Positions 1 to 48,349 of a stretch of 48,349 nt of DNA are shown here, in pieces. The stretch is from Prosthecobacter debontii (lineage in GTDB: Bacteria > Verrucomicrobiota > Verrucomicrobiia > Verrucomicrobiales > Verrucomicrobiaceae), in the NCBI GenBank assembly GCA_945860295.1, contig CAMAQH010000029.1, positions 1 through 48,349 of the forward strand, given 5' to 3'. The notes under the pieces were generated by a model, which saw only the letters and a program-made list of their open reading frames with translations, had not been told where the DNA came from and did not search any database. Made by a program: the position numbers and the translations under genes. The stretch's first letter is position 1, and each line of letters begins with the position of its first letter.

Positions 1-20
1 GGCAGTTCTCACGAACTGCC
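1..20. terminator. Perfect hairpin, possible terminator
   Basis: An 8-bp perfect inverted repeat (GGCAGTTC / GAACTGCC) with a TCAC loop lies 26 bases beyond the stop of the minus-strand adenylate-forming gene. No T-run is visible because the window ends here, so the terminator reading is an inference from position. Confidence 0.4.
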
Positions 21-46
21 GCCTTGGAGAATTACAAAGAGTCAGA

Positions 47-1108
47 TCAATATACACCCTCAACGATGGTCTTCTCCATCGCACCAAACGGGCGCACATC
101 GGCGACACCATCCCAAGCATAAGGCGCACGCGGCTTGCGGCGCATGGCCTCATCACGCTCCAGAAAGCGGGGCATGAAGAACTCCTTCGTAAGCGTGGTC
201 AATTCCACGCGGCCCCAGGCATCGTAGTCCACCGTGTTGTCTGTGTGGTTTGGATCGACGACACGCAGAACGGCACGCGGCTGCGGAGCGTAGTAAGAGA
301 TGGAGAAATTGTCCTCAGGCGTGAGTGGCACGCTGGCCGCCAGACCCATGAGCGTGTTGCCATACGTTGGATAGAAGCCGATGCGGCCTTCTAGCACTTC
401 TTCGACAATGAAGCGCACATACTGCGGCGTCATGGTGGTGCCACCGACGAAGCAGCCACGAATACCCGCGCTGTAGAGATCCACCTTCTCAGCCAGAGCT
501 TCCAGCAGCTTCGGCGTGGTGAAGACGGCAGAGACTTTGCGGTTTTTTAGAATGAGCACAGCCTGATCAATGACGTGATCCATATACTGACGCGCCACAT
601 CGAACTGCTTATTTGTGATCGCCTTCTTCACGAAACGTGGATCGAGGTCGATGAAGTAGCAGGAGCTGCCGCGATAGTTCGCCAGATGCTCCACCGCGAG
701 ACGCAGACGGCGCGGGCCAGTCGGGCCCACCATGATCCAGGATTCACCGGGCGGGAAATGCTTGTCATCCAGCTTGTGGCTGAACTCTTCATAATCCACG
801 CGGAAGTCATTCCAGCCCACGCGCTGCTTCGGCATCCCCGTGGTGCCGCCGGTTTCGAAAATGCTGAAAGGCTTACCTTTAAAAGCCTCCGGCACCCAGG
901 CCTCGGGCTGAAGATCTCTGAGCCACTCGTCCTGAAAGTGCGGGAACTTGGCGATGATGTCCTCGTAACTATTCACCACACCCCGAGGATCAAAATTCTT
1001 CTTGGCCCATTCGAGCCAGAAAGCGCATCCCGTCTCGGGAGAGAAATGCCACTGAATGATTTCACGGACTTGGTGATCGAGCTGAGCTTTGGCTTCTTCG
1101 GGGGTCAT
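47..1108 (-). CDS. Short AMP-binding (ANL-type) adenylate-forming enzyme
   Basis: The 353-residue protein carries an adenylation P-loop-like motif near residue 86 (ETGGTTGMPK), an aromatic A5-like motif (YPTYGNT) near 247 and an A7-like stretch (WGRVELTT) near 298. These match the ANL superfamily of acyl/aryl-CoA ligases, closest in style to phenylacetate-CoA ligase or CapK-like proteins. It is much shorter than standard ANL enzymes (430-550 residues) and I do not see the C-terminal hinge and lysine domain, so it may use a partner domain or only adenylate. Substrate unknown. The ATG at 1108 starts MTPEEAKAQ without a Shine-Dalgarno sequence. It follows the exb operon on the same strand after about 180 bp, so it probably has its own transcript. 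Confidence 0.7.
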   Translation of the reverse strand: MTPEEAKAQLDHQVREIIQWHFSPETGCAFWLEWAKKNFDPRGVVNSYEDIIAKFPHFQDEWLRDLQPEAWVPEAFKGKPFSIFETGGTTGMPKQRVGWNDFRVDYEEFSHKLDDKHFPPGESWIMVGPTGPRRLRLAVEHLANYRGSSCYFIDLDPRFVKKAITNKQFDVARQYMDHVIDQAVLILKNRKVSAVFTTPKLLEALAEKVDLYSAGIRGCFVGGTTMTPQYVRFIVEEVLEGRIGFYPTYGNTLMGLAASVPLTPEDNFSISYYAPQPRAVLRVVDPNHTDNTVDYDAWGRVELTTLTKEFFMPRFLERDEAMRRKPRAPYAWDGVADVRPFGAMEKTIVEGVY

Positions 1109-1130
1109 GGTGTTGGGGTGGTGGAAAAGG

Positions 1131-1155
1131 AGGGTGACTTAAACGAAGTCACCTT
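1131..1155 (-). terminator. Hairpin between exb operon and ANL gene
   Basis: An 8-bp stem (GGTGACTT at 1133-1140, AAGTCACC at 1146-1153), extendable by a G-U and an A-U pair, lies downstream of the last gene of the exb operon and just upstream of the ANL gene. On the minus strand it is followed by a short CCTTTTCC. It could be a weak terminator for the exb operon or a leader structure for the next gene. Confidence 0.35.
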
Positions 1156-1286
1156 GATTTACTTTCTACGACTGAAAGGCAGAAATCAATACACGAAGTA
1201 AAGCCTTAGAAGATCAGTAGCTGTTTTGGCACGCAGGAAAGAGTCAGTGGTCGATTCAGTCGCTAACAAGATCGAACTCCAGCCGG

Positions 1287-1829
1287 CTATTTGCGGCTGA
1301 GCTTGTTGTACTTCTCGACGAGTTCATTGAACTCGATGGTGCGGGCGTTTAGCTTGGTGATGGCTTCGTCTCGCTCGCTGAGTAGTTGCTTGATCTGGGT
1401 GTTGGCTTTTTCGATGGCGGTGTTCTGGGCGGTGACTTCTTCGTTGCGTTGCTTGATGGCCTCAGTGCCTTTTCCGGCGAGCTTTTCAATCGCGACCAAC
1501 TCGCTACGGGTGCGGATGGCTTCATTCATGATGACGGCGATGCTGTAGCCGCGCGCGGTCTGATCTACGGTACGGTCACGTAACTCTTCGGTAGTGGTGA
1601 GGAGCTTGGATTCGATCTCGGCACGCAGGCTATTGAGGCGCTCGATCTCACGAGCATACTCCTGCACTTTTTGTTCGGCCTGAATACGCAGCTTATTCTC
1701 GGCTTCGAGCTGATTCACCAGGGTGATGATGCGCGCGCGCAACCGGGCTTCACGCTGCCACTGGAGCACGCAGATGCCGCAGAGGCTGAGAGAGATGAGA
1801 ACCAGCAGGGCCAGGAGAATGCGCTTCAT
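1287..1829 (-). CDS. Membrane-anchored coiled-coil protein, last gene of the exb operon
   Basis: This 180-residue protein has one hydrophobic N-terminal segment (about residues 4-22, cysteine at 17) and then an almost continuous heptad-rich, charged region (about 25-178) with no recognisable enzyme motif. It should be anchored in the inner membrane with a long coiled coil, most likely in the periplasm. Its ATG overlaps the stop of exbD by four bases (ATGA), so the two are translationally coupled. It may be an accessory or spacer of the energy-transducing complex. I do not recognise a named family; function unknown. Confidence 0.8.
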   Translation of the reverse strand: MKRILLALLVLISLSLCGICVLQWQREARLRARIITLVNQLEAENKLRIQAEQKVQEYAREIERLNSLRAEIESKLLTTTEELRDRTVDQTARGYSIAVIMNEAIRTRSELVAIEKLAGKGTEAIKQRNEEVTAQNTAIEKANTQIKQLLSERDEAITKLNARTIEFNELVEKYNKLSRK

Positions 1830-2263
1830 TTGGCAGGAGCAGGGGCGGCGGGGGCTGGGCTGACCTTGACGTTGAAGGCGACTTTATTGAAGCCAACTCG
1901 GCGAACGATGTCGAGCGCCTTTACCATGTCGGCATGACGGGTATCGGCATCGCCACTGATATAGACGGGCGTGTTTGGATCGGTGCCAAAGCGCTCGGCG
2001 AGGCGCCGCTCGATATCCGGCAGGGTGACACGCTCGGTATTAAAGAAGAGATCACCGGCGGCATTGACGGCGAGATTGATCATGTCGGGCTTGAAGTCGG
2101 ACTGCGCGGAGGCGGCGACGGGGAGATTGACCTTGATGGTCTGCTGCTTGCTCATGGTCAGGCTCACCATCATGAAAGCGGCAAGCAGAAAGAACATGAC
2201 GTCGATCAGCGGGATGATCTCCAGCCGCGTTTTCTTCTGCGGGATGGGGGAGTGAAGTTTCAT
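1826..2263 (-). CDS. exbD: ExbD/TolR-type biopolymer transport protein
   Basis: The 145-residue protein has the ExbD layout: a short cytoplasmic N-terminus, a single transmembrane helix at about residues 17-38 (IPLIDVMFFLLAAFMMV) with the conserved membrane aspartate (D21), and a periplasmic domain ending in KVSPAPAAPAPAK. ExbD forms the proton-driven stator with ExbB and energises TonB. It sits 18 bp downstream of exbB and overlaps the coiled-coil gene by four bases. TolR is the alternative, but the adjacent tonB gene favours ExbD. Confidence 0.9.
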   Translation of the reverse strand: MKLHSPIPQKKTRLEIIPLIDVMFFLLAAFMMVSLTMSKQQTIKVNLPVAASAQSDFKPDMINLAVNAAGDLFFNTERVTLPDIERRLAERFGTDPNTPVYISGDADTRHADMVKALDIVRRVGFNKVAFNVKVSPAPAAPAPAK

Positions 2264-2281
2264 GGCGGTGCGAGTCGCGGA

Positions 2282-2938
2282 TTAGCGTTTGGCGGCGACT
2301 TGATCAAAGCCGTGCTGGGAGGCTAGGATAAGCACGTTGTTAGCGGCGGCTTCGAGTTCGAACTGAAGCTTGGTGAGGCGTCCGTGGAAGAAATTCATGG
2401 GGACGAGAGTGGTGATGGCGATGCCAAGGCCGGTGGCCGTGGCGATCAGAGCTTCACCAATGCCACCGGTGACTTTTTCCACCGCGAGTTCCGAGCTGCC
2501 GATGGAGGTGAATGAACCCATGATACCGGTGACGGTGCCGAGCAGGCCAAGCAGCGGGCCGAGCGTGACGATGGTGTCCATGGCTCCGAGAAACTTGCCT
2601 GCGGCTTGCAGTTCATGACCAGCGGCGACCTCCAGCGCGCCCTGCATGGAACTGTGATGATGGTTCAGTCCATGATGAACCATGCGCACCACGGGGTCGG
2701 TGCTGCCGGTGGAAAGTGAGACGGCACGGGCAAGATCGCCCTCCTCCAGCGCGGCATAGACTTCCTCCAGGCGCTTCGGTTTCCGGCTCACGCCCATTCG
2801 CGACCACCAGACGACACGCTCGATCACGACACAGACGGCCACGACCGCTACTACGAGGATGGGATACATGATCGGGCCGCCTCTGATGATGAAATCAATG
2901 ACGGCATTAGCGAGAAAAAGAGATGAGGAGACTGGCAT
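2282..2938 (-). CDS. exbB: ExbB/TolQ/MotA-type proton channel protein
   Basis: The 218-residue protein has an N-terminal helix (about residues 19-40), a cytoplasmic loop, and two further helices. The second contains the family signature TLGPLLGLLGTVTGIMGSF (about 125-143) and the third is GEALIATATGLGIAITTL (about 160-177). ExbB oligomers enclose an ExbD dimer and use the proton gradient to drive TonB. It lies 12 bp downstream of tonB and 18 bp upstream of exbD, a tonB-exbB-exbD order typical of a single transport operon. Confidence 0.92.
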   Translation of the reverse strand: MPVSSSLFLANAVIDFIIRGGPIMYPILVVAVVAVCVVIERVVWWSRMGVSRKPKRLEEVYAALEEGDLARAVSLSTGSTDPVVRMVHHGLNHHHSSMQGALEVAAGHELQAAGKFLGAMDTIVTLGPLLGLLGTVTGIMGSFTSIGSSELAVEKVTGGIGEALIATATGLGIAITTLVPMNFFHGRLTKLQFELEAAANNVLILASQHGFDQVAAKR

Positions 2939-2950
2939 AGCAGAAATGTT

Positions 2951-3796
2951 TTAACGAATCACGAAACTAAGAGGGGCCACGAACTCGCGCACCTGACCTG
3001 GAGGAGCTTTACCATTACGGCGAACCCAAGAGGCAGCATACTGATCAAGAGTGGAGTTCCCACTCGTGCCGACGACGCTGACGCTGGAAGCACGGCCTGA
3101 GGCCCCAACGACGATTTTCAGCCTGACCGTGCCCTGAATTCCGAGCGAACGCAGTGAACTGGGATAGCTAGGCTTAGGAATCTCGAAGGTGCCGCGCCCA
3201 CCACCGCCTGAACCAGTGCCCTGCCCCGCTGTGCTGCTGGCCCCCGTGGGACTCTGAGTCGCAGACTTGGTGATGGTCACGCGCCGAACTTCTGGCTTTG
3301 GCAAATCTGGGTCCACTGGGCGCAGGGCGACCTCGATCTTAGGTGCGGTGGGTATGGTGAACACGTCCTCCGTCACTAGTGCCTCCGCCAGTTCCGGCAG
3401 ATCGAGCGGCTGCTCCATGATCTGCACAGGTGTGGGCACTTCCTGCACTTCGGCCACTGTTTCGGGCGTGACTTCGGTCGTCTCAGTGGCCGCTGAAAGT
3501 TCCACCATCATCGCCGCCTCAGGTGCTGCGGTATCCAGATCAGAATTGGCTTTCTCCAATGAAGACAGCACCGGGAGCGGGCCGTCATCACTCCAGATGC
3601 CAGAGACACCCACTGCTAAAAAACTGGCCGTGACTGCCACCAGCCAGGACCATTTAGCCAATTCCTCGCCAGCCCACAGCCACCGTGATCTTCCCGCTCC
3701 ACTCTGTGGTGGCGGGAATCCCAGAGGCGAAGACGCGATGAGGGCCGAGTATGGCATGACGAATGGCGAGAATGGCGATTGATCCGAGTTGGTCAA
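2951..3796 (-). CDS. tonB: TonB-family energy transducer
   Basis: The 281-residue protein has a cytoplasmic N-terminus, one transmembrane segment at about residues 50-66 (WLVAVTASFLAVGVSG), an acidic/proline/valine-rich periplasmic spacer (about 75-195), and a TonB C-terminal domain (about 200-281) with the usual YPSSLRSLGIQGTV and later FVAPLSFVIR segments. It transmits ExbBD energy to TonB-dependent receptors, two of which are encoded at 31.4 and 41.3 kb. The start could also be the internal ATG at 3757, which still leaves the membrane segment intact. A 15-bp dyad lies at 3804-3818 immediately upstream, the same motif as in front of the FecA-like receptor. Confidence 0.9.
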   Translation of the reverse strand: MTNSDQSPFSPFVMPYSALIASSPLGFPPPQSGAGRSRWLWAGEELAKWSWLVAVTASFLAVGVSGIWSDDGPLPVLSSLEKANSDLDTAAPEAAMMVELSAATETTEVTPETVAEVQEVPTPVQIMEQPLDLPELAEALVTEDVFTIPTAPKIEVALRPVDPDLPKPEVRRVTITKSATQSPTGASSTAGQGTGSGGGGRGTFEIPKPSYPSSLRSLGIQGTVRLKIVVGASGRASSVSVVGTSGNSTLDQYAASWVRRNGKAPPGQVREFVAPLSFVIR

Positions 3797-3803
3797 ACGC
3801 TAT

Positions 3804-3818
3804 TGAGACAAGTTCGCA
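3804..3818 (-). promoter_or_regulatory. Putative Fur-like 7-1-7 operator of the tonB operon
   Basis: On the plus strand TGAGACA-A-GTTCGCA fills part of the 48-bp gap between ndpA and tonB. It matches the reverse complement of the first site before the FecA-like receptor (TGAGACA-T-TGTCGCA) at 12 of 15 positions. The geometry is that of Fur-family boxes; assignment to Fur is an inference. Confidence 0.5.
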
Positions 3819-3844
3819 GAAAAGAAGCCGCCCCTCAACCGACC

Positions 3845-4912
3845 TCAGCCCGCCGAGATATCCTGATTGTAATAAACCTTGATGAACTTCATGCCCTTCT
3901 TGTCGTCGTAGCCACGCTCCAGCACAGGGTCGTGCTCGGTAGATAAGGTGGATTTCACATGGATCTCCACGCCAGTGTCGAGCTTCAGCACAGCGCTGAT
4001 TCTCTTCCTGGCTTTGGACACGTCTTTCTTTGAGATTTCAAAATTCGTCTCAAAGGACTGGCCCTGCTCTTCCTCAGCACGCACGCGGTGCTCTTGAAAT
4101 CGCTCCACCGCCTCAGGCGTCTTCAGCACCTCCTGCTCGAACTCCTGGAGGTCAAACTTTTCGCGATCCTCGAAATAATCCAAGGCCTGCCGTGCGGTAT
4201 TGCAGGTCTCCCACGGGGGCGTGTCTTCTTCCGACTTCTGGTCGCCAAGGAATGAGACCGCCATCTTGGTATAGGCGTTCGTCAGGAAAGCGGCATCTGG
4301 CACCGCTTCCACGCCGAGGAAGTCACGTGTCCAAAAACGCGCGTCCGTGCCGCTGCGATCAAAGGTGAGCACGTAGTATCCTTTGTTCGGCCAGTAGTCG
4401 ATGATGAGACAGCCTTTGTCGATCTTCTCCGGGTGAATCCCCTGCTCGGTCGAGATGCGCAGATCGCCGTCTTTGGTGGTGATAGTGAGGAATGGTGTGA
4501 CGCTCTCTGACTTCAAGATGCAGACGCCCTGCACCAGCTCTCCCTCGATGTGAATTTCTTTGATGTGAGCGATGCACAGATCACCCGATTTGATGTTCGG
4601 GTGATTTGATTTTGAATAGAGGTGCTTCGCGATCTCACAACCATGTTTGAGAAGATCATCACCATCAGCAAAGAGTGCCTTAGCGCAGATGTTCATCTCA
4701 TGCTTATCCAACGATGAGTGATGCGTGAATCGATGCGCCATCAAGTTCTTGAAGGGCTTTAAAAAAATGGCCGTCAGTGCCGTCTGGTCAGGTTCAGCAA
4801 TTTCAAAGACCTCACGCGAGGTTTGCAGAGGTTCTTCACGTTGAGGATTGCCTATTTTCGCGAGGACGAGGCGTGTGGCAGTAGCAGTATTGAGACGAAG
4901 TTTGACAGACAT
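3845..4912 (-). CDS. Nucleoid-associated protein, NdpA/YejK family
   Basis: The 355-residue protein resembles the NdpA (YejK) family, nucleoid-associated proteins of unsettled molecular role. Family-like stretches include LLKHGCEIAKHLYSKSNHPN, the 'GDLCIAHIKE' region, and the C-terminal GYDDKKGMKFIKVYYN. No catalytic motif is visible. An in-frame GTG/ATG extension runs up to 5068, but that would overlap the divergent pyrH start. The ATG at 4912 (MSVKLRLNTATATRLV) gives the usual family length, so I chose it. It is followed by tonB after 48 bp on the same strand. Confidence 0.7.
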   Translation of the reverse strand: MSVKLRLNTATATRLVLAKIGNPQREEPLQTSREVFEIAEPDQTALTAIFLKPFKNLMAHRFTHHSSLDKHEMNICAKALFADGDDLLKHGCEIAKHLYSKSNHPNIKSGDLCIAHIKEIHIEGELVQGVCILKSESVTPFLTITTKDGDLRISTEQGIHPEKIDKGCLIIDYWPNKGYYVLTFDRSGTDARFWTRDFLGVEAVPDAAFLTNAYTKMAVSFLGDQKSEEDTPPWETCNTARQALDYFEDREKFDLQEFEQEVLKTPEAVERFQEHRVRAEEEQGQSFETNFEISKKDVSKARKRISAVLKLDTGVEIHVKSTLSTEHDPVLERGYDDKKGMKFIKVYYNQDISAG

Positions 4913-5017
4913 GCGGGACACGGAGGTTAGAAAGGAATGAGGCTGTGCAAAGGGATTCCCATCACAGCATCGACATTCACCGACAGACGCGTTTGCCGCC
5001 AGATTTTGAATTGGACG

Positions 5018-5046
5018 TTGCAACGCCAGAGGCACCCATGTAAAAC
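5018..5046 (+). promoter_or_regulatory. Candidate pyrH promoter
   Basis: TTGCAA (5018-5023) and TAAAAC (5041-5046) are 17 bases apart, a sigma-70-like arrangement 20 bases before the pyrH ATG. It would give a very short leader, which agrees with the lack of a Shine-Dalgarno sequence. Only moderate matches to consensus. Confidence 0.35.
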
Positions 5047-5066
5047 CAACTAATTCTACACAGCAC

Positions 5067-5810
5067 ATGGGCGATCACACTAGCACTCGGAAATTTAGGC
5101 GCGTTCTTATCAAACTCAGCGGTGAGGCTCTCAGAGAGCCTGGTAGCACAGACAACATCAGCCCTCCCATTGTGGAAGACATCGCCGCGCAGATCAAAGC
5201 CGCGCACCAAACGGGACTCGAAATCGCGCTCGTCGTCGGTGGTGGTAATTTCTGGCGGGGCGTCAGCGCTAGCAACAAGGGCATGGAGCGCGCCACGGCT
5301 GATTACATGGGAATGCTCGCAACAGTGATGAACTCACTCGCCGTACAGTCCATGCTAGAAGCCATGGATGTCCCAACCCGTGTGCAAAGCGCCATTGAGA
5401 TGAAGAACGTGGCTGAACCGTTCATCCGCCGTGTCGCCATGCGCCACTTAGAGTTAGGCCGCGTGGTCATCTTTGCTGCAGGCACCGGGAATCCCTTCTT
5501 CTCCACCGACACGACGGCTGCGCTGCGTGCCTCTGAGATCGGCGCTGAGTGCGTCTTTAAAGCCACTAAGGTGGACGGCATTTACGATAGCGACCCGAAC
5601 AAGAACAAGGACGCGGTCCGCTATGAAAACATCAGTTTCCACGACTGCCTGACTCAGCAACTTAAGGTCATGGACGCCACCGCTTTCTCCCTGTGCATGG
5701 AAAACAACATGCCCATCATAGTCTTCAGCATGAATGAGCCGGACAACATCCGCCGAGCACTCATCGGTGAACAGATGGGCACGCTGGTCAATGCTGCGGG
5801 CAAGGCCTGA
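5067..5810 (+). CDS. pyrH: UMP kinase
   Basis: This 247-residue protein phosphorylates UMP to UDP with ATP in pyrimidine nucleotide synthesis. It shows the bacterial PyrH (amino-acid kinase fold) pattern: RVLIKLSGEAL near residues 13-23, VVGGGNFWRG near 56-65, GNPFFSTDTTAALRA near 141-155, and KATKVDGIYDSDP near 169-181. Length is normal for the family (about 240). It is divergent from the ndpA-like gene. The usual neighbours tsf and frr are absent here. The next gene starts 52 bp downstream, after a GATC-rich palindromic repeat. Confidence 0.97.
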   Translation: MGDHTSTRKFRRVLIKLSGEALREPGSTDNISPPIVEDIAAQIKAAHQTGLEIALVVGGGNFWRGVSASNKGMERATADYMGMLATVMNSLAVQSMLEAMDVPTRVQSAIEMKNVAEPFIRRVAMRHLELGRVVIFAAGTGNPFFSTDTTAALRASEIGAECVFKATKVDGIYDSDPNKNKDAVRYENISFHDCLTQQLKVMDATAFSLCMENNMPIIVFSMNEPDNIRRALIGEQMGTLVNAAGKA

Positions 5811-5821
5811 GTTTTATAAAG

Positions 5822-5843
5822 TTCCGTCTGATCGGACCGATCT
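5822..5843. repeat. GATC-rich palindromic repeat, copy A
   Basis: TTCCGTCTGATCGGACCGAT plus CT lies 12 bases after the pyrH stop and contains the 13-bp perfect palindrome GATCGG-A-CCGATC (5830-5842). It matches copy B at 23942-23963, inside a coding region, at 18 of 22 positions. Confidence 0.55.
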
Positions 5844-5862
5844 TTCTGAAATCCCCAGAACC

Positions 5863-6543
5863 ATGCCACGACTCCTCACCCTGCTCCTTCTTCCTCTGTT
5901 GCTTACCGCTCAGCAGCCAGTGGCACCGCCTGCGCTCACCGAGTATCAGGGGCGCACCATCGCCCAGACGATGCACTGGCAGGGCGCGGCTTGGCTCGTC
6001 CGCCACAAACGTGACCGTGAGGAATCCACACTGCAAATGCGTGAGGAACTCAAGCTCAAGCCCGGCATGAGCGTCTGTGACATGGGCAGCGGCAACGGCT
6101 ACCACACACTACCGATGGCCGAAGCCGTGGGCAAAGATGGCAAGGTCTTTGCCGTGGAAGTGCAGCCCGAAATGATCGAGATGCTGCACAAACGATCTGC
6201 CGAAAAAGGCATCACTAACATCATCAGCATCATCGGTGAATTCCACGACCCAAAGCTGCCTGCAGCTTCCTGTGACATGATCCTGCTGGTGGACGTGTAC
6301 CATGAATTCTCCCATCCCGAGCAAATGCTGGCCGGGATGAAAAAGGCACTCAAGCCCGATGGCGTCATCGTCATGGTCGAGTTCCGTTCTGAGGACGACA
6401 GCGTACCCATCAAGCCCGAGCACAAGATGACCAAAGCTCAGATCAATAAAGAGTTCACCAGCAACGGATTTAAGCTCGTGCGCGAGTTCGACGGCCTACC
6501 CTGGCAGCACATGATGTTCTTTGGGCTTGCTGAGGCGAAGTGA
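5863..6543 (+). CDS. Exported class I SAM-dependent methyltransferase
   Basis: The 226-residue protein starts at the ATG at 5863 with a signal-like leader (MPRLLTLLLLPLLLTAQQP), unusual for a SAM enzyme. The mature part has motif I VCDMGSGNGYHTLPMA (about residues 70-85), an acidic residue at the end of strand 2 (VFAVEVQPEMIEML), and a later LLVDVYHEFSHPEQML segment typical of class I methyltransferases. Such secreted-looking, UbiE-like methyltransferases are common in PVC and acidobacterial genomes; their substrate is unknown to me. The reading frame is open 43 codons further upstream into pyrH, but the leader peptide and spacing favour this start. Confidence 0.8.
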   Translation: MPRLLTLLLLPLLLTAQQPVAPPALTEYQGRTIAQTMHWQGAAWLVRHKRDREESTLQMREELKLKPGMSVCDMGSGNGYHTLPMAEAVGKDGKVFAVEVQPEMIEMLHKRSAEKGITNIISIIGEFHDPKLPAASCDMILLVDVYHEFSHPEQMLAGMKKALKPDGVIVMVEFRSEDDSVPIKPEHKMTKAQINKEFTSNGFKLVREFDGLPWQHMMFFGLAEAK

Positions 6544-6588
6544 ACAGCGCCTTGCCTCGTTGGCATCGCCGTCTAGTCTCGGGCTGCT

Positions 6589-8106
6589 TTGACTTTGACC
6601 ACCGACTCATCTCCCAACTGGACGCGCCGCTTTTGGACTCTGCTGGCCTGCGTGTTTGTGTTTCGCACACTCTTCATGCTGTTCTTCTGCTCACAGGCAG
6701 ATCTGGCGGGAGATGAAGCCTATTACTGGGACTGGGGTCGCCGCCCTGACTGGGGTTATTATAGCAAGCCGCCACTCATTGGCTGGCTGATGGGCGTCGT
6801 TGGTCGGCTAACCAGTGATACCGATTGGGGCATTCGTGGTACGGCACTGATTCTCGGCACGGGCACCATGGCAGTGCTTTTCGTTCTGACTCGTGCTCTC
6901 TATGATGCACGCACAGGTTTCATGGCTGCCGCGCTCATCCTGCTCACACCAGCGAGTGCGGGTTTAAATCTCTTCCTCACCATTGATGCACCGCTGCTGC
7001 TGACCTGGACCACGGCACTGCTGCTGTTCTGGTTTGCTGCTCAGAAACCCACGCACTGGATGCGCTGGATAGCACTGTCTTTGGTGATCGGCATCGGCAC
7101 GCTGAGCAAGCAGATGATGCTCGTCTTTCCACTGCTCATGTTGGCTTTCGCCGCCGTCTCTCAAGAGGATCGCGCCCTGCTGAAGAACCCACGCATGTGG
7201 ATTGCCATCGTCATCGGTGCGCTATTTCTCACGCCCGTTCTTTGGTGGCAGCAGCAGCATCAATGGATCACGCTTGAGCACACGGCGCATCACTTTGACA
7301 CTAAGACTCTCAGCGCTGTGAAGTGGCTGACTCGCACGCTTGAATGGCCTGGCGTGCAGGCGCTGGTGTACTCGCCCGTGACCTGGGCGGCTCTCATGAT
7401 GGTGATGTGGCTTGGCATGTCGCGGTGGAAATTCATGGCGCGGCGTGAGCGCTATTTGCTGATTTTTTCCGCCCCTGCACTCGTCATCTTCACGCTGCTA
7501 GCCTTGCGTCAACGGATCAATCCGAACTGGCCTGCTGTCTTCTACCTGCCTGCCTTCGTGCTAGTCGCGGCGTGGTTCAGCGGACATTTACCCTTTGGCA
7601 AAGCAAATACCTGGAAGAAGTGGACCCTGCGTGTGGCAGCCGTGTTTGCGGTTGTCTTGCACCTCGTGGTTCTCGTCACTTTTCTGACCAGCTTAAAGGG
7701 GCACAAGAAGCTCGCTGACTTGCTTGGCTGGAAAGAAACGGGCAGGCAGGCAGGCACGTTTTTGGATAAAGTCCCCCGCCCTGCCAACACCTTTGTCATG
7801 GCGCTCGGTCATCGCTACAGCGCAGCACAAATGGCCTTCAACATGCCGCAGCATCCACGCACCTATCGCTGGGAACCCTCAGGGCATCCGGTGTCGCAGT
7901 ATGAAGTCTGGCCAGGGCCTGAGGAGCGTGTGGGAGATGACGCGCTGATCTTCAGCTACGGCGCGCTACCGGCACCCGTGGCAGAGTGCTTTGAGAAAAC
8001 CGAGCCCCTGGGTCGAGTCGAAGTGCCGCTCGGAGATGCTCCACGCGTCTTTGAAGTATTTCTCGGTCATCGACTCAAGACCTGGAAGAAAGTCGGTGCC
8101 CAATGA
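6589..8106 (+). CDS. GT-C glycosyltransferase, ArnT/PMT family 39-like
   Basis: A 505-residue multi-spanning protein, probably transferring a sugar from a polyprenyl-phosphate donor to a lipid or protein on the periplasmic face. The first loop carries the GT-C acidic motif in ADLAGDEAYYWDW (about residues 37-49) and the family-like YYSKPPLIGWLMG (about 56-68), followed by about ten hydrophobic helices and a soluble C-terminal part. The start is TTG at 6589 or TTG at 6595; no ATG fits, so it is uncertain. The stop overlaps the ATG of the PAP2 phosphatase by four bases. The pair therefore suggests a lipid-carrier-linked glycosylation unit, with the phosphatase recycling the carrier. Confidence 0.85.
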   Translation: MTLTTDSSPNWTRRFWTLLACVFVFRTLFMLFFCSQADLAGDEAYYWDWGRRPDWGYYSKPPLIGWLMGVVGRLTSDTDWGIRGTALILGTGTMAVLFVLTRALYDARTGFMAAALILLTPASAGLNLFLTIDAPLLLTWTTALLLFWFAAQKPTHWMRWIALSLVIGIGTLSKQMMLVFPLLMLAFAAVSQEDRALLKNPRMWIAIVIGALFLTPVLWWQQQHQWITLEHTAHHFDTKTLSAVKWLTRTLEWPGVQALVYSPVTWAALMMVMWLGMSRWKFMARRERYLLIFSAPALVIFTLLALRQRINPNWPAVFYLPAFVLVAAWFSGHLPFGKANTWKKWTLRVAAVFAVVLHLVVLVTFLTSLKGHKKLADLLGWKETGRQAGTFLDKVPRPANTFVMALGHRYSAAQMAFNMPQHPRTYRWEPSGHPVSQYEVWPGPEERVGDDALIFSYGALPAPVAECFEKTEPLGRVEVPLGDAPRVFEVFLGHRLKTWKKVGAQ

Positions 8107-8729
8107 TTTCCTGGGATCTCTCCATCCTGCATCTCATCAATCGCGAGTGGACTCATACGCTGCTCGATTGGCTGATGCCTGCCATCTCGGCTGTGAATGC
8201 CTGGCTGCCCTTGATGGGACTGGCCGTGCTGCTGGTGCTCTGGCGCAATTTCAGTGTGGGCATCCGATTGATCCTCTGCGTGGCATTGGCGCTGATTTTG
8301 AGTGATGGAGTGATCTCGAAGACGCTCAAAAAAACGATTGGTCGCGTGCGACCGCGCGATGCCATCACCGGCGTCATGATCAGAGACTTGGGCAGTGCCT
8401 CACCTCAGTTCCTGCGTCTTTTTAAACCACCGACCCAGCAGTTCAGCGCTCCGCGTGGAGACACGAAAGGCAGTTCCTTTCCGAGTAGTCATGCCATGAA
8501 CATGTTCGCTCTAGCGACCGTCATCGCGCTGTTTCATAGGCGCTGGGGAATGGTCATGTATGTCATCGCTGCACTGGTGGCGTATTCCCGCATCTACGTC
8601 GGAGCGCACTGGCCGAGTGACATCCCTCCATCCATCGGCATGGGTATTCTTGTGGGCTGGGTGGTGACGCGCTTGATTATGCGTAAATTCGGGACTGGAG
8701 TTAAAAACAAAGCGGGCCAGATCATGTGA
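8103..8729 (+). CDS. PAP2-family membrane phosphatase
   Basis: This 208-residue protein has all three PAP2 signatures: KTLKKTIGRVRPRD (about residues 74-87), SSFPSSHAMNM (about 120-130), and SRIYVGAHWPSD (about 161-172). It also has several membrane helices. Family members dephosphorylate phosphatidic acid, undecaprenyl diphosphate or related lipid phosphates. Its ATGA overlap with the GT-C glycosyltransferase implies co-translation. The stop codon (8727-8729) lies inside a 13-bp-stem hairpin that serves as terminator for the convergent gap gene. Confidence 0.9.
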   Translation: MISWDLSILHLINREWTHTLLDWLMPAISAVNAWLPLMGLAVLLVLWRNFSVGIRLILCVALALILSDGVISKTLKKTIGRVRPRDAITGVMIRDLGSASPQFLRLFKPPTQQFSAPRGDTKGSSFPSSHAMNMFALATVIALFHRRWGMVMYVIAALVAYSRIYVGAHWPSDIPPSIGMGILVGWVVTRLIMRKFGTGVKNKAGQIM

Positions 8730-8739
8730 TCTGGCCCGC
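8701..8739 (-). terminator. Intrinsic terminator of gap (hairpin shared with convergent PAP2 gene)
   Basis: A 13-bp perfect inverted repeat (8712-8724 and 8727-8739) with a TG centre is followed on the minus strand by TTTGTTTTTAA, giving a clear terminator for gap. On the plus strand it overlaps the PAP2 stop codon and lacks a T-run. Confidence 0.85.
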
Positions 8740-8764
8740 GATGAAAACTAAACTAAAGGCTAAA

Positions 8765-9902
<1,138 letters not shown>

Positions 9903-9934
9903 CCTTGGGGTTGCGGAGCGGACTTCCATCTTCC

Positions 9935-10963
9935 TCACCTCAGCTCGGCAAATCCACAGAACACATGGGAATCCTCAGGTGGGCGTGCTGCCAGAGGTTC
10001 GTCGTGATCGAGATGATCCCGGCAAGCGCTGAAAAACTCTTCCTCAGAGGTGACACGGCGGATGCGGTGCTCAAGCTGGCCTTCAGCGATGCCTGTGGTG
10101 ATGAAAACCATGTAGCGCTTCATTTTTTGCACATGCGGACGCACGTCAAACCTCGGATGAAAGGCTGCCGTGGCATCGTAGAGCGCCTGGATGTAGCTCA
10201 GCATGTCACGCCCCGTGGGGACCGTGACGGCACCGCCTTCCCAGTGCGCGCGGAGTTGTGAAAATAGCCATGGATGACGGATGGCACCACGTCCGAGCAT
10301 CAACCCGGCGGCATTTGTGTGTCTCAGGTAGGCCAGTCCGCTAGCCACATCCACCACATTGCCATTTGCGATCACCGGGCAAGCCATGGCCTGAACCGCA
10401 AGCGCGACACACTCAGGATGCACCGGCGTTTTGTAGGCGTCCCGAACTGTACGACCATGGATGGTGAGTGCTTGGATGTCGTGCTTTTGAAACACCTCTA
10501 ACAGGCGCGGGAACTCGGCTTTATCAGCGAAGCCCACACGGCACTTCACGGTGAAGCGGCCTTGAATGGCATCACGCAGAGCACGTAGAATTTCATCCAC
10601 TCGCTCAGGCTGACGCAGCAGTCCGCCGCCAGCGTCCTTTCGGCAAACGATGGGCGCTGGGCAGCCAAGATTCAGGTCGATCCCTGAGACTGAATGCTTC
10701 TCCAACTCGCGAGCCGTGCGGCAGAGAGCCGCAATGTCATGCCCGATCATCTGCGCGATCACAGGCCGCCCAGTGTCGTTCTCCGTGATTGAACGCAGGG
10801 TGTTGGCATCGAGCCCTGAGTCAGCCGTGACACGGAAGTACTCCGTGACAAAAATATCCGGCCCACCGTAACGCGCCATCAGCCGCATGAACGGCAGATC
10901 CGTCACATCCTGCATGGGAGCTAGGACGAGAGCCGGGCGATGATTGGGGATGAGATCGCGCAT
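9935..10963 (-). CDS. tRNA-dihydrouridine synthase
   Basis: A 342-residue flavoenzyme that reduces uridines in tRNA. Family signatures seen from the ATG at 10963 are LVLAPMQDVTD (N-terminus of the FMN barrel), IDLNLGCPAPIVCRKDAGGG (catalytic-cysteine region), LTIHGRTV, PVIANGNV, and GLMLGRGAI. This is the Dus pattern, but I cannot tell DusA, B or C apart. An in-frame GTG at 10993 would add ten residues and lies one base after the DUF4340 stop, so translational coupling is possible. It has no functional link to the ABC exporter upstream that I can see; co-transcription is likely. Confidence 0.93.
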   Translation of the reverse strand: MRDLIPNHRPALVLAPMQDVTDLPFMRLMARYGGPDIFVTEYFRVTADSGLDANTLRSITENDTGRPVIAQMIGHDIAALCRTARELEKHSVSGIDLNLGCPAPIVCRKDAGGGLLRQPERVDEILRALRDAIQGRFTVKCRVGFADKAEFPRLLEVFQKHDIQALTIHGRTVRDAYKTPVHPECVALAVQAMACPVIANGNVVDVASGLAYLRHTNAAGLMLGRGAIRHPWLFSQLRAHWEGGAVTVPTGRDMLSYIQALYDATAAFHPRFDVRPHVQKMKRYMVFITTGIAEGQLEHRIRRVTSEEEFFSACRDHLDHDEPLAARPPEDSHVFCGFAELR

Positions 10964-10994
10964 AATGGCAACACGCCGGGGCGTGAAAGACACA

Positions 10995-12836
10995 CTACGT
11001 AGCCGATTTAAACACGGGTGCTAACAACTCCAGCAAGGCGCTGCGGGCGATGTAAAAGACATCGGGATCACCCTGCACCTGTCCAAAGTAGAGGGCGGTG
11101 TCTATGCCCGTTTGAGTCGGGGCAAAATTCAAGATCGTGTCCCGTGTTGGTCCCATGTTGGTGCCAGGCTCACCAAGCGTGACGACGACACGCAGTGCCG
11201 GGCTTTGCAGCGCACTAATCGCGTTGGTCACATCTCCAGCCCAGTCCTGCACATTGAATTTAGCCAATGAGCCAGCCAGCTTATCGGCCTTCACTCGGTC
11301 GATCTGAGCCGTGATGTTCTGACCCGCACGCTCACCGGTCCACTGCGCTGTCGTGGAGTCGTATTTCAGCACCACAGGCGGAGCCGTGCCTGCTGCGAGG
11401 CTGATCTGGCGCAGGGAAAACTGAGTGAAGCGTAGCGCGCCGAGTCCCTTCCACTTGATGTTTTCCTGCGGGATATTCGGCAGCAGTGTCGCATCCACCA
11501 AGAACACAGATGGCTCATTTTCATATTTGGCAAAGAAGCCTGTGCTCTCCTTGCTCACGCCAAAAAGCAGCTTCGTTGGCTTTGCGGCACCTTCCGCCCA
11601 CGAGGCTGTCATGAAAGGATGATCGAGTCCATAGACCGTGAGGTTTGAAGCACTGTCAGACGTGAACTCATGAATTTGGAAGTTGTTCAACGCCTCGTAG
11701 AACTTGACCACACGCTCGCCGTTGGCTGGCTCCATGCGATTATTGCGCTTTAGAAACCAGGACTGGTTCTGTTTCTCAAGGTGAATCGACTGGCCCAGCG
11801 TGCTGGTGACATCCACCGTCGTGATCGCCTCTTTATCGATACGCGCCAGCATCCGGTCACGTAGATCGTTAGGCTGAGACCAAAGCGCGGCGAGTGACTT
11901 CGAAGTGATCGTGAAAATGGATTTACGATAGTTCACTTGTGCCGTGGTGGTGATGCTGTCCTTGAGCGGCTTCGTGAGCGTGATATCAAAGGGCTTAGCC
12001 AAGCCTTTCACGGCCACGCTGATCTTGATATTCTCTGAAGTCAGCTCCGCCGAACCCGGTACAGCCGTTGGAGATTTCGTGTTAGTCACAGGCTCCGCTA
12101 CCTCTGTGATACTGAGGTTTAGCAGGGTAGAAAGCATTTCACTGATGCGCTCTTTACTGCCACGGGTGCTCAGGGGTTTCACCAGCATCCAAGGCGCGCG
12201 TTCATTCGCCCGAGCCAGCTCGATTTGACCACCGGCTTGCACGAGCTTGACGTTCAAAACGTAGTCAGCCAGTAGTCGCAAAAGCTTGCCATCACGCCAA
12301 TCATGCGGTATTGTCTTGAGCAGATATGGCAGCGTAGTTTTAGCGACGTATCGCACGGTCTCTTCACCCTCTTTCAGTGGGGCAATTGACAGATAGTGAC
12401 TGCCTTCAATCGGTGATTGGGCACCGAGACTGAGATTCAAAATATTCTCCGATCCTGCAACCAAACGCACGGTGTGATGAGGCTTGTCGAACTGCGTGCG
12501 GGTCCAACCATCTGCATCAAACTCGGCTTGGTGCACGCGATTGATCCAGCCGATCCCGGACAGCTCGGAGAGCAGCTTGGCCACCTTTTCAGGATCAGCT
12601 AAATCATTGAAGGGCCGCCGAACCCACCACTTCGCACCATCCCATGAAAGGCTCACGCCATCACCACCACTGGAGTCGATTTCGATCTGCGTGATCTTCG
12701 TGCGATCAAAGCGCACGGGGCCTTTTTTCATCTCCAACAACTCTCGTGTTGTTGGTAAAAAACGCTCAATGCCAACGATGGCAGCGCTGAGGGCGATGAC
12801 GAGAATTAGAAGCAGAAGTGTGGTGCGGAGTCGCAT
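10995..12836 (-). CDS. DUF4340 protein of the Gld-type ABC exporter locus
   Basis: A 613-residue protein with an N-terminal membrane anchor (MRLRTTLLLLILVIALSAA) and a long periplasmic part with repeated DUF4340-like modules (for example LADPEKVAKLLSELSGI and the later GERVVKFYEALNNFQIHEF). DUF4340 proteins usually sit beside GldF/GldG-like ABC-2 exporters, as here, but their job is not established. The GTG at 12866 would add ten residues and overlap the GldG-like gene. I prefer the ATG at 12836 because it begins a clean signal-anchor. Confidence 0.8.
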   Translation of the reverse strand: MRLRTTLLLLILVIALSAAIVGIERFLPTTRELLEMKKGPVRFDRTKITQIEIDSSGGDGVSLSWDGAKWWVRRPFNDLADPEKVAKLLSELSGIGWINRVHQAEFDADGWTRTQFDKPHHTVRLVAGSENILNLSLGAQSPIEGSHYLSIAPLKEGEETVRYVAKTTLPYLLKTIPHDWRDGKLLRLLADYVLNVKLVQAGGQIELARANERAPWMLVKPLSTRGSKERISEMLSTLLNLSITEVAEPVTNTKSPTAVPGSAELTSENIKISVAVKGLAKPFDITLTKPLKDSITTTAQVNYRKSIFTITSKSLAALWSQPNDLRDRMLARIDKEAITTVDVTSTLGQSIHLEKQNQSWFLKRNNRMEPANGERVVKFYEALNNFQIHEFTSDSASNLTVYGLDHPFMTASWAEGAAKPTKLLFGVSKESTGFFAKYENEPSVFLVDATLLPNIPQENIKWKGLGALRFTQFSLRQISLAAGTAPPVVLKYDSTTAQWTGERAGQNITAQIDRVKADKLAGSLAKFNVQDWAGDVTNAISALQSPALRVVVTLGEPGTNMGPTRDTILNFAPTQTGIDTALYFGQVQGDPDVFYIARSALLELLAPVFKSAT

Positions 12837-12855
12837 GATAATCGGAATACAAAAC

Positions 12856-14343
12856 TCACGCAGCACGTCTACTGGCCCAGACCATCATGCCGAAACATAG
12901 GACGAATGAAGGAAACACAAAGGTCGTGCTCCAGAAGATGATCTCACCCTGCTTCTGGGAGAGCTGGATGCGATAGCTGTGCTTTTGCTTCGGCGGAATG
13001 CCGATGAGACTTTCACGATTGACGATCCAGTTCAGGCTGGCACCCACAAAGTCGCGATTCACCGCCAACGCGGATTTTTTGTCGAGTAGTGATGTATTTC
13101 CGACCACCACCATGCGGCAGCTATCCACTCTCAGGCGTTCATCTGAGACTGCTCCGCGCTCGATGGAGGCGGCGAGATAAATGGGCTTTTTGTTATCTTC
13201 ATCATCAACGACAGGCAGGTCTTCCAGGTAGTTTTTCTCACCCCAGTAGCGGTCTGTGGCTCCGATCAGAGGCTGCGCGGTGATGTTTTGATTCTTTAGG
13301 TACTCATCATCAAAGCGCACCTCAAGTGACTGCGACTGGCCTGGTAAAGTCGTCGTGCTAGCAGCGAGTGGCCGGGTGATGGATGACTCATTATCAAAGA
13401 TGGCCTGCACTGAAAATTCCTTTCGTGGGCCACTGCCCGTACTCTCGGCATAGAGCACACGATCACCGCGCGGCACCACGCCATGGAGTCCGAGAAAGGC
13501 ATTCAATCTCGGCGTCTCACCCGATGGATCTAATAACACCAGCAGCCCAGAGCGCTTGCTCTCCCAGTAGGTCTTGATCATGGCGATCTCACTTTCTGAC
13601 AGATCATATCGCAGCCCAATCAGCAGCACCCCATCCGCATCCGCAGGCACTCGGCTGACTTCAGTGAGATTGAGCGGAAAGAGCTGAAAGTTCTGCTGCC
13701 TGCCGAGTTCACCTATACTGACCATGGCGTCAACCAGTGAGCCTTCAGTTCGCGCGCCCTTTCCCACGACGATGTAAAACTTCCGCTCATCGCCTTCGAC
13801 GACATTAATGATCGCTGAGGTGATCGCATCCTCACCACGGAACTCTTTAATGCGGCGCTGTGTCTCCGTGCTGTTTTCGCGCACTACGAGTTCTTCCTCG
13901 GTGATGAAACGGGTGCGTGAGCCGACTCGCACGACGACGCCACTTTGATCGAGAGGCAGGCCCGTCTCAGCCTTCAGTGCCTCTGCGCGCTCGATGTCGC
14001 GCACTGGGTCGATCGAGCGGACCTTGATGCGACCACGGCCATTAAGGCGGTATTCCTCGAGTAGCGTCTGCACGTCACCATAGATCTTTGAGTCACGGGC
14101 AAACACGTTGGCGATGAACACATCCTTCGATAGCTTGTCGAGATAGTTCAGCGTGGCTGAGCTGACCGTGTAATTTTGTTGCGGGCTTAAATCCCAGCGT
14201 GTGTGGTAGCGGTAGCTAAGGCGGTTGATGCCAAAAAAGATCGCCAGTGTAAGCACGATCTGAATGAGCACATTCAACCCGATCCCCCAGCGGCGCGGCA
14301 TGGGCGCAGAGGTGGTAGCTTCGGTGGGTGGAGTGTCAGACAT
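12856..14343 (-). CDS. GldG-family ABC-exporter auxiliary protein
   Basis: A 495-residue protein with one N-terminal helix (about residues 20-42), a large periplasmic part and a C-terminal helix (about 470-492), the GldG / ABC_transp_aux layout. Recognisable stretches are WDLSPQQNYTVSSAT after the first helix and DGVLLIGLRYDLSESE near the middle. In gliding Bacteroidetes GldG works with GldF and GldA; outside them homologues accompany ABC-2 exporters of unknown cargo. It lies 41 bp downstream of the permease. Confidence 0.85.
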   Translation of the reverse strand: MSDTPPTEATTSAPMPRRWGIGLNVLIQIVLTLAIFFGINRLSYRYHTRWDLSPQQNYTVSSATLNYLDKLSKDVFIANVFARDSKIYGDVQTLLEEYRLNGRGRIKVRSIDPVRDIERAEALKAETGLPLDQSGVVVRVGSRTRFITEEELVVRENSTETQRRIKEFRGEDAITSAIINVVEGDERKFYIVVGKGARTEGSLVDAMVSIGELGRQQNFQLFPLNLTEVSRVPADADGVLLIGLRYDLSESEIAMIKTYWESKRSGLLVLLDPSGETPRLNAFLGLHGVVPRGDRVLYAESTGSGPRKEFSVQAIFDNESSITRPLAASTTTLPGQSQSLEVRFDDEYLKNQNITAQPLIGATDRYWGEKNYLEDLPVVDDEDNKKPIYLAASIERGAVSDERLRVDSCRMVVVGNTSLLDKKSALAVNRDFVGASLNWIVNRESLIGIPPKQKHSYRIQLSQKQGEIIFWSTTFVFPSFVLCFGMMVWASRRAA

Positions 14344-14384
14344 GGGGGAGTTCTCGGTTCGCAGTTCGCCGTTTAGTTTTCAAA

Positions 14385-15143
14385 TCACGGACGCCATCTT
14401 CTGAACTCCAGCACTTGATGAGTCAGTGCCAGGAAGAGTACAGCTAGGCTCGAATAATAGACCAGCGGGCGCGTATCAATCAGGCCGTTGGTGAAGGTGC
14501 GGATGTGCTCCATGCTTGCGAAGTAATTGATGATATCCACGAAGGACTCCGAGACCTTCCTGCCCACCACCATGATGAAAAGGCCCGCTAGAAAATGCAT
14601 CAAGCTGAAGGTGAAAGAGATCACGGCGGCGATGATTTGATTCGAGGTCAGCGAGGAGGCAAAGCAGCCGATGGCTAGATTAAACATCCCCATCGCTAGC
14701 AGGATGATGTAGCTGCCCTTCAGTCCACCGGATGGGATCTCGACTTGTCCGGCAGTGATCCAGTCCACAAACTCGAAATTGATGTAACTTGGCACCCAGA
14801 GCACGCAGTAAACAAAAAGTGCGGCCAGATACTTTGACCACACAACTTGCCAAGCATGAACGGGTGCGGTGAAGAGCGTCTCAAAGGTGCCCATCTTCTT
14901 TTCTTCAGCAAAAAGGCGCATCGTCAGTAGTGGAAAGATGAAGAAGTAGGAAAGCCAAAACCAGCTTGGCTGAAAAATCCACGTCACGATGGACCCCTCA
15001 CTCGGCGCACTTTCCAAGACTGAAAGCGCCGCGCGGAATGAGTAGCCGCTCAGCACCATCACCAGCGCCAAAACAATGTAGGCCACTGGCGAGACGAAGA
15101 AGGCTCGCAGTTCTTTTTTGAAGAGTACCCAGAAGATTCGCAT
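14385..15143 (-). CDS. ABC-2 type permease, GldF-like
   Basis: A 252-residue integral membrane protein with about six helices. It starts MRIFWVLFKKELRAFFVSPVAY, the usual ABC-2 N-terminus, and includes LLTMRLFAEEKKMGTFETLFTAPV, a conserved GldF/NosY-type segment. It should form the membrane channel with the ATPase encoded 15 bp upstream. No substrate can be read from the sequence. Confidence 0.9.
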   Translation of the reverse strand: MRIFWVLFKKELRAFFVSPVAYIVLALVMVLSGYSFRAALSVLESAPSEGSIVTWIFQPSWFWLSYFFIFPLLTMRLFAEEKKMGTFETLFTAPVHAWQVVWSKYLAALFVYCVLWVPSYINFEFVDWITAGQVEIPSGGLKGSYIILLAMGMFNLAIGCFASSLTSNQIIAAVISFTFSLMHFLAGLFIMVVGRKVSESFVDIINYFASMEHIRTFTNGLIDTRPLVYYSSLAVLFLALTHQVLEFRRWRP

Positions 15144-15158
15144 GTGATTAAAAGTTCA

Positions 15159-16097
15159 TCATTTAACTGGCTCCGAGGCTGCGAGTTCGACAAATACATC
15201 CTCCAAGCTCGGGAGTTGGCGGTGCAGTTCGCGGACCTTCCATTTCTGAATCATCGCCATTTCCGCCAATGCCTCGCGCACATCATGCCGAGCTTCGACC
15301 CGCAGAGAAATGAAGCGCCAACCGTCCAGTTCATTATCCTGCGTGGCCTTGCGCACACCAGGCAGAGTTTCGAGCAGAGTGAGCAGCTCGCCATCACCCT
15401 GCAGCTCGATTTGCACGAGAGATGCGGCACGCAGTTTGCGGGTCAGATTGTCCGGTGTATCCACCGCGCGAATTTTGCCTTGATGGATCATCACCACGCG
15501 ATCACACACCGCCTCCACTTCCTGCAGGATGTGGGTGGAAAGCAGAATCGTGTGCGCCGGGCGCAGACTCCGTAGCAGTTCTCGCACTTGGCGGATTTGC
15601 ACGGGGTCCAGGCCATTCGTTGGCTCGTCCAGAATCAAAAGCGGCGGATTATGAACCAGCGCATCAGCCAGCGCCACACGCTGACGATAGCCCTTGGATA
15701 GATTACCGATCAGGCGGCGGCGCACATCCGTGACCGCACACAGATCCATGACCTCACCCACGCGATGCCGCAGGGCTTTGCCCGACAGACCTTTCAACTC
15801 AGCTCGGAAGCGTAGATACTCTTTGACCCGCATGTCTGTGTAGAGCGGCGCCATTTCAGGCATATAGCCCACGGAGCGGCGCACCTCGATCGACTGGTGA
15901 TACACGTCATATCCATTCACCGCTGCCCGACCACTCGTCGGTGGCATGAAACCGGAAAGAATGCGCATCGTCGTGGACTTGCCTGCGCCATTGGGTCCCA
16001 GAAAACCCACGATTTCTCCCGGCTCGACTTCGAACGAGACATGATCCACGGCAGTGCGTCCGGCATACTGCTTGGTGAGATCCTGGACTTTAATCAT
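15159..16097 (-). CDS. ABC transporter ATP-binding protein, GldA-like
   Basis: A 312-residue ATPase. From the ATG at 16097 it shows Walker A GFLGPNGAGKSTTM (about residues 36-49), signature LSKGYRQRV (about 135-143), Walker B LLILDEPTNGLDP (about 154-166), and the H-loop STHIL. The C-terminal 80 residues are the extension usual for ABC-2 exporter ATPases. The frame is open a further 68 codons upstream with no homology-like content, so I chose the internal ATG. It is the first gene of a four-gene exporter operon preceded by a good promoter. Confidence 0.93.
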   Translation of the reverse strand: MIKVQDLTKQYAGRTAVDHVSFEVEPGEIVGFLGPNGAGKSTTMRILSGFMPPTSGRAAVNGYDVYHQSIEVRRSVGYMPEMAPLYTDMRVKEYLRFRAELKGLSGKALRHRVGEVMDLCAVTDVRRRLIGNLSKGYRQRVALADALVHNPPLLILDEPTNGLDPVQIRQVRELLRSLRPAHTILLSTHILQEVEAVCDRVVMIHQGKIRAVDTPDNLTRKLRAASLVQIELQGDGELLTLLETLPGVRKATQDNELDGWRFISLRVEARHDVREALAEMAMIQKWKVRELHRQLPSLEDVFVELAASEPVK

Positions 16098-16139
16098 GTT
16101 TGGGCTGAGAGCGTGGGTGTGGAAAATGAAAGGGCCACG

Positions 16140-16168
16140 ATTAAAGCCCGCCCGCCCAGTCATGGCAA
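16140..16168 (-). promoter_or_regulatory. Promoter of the ABC exporter operon
   Basis: On the minus strand TTGCCA (16168-16163) and TTTAAT (16145-16140) are separated by 17 bases, a good sigma-70-like match located about 45 bases upstream of the ATPase ATG in the 113-bp gap after the kinase gene. Confidence 0.5.
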
Positions 16169-16210
16169 CCCTGGAAAGCACTTTAGCCAAACGAGTGCTC
16201 AGTCCCCACA

Positions 16211-18826
16211 CTACCGGGACTTCTTGGCAGCCATCCTCCAGGCGGCAAGACTGGCGGGTTCCGAGCCATTCGGACTCACTTTCTTGAGACTCGCGTAACA
16301 ACTCAACGCTAAATCAGCGATGTCCCGCAGGTGCCCCTCGTCTTGACGCGCGACAGCACTCGCGGTCTCTTTGCTCCAGAGCTCCTCGGCAAGCTGCAGC
16401 GCCTCCGCAGCCCGGCCTTGGCGCAGGCGGATGGCACACATGGATTGCAGATCTTCATGCCAGCGCTGATAATTGGCACCCCGCTGGCCCGAGCGCTGAT
16501 AGCGCAGTCGATAAGTCTCAAAGGCAGCATCTTGATCTCCTGATCTATGTTGGACAACGGCGAGCATGAGTAGCGACTCCTCGATGCTTGAAGTCTGCCC
16601 CTGCTCGTCCGCGACATGGAAAGCTTCTCGAGCATCACTAATGGCCTGCGGATGCTGACCCAAGAGGCTTTCATTATCGGCGAGAGCAACCAGTGCCCTC
16701 ACGCTACCCCTACGCTGCGTCTGGACGCCTTCGCACCCCTGCAAAGCCAAAGGCGACGGAGCAAGGACACGGGTGATCGCAAGAGCTTCTCTGGCGTGAG
16801 AGATCGCGGCCAGGTATTGCTTCGAGTCACGCTCAAATTCCGTCAGCAAAAGAAGTGGCTCGATCAACTCCTGGTGAGATTCACCAACGGCATTTTTAAT
16901 GCGCGCGATCTTCTCGCGCAGGATTTCAGCGCCTCTGTCATGATCACCTTTGGCTCGCTGAATATACAGCAGCTTGGATTCCAGCCCTGGGACATAAATA
17001 GCGGCGGATGGATCTTGCATGGACAGCCTCAGGCATTCATCCACCAGAAACTCAGCTGCCGTAAAGTCACCAGCCTCTCTCAAAGCATCTGAGCAGATTA
17101 TCTTCACTTGAATCTGCCTATTTCCCGGAAGGCTTGGCAGGAGCGGCTCACGCAGGGCATTTTCTGAAATGACTTTTGCCTCAGCCGCGCGACGAAGCTT
17201 GATGTAAGCCGTGATCTTGATTTGTAGAATATTAAACCAAAACGAGCTGCCTCGTTGCCCCTGCTTCTCGATGCGTTGGAGTAGATCCTCAATAAGCGCC
17301 GGTGCTTGAATTCGTGCGCCATGGTCCACAAAAATAATGAGATAACCATGCTCAGCATCCCAAGTCATCTGATGATCGACTCCATGTATCCTGCCCAGTA
17401 GTTCGATATGAGCTTTCAGTAGTGGCAGAGCAAATTTTCGCTCCCCCATCTTCTCGTAGAGCCAGCCGACTCGACGAAACAGATTGGACTGCAAAGCAGG
17501 ATCGTGATCGAGCAATCGGATCTGCGATTCACTACCCGCCAAGGCTAACTTGAGAGCCTCAGGATTGCGCCCAAGATTGATCTCTTCAGCCACATGATCG
17601 AGCATCGTCGTGAGGAAGTTCACCGCCTGCAATGTGCGCTGAACTTCGATCTCAGCCCTCGCTTGAGCCTTTAGTGCTTCTTGTGCCTGCCAAAGCGCTA
17701 GACCTGTCCCGACCAACAAAGTCAAAGCACAGACGCTGCCTGCAGCAAAAACAACGCGATGCCTGCGCACCCAAAGTCCGACGATGTAGCGCGCACTCGG
17801 AGGCCGCGCTTGCACAGGCTTAGCATTTAAAAAACTCTGCAAATCAGCCGTCATCAGAGCCACACTTTCATATCGACGCTCACGATCCTTCTCCAGAGCC
17901 TTCAGAATGATCCAATCAAGATCAGCAAAAATGTGTGACAGAGGCACCAAAGTCACCGCCACCTGACCACGCAGTCTTTTGATCTCGGTCAGTCGGATGG
18001 ACGGCCGCTGTGGACGCTCGGTATTGACGATGTGCCGCATTTCCTCATGAGTGATGCCCGCATGAGTCTTACTTTCATGGGGCGTGTCACCCGTGAGCAT
18101 CTCATAAAAAAGCACGCCGAGCGCATAGATGTCGCTTCGTGTATCCACATCCAAACTTCCAGCTAGCTGCTCGGGTGACATGTAGAGTGGCGTGCCCATC
18201 ACATGCCCCATACGCGTGGCATAAGGTAGATCGGAGTGCTGATCTGACGTGGCTTTTGCGATACCAAAGTCGATGATTTTTGGCGCCGCCGCTCCATCGA
18301 CATCAGCCACAAGAATGTTCGACGGTTTCAGGTCCCGGTGAATGATACCCTTCTGATGAGCGTGCTGCACACCTGAGCATATCTGTTTAAATAAGCCCAC
18401 CAGTTCTGGGATGGTTAATGCTCGCTCCTGACACCACGTCTTGACGGGCTTTCCCCGAACCCGCTCCATGACAAAAAAAGGCCGCCCATCCGCCGTGCTC
18501 CCAGCATCTAATAATGAGGCAATGTTAGGGTGATCCATGCTGGCCAAAGCCTGCCGCTCCAGGCTAAAACGCGCGAGCACCTGATCGCTGTCCATGCCAC
18601 GTTTTAGCAATTTCAGCGCCACCTCACGGCGCACGGGCTCAGTTTGCTCAGCCAACCAGACATAACCAAAACCGCCCTCGCCTAAAAGCTCGATCAAACG
18701 ATAGACGCCGATCCATTCAGAAGTCTCAGCTGGCAGCGAATCATTGATCTCAGTGACAAGTGACAACAGATGCAGCTCATTCCCATAAACAAGATTGGAA
18801 GCGAAGTCCGACTGGGAACTATTCAT
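16211..18826 (-). CDS. Membrane Ser/Thr protein kinase with C-terminal TPR-like region
   Basis: An 871-residue Hanks-type kinase. Visible are the glycine loop GEGGFG (49-54), catalytic lysine K72, HRDLKPSN (163-170, D165), DFG (186-188), and the APE-equivalent SPEQ. A transmembrane helix at about 358-378 separates the cytoplasmic kinase from about 490 residues of helical, TPR-like repeats with alanine/leucine pairs. The architecture matches the many kinase-TPR receptors of PVC bacteria; ligand and targets are unknown. It starts 32 bp after tgt on the same strand, and only weak terminator potential separates it from the ABC operon. Confidence 0.93.
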   Translation of the reverse strand: MNSSQSDFASNLVYGNELHLLSLVTEINDSLPAETSEWIGVYRLIELLGEGGFGYVWLAEQTEPVRREVALKLLKRGMDSDQVLARFSLERQALASMDHPNIASLLDAGSTADGRPFFVMERVRGKPVKTWCQERALTIPELVGLFKQICSGVQHAHQKGIIHRDLKPSNILVADVDGAAAPKIIDFGIAKATSDQHSDLPYATRMGHVMGTPLYMSPEQLAGSLDVDTRSDIYALGVLFYEMLTGDTPHESKTHAGITHEEMRHIVNTERPQRPSIRLTEIKRLRGQVAVTLVPLSHIFADLDWIILKALEKDRERRYESVALMTADLQSFLNAKPVQARPPSARYIVGLWVRRHRVVFAAGSVCALTLLVGTGLALWQAQEALKAQARAEIEVQRTLQAVNFLTTMLDHVAEEINLGRNPEALKLALAGSESQIRLLDHDPALQSNLFRRVGWLYEKMGERKFALPLLKAHIELLGRIHGVDHQMTWDAEHGYLIIFVDHGARIQAPALIEDLLQRIEKQGQRGSSFWFNILQIKITAYIKLRRAAEAKVISENALREPLLPSLPGNRQIQVKIICSDALREAGDFTAAEFLVDECLRLSMQDPSAAIYVPGLESKLLYIQRAKGDHDRGAEILREKIARIKNAVGESHQELIEPLLLLTEFERDSKQYLAAISHAREALAITRVLAPSPLALQGCEGVQTQRRGSVRALVALADNESLLGQHPQAISDAREAFHVADEQGQTSSIEESLLMLAVVQHRSGDQDAAFETYRLRYQRSGQRGANYQRWHEDLQSMCAIRLRQGRAAEALQLAEELWSKETASAVARQDEGHLRDIADLALSCYASLKKVSPNGSEPASLAAWRMAAKKSR

Positions 18827-18857
18827 TCAAAAAAATACGTAGCTGCATTTAAAGTCG

Positions 18858-20630
18858 TCAGTCTTTCTCAAGTTCAGCCGCACATGAAATCACTTCAGCA
18901 TGACGCCCATGATGCGTCGAGATAAAGTCCTGAACCGCCTTTAAATCCTCTAATTCAGGCAGAGATTGAGACAGGATCAAATCAGGCGGAAATGCCTCGG
19001 GCGCAGAAGCCACGCCCTCTCTCACCAGAGTCCAGCTCAATCCAGCGCGATGGCGGGACTCCCATGCGCCACGATGAATCAATGTGTCAGCCGCACCATG
19101 CCGCAGATAGGGAAAGCGTTTCTTGTGACTCAGGGCCAGGCGTAGAGCAGAAACATCACGACTAAAACTCACAATATGCAGCGGTCGCACAGGCCCTTCT
19201 GCTGCCGTTTTTTCATACGCTAGGATCAGTGCGAGTGCCGCAGCGCCAGCCCCCAGACCGATGTCCCAAATGACCAGTGGTGCCACCGACTCTTCGCCCA
19301 TGCCATCAGGGATCAATAAGCGCCGCGTCAGTTGCGTCTGCTCCATCCATGGCAACGCCACCACATTCGTTGAGATGATTTGTTTGGTGCCCTGATGCTG
19401 AAGAATCGCCGTGCCATCCTCATCCAAAATAACCTCATAATCTTCCAGGACTAGATTGGGCGTTCGGCTGTTCGGTATCGGCTTCGTAGTAGTGCTCGGA
19501 TGATCCACATCATCCACTTGCAGCATCTGTCGCTTCTCGTGATACAGCGGCAGGAATCGATCCTCCAAGATGCTCTCTCGGATCTCACGCATGAGTTGGT
19601 GGTAAAAATGGATATTATGCTGGCCCATGAGCTGCCAGCCCAACGGCTCCTGCGTCTTCGTCAGGTGGTGCAGATAAGCGCGCGAATACTTCGCGCAGAC
19701 AGAACATGTGCAGGTCGGGTCCAGTTTGTGCTCCGAGAATTTATAAACGGAGCGCCGCAGTTCCACGATGCCGCGTGATGTGAAGCATGAGCCACGTTTT
19801 GCCACCTGAGTCGGGATGATACAGTCAAACATGTCCACACCGCGATGCACCGCCTCCAGCACATCCAGCGGCGTGCCGACACCCATGAGATAGCGCGGGC
19901 GATCCTGCGGCAAAAGTGCAGCGGTGAGTTCACACACGTCTTCCCTTTCCAGCTTAGCCTCGCCGACCGCCAGCCCACCGATAGCGAACCCATCAAACGC
20001 TAGCTCCATTAAACCTGCCGCACTATCACGCCGCAGTTGCGGATAGAGCGCGCCCTGCACAATAGCAAACATCGACTGGGCAGAGTCACCCCGCGCCTTG
20101 AGACTGCGCACTGCCCAGCGCTGCGTCACCTGGAGCGCCGCACGCGCAGCCGCCTTATCCGCCGTGCTCGGGATGCATTGATCCAGCACCATCATGATGT
20201 CACTACCGATCGCCATCTGAGTTTGAATACTCAGCTCAGGACTCAGCAGGATGCGCTTCCCATCGACGTAACTTTGAAACACCGCGCCGGCTTCTGTCAT
20301 CGACCGCGAGTGCGGCAGTGAAAATATCTGATAGCCGCCTGAATCCGTGAGCACCGACCCCGGCCACTGCATGAAACGATGAATGCCGCACATCTTCCTA
20401 AACACCTCCGGCCCGGGCCGCAACAGCAGATGATAAGTGTTCGCCAGCAGTATCTGCGAGCCTGACTCATGCAGCGCCTCCGGAAGCTGTGCCTTCACAG
20501 TCGCCTGTGTGCCCACTGGCATAAAAAGTGGCGACTGGATCACCCCATGCAGTGTGCGAAACGTCGCCGCACGAGCACGCGAGCCAGAAGCATGTGCTTC
20601 AATTTTAAAAGCGAGGCGAGAAGGAGACAT
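18858..20630 (-). CDS. tgt: tRNA-guanine transglycosylase fused to an MnmC-like methyltransferase domain
   Basis: A 590-residue protein, about 215 longer than normal Tgt. Residues 1-370 are a complete transglycosylase that swaps G34 for a queuosine precursor: proton-handling D96 in TDSGG, nucleophile D269 in VDMFDC, and zinc ligands C307, C309, C312 and H338 with the spacing known from Zymomonas Tgt. After a linker (370-393), residues 394-560 resemble the SAM-binding part of MnmC: the EDYEVILDEDG lead-in, the glycine loop WDIGLGAGAAAL (455-466), and IVSFSRDVSALRLALSH (486-502). The MnmC-type DGF motif after the last core strand is not seen (LILSQS instead), so the methyltransferase may be inactive or altered. 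It lies 8 bp downstream of the adenylate-kinase-like gene. Confidence 0.9.
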   Translation of the reverse strand: MSPSRLAFKIEAHASGSRARAATFRTLHGVIQSPLFMPVGTQATVKAQLPEALHESGSQILLANTYHLLLRPGPEVFRKMCGIHRFMQWPGSVLTDSGGYQIFSLPHSRSMTEAGAVFQSYVDGKRILLSPELSIQTQMAIGSDIMMVLDQCIPSTADKAAARAALQVTQRWAVRSLKARGDSAQSMFAIVQGALYPQLRRDSAAGLMELAFDGFAIGGLAVGEAKLEREDVCELTAALLPQDRPRYLMGVGTPLDVLEAVHRGVDMFDCIIPTQVAKRGSCFTSRGIVELRRSVYKFSEHKLDPTCTCSVCAKYSRAYLHHLTKTQEPLGWQLMGQHNIHFYHQLMREIRESILEDRFLPLYHEKRQMLQVDDVDHPSTTTKPIPNSRTPNLVLEDYEVILDEDGTAILQHQGTKQIISTNVVALPWMEQTQLTRRLLIPDGMGEESVAPLVIWDIGLGAGAAALALILAYEKTAAEGPVRPLHIVSFSRDVSALRLALSHKKRFPYLRHGAADTLIHRGAWESRHRAGLSWTLVREGVASAPEAFPPDLILSQSLPELEDLKAVQDFISTHHGRHAEVISCAAELEKD

Positions 20631-20638
20631 GTAACTGC

Positions 20639-21847
20639 TTAACCGCGCCGAATTTCAGATCCTTTGAAGCGGATGCTGAAACGGAAGACTTTCTTCTTTC
20701 GGCAATGCACTTCACCCGTCGTTAGATCGAAGCGCTCGGGGATCTCGATGCGGTGCAAATCCACGGTGGCGTGAAAACCACGCTCGGAAAAAATATCGAT
20801 CAGTATCGCGATGGCCACGGGTTCATGGAAGAGCTTGTTCTCCGAGTTCACATCTGCCCGACCGGAGATGGCGTGGCGCACGATGATCGGCATCATCTTC
20901 ACTTCGATGAATTCAACCACGGCCTCCATGATCTCAGGCTTATCCACTTTATAGCCATCCAGCCGCCGCACCAGATCCTGACGCGCATGGCGGACGATCT
21001 CACTCGCCAAAGGCAGCTTGCGCAGGAGATCAAAAGTGCGCGGATCGAGCTCCAACGAGCTTTGATACTCCAGCTCTTTGACGATGTTTTCCTGCACCAA
21101 CCCGAGCGGGGCCTGAGCATTGATAAAGTGGTAATGGAAAATCGACTTCAGCGAAACCAACGCATCATAAGTCTTCTCCTTGAAAACCTTGTAGCGATTG
21201 CGAGCCAAGCGCGCATCAAAGTCAGTCGCCCGCTCCTCCCACATCTCTCCCAGGCCTGAGCTACGCACCTCCGCATTATGTGCCATCACCTCCTGCCCGC
21301 GTTTCATCTGTCGGGCGATGCTTTCCGTCTCATCGACAAAGAGCACCATGATGTGGAAGATTGGCTGCTTGAAATGCGCCGCCTCAGGCGTGTCGGAAAA
21401 GTCGCGGCGCAGGCGCATCATTTCATCAAACAGCATCTTCAAGCACTCCACCTGCACCTTAGTGCGCGGGAAGCCATCCAAGATCGCGCCATTCTGTTGC
21501 TCAGGCTCCAGCAGCTTGCGGATCAGGATGCCCACGACCTCACGATCCCCGACCATCCCGCCCAGCGACTTCAGCTTTTGCGCCTCAGGACTGTCCAGCA
21601 GTGCACTCACCACGATCGGCTCCGCCGTGATGCCACGCAGTTCGCGGATGAAGTCCGTATTCGTCCCCTTTCCCGCGCCCGGTGCCCCACCGAGGAGAAT
21701 CATCTCCTTCGGAAAACGCAGCCGCTCACGACCATAATCCGCCTCCAACTCCTTCCAGACATGATTAAAAATGAGCTGAGCGTCTTTGATCTCCAGATCC
21801 GCCGGAACGGCAGGTTTGGTAATGAGTTCTGAAATAGCGGGCTGCAT
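20639..21847 (-). CDS. Large adenylate-kinase-like nucleotide kinase
   Basis: A 402-residue protein, nearly twice the length of adenylate kinase. Residues 45-250 have the nucleoside monophosphate kinase pattern: P-loop GGAPGAGKG (53-61) and the NMP-binding DGFPRT (124-129). The expected LID region is replaced by an unfamiliar charged helical stretch (RQMKRGQEVMAHNAEVR). Residues 250-402 form a C-terminal domain I do not recognise, ending in a basic KKKVFRFSIRFKGSEIRRG. The substrate is unclear and it may not be the housekeeping Adk. It is 8 bp upstream of tgt and has a hairpin-containing leader. Confidence 0.8.
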   Translation of the reverse strand: MQPAISELITKPAVPADLEIKDAQLIFNHVWKELEADYGRERLRFPKEMILLGGAPGAGKGTNTDFIRELRGITAEPIVVSALLDSPEAQKLKSLGGMVGDREVVGILIRKLLEPEQQNGAILDGFPRTKVQVECLKMLFDEMMRLRRDFSDTPEAAHFKQPIFHIMVLFVDETESIARQMKRGQEVMAHNAEVRSSGLGEMWEERATDFDARLARNRYKVFKEKTYDALVSLKSIFHYHFINAQAPLGLVQENIVKELEYQSSLELDPRTFDLLRKLPLASEIVRHARQDLVRRLDGYKVDKPEIMEAVVEFIEVKMMPIIVRHAISGRADVNSENKLFHEPVAIAILIDIFSERGFHATVDLHRIEIPERFDLTTGEVHCRKKKVFRFSIRFKGSEIRRG

Positions 21848-21868
21848 AGTAGGGTTTATACCCAGAAG

Positions 21869-21913
21869 CGGGACTTGCCAAGTCCCGGGTTTGTTTCGAC
21901 TGATTTGGCAAGT
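21869..21913 (-). promoter_or_regulatory. Leader with mutually exclusive hairpins before the adk-like gene
   Basis: A perfect 8-bp stem (21869-21876 with 21880-21887, loop of three) lies 22 bases before the adk-like ATG. Its core TTGGCAAGT (minus strand) is also complementary to ACTTGCCAA at 21913-21905, so an alternative 9-bp pairing excludes the local hairpin. It could equally be the terminator of the upstream 1373-residue gene, although no T-run follows. Confidence 0.35.
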
Positions 21914-21927
21914 GCCTTCCCCTTGGT

Positions 21928-24900
21928 TCAGCCCCTCAGCGTCATCAGATAGGCCAGCAAATCGGCCACTTGCTGATCTTGGAGTGCATCGAGCAGGCCT
22001 TCGGGCATCAGCGAGCGTCGGATGAATTGGGTGCTGCGGATGTCTTTTTTATCCAGGCGACGATCCGGGAAACCGGGCTGGCGAATGACAGTGGCTTGCT
22101 TGTCCTCGCTAACAAAAAAGGCGTCAATGAGATCGCCGTTTTTCATCTCCACGCGGTAGATGCGGTAGCCGGGTTCCATGGCGGCGTTCGGGGTCAAAAT
22201 GTTACGCATCACGGCTTCGAGTCCCATAGCGCCTACGCCGCTGAGATTCGGGCCGATCTGGCCGCCAGCATTGCCGATCTGATGACAGGCCATGCAGAGG
22301 GCGCTGAGGGCTTTGCCATTGGCGGCGTTGCCTTTGGGGGCTAGCGCGGAGAATTTGGTAAACTTGGTATCGAGGGTCTTGGCCTGCTCATCGGTGAGCA
22401 GCGGCGGGGTATCGATAGTTTTGGCAATGCGAGCGCCTTTTTCAAACTTACCCCATTTGGAATCGTAGCGCGTCATGCCTTCGGCCGATGCGAGGATGCG
22501 GTCGAAGTTAGCGCGGATCTCCGGCGCGGTGCGCTCGCGCTTCCAGACGCGGAACTCGGTCATGACGCCTTCAGTGCCGCCTTTCGGGCCACTCCAGCCG
22601 ATGCGGCAGTTTTCCCACTTCGCGGGGGCTGGCTTACTGGCACTGGCGTCGAGCTCGCCGTTTTGGTAAATGCGGATGATGCCTTTTGCATCGCGAGTAA
22701 TGGCGATATGTGTCCAAAGGTCGGGCGTCATGGGCTTAGTGGAGACGCAGATATCGCGCAACTCGGGGCCGCCGAAGACGCGGAACTTGGACTGGAAGAA
22801 GTTCATCTCAGGTCCGCCTGGGGCACCAAGGATGTCGTCTTCATTGCCGATGCCAAGCGCGAGCCGCACCCAAGTCTCGACGGTGAATGGGCCGTCGAGC
22901 GTTATCTTGGAATCGACCCAAGCGGTATCCTGGCCGTCGAGTAGCAAGACCTCTTGGAAGATACCGCCAAGTTGCTGCTGAAGTTTTGCAAGCGCGGGGT
23001 CATTACCGAGCACGGTGGCGAGGCGTTCGACGGTGGGTCCGTCGAGATCGGCCTGCGGCAAGGTTTTGTCTAGCAAGGCGATGACAATGGTTTTCGCGCC
23101 AGCTTTGGTGCTGGAGAGTGCATTCAAGGCGCTGCGGCGCTGCGCAGGCTGGAGTGAAGGATAGAGTGCGAGGAGCTTCGTGGCTGCATCCGGCGAGCGT
23201 GAGACGGCGAGGGCTTCGAGGGCGGCGGCGCGTGTGAGGGGATCGGGATCGGATTTGGCGAGGGAGGCGAAGAGATCAGCCTCGCCGCTGCGGAGGTCGC
23301 GAAGGGTGTTTAACAAGGCGTGACGGCTTCCAGGCGTCTTGTTTGATGGCTGGAAGCTATCACTCCTTGCCAACGCAACGAGATCGCTCTCCAGAGTCGT
23401 GAGCTGGAAGCCGCCGATGAGTTGCAAGGCGACATCAGGGGAGCTACCGAGCATACTTTTGGCCGTTTCCGTCAACAACGGTGCGATCTGCTTGGCATCG
23501 AGTTTTGTGCGCTGGGCCAGCAGCGTCTCGGCGACGGCGGCTCGGGATTTTTCACTGGTGAGTAGTGCTTGTAGGGCCTCGCCGACACCGGCTTCGGCGG
23601 GAAACTGCGCGAGGCGGAGGAGTTCTTCGTCATTCGGGGCGCGGTCGAGCTGCGGGAGTAGTTTGGCAACGCGGGAGGCGCTGGCCTTGGGTTCCAAGGC
23701 CAGCGAGGCAAGCACGCGTGCCTCGACGGACAGCTTTGCTGCGGCCTCGGAGTCGAGGAACTTCGCAACGATGTCGGGATGAAGCTCTAGGAACATACGA
23801 ACGAGGAAGCGCTCGAACTCACGGTCATAAGCCTCGCGCACAGGGATTTGCTTCGGGCCGCGGGAGGAGGCGACGGTGGGGCCGTTGGGGAGAGAGGGTT
23901 TAGCGAAGGCGAGAAGGGCTGCGACGTTTTGATCGGACAGATTCCGACCGATCAGACTGATCTGACCAAATTGACTGCTGGCGAGATACTCTTGCGCGGC
24001 AAAATGAGTCGCAGGGAGCTGTTTGCGGTCGAGCAGCTCCTGCGAGGCTAGATGCGCTTTGCCGACGGGTTCTTTGCCAAGTGATGCGACGAGCTCCTCG
24101 GTGCTCATCTTCGTGAAATCAGCCACTTCGGTCTTAGCGGCTTTCGGCTTCACTCTCCAGATACGTCCCCGTGTCTTATCACGATCCGGATGCGCTCTTG
24201 GAACTTCGTTGTGAGAGATGATCTTGTTATACCAATCGACAATGTAGATGCATCCATCGGGGCCGTTCGTCATGCCGACGGGGCGGAAGAAGGGATCGTC
24301 ACAGGTGATGAGGTCGGGGAGCTGTTCGAGCTTCCAATACGCGCCGTCGCGGTGCATGGCGATGGTTTGGATCTTGGACGTGATGGGATTGGCGACGGCC
24401 ATCACGTGGGCGGGTTGCGCTGCAACCGGTGTCTTTGAATTTTCCAGTTGCGGCGCCACTGGGCTAATTTTCAGCGGGCCGCTTTCGATGAGCGCGAGGC
24501 CGCTCAAGCCGGTGCCGCCCATGCGAAACTCGGTCTGCGGGGGGAAGTTGGGCTGGTAACTCTTCTTCAATGCCTCCATGCCGCCGGGGTAGTAGGCGTA
24601 TTCGTGGAAGGGCATGACTGAGTAGCCGTAGTCGTTGGCTTCTTGAATGAAGGTCTCGCCTTCAATGGTCATGACGAGGCCCCATATGTTGTTGGGGCCG
24701 ATGCTGGTCATTTCAAACTCGCTGCCATCGGGGTGGAAGCGGGCCATGCCGCATTTGGGGTAATCGATGACGACATCGCTACCGGGTTTATGGACTTTGC
24801 TGTTGTTGAAAAGGCCCTGCGCCATCCAGATCCAACCGCCGGGTGCACGCGTGAACTGATGCGGAAAGAGATGTGAGTCCTGCACGCCGAAGCCGGTGAG

Positions 24901-26049
24901 AATGACGTCAAAGGTGTCCGCTTTGCCATCACCGTTAGTGTCTTTGTAGAGCTTCAAATCGTGGCCGTGCTGGACGTAACAGGTGTCGCCATTGCCCCAA
25001 GGTAACATGCCCGTCGGGATGGCGAGGCCGTCAGCGAAGACGGTGGGGTTGGTGAGTCCACCCGCAGGAATCTTTGCGTTCAAAGACTCCCGCGGATAGA
25101 CGAGCACCTTGTCCTTGCCCTTGCCCGCATAAACCGCCTCGGCAGCGGCGGGGTTTTCATTGGCATCGACGGGATACTCGAGCGCGGTCTGCGTCCACAT
25201 GCGGCCGCGTTGATCGAAATAAACGCTGACGAATTTGCCGAGGCCTTCGCTCTCCTGCACGACGAGTTCGATTTCGTAGCCTTCGGGCAGGTGGAAGAGC
25301 TTATGCTGCTCGGCAGCGGACTTCGAGGTGCCTTGGACGTCGTTGTAGCTGATGTCGCGTTTAGCAGCGGGTTTGACTGGATTGACGTGATTGACCTTTT
25401 TAACGGTTTGCCAAGTGGGTGCGCCTGGTGTGGCGGGGAGTTCTTCGATGGTGACCTCTTTGACCTGCACAAGGCAAACGCCGCCGCTGTGCACCTGCGG
25501 GGCGATGTGGCCATCGAGCGCGATGTTCGGATCGGTCTCGGTGTAGTCCATGCAGTGGACGCCGTTGATCCAGGTCTGGATGCGCGGCCCCTCGGCGCGG
25601 ATGCGGTATTCGTTCCAGCCGAAAACGTCGATAGCCTTGTCGAGCGCAGCCTGCTGCTCGGGCTTGGGTGCCCAGATGACTTTGTTGCGGCGGTGCTCGT
25701 CGTAGATTTTGCCGAACCAGCCTGCACCGCAATCCACCTGGTAGCCGCTCATGGCGCTGCCCTCGCGCACGCTGCGTATCTGAATGCCGCTATTCAGCAT
25801 GCCGGTCTTCGGATCGCCGCTGACTTTGATTTTGAGCTTCAGTTCGAAGTTTTGATATGACTTCCTCGTGCTGATAAAGTCGTTCTTCTTGATCTTTTCC
25901 GTCGTTGAGCCGCCGGTGATCACGCCGTCCTCGACGCGCCACATGGTAGAATCAAAGTCCCAGCCTTCGAGCGTTTTGCCGTCGAAAAGAGAGACGGGCG
26001 CGGCATGAGATAGAGCCGATAGGAGCGATAGGATAAAGATGAGACGCAT
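21928..26049 (-). CDS. Giant secreted PVC protein: DUF1080, propeller dehydrogenase-like, HEAT, LamG and cytochrome c domains
   Basis: A 1373-residue exported protein with signal peptide MRLIFILSLLSALSHAAP. Domains in order are: DUF1080 / 3-keto-disaccharide hydrolase-like (about 18-205, starting SLFDGKTLEGWDF); a PVC-type membrane-bound dehydrogenase/gluconolactonase-like beta-propeller (about 240-670, HLPEGYEIELVVQESEGL, DTNGDGKADTFDV); HEAT-like repeats (about 710-1020); a LamG/concanavalin-like domain (about 1030-1190); and a cytochrome c module with CMACH at 1252-1256. Such proteins are typical of Planctomycetes and Verrucomicrobia and are thought to act in periplasmic polysaccharide or sugar oxidation; the substrate is unknown. 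A GATC-rich repeat is read in frame at about residues 693-709. The AraC-type gene lies 73 bp upstream on the same strand. Confidence 0.9.
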   Translation of the reverse strand: MRLIFILSLLSALSHAAPVSLFDGKTLEGWDFDSTMWRVEDGVITGGSTTEKIKKNDFISTRKSYQNFELKLKIKVSGDPKTGMLNSGIQIRSVREGSAMSGYQVDCGAGWFGKIYDEHRRNKVIWAPKPEQQAALDKAIDVFGWNEYRIRAEGPRIQTWINGVHCMDYTETDPNIALDGHIAPQVHSGGVCLVQVKEVTIEELPATPGAPTWQTVKKVNHVNPVKPAAKRDISYNDVQGTSKSAAEQHKLFHLPEGYEIELVVQESEGLGKFVSVYFDQRGRMWTQTALEYPVDANENPAAAEAVYAGKGKDKVLVYPRESLNAKIPAGGLTNPTVFADGLAIPTGMLPWGNGDTCYVQHGHDLKLYKDTNGDGKADTFDVILTGFGVQDSHLFPHQFTRAPGGWIWMAQGLFNNSKVHKPGSDVVIDYPKCGMARFHPDGSEFEMTSIGPNNIWGLVMTIEGETFIQEANDYGYSVMPFHEYAYYPGGMEALKKSYQPNFPPQTEFRMGGTGLSGLALIESGPLKISPVAPQLENSKTPVAAQPAHVMAVANPITSKIQTIAMHRDGAYWKLEQLPDLITCDDPFFRPVGMTNGPDGCIYIVDWYNKIISHNEVPRAHPDRDKTRGRIWRVKPKAAKTEVADFTKMSTEELVASLGKEPVGKAHLASQELLDRKQLPATHFAAQEYLASSQFGQISLIGRNLSDQNVAALLAFAKPSLPNGPTVASSRGPKQIPVREAYDREFERFLVRMFLELHPDIVAKFLDSEAAAKLSVEARVLASLALEPKASASRVAKLLPQLDRAPNDEELLRLAQFPAEAGVGEALQALLTSEKSRAAVAETLLAQRTKLDAKQIAPLLTETAKSMLGSSPDVALQLIGGFQLTTLESDLVALARSDSFQPSNKTPGSRHALLNTLRDLRSGEADLFASLAKSDPDPLTRAAALEALAVSRSPDAATKLLALYPSLQPAQRRSALNALSSTKAGAKTIVIALLDKTLPQADLDGPTVERLATVLGNDPALAKLQQQLGGIFQEVLLLDGQDTAWVDSKITLDGPFTVETWVRLALGIGNEDDILGAPGGPEMNFFQSKFRVFGGPELRDICVSTKPMTPDLWTHIAITRDAKGIIRIYQNGELDASASKPAPAKWENCRIGWSGPKGGTEGVMTEFRVWKRERTAPEIRANFDRILASAEGMTRYDSKWGKFEKGARIAKTIDTPPLLTDEQAKTLDTKFTKFSALAPKGNAANGKALSALCMACHQIGNAGGQIGPNLSGVGAMGLEAVMRNILTPNAAMEPGYRIYRVEMKNGDLIDAFFVSEDKQATVIRQPGFPDRRLDKKDIRSTQFIRRSLMPEGLLDALQDQQVADLLAYLMTLRG
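23931..23963. repeat. GATC-rich palindromic repeat, copy B, inside a coding region
   Basis: Positions 23942-23963 match copy A at 5822-5843 at 18 of 22 bases. The upstream GATCGG (23931-23936) and CCGATC (23948-23953) form an inverted pair. The stretch is translated in frame within the linker between the propeller and HEAT regions of the giant secreted protein. Confidence 0.55.
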
Positions 26050-26122
26050 AGTTAATCATAGAACGCGATAATTGGATCAGATTCCTCAGGAAGCGTCCAC
26101 CACAAGCTGACTGAAACGCACC

Positions 26123-26962
26123 TCAACTCCGCGCCCGATACTCTGAAGGATGACAGCCGACCCAGCGCTTGAAAGCACGGGCAAAGGCGATGGGACTGCG
26201 ATAGCCCACGAGTTGGGCGATGGTCTCTTGCTTGTCCTTGGTGCTGACTAGCAGGGTCTGCGCAGCCTGCATCCGCAGTGAGGTGAGGTGTGCCATGGGA
26301 CTACGCCCGAGTTCCTTCCAGCAGAGCCGGCGGAAATGCTCCTCACTAACATGCGCGGCATGAGCCAGTGCCTTGAGCGTCCAGTCTTCGATGAGCCGCG
26401 ACTGCATTTCCTCCCAAAGCAGACGCAGCCGTTCATCGCGCCGCCAGGGTTCGGCCAGACGACGTGCATGATGATGAACCAGCTCGATCCAATGATGCAA
26501 AGCACGCGCATCGCGTGAGAAATCCCACTCGCCGCGCAGACCTTCCCAGACACGCTGAAGCTGATCGACATCGACCTTCACTTTCAATGGCGACGCCGCG
26601 CTGACCTGCGGCGAAACAAAGGACGGTTCGTCGTAGCGCATCCAGAGAAAATCCCAGCTCTGACGCGGCAGAGCATGAAAGGCGTTCGGCACACGCGGCG
26701 GAGCCATACAGGCCCAGCCAGCACTGACGGTCTGCCAGCGCCCATCCAGCAGCACACGGCCAGAACCGTTCAACACGATCATGAAAAAGCTGCCTCCAGG
26801 AGCCAGCCGCACGCGAGCATACGGAGCCACCGCATGATCAATCCCAAGCCGTGCAATGCGATGGGCAGCCAAGGCGCGACATTCAGCAGCCTCCACGACC
26901 CAGTGCGTGGTTTTCGCACCGTCGATGGTCGTCTCTGTGAGCGGGGCTGTTGAGTCAGGCAT
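26123..26962 (-). CDS. AraC-family transcriptional regulator
   Basis: A 279-residue regulator. The C-terminal 100 residues carry the AraC double helix-turn-helix, with LKALAHAAHVSEEHFRRLCW (first HTH) and ETIAQLVGYRSPIAFARAFKRW followed by the typical GCHPSEYR ending. The N-terminal 150 residues look like a cupin-type ligand domain (APGGSFFMIVLNGSG). AraC proteins with this layout often sense sugars or related ligands. The downstream giant polysaccharide-active protein is a plausible target, as is the divergent PagL-like gene. A perfect 15-bp palindrome lies 12 bases upstream. Confidence 0.92.
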   Translation of the reverse strand: MPDSTAPLTETTIDGAKTTHWVVEAAECRALAAHRIARLGIDHAVAPYARVRLAPGGSFFMIVLNGSGRVLLDGRWQTVSAGWACMAPPRVPNAFHALPRQSWDFLWMRYDEPSFVSPQVSAASPLKVKVDVDQLQRVWEGLRGEWDFSRDARALHHWIELVHHHARRLAEPWRRDERLRLLWEEMQSRLIEDWTLKALAHAAHVSEEHFRRLCWKELGRSPMAHLTSLRMQAAQTLLVSTKDKQETIAQLVGYRSPIAFARAFKRWVGCHPSEYRARS

Positions 26963-26973
26963 GGTGGAACTTG

Positions 26974-26988
26974 TGCCATGTCATGGCA
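26974..26988. promoter_or_regulatory. Perfect 15-bp palindrome in the araC/pagL divergent intergenic region
   Basis: TGCCATG-T-CATGGCA is a perfect 7-1-7 inverted repeat between the divergent AraC-type and PagL-like genes, and CATGCCACGCATGGC-like half sites recur a little further on. It is a candidate operator. AraC proteins usually prefer direct repeats, so the bound protein is uncertain. Confidence 0.4.
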
Positions 26989-27044
26989 GCAAAGGCAATG
27001 CTCTGCTGCTTGCATGTTCATGCCACGCATGGCTTGATGGGCAT

Positions 27045-27665
27045 ATGGTCAAGCACCTCACTATCCTCGGCCTCGCGACGGTGCTATCAGTCTCGTCACA
27101 TAATGCGCAGGATGGCAAAGTCATGGCTGGCTCAGTCCTTTCGCCGACCATCAAGCCTTGGGATAGCCACTACATCGACATTGAGGCAGGTTACCTGTGG
27201 AAGGTCGGCGGGGATACACCACTGGACTACGGCATGGTGCCTGTGATGCTGACTTGGCGCTCGCCAGAAGTGATTGGCATGGGCTTTGCAGATGGCTCAA
27301 GGCTCATTGTTCGCAATCGCCTCTCGCTCGTCGCTCAGTGGGTTGAAACGGGCGCAGAAAATCATTACTTCGGCCTCATGGGTGCGCCTTCCATCGAGTG
27401 GTGGAATTCGGCTGGCACTTGGTCGATCTATGGCGGCATCGGTGGTGGTGCGGGATTGATCGACTCGCAAGGTATCGCCGGTGGCCAAGGGCGTGACTTA
27501 ACACTCAATTGGTTCGGCACAGTCGGCGTGGCTCATGCGATCAATGACACGACGCAGATTCGTTTCGGTGGCATGTTTCAGCATCTCTCTAATGGTGGTG
27601 CTACCACACCGAATCCAGGCGTGAACACACTGGGTTTCACCGTCGGGATGTCGCGGAGCTTCTGA
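27045..27665 (+). CDS. PagL-like lipid A 3-O-deacylase / acyloxyacyl hydrolase
   Basis: A 206-residue beta-barrel-type protein. From the ATG at 27045 there is a weak signal peptide, alternating aromatic strands, and a C-terminal region FQHLSNGGATTPNPGVNT followed by a terminal aromatic (RSF). This resembles the PagL catalytic region (H-x-S-N-x-G ... N-P-G) with the His-Ser pair, and ends in the phenylalanine typical of outer-membrane proteins. PagL removes an acyl chain from lipid A in the outer membrane. The frame is open further upstream through the divergent promoter, which I rejected as the start. The acyl-CoA ligase gene follows after 9 bp, so the two are probably co-transcribed. Confidence 0.75.
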   Translation: MVKHLTILGLATVLSVSSHNAQDGKVMAGSVLSPTIKPWDSHYIDIEAGYLWKVGGDTPLDYGMVPVMLTWRSPEVIGMGFADGSRLIVRNRLSLVAQWVETGAENHYFGLMGAPSIEWWNSAGTWSIYGGIGGGAGLIDSQGIAGGQGRDLTLNWFGTVGVAHAINDTTQIRFGGMFQHLSNGGATTPNPGVNTLGFTVGMSRSF

Positions 27666-27674
27666 TAAGAAAAT

Positions 27675-29126
27675 ATGTTTAGCATTGTCGAAGCCATCCG
27701 TGAGCGCGCGAAGCCTGAGGCAGTCGCGCTAGTGCAAAAGGAACGCACGCTCAGCTATCAAGAACTCTTCACTCGCTGCGATGCCATCGCGGCCACACTG
27801 CGCTCGGTATTAATTCGCGAGCCGGGGCGCAGTGATCGCCTGCGCATAGGGGTGCATTACCCGAGCTGCCTCGACTACGTGCCACTCGCGCTCGCCACAC
27901 TGGCAGCGGGCGGCTGCTTTGTGCCGATCCCGGACGAACTCGCGGAGGAAGAGAAGCGTGAACTGCTAAATCGCACCGCGCTTGACACCGTGCTCGTGAT
28001 CGAAAGCGGGGCTGCATGGGTGCCATCGGATGCTCAGCGTTTGGGTAAACTCAAAGTCGGCTCACAGCACGTGCTCATCCTGCGAGTGGCAAGCACGAAG
28101 GCTGCTTTTCCATCAGTAGCCTTTGAAGCATTGAACCCCGCTTTCATCCGCTTTAGCTCCGGCACGACGGGAAAATCAAAAGGCGTGCTACTTTCTCACG
28201 AGTCTCTTTTACAGCGCATCAGTGCGGCAAATGAGGGGCTGCGCATCGGCACTGGAGATCGTGTGCTGTGGGTGCTACCGATGGCTCACCACTTCGCCGT
28301 TTCCATCGTGCTTTATCTCTATTACGGAGCCACGACAATCATCGAGGAGACGCATCTCGGTGAAGATCTACTGTGCACGGGTGCTGAGCAAAAAGCTACG
28401 ATCATGTATGGTAGCCCCGTGCATTACCGTCAGCTAGTTGAGGCACCGGACATCGCGCAATGGAGCACGCTCCGTCTCGCGGTGGCGACGGCAACAGCAC
28501 TGGATACAGCCACGGCGCAGAAGTTTCATGCGCGGTTCGGACTCGATCTCGTGCAGGGACTCGGGATCATCGAGCTTGGCTTGCCGATCCTGAATCTCAC
28601 AGGCGCGCATGATGCACCAGAAGCACTCGGCCTGCCACTGCCCGCCTACCAAGCTTTACTGAAAGATGAAAGCGACCAAGAGCTGGGTGAAATCTGCCTG
28701 CGCGGACCAGGCATGTTTGATGCCTATCTTGATCCTTGGAAGCCGCGCGCTGAAGTCGTGGACGCTGACGGCTGGTTCGCCACAGGCGATCTCGGCAAAC
28801 GTGATGAGGCAGGGCGCATCTACATCTGCGGTCGCAAGAAGACACTTATCAATGTCGGCGGCATGAAGGTCTTCCCTGAAGAGGTCGAAGCTGTGCTGGA
28901 TTCACATCCGAAAGTGCAGCGCTCAATCGTCGAAGCACGCCTGCACCCGCTTTATGGAGAAGTGCCCGTGGCGCGCTATATTCCCTGCCCCGATGGCGCT
29001 ACGACGACGATGGATATCCGCACGCATTGCCGCACGAGACTCGCAGGATACAAGATACCACTTATCTTCACCGTCGTGACGGAACTGCCTTTAACCGCGA
29101 GCGGAAAGCTGAAGCGCCTTACTTAA
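27675..29126 (+). CDS. AMP-dependent acyl-CoA synthetase/ligase
   Basis: A 483-residue ANL-superfamily enzyme with all main motifs: RFSSGTTGKSKGVLLSH (A3), GLGIIELGLP (A5 region), GWFATGDLGKRDEAGRIY (A7/A8), GRKKTLINVGGMKVFP, and the catalytic lysine region LPLTASGKLKRLT at the C-terminus. It activates an organic acid, probably a fatty acid, as an adenylate and then a thioester. Its gene begins 9 bp after the PagL-like gene, so recycling of fatty acids released from lipid A is a reasonable inference. The 3' end overlaps the convergent membrane-protein gene by eight bases. Confidence 0.9.
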   Translation: MFSIVEAIRERAKPEAVALVQKERTLSYQELFTRCDAIAATLRSVLIREPGRSDRLRIGVHYPSCLDYVPLALATLAAGGCFVPIPDELAEEEKRELLNRTALDTVLVIESGAAWVPSDAQRLGKLKVGSQHVLILRVASTKAAFPSVAFEALNPAFIRFSSGTTGKSKGVLLSHESLLQRISAANEGLRIGTGDRVLWVLPMAHHFAVSIVLYLYYGATTIIEETHLGEDLLCTGAEQKATIMYGSPVHYRQLVEAPDIAQWSTLRLAVATATALDTATAQKFHARFGLDLVQGLGIIELGLPILNLTGAHDAPEALGLPLPAYQALLKDESDQELGEICLRGPGMFDAYLDPWKPRAEVVDADGWFATGDLGKRDEAGRIYICGRKKTLINVGGMKVFPEEVEAVLDSHPKVQRSIVEARLHPLYGEVPVARYIPCPDGATTTMDIRTHCRTRLAGYKIPLIFTVVTELPLTASGKLKRLT

Positions 29127-29559
29127 GCGCAGCCAACGAGTGCTCCGTTTTAGTGGCAGTATCAGACAGAGCACCGTCGCAGAGCATCACACCAAGAAGG
29201 CCAGCAAACCAAGCCGCAAGCACGCCTGAGAACGGCTCAAAAAGGATGCCGTTGAACGCGAGCGCAGGCGTCATCAGAAGAGTCAGAAAGGTGACGGCGA
29301 AGAGGTAGAGAATCTTCACCCAAACCTGTGGCAATGTCATGCATATCCACGCGCTACTAAAGGCCATGAAGGTGTAGTAAGCATATTGCAGCAGCTTGCA
29401 GTGATTCACCCCATCAGTAGGCAAGACAAGGAAGCGCGGCTGGCGATCGCCAAGCCAGTGTGCCGCTTCGACAAAAATGCCGAAGTGATAAAGCGCGAGT
29501 ATGGGCACGCAGACAAGGATGCCGATGAAAAGTGAAGTGGCAGAGCGATTACGAACCAT
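29119..29559 (-). CDS. Small multi-spanning membrane protein of unknown function
   Basis: A 146-residue hydrophobic protein with about four predicted helices (around 9-32, 58-76, 80-98 and 104-127). I recognise no family. It starts inside the end of the ClpX-like gene (11-base overlap), so it should be co-translated with it, and may be a partner or substrate of that unfoldase. It overlaps the convergent acyl-CoA ligase gene at its 3' end. Confidence 0.65.
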   Translation of the reverse strand: MVRNRSATSLFIGILVCVPILALYHFGIFVEAAHWLGDRQPRFLVLPTDGVNHCKLLQYAYYTFMAFSSAWICMTLPQVWVKILYLFAVTFLTLLMTPALAFNGILFEPFSGVLAAWFAGLLGVMLCDGALSDTATKTEHSLAALK

Positions 29560-31186
29560 GGGATTCAGTGCTAAAAATTTTAGGTTGGCGGTATGAGTTC
29601 ACGACGAGGTCACTCAAATATTTCTCAGGCTCCTCGGCCGCTTCTCGTGTGAGATGGAACACGGTTTGGGCGCTACTACGAGAGATGAGCTGTAGCCCAA
29701 AGGGAAAATCTTTGAAGAGCCGTGCACACATCACATCGATAGCACTGCCCTCACACTCAGCACGCTGAACGAGTGAGCGGATGGCCCCTGAATCGAACAC
29801 AAGAGCCAGGCCATAATCACTGGCAAAACGTGTGGCAAAAAGGCGCACTTCATCCGCACGCACATCTGTATGCAGGCTGTGTGAATCGAGACGACAGCGC
29901 TCAAGGGCCTTGGCCGTGTCCTTCACCAGTTCGCCATCCACGATGAGATAAGGCACTCCGAGGCTGGGCAGTTCAAACTTAAAGTCGCGCAGCACTTTCT
30001 CCCAAGCGGTGACGAGACCACGCGCGCCCGTTTTCTCTTCAGCAGCAGTCACCGCGACAGCGCGGAGGGCATCATCTTCAAAAACGGCACGCACGCCATA
30101 AGCATGAAACTCACGCTCATATTGGCGGATGAGACTGCCCTCACTGTTCTTCATGATTTGGAAGAGATCATCAGAGGTGAGCGCCTCACAAAAGACACGC
30201 ACGGGCAGGCGACCAACGAACTCAGCTTCGAATCCGTAGTCGATGAAATCCTTGGTCCGCGCCTGACGCAAAAGATCTTCAGGCGCAGGCTTGTCATGCA
30301 TCGCGGCACCGAATCCGATGGAGGCTTTGCTCTGTCTCTTCTCGATGATTTTCTCAATACCTGAGAAGGCGCCGCTGACGATAAAGAGGATGTTCCGCGT
30401 GTTCACCACCTCACGGCCCGTGCGACCTTTGCGCGTATCAAACATCATCTGCATCTGGCTGCGGATGTCGTTTGGTGCATAGAGCGCCACTTCGGTTTCC
30501 TCCATGAGCTTGAGCAGTGCCGTCTGCACGCCGCGCCCACTGACATCACGACCGACGCGGCCTTCACCGCCAGTGGCGAGCTTGTCGATCTCATCGAGAT
30601 AAATGATGCCATGCTGCGCAAGTTCGACGTTGCCATTGGCCTTCGCCACGAGGTCACGCACGAGGTCATCGACATCACCACCGACATAACCTGTCTCGCT
30701 AAACTTAGTCGCATCAGCCTTCACAAACGGCACACCGATGAGATCCGCGATGTGTTTGACGAGATAGGTTTTACCCACACCCGTCGGCCCACTGATGACG
30801 ACATTTTGCTTTGAGAACTCGAGCGCCGCCGCGCCCTTCTGCTGCTTGTGCTCACGCAGCATCCGCGCGTGGTTGTAGTGATCACAGACAGCAGTGGCCA
30901 GCACCTTTTTAGCCTCGTCCTGGCGGATCACAAAGCGGTCCAGGTAAGCTTTGATGTCAGCAGGCTTGTAACGAAAATCGAAAGCCGCAGCGGGCACATC
31001 GATCACCGGCGATTCATCATCCTCCACCGACTCAGCGGGAGTAGCCAGGTCATGCGGCTCGACACGCGAGAAGATGACCTGACCGCCGAGGCTGTTCTTG
31101 ATGAAGTCCTCCAGCTTACGCGTGATCTCCTCAGGCGAGGGATGCGGCATGGCCGGGTTTGGAGGTTCCGTGTTGGAGTCGCTCAT
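29549..31186 (-). CDS. ClpX-like AAA+ unfoldase without zinc domain, with C-terminal extension
   Basis: A 545-residue AAA+ ATPase closest to ClpX. Present are Walker A GPTGVGKT (133-140), pore loop GYVG (166-169), Walker B IIYLDEIDK (194-202), the arginine-rich GRDVSGRGVQTALLKLME block, a ClpP-docking IGF loop (290-292) and sensor-2 GARG (387-390). The usual N-terminal four-cysteine zinc-binding domain is missing and replaced by a different ~70-residue region. About 115 residues after the ClpX core (from ~430) form an extra C-terminal domain. No clpP lies nearby. This is probably a paralogue with different adaptor use, not the housekeeping ClpX. Confidence 0.88.
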   Translation of the reverse strand: MSDSNTEPPNPAMPHPSPEEITRKLEDFIKNSLGGQVIFSRVEPHDLATPAESVEDDESPVIDVPAAAFDFRYKPADIKAYLDRFVIRQDEAKKVLATAVCDHYNHARMLREHKQQKGAAALEFSKQNVVISGPTGVGKTYLVKHIADLIGVPFVKADATKFSETGYVGGDVDDLVRDLVAKANGNVELAQHGIIYLDEIDKLATGGEGRVGRDVSGRGVQTALLKLMEETEVALYAPNDIRSQMQMMFDTRKGRTGREVVNTRNILFIVSGAFSGIEKIIEKRQSKASIGFGAAMHDKPAPEDLLRQARTKDFIDYGFEAEFVGRLPVRVFCEALTSDDLFQIMKNSEGSLIRQYEREFHAYGVRAVFEDDALRAVAVTAAEEKTGARGLVTAWEKVLRDFKFELPSLGVPYLIVDGELVKDTAKALERCRLDSHSLHTDVRADEVRLFATRFASDYGLALVFDSGAIRSLVQRAECEGSAIDVMCARLFKDFPFGLQLISRSSAQTVFHLTREAAEEPEKYLSDLVVNSYRQPKIFSTESHGS

Positions 31187-31340
31187 GGGTTCCTCATTGT
31201 TCGCGAGACAGAGCGGAGAGGCAATGAAGAAACCTTATTTCGGAACAACTCAAGAAGCATTGAACCGGAGCAGAATTTGTCCTCAAGGCGGCTTGAGTGG
31301 ACTTAAAATGTTCCAGCTCATAGTCGGCATCGCATGCGGA

Positions 31341-31368
31341 GTGACAATGAAGCCGTTGTGTCTATAAA
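31341..31368 (+). promoter_or_regulatory. Promoter candidate for the first TonB-dependent receptor
   Basis: GTGACA (31341-31346) and TATAAA (31363-31368) are 16 bases apart, upstream of the ATG at 31387. It would give a leader of roughly a dozen bases. Confidence 0.45.
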
Positions 31369-31386
31369 AAGCGTTCCACTCTCACC

Positions 31387-33510
31387 ATGCGCTACCACTT
31401 TCACATCCTTGTCCTAACCACGTTGCCAATTCTATTGCTGGCTGCTGATCCTATCGATACGGTGAAGAAGTTGCCGGAGATCGTGATCACCGCCACGCGC
31501 AGTGACACGGACTGTGTCAAAGTGCCAGCTCAAGTGAGGACTCTGAACGCTGAGGCCATGCTGGAGCGGCAGGCGCGCACGCTGCCTGAAGCTTTGAAGG
31601 AATTGCCTGGCGTGAATGTCCAAAAGACCTCAAACGGCCAGGGTTCACCCTTCATCCGTGGCTTCACTGGCTTCCGCAATCTCGCGCTCATCGACGGCAT
31701 CCGCTTCAACAACTCCATCTTCCGCGAAGGCCCTAACCAGTACTGGAACACCATCGACTCTTACGCCATTGACCGCTTGGAACTCGTTCCAGGCCAGGGC
31801 AGCGTCCTTTACGGTAGCGACGCCATCGGTGGCACGGTCAATATGTTTACCAAAGGCAGCGGCTACCAGAATGAAGCGCCCGGCACCTTCTTCCACGGCC
31901 TCACTGCCTATCGCGGCTCCACCGCTGAGGAGAGCAACGTCATGCGCCAGGAAGTGCAGTTCGGCGAAGGCGGAAGCTGGGGACTTCACCTCGGAGCTAG
32001 CTTAAAATATTTTGGCGATGTCCACGCAGCAGCCATAGGTGATCAGCCCAGCACTGGCTACGATGAATGGGCCTACGATGCACGGCTCGACATCTCTCTT
32101 GATCCGAATTGGACACTGACCGCCGTCCACCAGCAGCTTCGTCAAAACGACGTCTGGCGAACTCATGCCACCGTCCGCGGCATCCCCTGGCAGGGCACGA
32201 CGATCGGGGCTGAACTGAAGCGTGCCTATGATCAAGAGCGCTCCCTTTCCTATCTGAAGCTCGCGGGCACCCACCTCGATGGCCCCATCCAGGCCGCTAG
32301 CCTCACCATCTCACTCCAGTCCATGAGCGAATATGAGCACCGTATCCGCCGCCCCATCGACAACCGCCAGAACTACTCTCAGACTGAGCTATGGACTCTC
32401 GGTTTCGATCTCCAACTTCAAAGCCAAACCCCCATCGGCAAGCTCACCTACGGGGTGGATTACTTCCACGACAGGGTCAATACCGGCAGTCAGCGCTACA
32501 AACTCAAAGGCACCTTCATCCAAGACGAAATCCAAGGTCCCGTCGGCGATGATGCTACCTATCATTTGTTCGGCGCTTATATGCAGGATGAGATCGACCT
32601 CGGCGACCGCGTTCATCTTTTTCTCGGTGGTCGTTACACTTATGCCGCCGCTGATGTCGATCGCTATGACAATGCCAACACACCAACCATCCGCTACGAC
32701 AGCCAGAGTGATCGATGGGAAAACTTTTCCGCCAGCGCGCGCCTCTCCATCGACCTCGATGAAAAGGATCTTTACCGGCTCTTCGCTGGCGTTTCACAGG
32801 GCTTTCGCGCGCCAAATCTCTCTGACATCTCTCGGCTCGACATCAACCGCACTGAAGAGGTCGAGATCCCTTCTCTCGGCCTCAATCCCGAAGAATTCAT
32901 CAACGTCGAAATCGGCCTCAAAGCCGACACCGATCACTACAGCGGCAGCCTCAGCTACTTCTACACCGACATCAATGAGATGATCATCCGCCGCGCCACT
33001 GGTGCCTTTATCGGAGCCTACCGAGTCGTCGAAAAAAAGAACGGTGGCGACGGCTTCATCCACGGCATCGAGTTCGCCAGCGAGTATCGCTTCAACCCCA
33101 ACTGGAGCGTCTTCGGCCACCTCACCTGGACAGAGGGGCAGGTCGATCAATTGGTCGGCAATACCAACACACTGCGCGCTGAGCCAGCCTCCCGCGTTGT
33201 CCCACTTATGTGGCGTGGCGGCCTGCGCTGGCAGACGGTGGACAGGCGCTGGTGGGCCGAGTTCATCACCCTCGGCCAGTGTGACGTGGAGAGGCTGAAT
33301 GCTAGCGACCAACGCGATACCCAGCGCATCCCGCCGGGTGGCAATCCCGGCTTCAACTGGCTAGCGCTGCGCGGCGGCTGCCAGATCACCGAGCACCTCA
33401 GCGTCAATCTAGCTTTAGAAAACCTACTCGATTCGGAGATCCGCCATGCTGGTTCCGGCTCAAATGAAGGTGGCTTCGGCGCTGTCATCGGCGCGACCGT
33501 GAAGTGGTGA
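31387..33510 (+). CDS. TonB-dependent outer-membrane receptor (heme/CirA-like)
   Basis: A 707-residue receptor with signal peptide (MRYHFHILVLTTLPILLLAA), a TonB-box-like PEIVITATRS near residue 30, a plug domain (about 40-165: FIRGFTGFRNLALIDGIRF, VLYGSDAIGGTVNM), and a 22-strand-type barrel ending in VKW. The barrel contains QGFRAPNLSDI and a following LNPEE...NVEIG, resembling the FRAP/NPNL boxes of heme receptors, but the substrate is not certain. Its stop is one base from that of the convergent SGNH hydrolase gene. I do not find the 15-bp dyad of the tonB operon in its 200-bp upstream region. Confidence 0.9.
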   Translation: MRYHFHILVLTTLPILLLAADPIDTVKKLPEIVITATRSDTDCVKVPAQVRTLNAEAMLERQARTLPEALKELPGVNVQKTSNGQGSPFIRGFTGFRNLALIDGIRFNNSIFREGPNQYWNTIDSYAIDRLELVPGQGSVLYGSDAIGGTVNMFTKGSGYQNEAPGTFFHGLTAYRGSTAEESNVMRQEVQFGEGGSWGLHLGASLKYFGDVHAAAIGDQPSTGYDEWAYDARLDISLDPNWTLTAVHQQLRQNDVWRTHATVRGIPWQGTTIGAELKRAYDQERSLSYLKLAGTHLDGPIQAASLTISLQSMSEYEHRIRRPIDNRQNYSQTELWTLGFDLQLQSQTPIGKLTYGVDYFHDRVNTGSQRYKLKGTFIQDEIQGPVGDDATYHLFGAYMQDEIDLGDRVHLFLGGRYTYAAADVDRYDNANTPTIRYDSQSDRWENFSASARLSIDLDEKDLYRLFAGVSQGFRAPNLSDISRLDINRTEEVEIPSLGLNPEEFINVEIGLKADTDHYSGSLSYFYTDINEMIIRRATGAFIGAYRVVEKKNGGDGFIHGIEFASEYRFNPNWSVFGHLTWTEGQVDQLVGNTNTLRAEPASRVVPLMWRGGLRWQTVDRRWWAEFITLGQCDVERLNASDQRDTQRIPPGGNPGFNWLALRGGCQITEHLSVNLALENLLDSEIRHAGSGSNEGGFGAVIGATVKW

Positions 33511-33511
33511 T

Positions 33512-34807
33512 TCACTCCACCAAGTCACCAACGAATAGAAGCGCGCCGGGGTATATCTTGGTACCGTTGAAGCGCTCGGGCTTGTTGATGGTGTTTTTAT
33601 TCTTGGCTAGGATGGTGGCTTTGTCCGGCTGATCGGGATGGATCTCAATCTTCACGTTATGCACGCTGTCGGTTAGGCCGTCCCCAATCATAAGTGAGGA
33701 GAGACGGTGGTAGGTGCAATAGGCGTCGAAACGCGGGACGATCTTCGCAGGCTGGTCATCGAGCGTGACGATAACTTGGCCGCAATCCGGGCCGACGAGG
33801 TCGTAAAGGGCGCAGCGGGAGCCTTTGAACTTGAAGGAGATCGTTTCGCCAGGCTTTGAGCCGGTGTGAAGATTTGGTAACCGAGCAGCCCAGCGCTTGC
33901 CGAAGTCGTCAGTCTTTACATCGACTGCGGTGATACCGCTGGAGAGTTTGGCGGCGCTGATTGGTGCGAGTTTGGCGTTCTCATAGTTCTTCGGGTTCAA
34001 CGCTACGACGAGTGTGTGTGCGGCAGATTTAACTGAGGCATCAATGATAGGTTTGAGTGAACGAACGATGGCCGCGTGATAGAGCTTGTGACCGGTCTCG
34101 ACATGCGGATGCACGCTGTCGGGCGCGAAGACGAATTTGTCGCCAAGAGCTTTCTTTTCATCGTCGGTCTTCGGGAGTTTTGCCCTCCACTCGAGCTTGC
34201 CAGCCTTCGCCAGTTTCGCTACTTCCATGCCCATGTGGATGGTGGGGATGCCGTAGTGATCGGCGACGCTCTCCATGGCAGTGGCTGAGCGCTGGAATTT
34301 GCCGTCGAGCATCGCAGGCACGAGGGCCTCGGTGACAGTATAGACGAAGCAGATGTCGCACTCAGGCAGAGCACGCCAAGTCTGGCGGACAATGCCCTCC
34401 ATGCAGCGGATGATTTGTTCGGGTGGTGCGCCGCCATCATTCACGGCAAACTCGACGAAGAGCAGGTCGGGCTTTTGATCGAGCATGTCTTGCTTCAAAC
34501 GGAAGACGCCAAGGTCAGAGCCGGTGCCACCAATGGCGGCATTGATTTCGCTGATCTTTGCCTGAGGCCAGGCTTTCTGAAAATAAGTGAGGGTCTTCAC
34601 CCGCCATCCCGGCTGGGCGGTGATGCTGCCGCCAAAATAGCCAACCCGCAGTTCCGCGCCGGGCTGGCTGACTTTGTGCAGGAAGTTCGGCAGGCCTATG
34701 CGCGGGCGGCATTCCTGAGCGGCGACTAACGGAAAGTCAGTCTCTGCAGCCAACACGGAGAAGCTGAGAAAAAGCAGATTTAAAAGGCAAGGAAGATGAG
34801 TGCTCAT
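33512..34807 (-). CDS. Secreted SGNH/GDSL-type hydrolase
   Basis: A 431-residue protein. From the ATG at 34807 it begins with a signal peptide (MSTHLPCLLNLLFLSFSVLA). It has the SGNH blocks I (VGYFGGSITAQPGW, near residue 55), III (FAVNDGG) and V (PDSVHPHVETGHKLYH, catalytic Asp-His). The C-terminal 150 residues form an extra beta-rich domain. Such enzymes de-esterify carbohydrates or lipids. An upstream ATG at 34852 is open but leaves the signal peptide internal, so I chose the later start. Divergent from the cNMP-binding gene. Confidence 0.88.
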   Translation of the reverse strand: MSTHLPCLLNLLFLSFSVLAAETDFPLVAAQECRPRIGLPNFLHKVSQPGAELRVGYFGGSITAQPGWRVKTLTYFQKAWPQAKISEINAAIGGTGSDLGVFRLKQDMLDQKPDLLFVEFAVNDGGAPPEQIIRCMEGIVRQTWRALPECDICFVYTVTEALVPAMLDGKFQRSATAMESVADHYGIPTIHMGMEVAKLAKAGKLEWRAKLPKTDDEKKALGDKFVFAPDSVHPHVETGHKLYHAAIVRSLKPIIDASVKSAAHTLVVALNPKNYENAKLAPISAAKLSSGITAVDVKTDDFGKRWAARLPNLHTGSKPGETISFKFKGSRCALYDLVGPDCGQVIVTLDDQPAKIVPRFDAYCTYHRLSSLMIGDGLTDSVHNVKIEIHPDQPDKATILAKNKNTINKPERFNGTKIYPGALLFVGDLVE

Positions 34808-34937
34808 AATGTAGGGCGGGCTAATAGACCACTGCACGCACAGCTCTTTCAAGATCAGCTTCTTTATATAAAATCACATTCGAGAGCTTGCCATCTGGCA
34901 GGCAGTCACTTAAAAAACAAAGCATCTCCCACAAATA

Positions 34938-35396
34938 ATGAGCGCAAACTTCTCCACTCCACAAATCCCAGCATTAGGCATCATGGACCCCCTCGGCGAT
35001 GAGGATCGCGACATCCTTAGCGGCTACGGCGAGTTTCGCCCTGTGCAGCCGGGCTGCCACTTGATCGAAGAAGGCAGCGTCCAAACTGGACTGTATTTTA
35101 TCATCAGTGGTAAACTCCACGCGACGGCCATGCGCGCCGGTCACAAGGTATTGCTGGGCAGCGTCGCCACGGGTGAAACGGTGGGAGAAATCAATCTTCT
35201 CGATCCTTCCGCAGCAAGCGCCTCGGTCACGGCTGTTGAATTCAGCCAAGTCTGGTACATCGACTCGAAGAGTCTCGAGTCCTACATCAATGAGTATCCG
35301 CGCGCTGCTGCTTGGCTGCTCATCGGCGTCGGCAAGACCATCGCCCGCCGGCTGCGTGCGGTGAATGAAAAGATCGCCAGCTTCTACGGAGGTTGA
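34938..35396 (+). CDS. Stand-alone cyclic-nucleotide-binding (Crp-like effector) protein
   Basis: A 152-residue protein consisting of one cNMP-binding domain: GCHLIEEGSVQTGLYFIISG, VATGETVGEINLLDPSAAS (phosphate-binding cassette region, about 83-101), then a C-helix. No helix-turn-helix follows, so it is not a Crp-type DNA-binding regulator on its own. It may sense a nucleotide or act through a partner. An intrinsic terminator follows, so it is a single-gene unit. Confidence 0.85.
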   Translation: MSANFSTPQIPALGIMDPLGDEDRDILSGYGEFRPVQPGCHLIEEGSVQTGLYFIISGKLHATAMRAGHKVLLGSVATGETVGEINLLDPSAASASVTAVEFSQVWYIDSKSLESYINEYPRAAAWLLIGVGKTIARRLRAVNEKIASFYGG

Positions 35397-35419
35397 TTTT
35401 CTCGACCTAACTTACCTAA

Positions 35420-35450
35420 AGAGGTCGGACGCAAGTCCGCCCTCTTTTTT
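35420..35450 (+). terminator. Intrinsic terminator after the cNMP-binding gene
   Basis: An 11-bp stem with one mismatch (35420-35430 with 35435-35445) and a GCAA loop runs directly into six T residues (35445-35450). It sits 23 bases after the stop and just before the convergent glgB stop. Confidence 0.9.
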
Positions 35451-35453
35451 GGA

Positions 35454-37646
35454 TTAACGACCCAACCACACAGCGCCAAGTGGTGGCAGATCAATGATGA
35501 TGCTGCATGGCTTCCCCTGCCAAGGAGTTTGGCCTGCTGGCATCGGCAGCGGATTGATCATGCCGCTTCCGGCATAGCCCGGAGCATCCGTATTGATGAG
35601 CTCACGATAGCTGCCCGACTCTGAGACGCCGACTCGGTAGCCTTTACGCGGGACAGGCGTGGCATTGATGATGCAATAGACTTTATCCCCATCGGGAGCC
35701 ATGCGCATGAAAGCGAAGATGCTGGCATCGCTATCATTGGCATCGAGCCACTCAAAACCGCCAGACTCGTGATCGAGTGCATGCAACGCTGGCCGTGTGA
35801 TGTAGAGCCAGTTGAGGTCTTTGATGAGCTTCAGCATCGATGCATGCTCCTCACCGAGGAAGAGATGCCAGTCGAGGCTGCGCTCATGACTCCACTCCTG
35901 CCACTGGCCAAATTCATCCCCCATGAAGATGAGTTTCTTACCGGGGTGACACCACATCCAAGCATAGAACATGCGCAGGTTGGCAAATTTCTGCCAGCGG
36001 TCGCCGGGCATCTTGTTGATCATGGAGCCTTTGCCATGCACGACTTCATCGTGACTGAGCACGAGGAAAAAGTTTTCGTCATAAGCATAGAGCATCGAGA
36101 AGGTGGCATCTCCGTGGTGATACTTACGGTGAATCGGGTCCTCCTGCATGTAGCGGAGGCTGTCGTTCATCCAGCCCATGTTCCACTTGAAGCCAAAGCC
36201 GAGTCCGCCTGCATCCGTCGGCTTCGAGACGCCCGGCCAAGCGGTGCTTTCCTCAGCGATGATCGTGGTGCCAGGATGTTTCTCGTAACAGATGCGATTC
36301 AAATCACGCATGAAGTCGATGGCTTCGAGATTCTCTCTGCCACCGTATTTATTAGCCACCCAGGCCCAAGGTTTGCGCGAGTAGTCGAGGTAAAGCATCG
36401 ACGCCACAGCATCCACACGCAGGCCGTCAATGTGGTATTGCTCCATCCAGAACAGGGCATTGGCGATGAGGAAGTTTTTTACCTCTGGCCGTCCGTAATT
36501 GAAGATGAGTGTGCCCCAGTCCTGATGTTCTCCCTGACGTGGATCAGCGTGCTCATAGAGCGCGCTGCCATCGAATTTAGCCAAACCAAAAGCATCTTTT
36601 GGGAAGTGGCCCGGCACCCAATCAAGGATGACGCCGATGCCTGCCTGATGGCAGCGATCCACGAACTCACGGAACTCGTCAGGATTCCCAAAACGGCTCG
36701 TCGGAGCAAAGTAACCCGTGACCTGATAGCCCCATGATCCATCGAAAGGATGCTCTGCCACAGGCATGAGCTCGATGTGGGTGAAGTTCATGCTCTTCAC
36801 ATAAGGGATGAGATCGTCCGCAAGTTCACGATACGAGCGCGACCGATTTCCCTGCTCTGGGATGCGCTTCCATGAACCGAGGTGGACTTCATACACGCTC
36901 ATCGGCGTGTGGTAGAGATCTTTGACCTCACGCTTCTGCATCCACTCCTGATCACCCCAAGTGTAACGTTCGAGATCGAAAACAAGGCTGGCCGTCTGCG
37001 TGCCGTGTTGGCCAAAGAAAGCCAAGGGGTCACTCTTCAACTGCAGACCGCCATCTGCAGCTAAGACTTCATATTTGTAATGTGTCAGCTCGGTGATGCC
37101 CGGAAGAAAAATCTCCCAAATGCCAGCCTCCACGCGCAGACGCATCGGATGAAGGCGTCCATCCCAACCATTAAAATCACCAACCACTGAGACACGTTTG
37201 GCATTCGGTGCCCACACGGCAAAGGCAGCTCCCTTGATGCCATCAATGGTGCGAAGACGCGCACCCAAGCAATCCCATAGACGTTGGTGCGTGCCTTCAC
37301 GGAAGAAGTACATGTCTTGTTCGCCCAGAATTGGACCGAACGAATACGGATCGGCAACACTCACCACCTTTCCCTCAAAGGTAGCCAACTCCAAATCATA
37401 AGCTTTGCCTGCGGCAGCGGCTGTCAAGTCAACGGTATAAAAGCCGTGATGATGCACACGCTGCATTAGCCAGACACCAGAACCATCGCGGGCCACGACA
37501 TTCACAGCCTGTGACTTTGGCTGAAAAGTCCGTATGATGGAGCCGCCTCCAGCCTGAGGCTGCCTGCCAAGAAAACCAAAAGGATTGCCGTGGCGTGCTT
37601 CCAAGATGGCAAGGATATCGGCGGAGTGACTGGTTGGGTCGGTCAT
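35454..37646 (-). CDS. glgB: 1,4-alpha-glucan branching enzyme
   Basis: A 730-residue GH13 enzyme that makes alpha-1,6 branches in glycogen. It has the two N-terminal CBM48-type modules (FGFLGRQPQ; AVWAPNAKRVSVVGDFNGW), the barrel motif DWVPGHFPKD, the nucleophile region GLRVDAVASMLYLD, the acid/base IIAEESTAWPGV, and the third acid in LSHDEVVHGKGSM. Length is normal. The start ATG overlaps the upstream glycosyltransferase stop by four bases. It should act in the cytoplasm with a glycogen or glucan synthase that is not in this window. Confidence 0.97.
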   Translation of the reverse strand: MTDPTSHSADILAILEARHGNPFGFLGRQPQAGGGSIIRTFQPKSQAVNVVARDGSGVWLMQRVHHHGFYTVDLTAAAAGKAYDLELATFEGKVVSVADPYSFGPILGEQDMYFFREGTHQRLWDCLGARLRTIDGIKGAAFAVWAPNAKRVSVVGDFNGWDGRLHPMRLRVEAGIWEIFLPGITELTHYKYEVLAADGGLQLKSDPLAFFGQHGTQTASLVFDLERYTWGDQEWMQKREVKDLYHTPMSVYEVHLGSWKRIPEQGNRSRSYRELADDLIPYVKSMNFTHIELMPVAEHPFDGSWGYQVTGYFAPTSRFGNPDEFREFVDRCHQAGIGVILDWVPGHFPKDAFGLAKFDGSALYEHADPRQGEHQDWGTLIFNYGRPEVKNFLIANALFWMEQYHIDGLRVDAVASMLYLDYSRKPWAWVANKYGGRENLEAIDFMRDLNRICYEKHPGTTIIAEESTAWPGVSKPTDAGGLGFGFKWNMGWMNDSLRYMQEDPIHRKYHHGDATFSMLYAYDENFFLVLSHDEVVHGKGSMINKMPGDRWQKFANLRMFYAWMWCHPGKKLIFMGDEFGQWQEWSHERSLDWHLFLGEEHASMLKLIKDLNWLYITRPALHALDHESGGFEWLDANDSDASIFAFMRMAPDGDKVYCIINATPVPRKGYRVGVSESGSYRELINTDAPGYAGSGMINPLPMPAGQTPWQGKPCSIIIDLPPLGAVWLGR

Positions 37647-38692
37647 GGGTAAGTAATAGCGGTAGCGGTAAGCAACAGAGGCTCAAGATGTTCCTGGCAG
37701 ATCTTAACCATCTCATGATCCCGCCAAATCTGGCGTCGGTGATGGATCACCGAGTCCTTTTGTGACCAATGCATGATCTGTGCCGAGATGCCGATGGCAT
37801 TTTCGTCCTTACCAAAAAAGTGTCCTGCTCCACCCAGCACCTCACGGTGAACCGCAAGATCGGAACAAAAAACCGGAAGCCGGTGTGCCAGCGCCTCGAT
37901 TAGAGGCAAACCGAAACCCTCGCCCGTGCTAGGAAAGAAAAGTGCATCTGCCATCACGTAAAGACTTCGCACGTCATCATCTGTCAATGGCTTGGATTCG
38001 CCCAGCCAGAGCACGCGCTCGGTGACGCCGAGTTCCTCAGCCAACCTTTTTAGTTCTTGGTGGTAGGCTTTTCCATCCGCCTGATGTGGGTCGGCTGCGC
38101 CCGTGATCGCGTAGATGACGTCGCACCCGCTTTGATGAAGTGCCGCTGTGGTGCGGATGCCGAGTTCGATGTTTTTACGCCGAATCAGCCGAGTGGGATG
38201 AGCCAAGACGAGCTCGTGATCCCAGAGCCGCAGCTCAGCGACACGTGAAGTCAATCCTAACACAGACGCAAAATCTAGCCCGTTGGGGATGACATGGATC
38301 GCCTCTACAGGCAGACCTGTAGCCAGCGCATAATCCTGGCGCCGCACCTCAGACACCACCACATGCGTGGCCTGTGGCACCGGCTCCTGCCAATCGATAT
38401 GTGCATAATGCGGGTTCACGGAAACCACGTCATGCACCCAGTTGATCCAGAGAATGTGAGGCAGCGCGGCAGCCTGCGCGGTGAGTTCGCGCGTCCACTC
38501 CAGATCAAACGGCATGGTGAAGACATTGTGGACGATCACCCCATCAAACAAAGCCAGGTCCTGACAAGCACCGCGCGTGAGTGTTTGTACCTCATGCCCC
38601 AGCAAGGTCAAAGCAGCCGCCTGATCCCGAATCACACGCTCCACCCCTCCGATGATCGGGGCTTGGGTGTAGTGAAGTAGGGCGAGTCGCAT
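37643..38692 (-). CDS. GT4-type glycosyltransferase coupled to glgB
   Basis: A 349-residue GT-B glycosyltransferase. The N-terminus is MRLALLHYTQAPIIGGVERV and the C-terminal donor-binding domain has FPSTGEGFGLPLIEAL, the E-x7-E motif of retaining family 4 enzymes. It overlaps glgB by four bases, so the pair is translationally coupled. This suggests it makes or primes an alpha-glucan, but a role in another glycan is possible. It lacks the length of classical GlgA. Confidence 0.88.
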   Translation of the reverse strand: MRLALLHYTQAPIIGGVERVIRDQAAALTLLGHEVQTLTRGACQDLALFDGVIVHNVFTMPFDLEWTRELTAQAAALPHILWINWVHDVVSVNPHYAHIDWQEPVPQATHVVVSEVRRQDYALATGLPVEAIHVIPNGLDFASVLGLTSRVAELRLWDHELVLAHPTRLIRRKNIELGIRTTAALHQSGCDVIYAITGAADPHQADGKAYHQELKRLAEELGVTERVLWLGESKPLTDDDVRSLYVMADALFFPSTGEGFGLPLIEALAHRLPVFCSDLAVHREVLGGAGHFFGKDENAIGISAQIMHWSQKDSVIHHRRQIWRDHEMVKICQEHLEPLLLTATAITYP

Positions 38693-38788
38693 CGACTTAC
38701 ATCATGGCGAGAAGACAGCGCGTAGGCACTCAAAATCTCAGACCTGATATTTCGAGCTTGGCGATCAGGCTCTCTCTCTGCTATCAAG

Positions 38789-39640
38789 ATGCCCATGTCA
38801 GCAGTCGTGCAGCTCGGCCACCTCCTCTCCCTCCTCGATGACGATTCGAAGGTGGTTCAAGAGGCCTTGCAGCGTGAGTTCACATCCATGCGGCGTGAAT
38901 TGCCCGAGCGGCTCCAGCATTTAAATCGACCACTCAGCGCGGATGAAGAACGCCATGTCGGGAACCTGCTTGAACCCGCACGCCGTGCTGAACTCGATGA
39001 AACGTGGATGCGCTGGCGCTGGCTGGAAAACTCGCACACGCAGCTTGAGGAAGGCATCGCTCAAATCTCCGCCTACATGCATGGCTGGCGAACTCAGCCT
39101 GGTGATCTAGCCCTGCGTCTGGATGCGCTCGCAGAGGAGGCCTTTCGTGATCAAGGCCACATGGATGCCCGTGAGTTGAGCGAATGGATGTTTGCCGTGC
39201 GTGACGGCAGCGTGCGTTTTCGGGGTAACAGCAAAGACTACTACACCGCCAATAACAGCAACCTCTTCTGGGTGCTGGAGACCGGTCTGGGAAATCCCAT
39301 CAGCCTCAGTTGCCTCTACCGTCTGCTCGGTCAGCGTTTCGGTATCGATATTCTGGGCTGTAATTTCCCCGGCCATTTTCTAGCTCGGGTCGAGATGGCA
39401 GATCGCACTTGGCTGGTGGACTGCTTCAATCGTGGTCGTTTCATGCTGGCCAGTGACGTGGCCAAACATCATCCAGCGGCAAATCCAGCCATGGAGGAAG
39501 TCATTCGTCAGCCCGCAGCCACCGACCAAATCCTGCTCCGCATGCTGCGTAACCTCGACGAAGCCTACGAGCGCACCGACAATCTCCCACAGCGACAAAT
39601 CATGCGGAAACTAGCGGTGAAGCTGATGGATGTTGAGTGA
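38789..39640 (+). CDS. SirB1-family transglutaminase-like protein
   Basis: A 283-residue protein of the SirB1 / transglutaminase-core-2 family. The diagnostic block is GLGNPISLSCLYRLLGQRFG (about residues 168-187), followed by LGCNFPGHFLARVEM (about 193-207) and WLVDCFNRG (about 211-219). Family members are widespread and lack an established activity. The ATG at 38789 has no Shine-Dalgarno. The decayed Lgt-like locus runs antisense into its 3' end. Confidence 0.88.
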   Translation: MPMSAVVQLGHLLSLLDDDSKVVQEALQREFTSMRRELPERLQHLNRPLSADEERHVGNLLEPARRAELDETWMRWRWLENSHTQLEEGIAQISAYMHGWRTQPGDLALRLDALAEEAFRDQGHMDARELSEWMFAVRDGSVRFRGNSKDYYTANNSNLFWVLETGLGNPISLSCLYRLLGQRFGIDILGCNFPGHFLARVEMADRTWLVDCFNRGRFMLASDVAKHHPAANPAMEEVIRQPAATDQILLRMLRNLDEAYERTDNLPQRQIMRKLAVKLMDVE

Positions 39641-40086
39641 GAGCAACGTCTGCAAGCATGAAATGACTGCGGCAGCGGAGCATGATGAATCCCAGCGCAG
39701 CCAGTTCCAACGCAATGCCTTGATAGCCGCTGAGGCCCAGCCAAAGCTTCGAGTATCACGCATGAACTCGTGAGTTAAGCGTAACAGGCCGTAGCTCAGC
39801 AGGTAGAGAAAGAACAGGCGATCTCGCAGCAGTCCGCGCCAATAAAGCACGAGGATGACGATCAGCATGACGACCTGGAAACCGGCCTCGACTTGCGGTG
39901 CAGGCCAGCGCAGCCCCCCGCGCTGAGACGCCCCTGACAGAAGCCATGGGCGAGACAGCCGAGGCGACCGAGGAAAAGACCCACCGGAATGATGAGCGCG
40001 AAGACATCGACGGTGGATTGCTTGTGGCCGACGAGATGCTTTGTCCACTCGACGTCGGCATAGCCGCCGAGCAGACCGCCAAGCAC
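39599..40086 (-). pseudogene. Lgt-like prolipoprotein diacylglyceryl transferase relic, missing its 5' end
   Basis: Homologous blocks are spread over three frames on the minus strand. LGGLLGGYADVEW...FLGRLGCLAHGFCQG reads in one frame (about 40084-39925). RWPAPQVEAGF...LLSYGLLRLTHEFMRD reads in a second (about 39908-39752). SGYQGIALELAALGFIMLR reads in a third (about 39733-39670). The GRLGC and Y-x-L-F-R/EF-x-RD-type blocks are those of Lgt family proteins. Two frameshifts (one near the GGGGGG run at about 39912-39935, one near 39735) and loss of the N-terminal part mark it as a pseudogene. It is joined out of frame to a radical SAM fragment at about 40083. Confidence 0.7.
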
Positions 40087-40594
40087 TGATTTGGATCTCG
40101 ATTTTGCCCTTGCGCTCGATCACGCCAGCTACGCGCTGCTGAATCTCCGCCATCGGCACCGCGTCCACCTATGAGCCGATGCCTATGGGGGAGTCCGCGC
40201 AGCAGATCGGGCAGGACAGATTACAGGAGTTCACGATCTCTATCAGCGCCAGGCAGGTGGAAAGCACCTCAATGGGATTGCTGCCGCGTCCTTCGACATT
40301 TTTTCCCAGCGAGCCCGCCGCCTCTCCAGCTGCCGTGCTGCACGTCCCTCCACCGCAGCAGCGATTCTCCTGCTTCCCCTGCGCCAGCGAGTAAAACCGC
40401 GCATCCGAGGCGATGCAGGCGCTGCTTTCCCCATGCTCCGCGCAGGTCAGCCGCAGAAACAACTGCCGCCCCTTTCGTTCCACCGCCGCCGGACAAGCAA
40501 GCTGGTAAACCGGGCAGCGTGACGTGGTGTGCTTCAGCGTGATGTTGATCGAAAAAGCGGTGGGGTAGGCATTAGAGCGTGCAGGAAAACTGAT
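40084..40594 (-). pseudogene. Tes-like (COG1964-type) radical SAM gene relic, 5' part only
   Basis: An open frame from about 40594 encodes TTSRCPVY...CAEHGE...SDARFY, a glycine/cysteine segment, and EIVNSCNLSCPICCADSPIG, which holds the radical SAM C-x3-C-x2-C cluster motif. This order matches archaeal and bacterial Tes-like radical SAM proteins. An amber stop (40169-40171) interrupts it. The same frame then continues VDAVPMAEIQQRVAGVIERK and GKIEIQIS, the usual next segment, before breaking into the Lgt-like sequence just ahead of the expected GGEPTLHP. No good start codon is visible. It is a relic of an enzyme whose homologues link or modify lipid chains. Confidence 0.7.
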
Positions 40595-40668
40595 TTAAAC
40601 CCAATGAGGCACAACCACGACAAAGCCAAACAAGTCGGCACTGATTTAAAGCACTATCCCTCCGATGA

Positions 40669-40905
40669 TTAGCATTGCAGCAGTTCATCCTTTCTCGGTG
40701 CGATGGCTTTGACTGAAGCGAAGCAAAGCAGCCAAACACAAAGCACCGCCATTCACAGGAGGACTAGCAAAGCCGTCACAACATCCATCGACAGCCAGTT
40801 ATCCAGCAGAGGGCACAACCACCCGCTAGCCACCGGCAGCACGAATGTGGAAAACAGCCATAGCAGCCACCAGCGAGTAGGATCAGGAGTCGGGTCGTTT
40901 GTCAT
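40669..40905 (-). pseudogene. Small two-helix membrane protein gene with an in-frame TGA
   Basis: From the ATG at 40905 there are 78 codons to a TAA at 40669, interrupted by one TGA at codon 51 (40753-40755). The translation has a polar start MTNDPTPDPTRWWLLWLF, a first helix to about residue 31, a second from about 43 to 63 that spans the TGA, and a basic tail. Continuity of the hydrophobic helix across the TGA suggests a tryptophan codon mutated to stop. Alternatively it is a 50-residue peptide gene. It lies just upstream of the radical SAM relic on the same strand. Confidence 0.5.
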
Positions 40906-41168
40906 GCAACTTCTTCAACTCATGCCGCGCCGTATTTGGAAGTAGAATCCGAAGGACCAGTGGTAAAGCATGTCGCGGCAGCGTCCTGGAGTGCGCTGGC
41001 TCTTCTGCGCTTTCGAGGGCTGAGTGATCTGCGTCAGCATGCACACCTCCGAAGTCCGAGCGTGATCCGTTTACGGCTCGATAGATCTGGATTCACTCAC
41101 CCTCCGACGAAAAGCTCAAGTGGGCTGGAGCACTCCAGGACGCTTCGCGAGATCTAGAGTCCCGCTAT
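40906..41168. other. Intergenic region with inverted repeat, no gene seen
   Basis: No supported gene is found. It contains a 15-bp inverted repeat pair (40980-40994 and 41130-41144) and ends at the cluster of dyads upstream of the FecA-like receptor. Confidence 0.6.
40980..41144. repeat. 15-bp inverted repeat pair
   Basis: AGCGTCCTGGAGTGC at 40980-40994 is exactly complementary to GCACTCCAGGACGCT at 41130-41144. The right copy itself contains CTGGAG-CA-CTCCAG. The 135-bp interior has no gene. It may be a degenerate short dispersed element; this needs a genome-wide search. Confidence 0.6.
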
Positions 41169-41183
41169 TGCGACAATGTCTCA
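41169..41183 (+). promoter_or_regulatory. 7-1-7 dyad, site 1 upstream of FecA-like receptor
   Basis: TGCGACA-A-TGTCTCA is an inverted repeat with one mismatch. It is related to the site before tonB. Confidence 0.5.
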
Positions 41184-41192
41184 GATTTTAGT

Positions 41193-41207
41193 TGCGTCAG
41201 GTTCTCA
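41193..41207 (+). promoter_or_regulatory. 7-1-7 dyad, site 2 (degenerate)
   Basis: TGCGTCA-G-GTTCTCA keeps the TGCG and TCTCA ends but is a weaker dyad, 24 bases after site 1. Confidence 0.35.
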
Positions 41208-41231
41208 ACAGTTCACTATCACGGACTCTTT

Positions 41232-41246
41232 TGCGACAGTATCTCA
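41232..41246 (+). promoter_or_regulatory. 7-1-7 dyad, site 3 upstream of FecA-like receptor
   Basis: TGCGACA-G-TATCTCA shares 13 of 15 positions with site 1 and lies 24 bases before the ATG at 41271, where it could block transcription or translation initiation. Confidence 0.5.
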
Positions 41247-41270
41247 TTTACATCAGAGTCCTTCCCCAAC

Positions 41271-43421
41271 ATGAACCCCCACCTCGCTTTACCCTTTTTC
41301 TTGTGCCTTATCGCGCCGATTGCCAGCGCCCAGGAACCCTCGATAGCGCCCGAAGTGGTCGTCGATTCCGCCGCTGCTCCTGCTCCGACCAAGACGCTGG
41401 ACACCATCACCGTTTATGGTGAGTCGGAGAACGATTCAGTCATTCAGAATCCTTTCCTGCTACCAGTCGAAGGCACGAAAATCTTCGCCGGTAAGCGCGC
41501 CACCGTGATCGACCTCGACGCACTGCCCAAAGTGCAGGCGAACAATTACCGGCAGGCCCTCGCGCTGACGCCTGGTCTTCAGATTTCGGAAGAATCGACC
41601 CCGCTCGTCAGCATCGGCTACCGCGGCATCGGCACACCGAGCCGCAGCCAGTTCATGCAGGTGCTCAAAGACGGCATCCCCATTCATGCCGATCCCTTTG
41701 GCTACCCAGAGGCTTATTACACGCCGCCGCTGGATACCGTGGACCGAATCGAATTCATTCGTGGTGGCGCTGGCCTCATGTATGGCTCCCAGCCAGCGGG
41801 GGCGCTGAATTACATCACGTACATGCCAGATCGGAACACGCCCTTCTCCTTCCGCACGCAGTCGATTTATGGCACGGACGACCTCTTTTCAAACTACACC
41901 GCCGTGACAGGCACGGTGGGGAAACTGGGCTACTACGGCTACTACAATCACCGTGAGTCGAATGGCTTCCGCACCGCCAACAGCGACTACCGACTCGACG
42001 GCGGTCATTTTAAAATCGTCTATGATGTGAATTCCGATACGCGCTGGATCTTCGGCGTGGACATGTATGAGCAGGTCAATGGCGAGCCCGGTGGCTTATC
42101 TGTCGCGGGCTATGCTCAGAACCGCAATCAGGCCACGCGACAGAACGACTCCTTCCGCCTGCGCCGTTATGCGGCCACCGCGGAGTTGCTGCACAAAATC
42201 TCTGCCAGCACTGAATTCAGCGTGAAAACTTGGGGCGGTTATTATGATCGCTACAGCCATCGGCAGAGCCTGGGTGGTGCCCCAGCCTTTGGCGGCACGC
42301 CAGTGGGCACCACAAACACCATCGAGCAGCAGTCGTTTTACACCTTTGGCGTCGAGCCACGTCTCCGCCACGACTGGCAGGCACTCGGCGGTGAGCATAC
42401 CTTGGCCGCTGGCATGCAGTTCTATTGGTTGAGTTCACCACGCAGAGACTCCCAAGGGGCCACACCGTCAGCCACGAGCGGCATCATTACGGGCGACTCT
42501 CAGCGCGATGTCTTCTACAATTCCTTCTTCGCCGAGAACAAATTCACTTGGGGTGATCTCACCATCACGCCTGGCTTTCGCCTGGAAAGAATCCAACAGG
42601 ACGTCAATTCAAAGAAATATAATGCAGCAGGCGTCCAAACTAGCGGTGCCCAGAAGAGCAAACACGACTTCCAACCGCTCTTTGGTCTCGGCATTGCCTA
42701 CGACCTACCCGCTGAAACACAGCTCTACGCCAACGTCTCCCAAAGCTACCGCGCTACCATCTTCAGCGAATCCATCGTGGCCACTCCTGGCACCTCCACG
42801 ACAGACTCCACCCCAGGCCAAGGCTGGAACTATGAGATCGGCTACCGTGGCACTCCACGCCCTTGGGTCACCTTTGATACGAGCCTCTTCCTCATTGATT
42901 TGGACAACCGGTTCGCAGTCAGCAATAACATCCTCGGTAGCGCAGGACGCAGCATCAATTCAGGCTGGGATGGCTCACTCCAAGTCGATGTCGTCGGCGC
43001 TTATGACGCAGCCAATGGCACCAAACACGCTAGCCAGATCGGCAGTCTAAACATCTATGCCAATGCCACCCTTCTGAACGCCGAACTCCATGGCGGACCA
43101 AACAACGGCAGCGTCCCCCAGTATGCCCCAGACTACATCGTGCGCACCGGGCTCATCTATGGTTTCAAAAGCGTCAAAGTCTCCTTCCTCGGCACCTTTG
43201 TAGCTGATCAAAAGGCCCAAGACAGCAACAAGCCAGAGTTCAACATCCCCTCTTACATGACATGGGATCTCACCGCGGAAGTCCCTGTCACCAAGCACTT
43301 CACGCTCATGGCCGGCCTGAACAACGTCTTCAATGAAGACTACTACTCCCGCGTCACCTCCAATGGCATCGACCCCGCTTACGGACGCAATTTCTACATC
43401 GGCGGCTCCTTCCAGTTCTGA
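41271..43421 (+). CDS. FecA-like TonB-dependent siderophore receptor
   Basis: A 716-residue outer-membrane receptor with signal peptide (MNPHLALPFFLCLIAPIASA), TonB-box-like LDTITVYGE near residue 43, and a plug (about 70-195) holding VSIGYRGIGTPSRSQF and RIEFIRGGAGLMYGSQPAGA. The barrel ends FYIGGSFQF with the terminal phenylalanine. The plug resembles Fe(III)-dicitrate/siderophore receptors (FecA group). No fecI or fecR genes are adjacent, so control probably depends on the three dyads upstream. Energy would come from the tonB-exbBD operon at 1.8-3.8 kb. Confidence 0.92.
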   Translation: MNPHLALPFFLCLIAPIASAQEPSIAPEVVVDSAAAPAPTKTLDTITVYGESENDSVIQNPFLLPVEGTKIFAGKRATVIDLDALPKVQANNYRQALALTPGLQISEESTPLVSIGYRGIGTPSRSQFMQVLKDGIPIHADPFGYPEAYYTPPLDTVDRIEFIRGGAGLMYGSQPAGALNYITYMPDRNTPFSFRTQSIYGTDDLFSNYTAVTGTVGKLGYYGYYNHRESNGFRTANSDYRLDGGHFKIVYDVNSDTRWIFGVDMYEQVNGEPGGLSVAGYAQNRNQATRQNDSFRLRRYAATAELLHKISASTEFSVKTWGGYYDRYSHRQSLGGAPAFGGTPVGTTNTIEQQSFYTFGVEPRLRHDWQALGGEHTLAAGMQFYWLSSPRRDSQGATPSATSGIITGDSQRDVFYNSFFAENKFTWGDLTITPGFRLERIQQDVNSKKYNAAGVQTSGAQKSKHDFQPLFGLGIAYDLPAETQLYANVSQSYRATIFSESIVATPGTSTTDSTPGQGWNYEIGYRGTPRPWVTFDTSLFLIDLDNRFAVSNNILGSAGRSINSGWDGSLQVDVVGAYDAANGTKHASQIGSLNIYANATLLNAELHGGPNNGSVPQYAPDYIVRTGLIYGFKSVKVSFLGTFVADQKAQDSNKPEFNIPSYMTWDLTAEVPVTKHFTLMAGLNNVFNEDYYSRVTSNGIDPAYGRNFYIGGSFQF

Positions 43422-43811
43422 TCTCAGAGCCAGTCAAAAGCTAGCCACGGGCGGCTGCAGCATGAAAGCCCTTCATCAAAGGCGGCTCGAGTGGAGCGCA
43501 AGGATGTGTGGTGACTGATACTCACCAAGATATTTCATAATCATGCTGCGCTTTGAACAGATCAGCGCCTCAATCTCGATTCCACACCTTAGTCGTGCTA
43601 GGATCAGACCCGTAGCGACGGGAAAGCCCAAAGAAGTCAGACATCAATAGGACTCAACTCCCATGCGCCCACTGGTGCGGGATGATGCTCAGAGTACAGC
43701 ACGAACTAGCCTACACTCGCCCGTCACAAAGGATTTCTCATCTTTTGTTAAAGAATGCCCAAGACTTTTCGTTTCAACGCCTGTTAGGCCGGATCACCCC
43801 CACCCGCTGAT
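43422..43811. other. 390-bp intergenic region
   Basis: No gene of ordinary size is seen. It holds a 24-codon minus-strand open frame at 43570-43644 (MSDFFGLSRRYGSDPSTTKV and four more residues), a small CCCGT/ACGGG hairpin within it, and AGGCGGCTCGAGTGGA at about 43479-43494, which is nearly identical to AGGCGGCTTGAGTGGA before the first TonB receptor. These look like remnants of dispersed repeats. The far end must carry the promoter of the DUF1549 gene. Confidence 0.5.
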
Positions 43812-45971
43812 ATGAAAAAGCTCTCTCTCTTCATCCTTTTCACCGCTTGTGCTGCCCACGGGACTGCGCTGCCGGAAGCCGCCAAGATCGACAGCCTGCT
43901 GGTGGCTGACTGGCAGAAAAATGGTCTCAAGGCCAATGCGCCAGCCACTGACGACGTGCTTGTCCGCCGACTGTATCTAGACATCGCCGGGCTTATACCG
44001 ACAGTCGCAGAACGGCAAGAGTTCATCAGTTCAAATGATCCACAGAAGCGGGCGAAACTGATCGACACTCTGCTAGGTAGTGACGGCTACACGAGTCACC
44101 TGTTTAATTACTGGGCTGACGTTTTGCGCCTGACGGATAACACCAAAGGCAGGATCACGGCTGAAGCCTACGAAGAGTGGATGAAAAAAGAACTGAAGGC
44201 CAACACGCCCTATGATCAGCTCGTTAAAAAGCTACTCACTACAGAAGGCGGTGTGTGGGACAGCGGCAGCATCGGCTTCTATCAGAGGGATGAAAACAAG
44301 CTCGACCACCTAGCCTACACAGTACAGGTCTTTTTGGGCACCAGCATCGTCTGCGCTCAGTGCCATAACCATCCGTTCGATAAATGGACGCAGATGGACT
44401 ACTACAGCATGGCCGCTTTCACCTATGGCATGGACACTAAAAGTGGAGGCGTAAATGAAATCAAACTTCCCAAGCGCCCGCAGGCTGGTAAGCAACTGCC
44501 GGAAGCTTTGGCCAAGATGTCTCCAAAAGAACGTAAGGCTTACATGAAGGAGCACCCGGAAGAGATCGCTAAGCTGCGTAAAGAGACCAAGAAACCATCC
44601 GTCGATAGCGCAGACATGAAGGAGGTCCGCAACACGCTGAGCGACATCATGAAGCCTCTGCGTTACACGTCTGTCACCAATCGTGACGGTAAGCTTCCTG
44701 CCCTGCCGCATGACTACAAGTATGATGACGGCAAGCCAGGCCAGACCATCGAAGCCCGCGCCATTTTCGGCCATGATGCCAAGCCCAAAGAAGGCCAGAC
44801 TCGTGTGCAAGCTTTCGCTGAATGGATGACCAGCCCAGACAATCCGCGCTTCACCACCGTGATAGTTAACCGCATGTGGAAGAAAGTTTTCGGCCTCGGC
44901 TTGATAGAGCCTGTGGATGAAATGACCGACTCCACAGTGCCCTCAAACCCTGCGCTGATGGATTACCTAACGCAGCTCATGGTCGAGAAGAAGTACTCGC
45001 TCAAATCCTTCCTTCGTGTGCTCTATAATACCGACACCTACCAGCGCGCGACAGGCACTCAGGAGATCGCTTTGGGTGAGACCTCCCACTTCACTGGCCC
45101 AATGCTCCGCCGCATGAGTGCCGAGCAGGTCTGGGACAGCATGATCACGCTGACAAAGGGTAATGTGGACGGTGCTGTGGATGATGAAAATCAGCGCCTG
45201 CACCAATACCTTGATGATCTCTCCATGTTCCTCGGCACGATGAAAGAGAAAGGCCCAGAAGGCATTCTCGCCGCAGCCAAAGTGGGTATGGAGCAGCGCA
45301 AAGCGAACGACAAGAAGCTCGATGAACTTCGAGCCAAAATGACCGAGCAAAAAGAAAAGGGCGATGCCTCCCCCGCAGATGCCAAGGCACTCGCCAATGC
45401 CGCCAACAAACTACGACGCGAAGCCGCTAACAATCTACTCACCAATCTAGTCGGTGAAGATCGTGCCGAGGCATTGATCAAAGGTTACAACCCACAAAAA
45501 CAGCAGCAGGTCAAACGCCCAACTCTCGACAAAGCAGTCATCGCTACCATGTCTAGAGAACAGCGTAAGAAAGTCATGAAAGACGCTAGTAACATCACCA
45601 TGACCTCACGCGCATCTGAGCTGCCTAGTCCAGCCCGCCCAGGCCACTTCCTGCGCACCTTTGGTCAAAGCGACCGCGAAGTGATCGAAAACGCTAGTGA
45701 AGATGCCTCAGTGCCGCAAGCTCTCACCCTGCTGAACGGCCCAGTCATTCAAAGCCTCACAAGCCCGATTTCACAGCTCAGTCAGCAGCTAGCCAAAGCC
45801 GGAGCACCTGACCAAAAAGTTGCCCTCTTGTATGAGGCCCTCCTCAGCCGCCGCCCGACTAACAACGAGCGCGCCACGCTCGATGGCGTGATCCATGAGC
45901 GCGGCGCCAACGCCATCGAGGACATCACCCACGCCCTCATCACCGGCTCCCAATTTCTTTTCATTCAGTGA
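43812..45971 (+). CDS. DUF1549/DUF1553 exported protein
   Basis: A 719-residue protein with signal peptide (MKKLSLFILFTACAAHGTAL). The N-terminal DUF1549 part (about 25-230) has VRRLYLDIAGLIPT and a CAQCHNHPFDKW heme-like CxxCH at 181-185. The C-terminal DUF1553 part (about 320-700) has NPRFTTVIVNRMWKKVFG and ends in GSQFLFIQ. A central charged helical insert lies at about 480-590. It lacks the extra cytochrome domain found in longer relatives. DUF1549/1553 and DUF1501 genes occur as pairs in Planctomycetes and Verrucomicrobia, as here; the function is unknown. Confidence 0.93.
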   Translation: MKKLSLFILFTACAAHGTALPEAAKIDSLLVADWQKNGLKANAPATDDVLVRRLYLDIAGLIPTVAERQEFISSNDPQKRAKLIDTLLGSDGYTSHLFNYWADVLRLTDNTKGRITAEAYEEWMKKELKANTPYDQLVKKLLTTEGGVWDSGSIGFYQRDENKLDHLAYTVQVFLGTSIVCAQCHNHPFDKWTQMDYYSMAAFTYGMDTKSGGVNEIKLPKRPQAGKQLPEALAKMSPKERKAYMKEHPEEIAKLRKETKKPSVDSADMKEVRNTLSDIMKPLRYTSVTNRDGKLPALPHDYKYDDGKPGQTIEARAIFGHDAKPKEGQTRVQAFAEWMTSPDNPRFTTVIVNRMWKKVFGLGLIEPVDEMTDSTVPSNPALMDYLTQLMVEKKYSLKSFLRVLYNTDTYQRATGTQEIALGETSHFTGPMLRRMSAEQVWDSMITLTKGNVDGAVDDENQRLHQYLDDLSMFLGTMKEKGPEGILAAAKVGMEQRKANDKKLDELRAKMTEQKEKGDASPADAKALANAANKLRREAANNLLTNLVGEDRAEALIKGYNPQKQQQVKRPTLDKAVIATMSREQRKKVMKDASNITMTSRASELPSPARPGHFLRTFGQSDREVIENASEDASVPQALTLLNGPVIQSLTSPISQLSQQLAKAGAPDQKVALLYEALLSRRPTNNERATLDGVIHERGANAIEDITHALITGSQFLFIQ

Positions 45972-46035
45972 TTCGGAATTCAGTCTGCCACTCACGACGC
46001 AAATTTCGTTAACCCTGCAAAAAGCCCTGCCAATT

Positions 46036-47331
46036 ATGAAAACATTCATCCAAGCCGACGAACCTTCCCGCCGTGACTTCGTGCTCGGAATCGCCAAGTC
46101 TTGCCTCGGCGTCTCTGTGCTGCCACTACTCAATGGAAAAGCGAGTGCCGTGCCTTTTGAAGGCAGCTCCAAGGCCAAACAAATTCCCACCGCACGCAAC
46201 GTCATCTACCTGTACATGTCCGGTGGCATGACCCACCTCGACACCTTCGGCGTCGTCCCTGGGGCCGATACAATGGGCGATACAAAGTGCATCCCGACCA
46301 GCGCAGACGGCGTGCAGCTCGGCGATGGCCTACCCACAGTGGCCAAGCACATGCATCACGGAGCCATCATCAACAGCATGAGCAGCACCCAGGGCGCGCA
46401 TGAGCAGGGTAATTATTTTCAGCACACTGGCTACACCATGCGTGGTGCAACACGCCATCCCACCATGGGAGCTTGGCTGCAAAAATTCCAAGATAAGGGT
46501 AATCCCGATCTGCCAGGAACCGTCGTCATCTCCAACGACAGCAAGCACCCCGGCGGCGGCTTCTTTGAAGCCTCATTCCAGCCACTCGTGCTAAATAATC
46601 CCAGTACCGGACTTCAATACAGTAAGCGAATCACCACGCTCGGTGAGAGTGATTTCGATTATCGTCTCAACCTCTCCACCAAGCTCAATGCAGGCTTCCA
46701 AGAAACCTACCAACACAGTTCCGTGCGCGCTTACTCTGAAGTGTACAAAGATGCCGTCAAAGTGATGAAGAGCGCCGACCTCACCGCTTTCGATCTAAGT
46801 CAGGAGTCCGACGAAATTCAGACTGAATATGGTGACAGCAGCTTTGGTCAGGGCTGCCTTCTCGCCCGTCGCCTCGTCGAGCACGGCGTACGCTTTGTCG
46901 AAGTCAGCCTTGGAGGTTGGGACATGCATCAGGACATCTATGCCCGCCTGCCAGAAAAGATCAGTGAACTCGACAAAGCCCTCGGTGCCCTGCTCGGCGA
47001 TCTCGATCGTCGTGGCCTGCTCATAGACACCCTCGTTGTCCTCACCAGCGAGTTTGGCCGCACACCCAAGATCAATCAAAACTCAGGTCGCGATCATTAC
47101 CCTAAAGCCTTTAGCAGCGTCATGTGGGGCGGCGGCACCCAGGGCGGCCAGATTTACGGCAAAACGGACAAAGGCATCGAAGTCACCGAAAACAAAGTCA
47201 ACGTCCCCGACCTCAACGCCACCATCGGCTACGCCCTCGGCCTGCCACTCGATCAAGTGATCTTCTCACCCACCAAACGCCCCTTCACCATCGCCGACAA
47301 AGGCCAGCCTCTGACAAGTTTGTTTGGTTGA
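46036..47331 (+). CDS. DUF1501 protein with Tat signal
   Basis: A 431-residue sulfatase-like protein of the DUF1501 family. The ATG at 46036 gives a twin-arginine signal (SRRDFVLGIAKSCLGVSV), so it is exported folded. Family blocks are VIYLYMSGGMTHLDTFG, VRFVEVSLGGWDMHQD, LTSEFGRTPKINQNSGRDHY, and WGGGTQGGQIYGKTD near the end. The longer upstream frame overlaps the DUF1549 gene and is not needed. It is 64 bp from the DUF1549 gene and completes the usual pair. Confidence 0.95.
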   Translation: MKTFIQADEPSRRDFVLGIAKSCLGVSVLPLLNGKASAVPFEGSSKAKQIPTARNVIYLYMSGGMTHLDTFGVVPGADTMGDTKCIPTSADGVQLGDGLPTVAKHMHHGAIINSMSSTQGAHEQGNYFQHTGYTMRGATRHPTMGAWLQKFQDKGNPDLPGTVVISNDSKHPGGGFFEASFQPLVLNNPSTGLQYSKRITTLGESDFDYRLNLSTKLNAGFQETYQHSSVRAYSEVYKDAVKVMKSADLTAFDLSQESDEIQTEYGDSSFGQGCLLARRLVEHGVRFVEVSLGGWDMHQDIYARLPEKISELDKALGALLGDLDRRGLLIDTLVVLTSEFGRTPKINQNSGRDHYPKAFSSVMWGGGTQGGQIYGKTDKGIEVTENKVNVPDLNATIGYALGLPLDQVIFSPTKRPFTIADKGQPLTSLFG

Positions 47332-47350
47332 GACTTGTTTCTGACGTGAC

Positions 47351-48235
47351 CTAGGATCGTCTGGCAAGATCGTAGTCAGCAGTGAAGGGCATGAAGTCAG
47401 CCCAGCGTTGTAGTTGAGTAATACGAATGGAATCCAGCTGACGGAACTCGGTTTGACCGATGGTGATTGCACTTCCTTGCGCGGCGGTCGGTTGCTCGGC
47501 ACTCGTGATGCCAAAGAAGGTCAGATGAATGACGCTAAGTGTGGGGATTGTTTTCATGAGGCGGTTTAATTTGGGTTGGTTGGCGATGGATCGAATGCGG
47601 GTGAGCAGGGCAGTGCCACGCTGAATGATGCCGACGAAGCCGAGGCTGAGTTCGTGGTGACTGAAGGCTATCGCGACCTTCAGAAGGGTTTGTCCGTAAG
47701 CGACGCGTTGGGCTTGGTTCCCGCTATCGAGCACCCGAGCATTGGAGGCAGCTTCGCGGTCGAGGCGTGCTCTGATGAAGGCTAGCCACAGCAGCGGATT
47801 GAACCAATGCAGAGCGAGCAGGACGCAGAGAAAGACATTGAGAGAAAGATCGCCGCGCTTGATGTGTGTGAGTTCGTGTTTTAAAAAGAGACGTGCTTCT
47901 TGCGGTGTGAGTATCTCATCAAAGTGCGCGGGCAGTAGAAGCTAGGATGCAGGAAACCAGTGACCGCAGGGCCACGAATGGCGGAATCCATCCAGAAACG
48001 AGGTGCCCGCCGAAAAACCGATCTCGCGGGCAAGTCAAGTGAGTTCATGGAGCCACGCATCGCTCACAGGAAGTCGCGTGCGTTTGATCTGCCGGAGACT
48101 GCTCGCAAAGGAGCCTGCACCAATAGCAAGTACACTCGCAGCACCGATGAGCCAAGCTAGTAGCGTGACCTGCTGGCAATTGATCGGTTTGGGTAAAGCC
48201 ATTGTCGTAATGCTGGAAGTCAAAACCGGAAGCCC
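47351..48235 (-). pseudogene. BlaR1/M56-type metallopeptidase relic
   Basis: Pieces in different frames make up an M56 domain. VTLLAWLIGAASVL...SDAWLHELT is a membrane helix and linker (about 48223-48035). After an in-frame TGA comes LAREIGFSAG, then in another frame MDSAIRGPAVTGFLHPS (about 47995-47945). In a third frame LLLPAHFDEIL...KHELTHIKRGDLSLN carries the zinc motif HELTH (47865-47879), and continues LDREAASNARVLDSG and YGQTLLKVAI to the stop at 47351. One stop, two frameshifts and loss of the first ~90 residues mark it as a pseudogene. Intact relatives sense beta-lactams or regulate BlaI. Confidence 0.75.
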
Positions 48236-48349
48236 GTCTTCAGCGCACCTTTATCCAACAAACACGCGAGAAGTGTGCGCAGCGTGTTATCCGCCCAGTT
48301 CATAGTGGGACGCAGCGTCTTGGTCAGCTCAGAAGCGGTCTGCGGAGAA
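48220..48349 (-). pseudogene. BlaI/MecI-type repressor, truncated relic (runs off window)
   Basis: The 42 visible residues have the BlaI winged-helix pattern: TASELTKTLRPTMNWADNTL and RTLLACLLDKGALKTG. Normal BlaI continues for another 50-60 residues with the wing and dimerisation helices, but here the frame ends at a TGA four codons later and the sequence becomes BlaR1/M56-like. The 5' part lies outside the window. Confidence 0.65.

Follow-up and report, generated by a model that had tools for sequence, protein, structure and literature searches.

On the minus strand of the window, i.e., the whole 48,349-nucleotide stretch of Prosthecobacter debontii DNA that was analysed, lies a dead copy of a three-gene module, composed of a gene for a small membrane protein, a Tes/TrsS-type radical SAM gene (RS, a name used below for both the gene and the protein) and an Lgt-like gene, framed by two intact genes (Table 1). 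The original prediction had recognised the front of a COG1964-type radical SAM protein (CAEHGE, SCNLSCPICCADSPIG) interrupted by one amber codon, and the back end of an Lgt-like protein with two further frameshifts. Three-frame translation reveals all these elements, the Lgt-like back coming in three pieces, each in a different frame, and alignment to the intact gene pair confirms the frameshifts. The interval first assigned to the relic (39599-40594) does contain the RS and Lgt-like remnants, but the relic reaches upstream to 40905 and includes the third gene. In Pfam, the RS half matches Zn_ribbon_HMPTM (PF23545, E 1.4e-8, above cut-off), and the Lgt-like half, read in two frames, matches LGT (PF01790) at E 3e-6, above cut-off, and at 1.8e-4 (21.4 bits vs a cut-off of 24.9).

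Table 1. Features of the relic and its flanking genes, in window coordinates.
Feature	Position	Strand	Evidence
Transglutaminase-like superfamily gene, intact flank (PF13369)	38789..39640	+	Pfam E 2.4e-30
Lgt-like remnant, codons 206-241, past second frameshift; borders directly on the stop of the convergent gene	39642..39749	-	67% identity
Lgt-like remnant, codons 149-204, past first frameshift and small deletion	39752..39919	-	71% identity; PF01790 E 3e-6
Lgt-like remnant, codons 82-140, with GRLGC; C132 replaced by Phe	39916..40092	-	62.7% identity; PF01790 21.4 bits, below cut-off; Lgt-like profile E 4.3e-22
Deletion joint, ~1,124 bp gone (RS from codon 154 onwards, Lgt-like codons 1-81)	40092..40095	-	six intact loci
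RS remnant, codons 6-153 of ~447; CX3CX2C kept, one rubredoxin-type Cys lost	40094..40537	-	75% identity to intact L036; PF23545 E 1.4e-8; RS profile E 3.2e-61
In-frame amber codon in RS remnant	40169..40171	-	translation
Small protein remnant, second part, other frame; tail Gly-Cys replaced by Gly-Phe (LFGF)	40610..40732	-	weak alignment to SM_L032 (E 0.34) and SM_L034 (E 0.043) where the tail should lie; inferred from position
Small three-helix membrane protein remnant, first part (MTNDPTPDPTRWWLLWLFSTFVLPVASG...), ended by TGA	40753..40905	-	profile match 40744-40902, E 1.4e-4, one TGA inside; alignment to intact copies
TonB-dependent receptor gene, intact flank	41271..43421	+	Pfam PF00593 E 4.9e-32

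A single deletion, fusing the 5' part of one gene to the 3' part of its neighbour as originally proposed, explains the fusion, and aligning both genes to six intact loci gave near-identical end points, with a deletion size of 1,124 bp in four references and of 1,123 and 1,130 bp in the other two. The joint itself had been placed at GKIEIQIS; the frame switch is real, but the RS homology stops three codons earlier, at ...GKIEI (40094). The DNA read as Q-I-S corresponds to the Lgt-like codons K-S-V in another frame, and the next residues expected of RS are LQLSGGEPTLHP.

Each of the three genes carries further damage. The RS frame has no ATG, GTG or TTG from the upstream stop to codon 6, and its rubredoxin-type C16 is replaced by Tyr; the Lgt-like part has lost the otherwise invariant C132 to Phe; the small protein gene harbours a TGA and a frame change, and its tail Cys is replaced by Phe according to a weak alignment. 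The same alignment, weak as it is, puts the tail in the other frame as LFGF, which ruled out FVFGCFASLQ, near 40720, as a candidate for it. The dN between the relic and eight intact copies ranges from 0.19 to 0.24, compared with 0.01 to 0.10 between intact copies, from which we conclude that the match is not due to chance; the corresponding dN/dS values are 0.11 to 0.27 and 0.03 to 0.13. The relic is thus a dead gene that still shows much of its ancestral sequence. That sequencing or assembly errors have disrupted genes that are really intact is highly improbable: although the assembly is a 75-contig draft, the region combines a deletion of ~1,124 bp with an amber codon, a TGA and frameshifts in two genes, has lost metal-type and Cys residues and shows a raised dN, and no second copy was found in the genome by profile or DNA searches, the sole DNA match of the region being itself. 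A working chimeric gene, read through the amber codon and the frameshifts, is barely credible, since the 185-aa open frame that spans the joint enters the correct Lgt frame only at codon 149, and since Cys ligands are lost and dN is raised.

The module is intact and conserved elsewhere. An intact RS gene with an Lgt-like gene immediately downstream, the arrangement that the original prediction had anticipated in relatives, was found; in the same-genus loci L016, L017, L020 and L023 the two genes, coding for proteins of ~447 and ~241 residues, overlap by 4 bp. A scan of named genomes gave 144 relatives, of which the best 80 were kept; several of these are the same contigs as L016-L027, so that the two sets are not independent. 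Among these best 80 of 144, 78 loci bear Verrucomicrobiota-type names, and 73 have an Lgt-like gene downstream of RS on the same strand, at a distance of at most 600 bp in 59 cases and of 0.7 to 4.8 kb in 14. Three of the remaining seven end at or near a contig edge, and four have no Lgt-like gene despite sufficient room, one of them (L033, genome G010) carrying it on another contig. Named hosts of both genes include Chthoniobacter flavus Ellin428, Luteolibacter marinus, Roseibacillus ishigakijimensis and Verrucomicrobium sp. BvORR106, the last with the two genes ~4.8 kb apart.

The gene upstream of RS in relatives codes for a protein of ~100 residues, in which W24, W25, W28, P36, K74, L75, G90, G91, G102 and C103 are invariant over 14 copies. 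More generally, when helices were assigned by a simple hydropathy rule and ORFs with two or more helices were counted, 104 of the 121 small multi-helix ORFs lying before RS or in the interval up to the Lgt-like gene carry a Cys after a terminal helix (63 of the best 80 of 144 loci). Under the same rule, no such small protein is seen in the other 17 loci. The corresponding control counts, although small, are 0/10 far off on the same strand, 1/19 on the other strand and 2/7 in other stretches, one of these last two being in fact the end of the Lgt-like gene of Persicobacter. A stricter count yields 91/150 near RS vs 1/84 and 1/190 in controls; all these tail-Cys counts comprise tandem paralogues, related species and possible shadow ORFs, and are therefore not independent. 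The tail Cys lies at a median of 8 residues from the protein end and is preceded by Gly in 69, Ala in 11 and Ser in 7 of the 104 cases. The gaps between RS and the Lgt-like gene often hold further small membrane proteins of this kind; the strict rule detects them in 10 of 35 gaps.

According to the positive-inside rule, loops rich in Lys and Arg face the cytoplasm. Of 78 proteins predicted to have three helices, 64 contain more of these residues in the loop joining helices 2 and 3 than in that joining helices 1 and 2, 12 contain equal numbers and 2 contain fewer, and the C-terminus with its tail Cys is therefore predicted to lie outside. The small proteins of Verrucomicrobiota and Actinomycetota show no detectable homology to each other in a profile comparison (hhalign probability of 0.3%), and are alike in build and gene place. 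These small membrane proteins may be the substrates of the two enzymes. In the lipobox of bacterial lipoproteins, small residues followed by a Cys close the signal-peptide helix. The small proteins resemble such Lgt substrates in that a hydrophobic helix is predicted to end outside in Gly/Ala/Ser-Cys, but their Cys ends the last helix, at the C-terminus, and they carry no N-terminal signal peptide or lipobox to be cleaved. The original prediction had proposed an ancestral membrane-lipid-modifying pair; relatives do carry the intact pair, but the third gene had been missed, and with its tail Cys the likely function shifts from lipid synthesis towards protein lipidation.

With regard to RS, the earlier description as Tes-like is fair: the best match among solved structures is GDGT-MAS (7tol, E 7.5e-38), to which the model (pLDDT 78) fits with a TM-score of 0.76. 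The protein is not Tes proper, however, scoring 179.5 bits against an NCBIfam cut-off of 450. It fits the TrsS model NF045646 better, over its full length and as its best NCBIfam match, but its 234.1 bits are about half the cut-off of 490, so that assignment to the TrsS (seleno)proteins proper was rejected as well; the TrsS radical SAM entry appears in the available text of PMC13188914. As described in the accessible part of PMC9433317, GDGT-MAS harbours rubredoxin-type CX2CX20CX2H ligands and a radical SAM CX3CX2C motif. Among the 70 intact Verrucomicrobial RS sequences passing the length limit, the radical SAM motif (C110, C114, C117) is present in all, as it is in the relic, and so are C13, C16 and C37 of the rubredoxin-type C-C-C-H set, H40 being found in 69; the spacing is exactly the X20 of GDGT-MAS in 16 of the 70 and X20 to X26 in 69. 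The Cys-rich C-terminal end (RCC...FC) aligns with 7tol, as a possible counterpart of its C-terminal auxiliary cluster domain. Unlike Tes and GDGT-MAS, none of the 70 Verrucomicrobial copies has the N-terminal auxiliary cluster motif CX3CX2C plus His of Tes, the RS proteins carry additional invariant cysteines (C100, C328, C333, C376 and C378), and their genes have an Lgt-like gene and genes for small proteins as partners. The Persicobacter RS copy does carry such a motif, as CPYDCGLCPDH.

The designation Lgt-like, also taken from the original prediction, is sound for the fold and for two essential arginines, but not for H103 and E151. In E. coli Lgt, H103, E151, R143 and R239 are essential, and the two arginines hold the phospholipid, according to the available text of PMC4728403. 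The Lgt-like model (pLDDT 93) has E. coli Lgt (5azb) as its sole PDB match under E 0.001, with a TM-score of 0.61, and the equivalents of R143, R239, E243, R246 and Y235 are present in all 66 intact Verrucomicrobial sequences passing the length limit. In contrast, H103 (HGGL) and E151 are absent from all 66. The former position is occupied by Leu (31), Thr (13), Met (10), Val (9) or Ile (3), and those of N146 and E151 are C127 and C132 in every copy, so that the Lgt signature GRLGNFINGELWG, which includes E151, is not found. The cysteines C127, C132 and C133 are invariant in the Verrucomicrobial proteins. Six more distant copies keep GRxGC, with C132-C133 in that of genome G099 only. In the mycobacterial copies a Glu lies nearby (LTEA), so that the loss of E151 holds for the Verrucomicrobial proteins and is not established in the mycobacterial ones. 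Scores against TIGR00544 (cut-off of 118.9) are 52 bits for the L016 protein and 89.7 bits for the Mycobacterium branderi copy, below what is asked of Lgt. Since H103 and E151 are missing and three cysteines are invariant, the chemistry of the Lgt-like enzyme may differ from that of Lgt.

The Lgt-like type, tested with its own profile in 13 of 56 related genomes and by PF01790 scores elsewhere, occurs in exactly the same 13 of the 56 as RS above cut-off (12 intact and the relic of the window); a PF23545 match in G019 (E 9.8e-4) is below cut-off and was not counted as RS. The 12 genomes with intact RS, as well as that of the relic, display a second, weaker PF01790 match, which shares a contig with RS in 11 of the 12 and is found on a different one in G010. 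Extra PF01790 matches in G002, G013, G020 and G027 fall outside the Lgt-like type (no match or 21 bits with the Lgt-like profile). A canonical-type Lgt match of at least 139 bits is present in all 56 genomes except G016, which is 77% complete and in which the Lgt-like gene is the only PF01790 match listed; in the genome of the window, it is found at C13:108163-109026. Hosts of the Lgt-like enzyme carry a separate canonical-type Lgt, a further difference from Lgt itself. The Verrucomicrobial small protein was recognised in 10 of the 56 genomes, namely, nine of the same genus with intact RS and that of the window.

At the scale of the phylum, the RS profile at E 1e-60 matched 3 of 193 genomes of at least 90% completeness, i.e., the relic and the distant G140 and G099, and five known RS carriers were matched as positive controls; with only two matches of 193 apart from the relic at this threshold, the module is sparse. 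The Lgt-like profile at E 1e-40 gave no match in the phylum sample; this cut-off was too strict (G099 scores 6.6e-40), and the search was redone with positive controls. In both G140 and G099 an Lgt-like gene lies beside RS. The order in G140 is Lgt-like gene, RS and a three-helix protein with a tail Cys (GVC; outside the strict count), and in G099 a phospholipid/isoprenylcysteine methyltransferase-type gene separates the Lgt-like gene from RS, with no small protein recognised at the locus.

A plasmid search with the relic piece as query gave no match, and one with RS gave 10 homologues of 28-32% identity. On four of these plasmids, from Persicobacter psychrovividus, Mycobacterium branderi, M. 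avium and Nonomuraea (Bacteroidota and Actinomycetota), the three genes are found together in differing order. The Persicobacter small protein has two helices and 58 residues and ends in ...GTGICGSLLS; the M. branderi and M. avium plasmids code for two small proteins each, ending in ...CTGLNP..Y; and in Nonomuraea a frame ends in ...GICTGINPSLYG. The other six of the 10 homologues adjoin a methyltransferase, and no Lgt was seen beside them, by profile in L131, L133 and L144 and by annotation in L147-L149, a point that also bears on the comparison with TrsS. RS alone therefore does not define function.

In the sister genomes G003, G023 and G006, the transglutaminase-like gene is directly followed by the TonB-receptor gene (G023 and G006 being cut by contig ends), and no match to RS, the Lgt-like gene or the small protein at E 1e-3 was found between them. 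Seven further same-genus regions around the flanking transglutaminase-like gene, ten in all with the sisters, likewise gave no match to any of the three at E 1e-3, a threshold that fainter remnants could escape. The two flanks were not found at any intact locus, and comparison of twelve window genes with 93 contexts (L016-L108, many of which overlap, and among which L028 is not a module locus) yielded distant or paralogous matches alone, of 25-41% identity. In a tree of the front part, built from 34 intact sequences and the relic, the latter branches inside the Prosthecobacter-type clade, with no finer placement. Given that three sister genomes have nothing at this site, the most probable course is gain of the module there, between the transglutaminase-like and TonB-receptor genes, followed by decay; possibly, it was lost from the sisters rather than gained at the site in the window.

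Taken together, these data show that the window holds a dead three-gene module, destroyed by one deletion, stop codons and frameshifts. We propose, with a probability of roughly 0.55, that the module was gained and then lost in this lineage and that its small proteins are substrates lipidated on their tail Cys by the Lgt-like enzyme, with RS altering the lipid tails or the substrate. Beyond the co-conservation of the genes, we infer the following functional steps. In the membrane, the N-terminus of the small protein would lie inside and its tail Cys outside; its last helix would end outside in a Gly-Cys that resembles a lipobox closing a signal peptide, except for its C-terminal location. To this Cys the Lgt-like enzyme, which retains both arginines that hold the phospholipid in Lgt, would then transfer a lipid group, as Lgt does to the lipobox Cys at the outer face; no cleavage would be involved, given that the Cys comes after the helix, at the C-terminal end. 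As for the cytoplasmic RS, its target may be the small protein or, by analogy with GDGT-MAS and its lipids, lipid tails inside the membrane.

The intact pair could instead make membrane-spanning or coupled lipids, RS joining acyl tails like Tes and the small proteins serving as scaffolds or regulators. Such an activity would fit the position of GDGT-MAS as the closest PDB match of RS by sequence and fold, and bacterial Tes homologues are reported, with a suggested involvement in the synthesis of membrane-spanning brGDGT lipids, in the available text of Zeng et al. 2022 (PMC8941075) and of a study of the Black Sea (PMC11868695). We nevertheless consider it unlikely, as it accounts neither for the C-terminal Cys kept in a fast-changing small protein nor for an Lgt-type enzyme travelling with that protein, and as the Verrucomicrobial RS proteins fall below the Tes cut-off and lack the N-terminal cluster motif. 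Also improbable is a peptide-modifying system, in which RS would modify the small proteins, e.g., on their tail Cys, and the Lgt-like protein would use its new cysteines for a redox or transfer reaction other than diacylglyceryl transfer. Small, variable, tandem proteins beside a radical SAM gene do resemble precursor-maturase sets, and the loss of the essential H103 and E151 together with the gain of C127, C132 and C133 is compatible with a changed reaction; however, RS is nearest to a lipid enzyme and not to peptide maturases, SkfB being matched at E 1.6e-7 only in the comparison with solved structures, and the tail Cys is predicted to lie outside, away from the cytoplasmic RS.

Lipidation of the tail Cys remains our preferred reading, and it can be carried further, tentatively and with the odds against it. 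The module might define a second kind of bacterial lipoprotein, i.e., three-helix proteins lipidated without cleavage on an outer C-terminal Cys by a divergent Lgt and finished by a Tes-family radical SAM enzyme coupling or altering the tails, perhaps into a protein-linked membrane-spanning lipid. Such a system, present in at least three phyla and readily gained and lost, would include part of the bacterial Tes homologues.

The partnership between RS, the Lgt-like enzyme and the small proteins is apparently undescribed so far: the accessible text of PMC8941075 and PMC11868695 makes no mention of an Lgt-like partner of Tes homologues, and no description of the trio was found in the retrievable portions of the open-access full texts to which the literature search was confined. 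Although an ordinary pseudogene in itself, the relic pointed to a conserved trio, which offers a directly testable idea, namely, lipidation at a C-terminal cysteine. The trio also provides a concrete alternative setting for bacterial Tes homologues, which have hitherto been read as possible signs of membrane-spanning lipids in the available parts of these two studies (PMC8941075, PMC11868695); if the proposal is true, part of the bacterial Tes homologues that serve as markers of such lipids would belong to the trio module.

At four loci (L047, L071, L073 and L076), the gap between the radical SAM gene of the Tes/TrsS type and its usual downstream partner, the Lgt-like gene, encodes a protein of 276-287 residues with six to eight predicted helices; a Pfam scan of three of these proteins returned no family above its own cut-off. 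The L076 protein, too, has a C-terminal end consisting of a helix followed by Gly-Cys-Cys. In the deep Verrucomicrobiota relative G099, a PEMT/ICMT-type methyltransferase gene sits between the two genes. Members of this family include enzymes whose targets are lipidated C-terminal cysteines.

Coordinates of neighbouring genes in the window and in loci of relatives
Feature	Location	Strand	Remarks
PSCyt2/PSD1 (DUF1549/DUF1553) and DUF1501 gene pair	window, 43812-45971 and 45895-47331		adjoins TonB receptor gene
PEMT/ICMT-type methyltransferase gene	L141 (G099), 5093-5746	minus	PF04191, E 3.7e-12; PF04140, E 9e-12
1,160-aa protein, TIR + Ras-like + WD40 + DUF4365	L021 (G010), 1023-4502		directly after radical SAM gene
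~245-aa lipoprotein-looking gene	L036, 3752-4483		after Lgt-like gene

Downstream of the Lgt-like gene, ORFs similar to that of L036 occur at Prosthecobacter-type loci (7 of the best 80 among 144 named relatives with the radical SAM gene); their products look like lipoproteins, and none has a Pfam match. Another gene in this position, at L016, matches LptD_N weakly and below cut-off (E 0.0047). In G010, the radical SAM gene shares its contig with the gene for the 1,160-residue protein, possibly a gene of defence type, and the Lgt-like gene lies on another. Distant homologues of the window's PSCyt2/PSD1 and DUF1501 pair were found near several intact trio loci (radical SAM gene, Lgt-like gene and small membrane protein with a tail Cys).

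In haloarchaeal and Mycolicibacterium plasmids (L131, L133, L144, L147, L148 and L149), a methyltransferase gene directly follows the radical SAM homologue. The methyltransferase of M. vanbaalenii comes close to DVU_1556 family membership, scoring 136 bits against a cut-off of 155. On these plasmids, the radical SAM family has the methyltransferase as an alternative partner.
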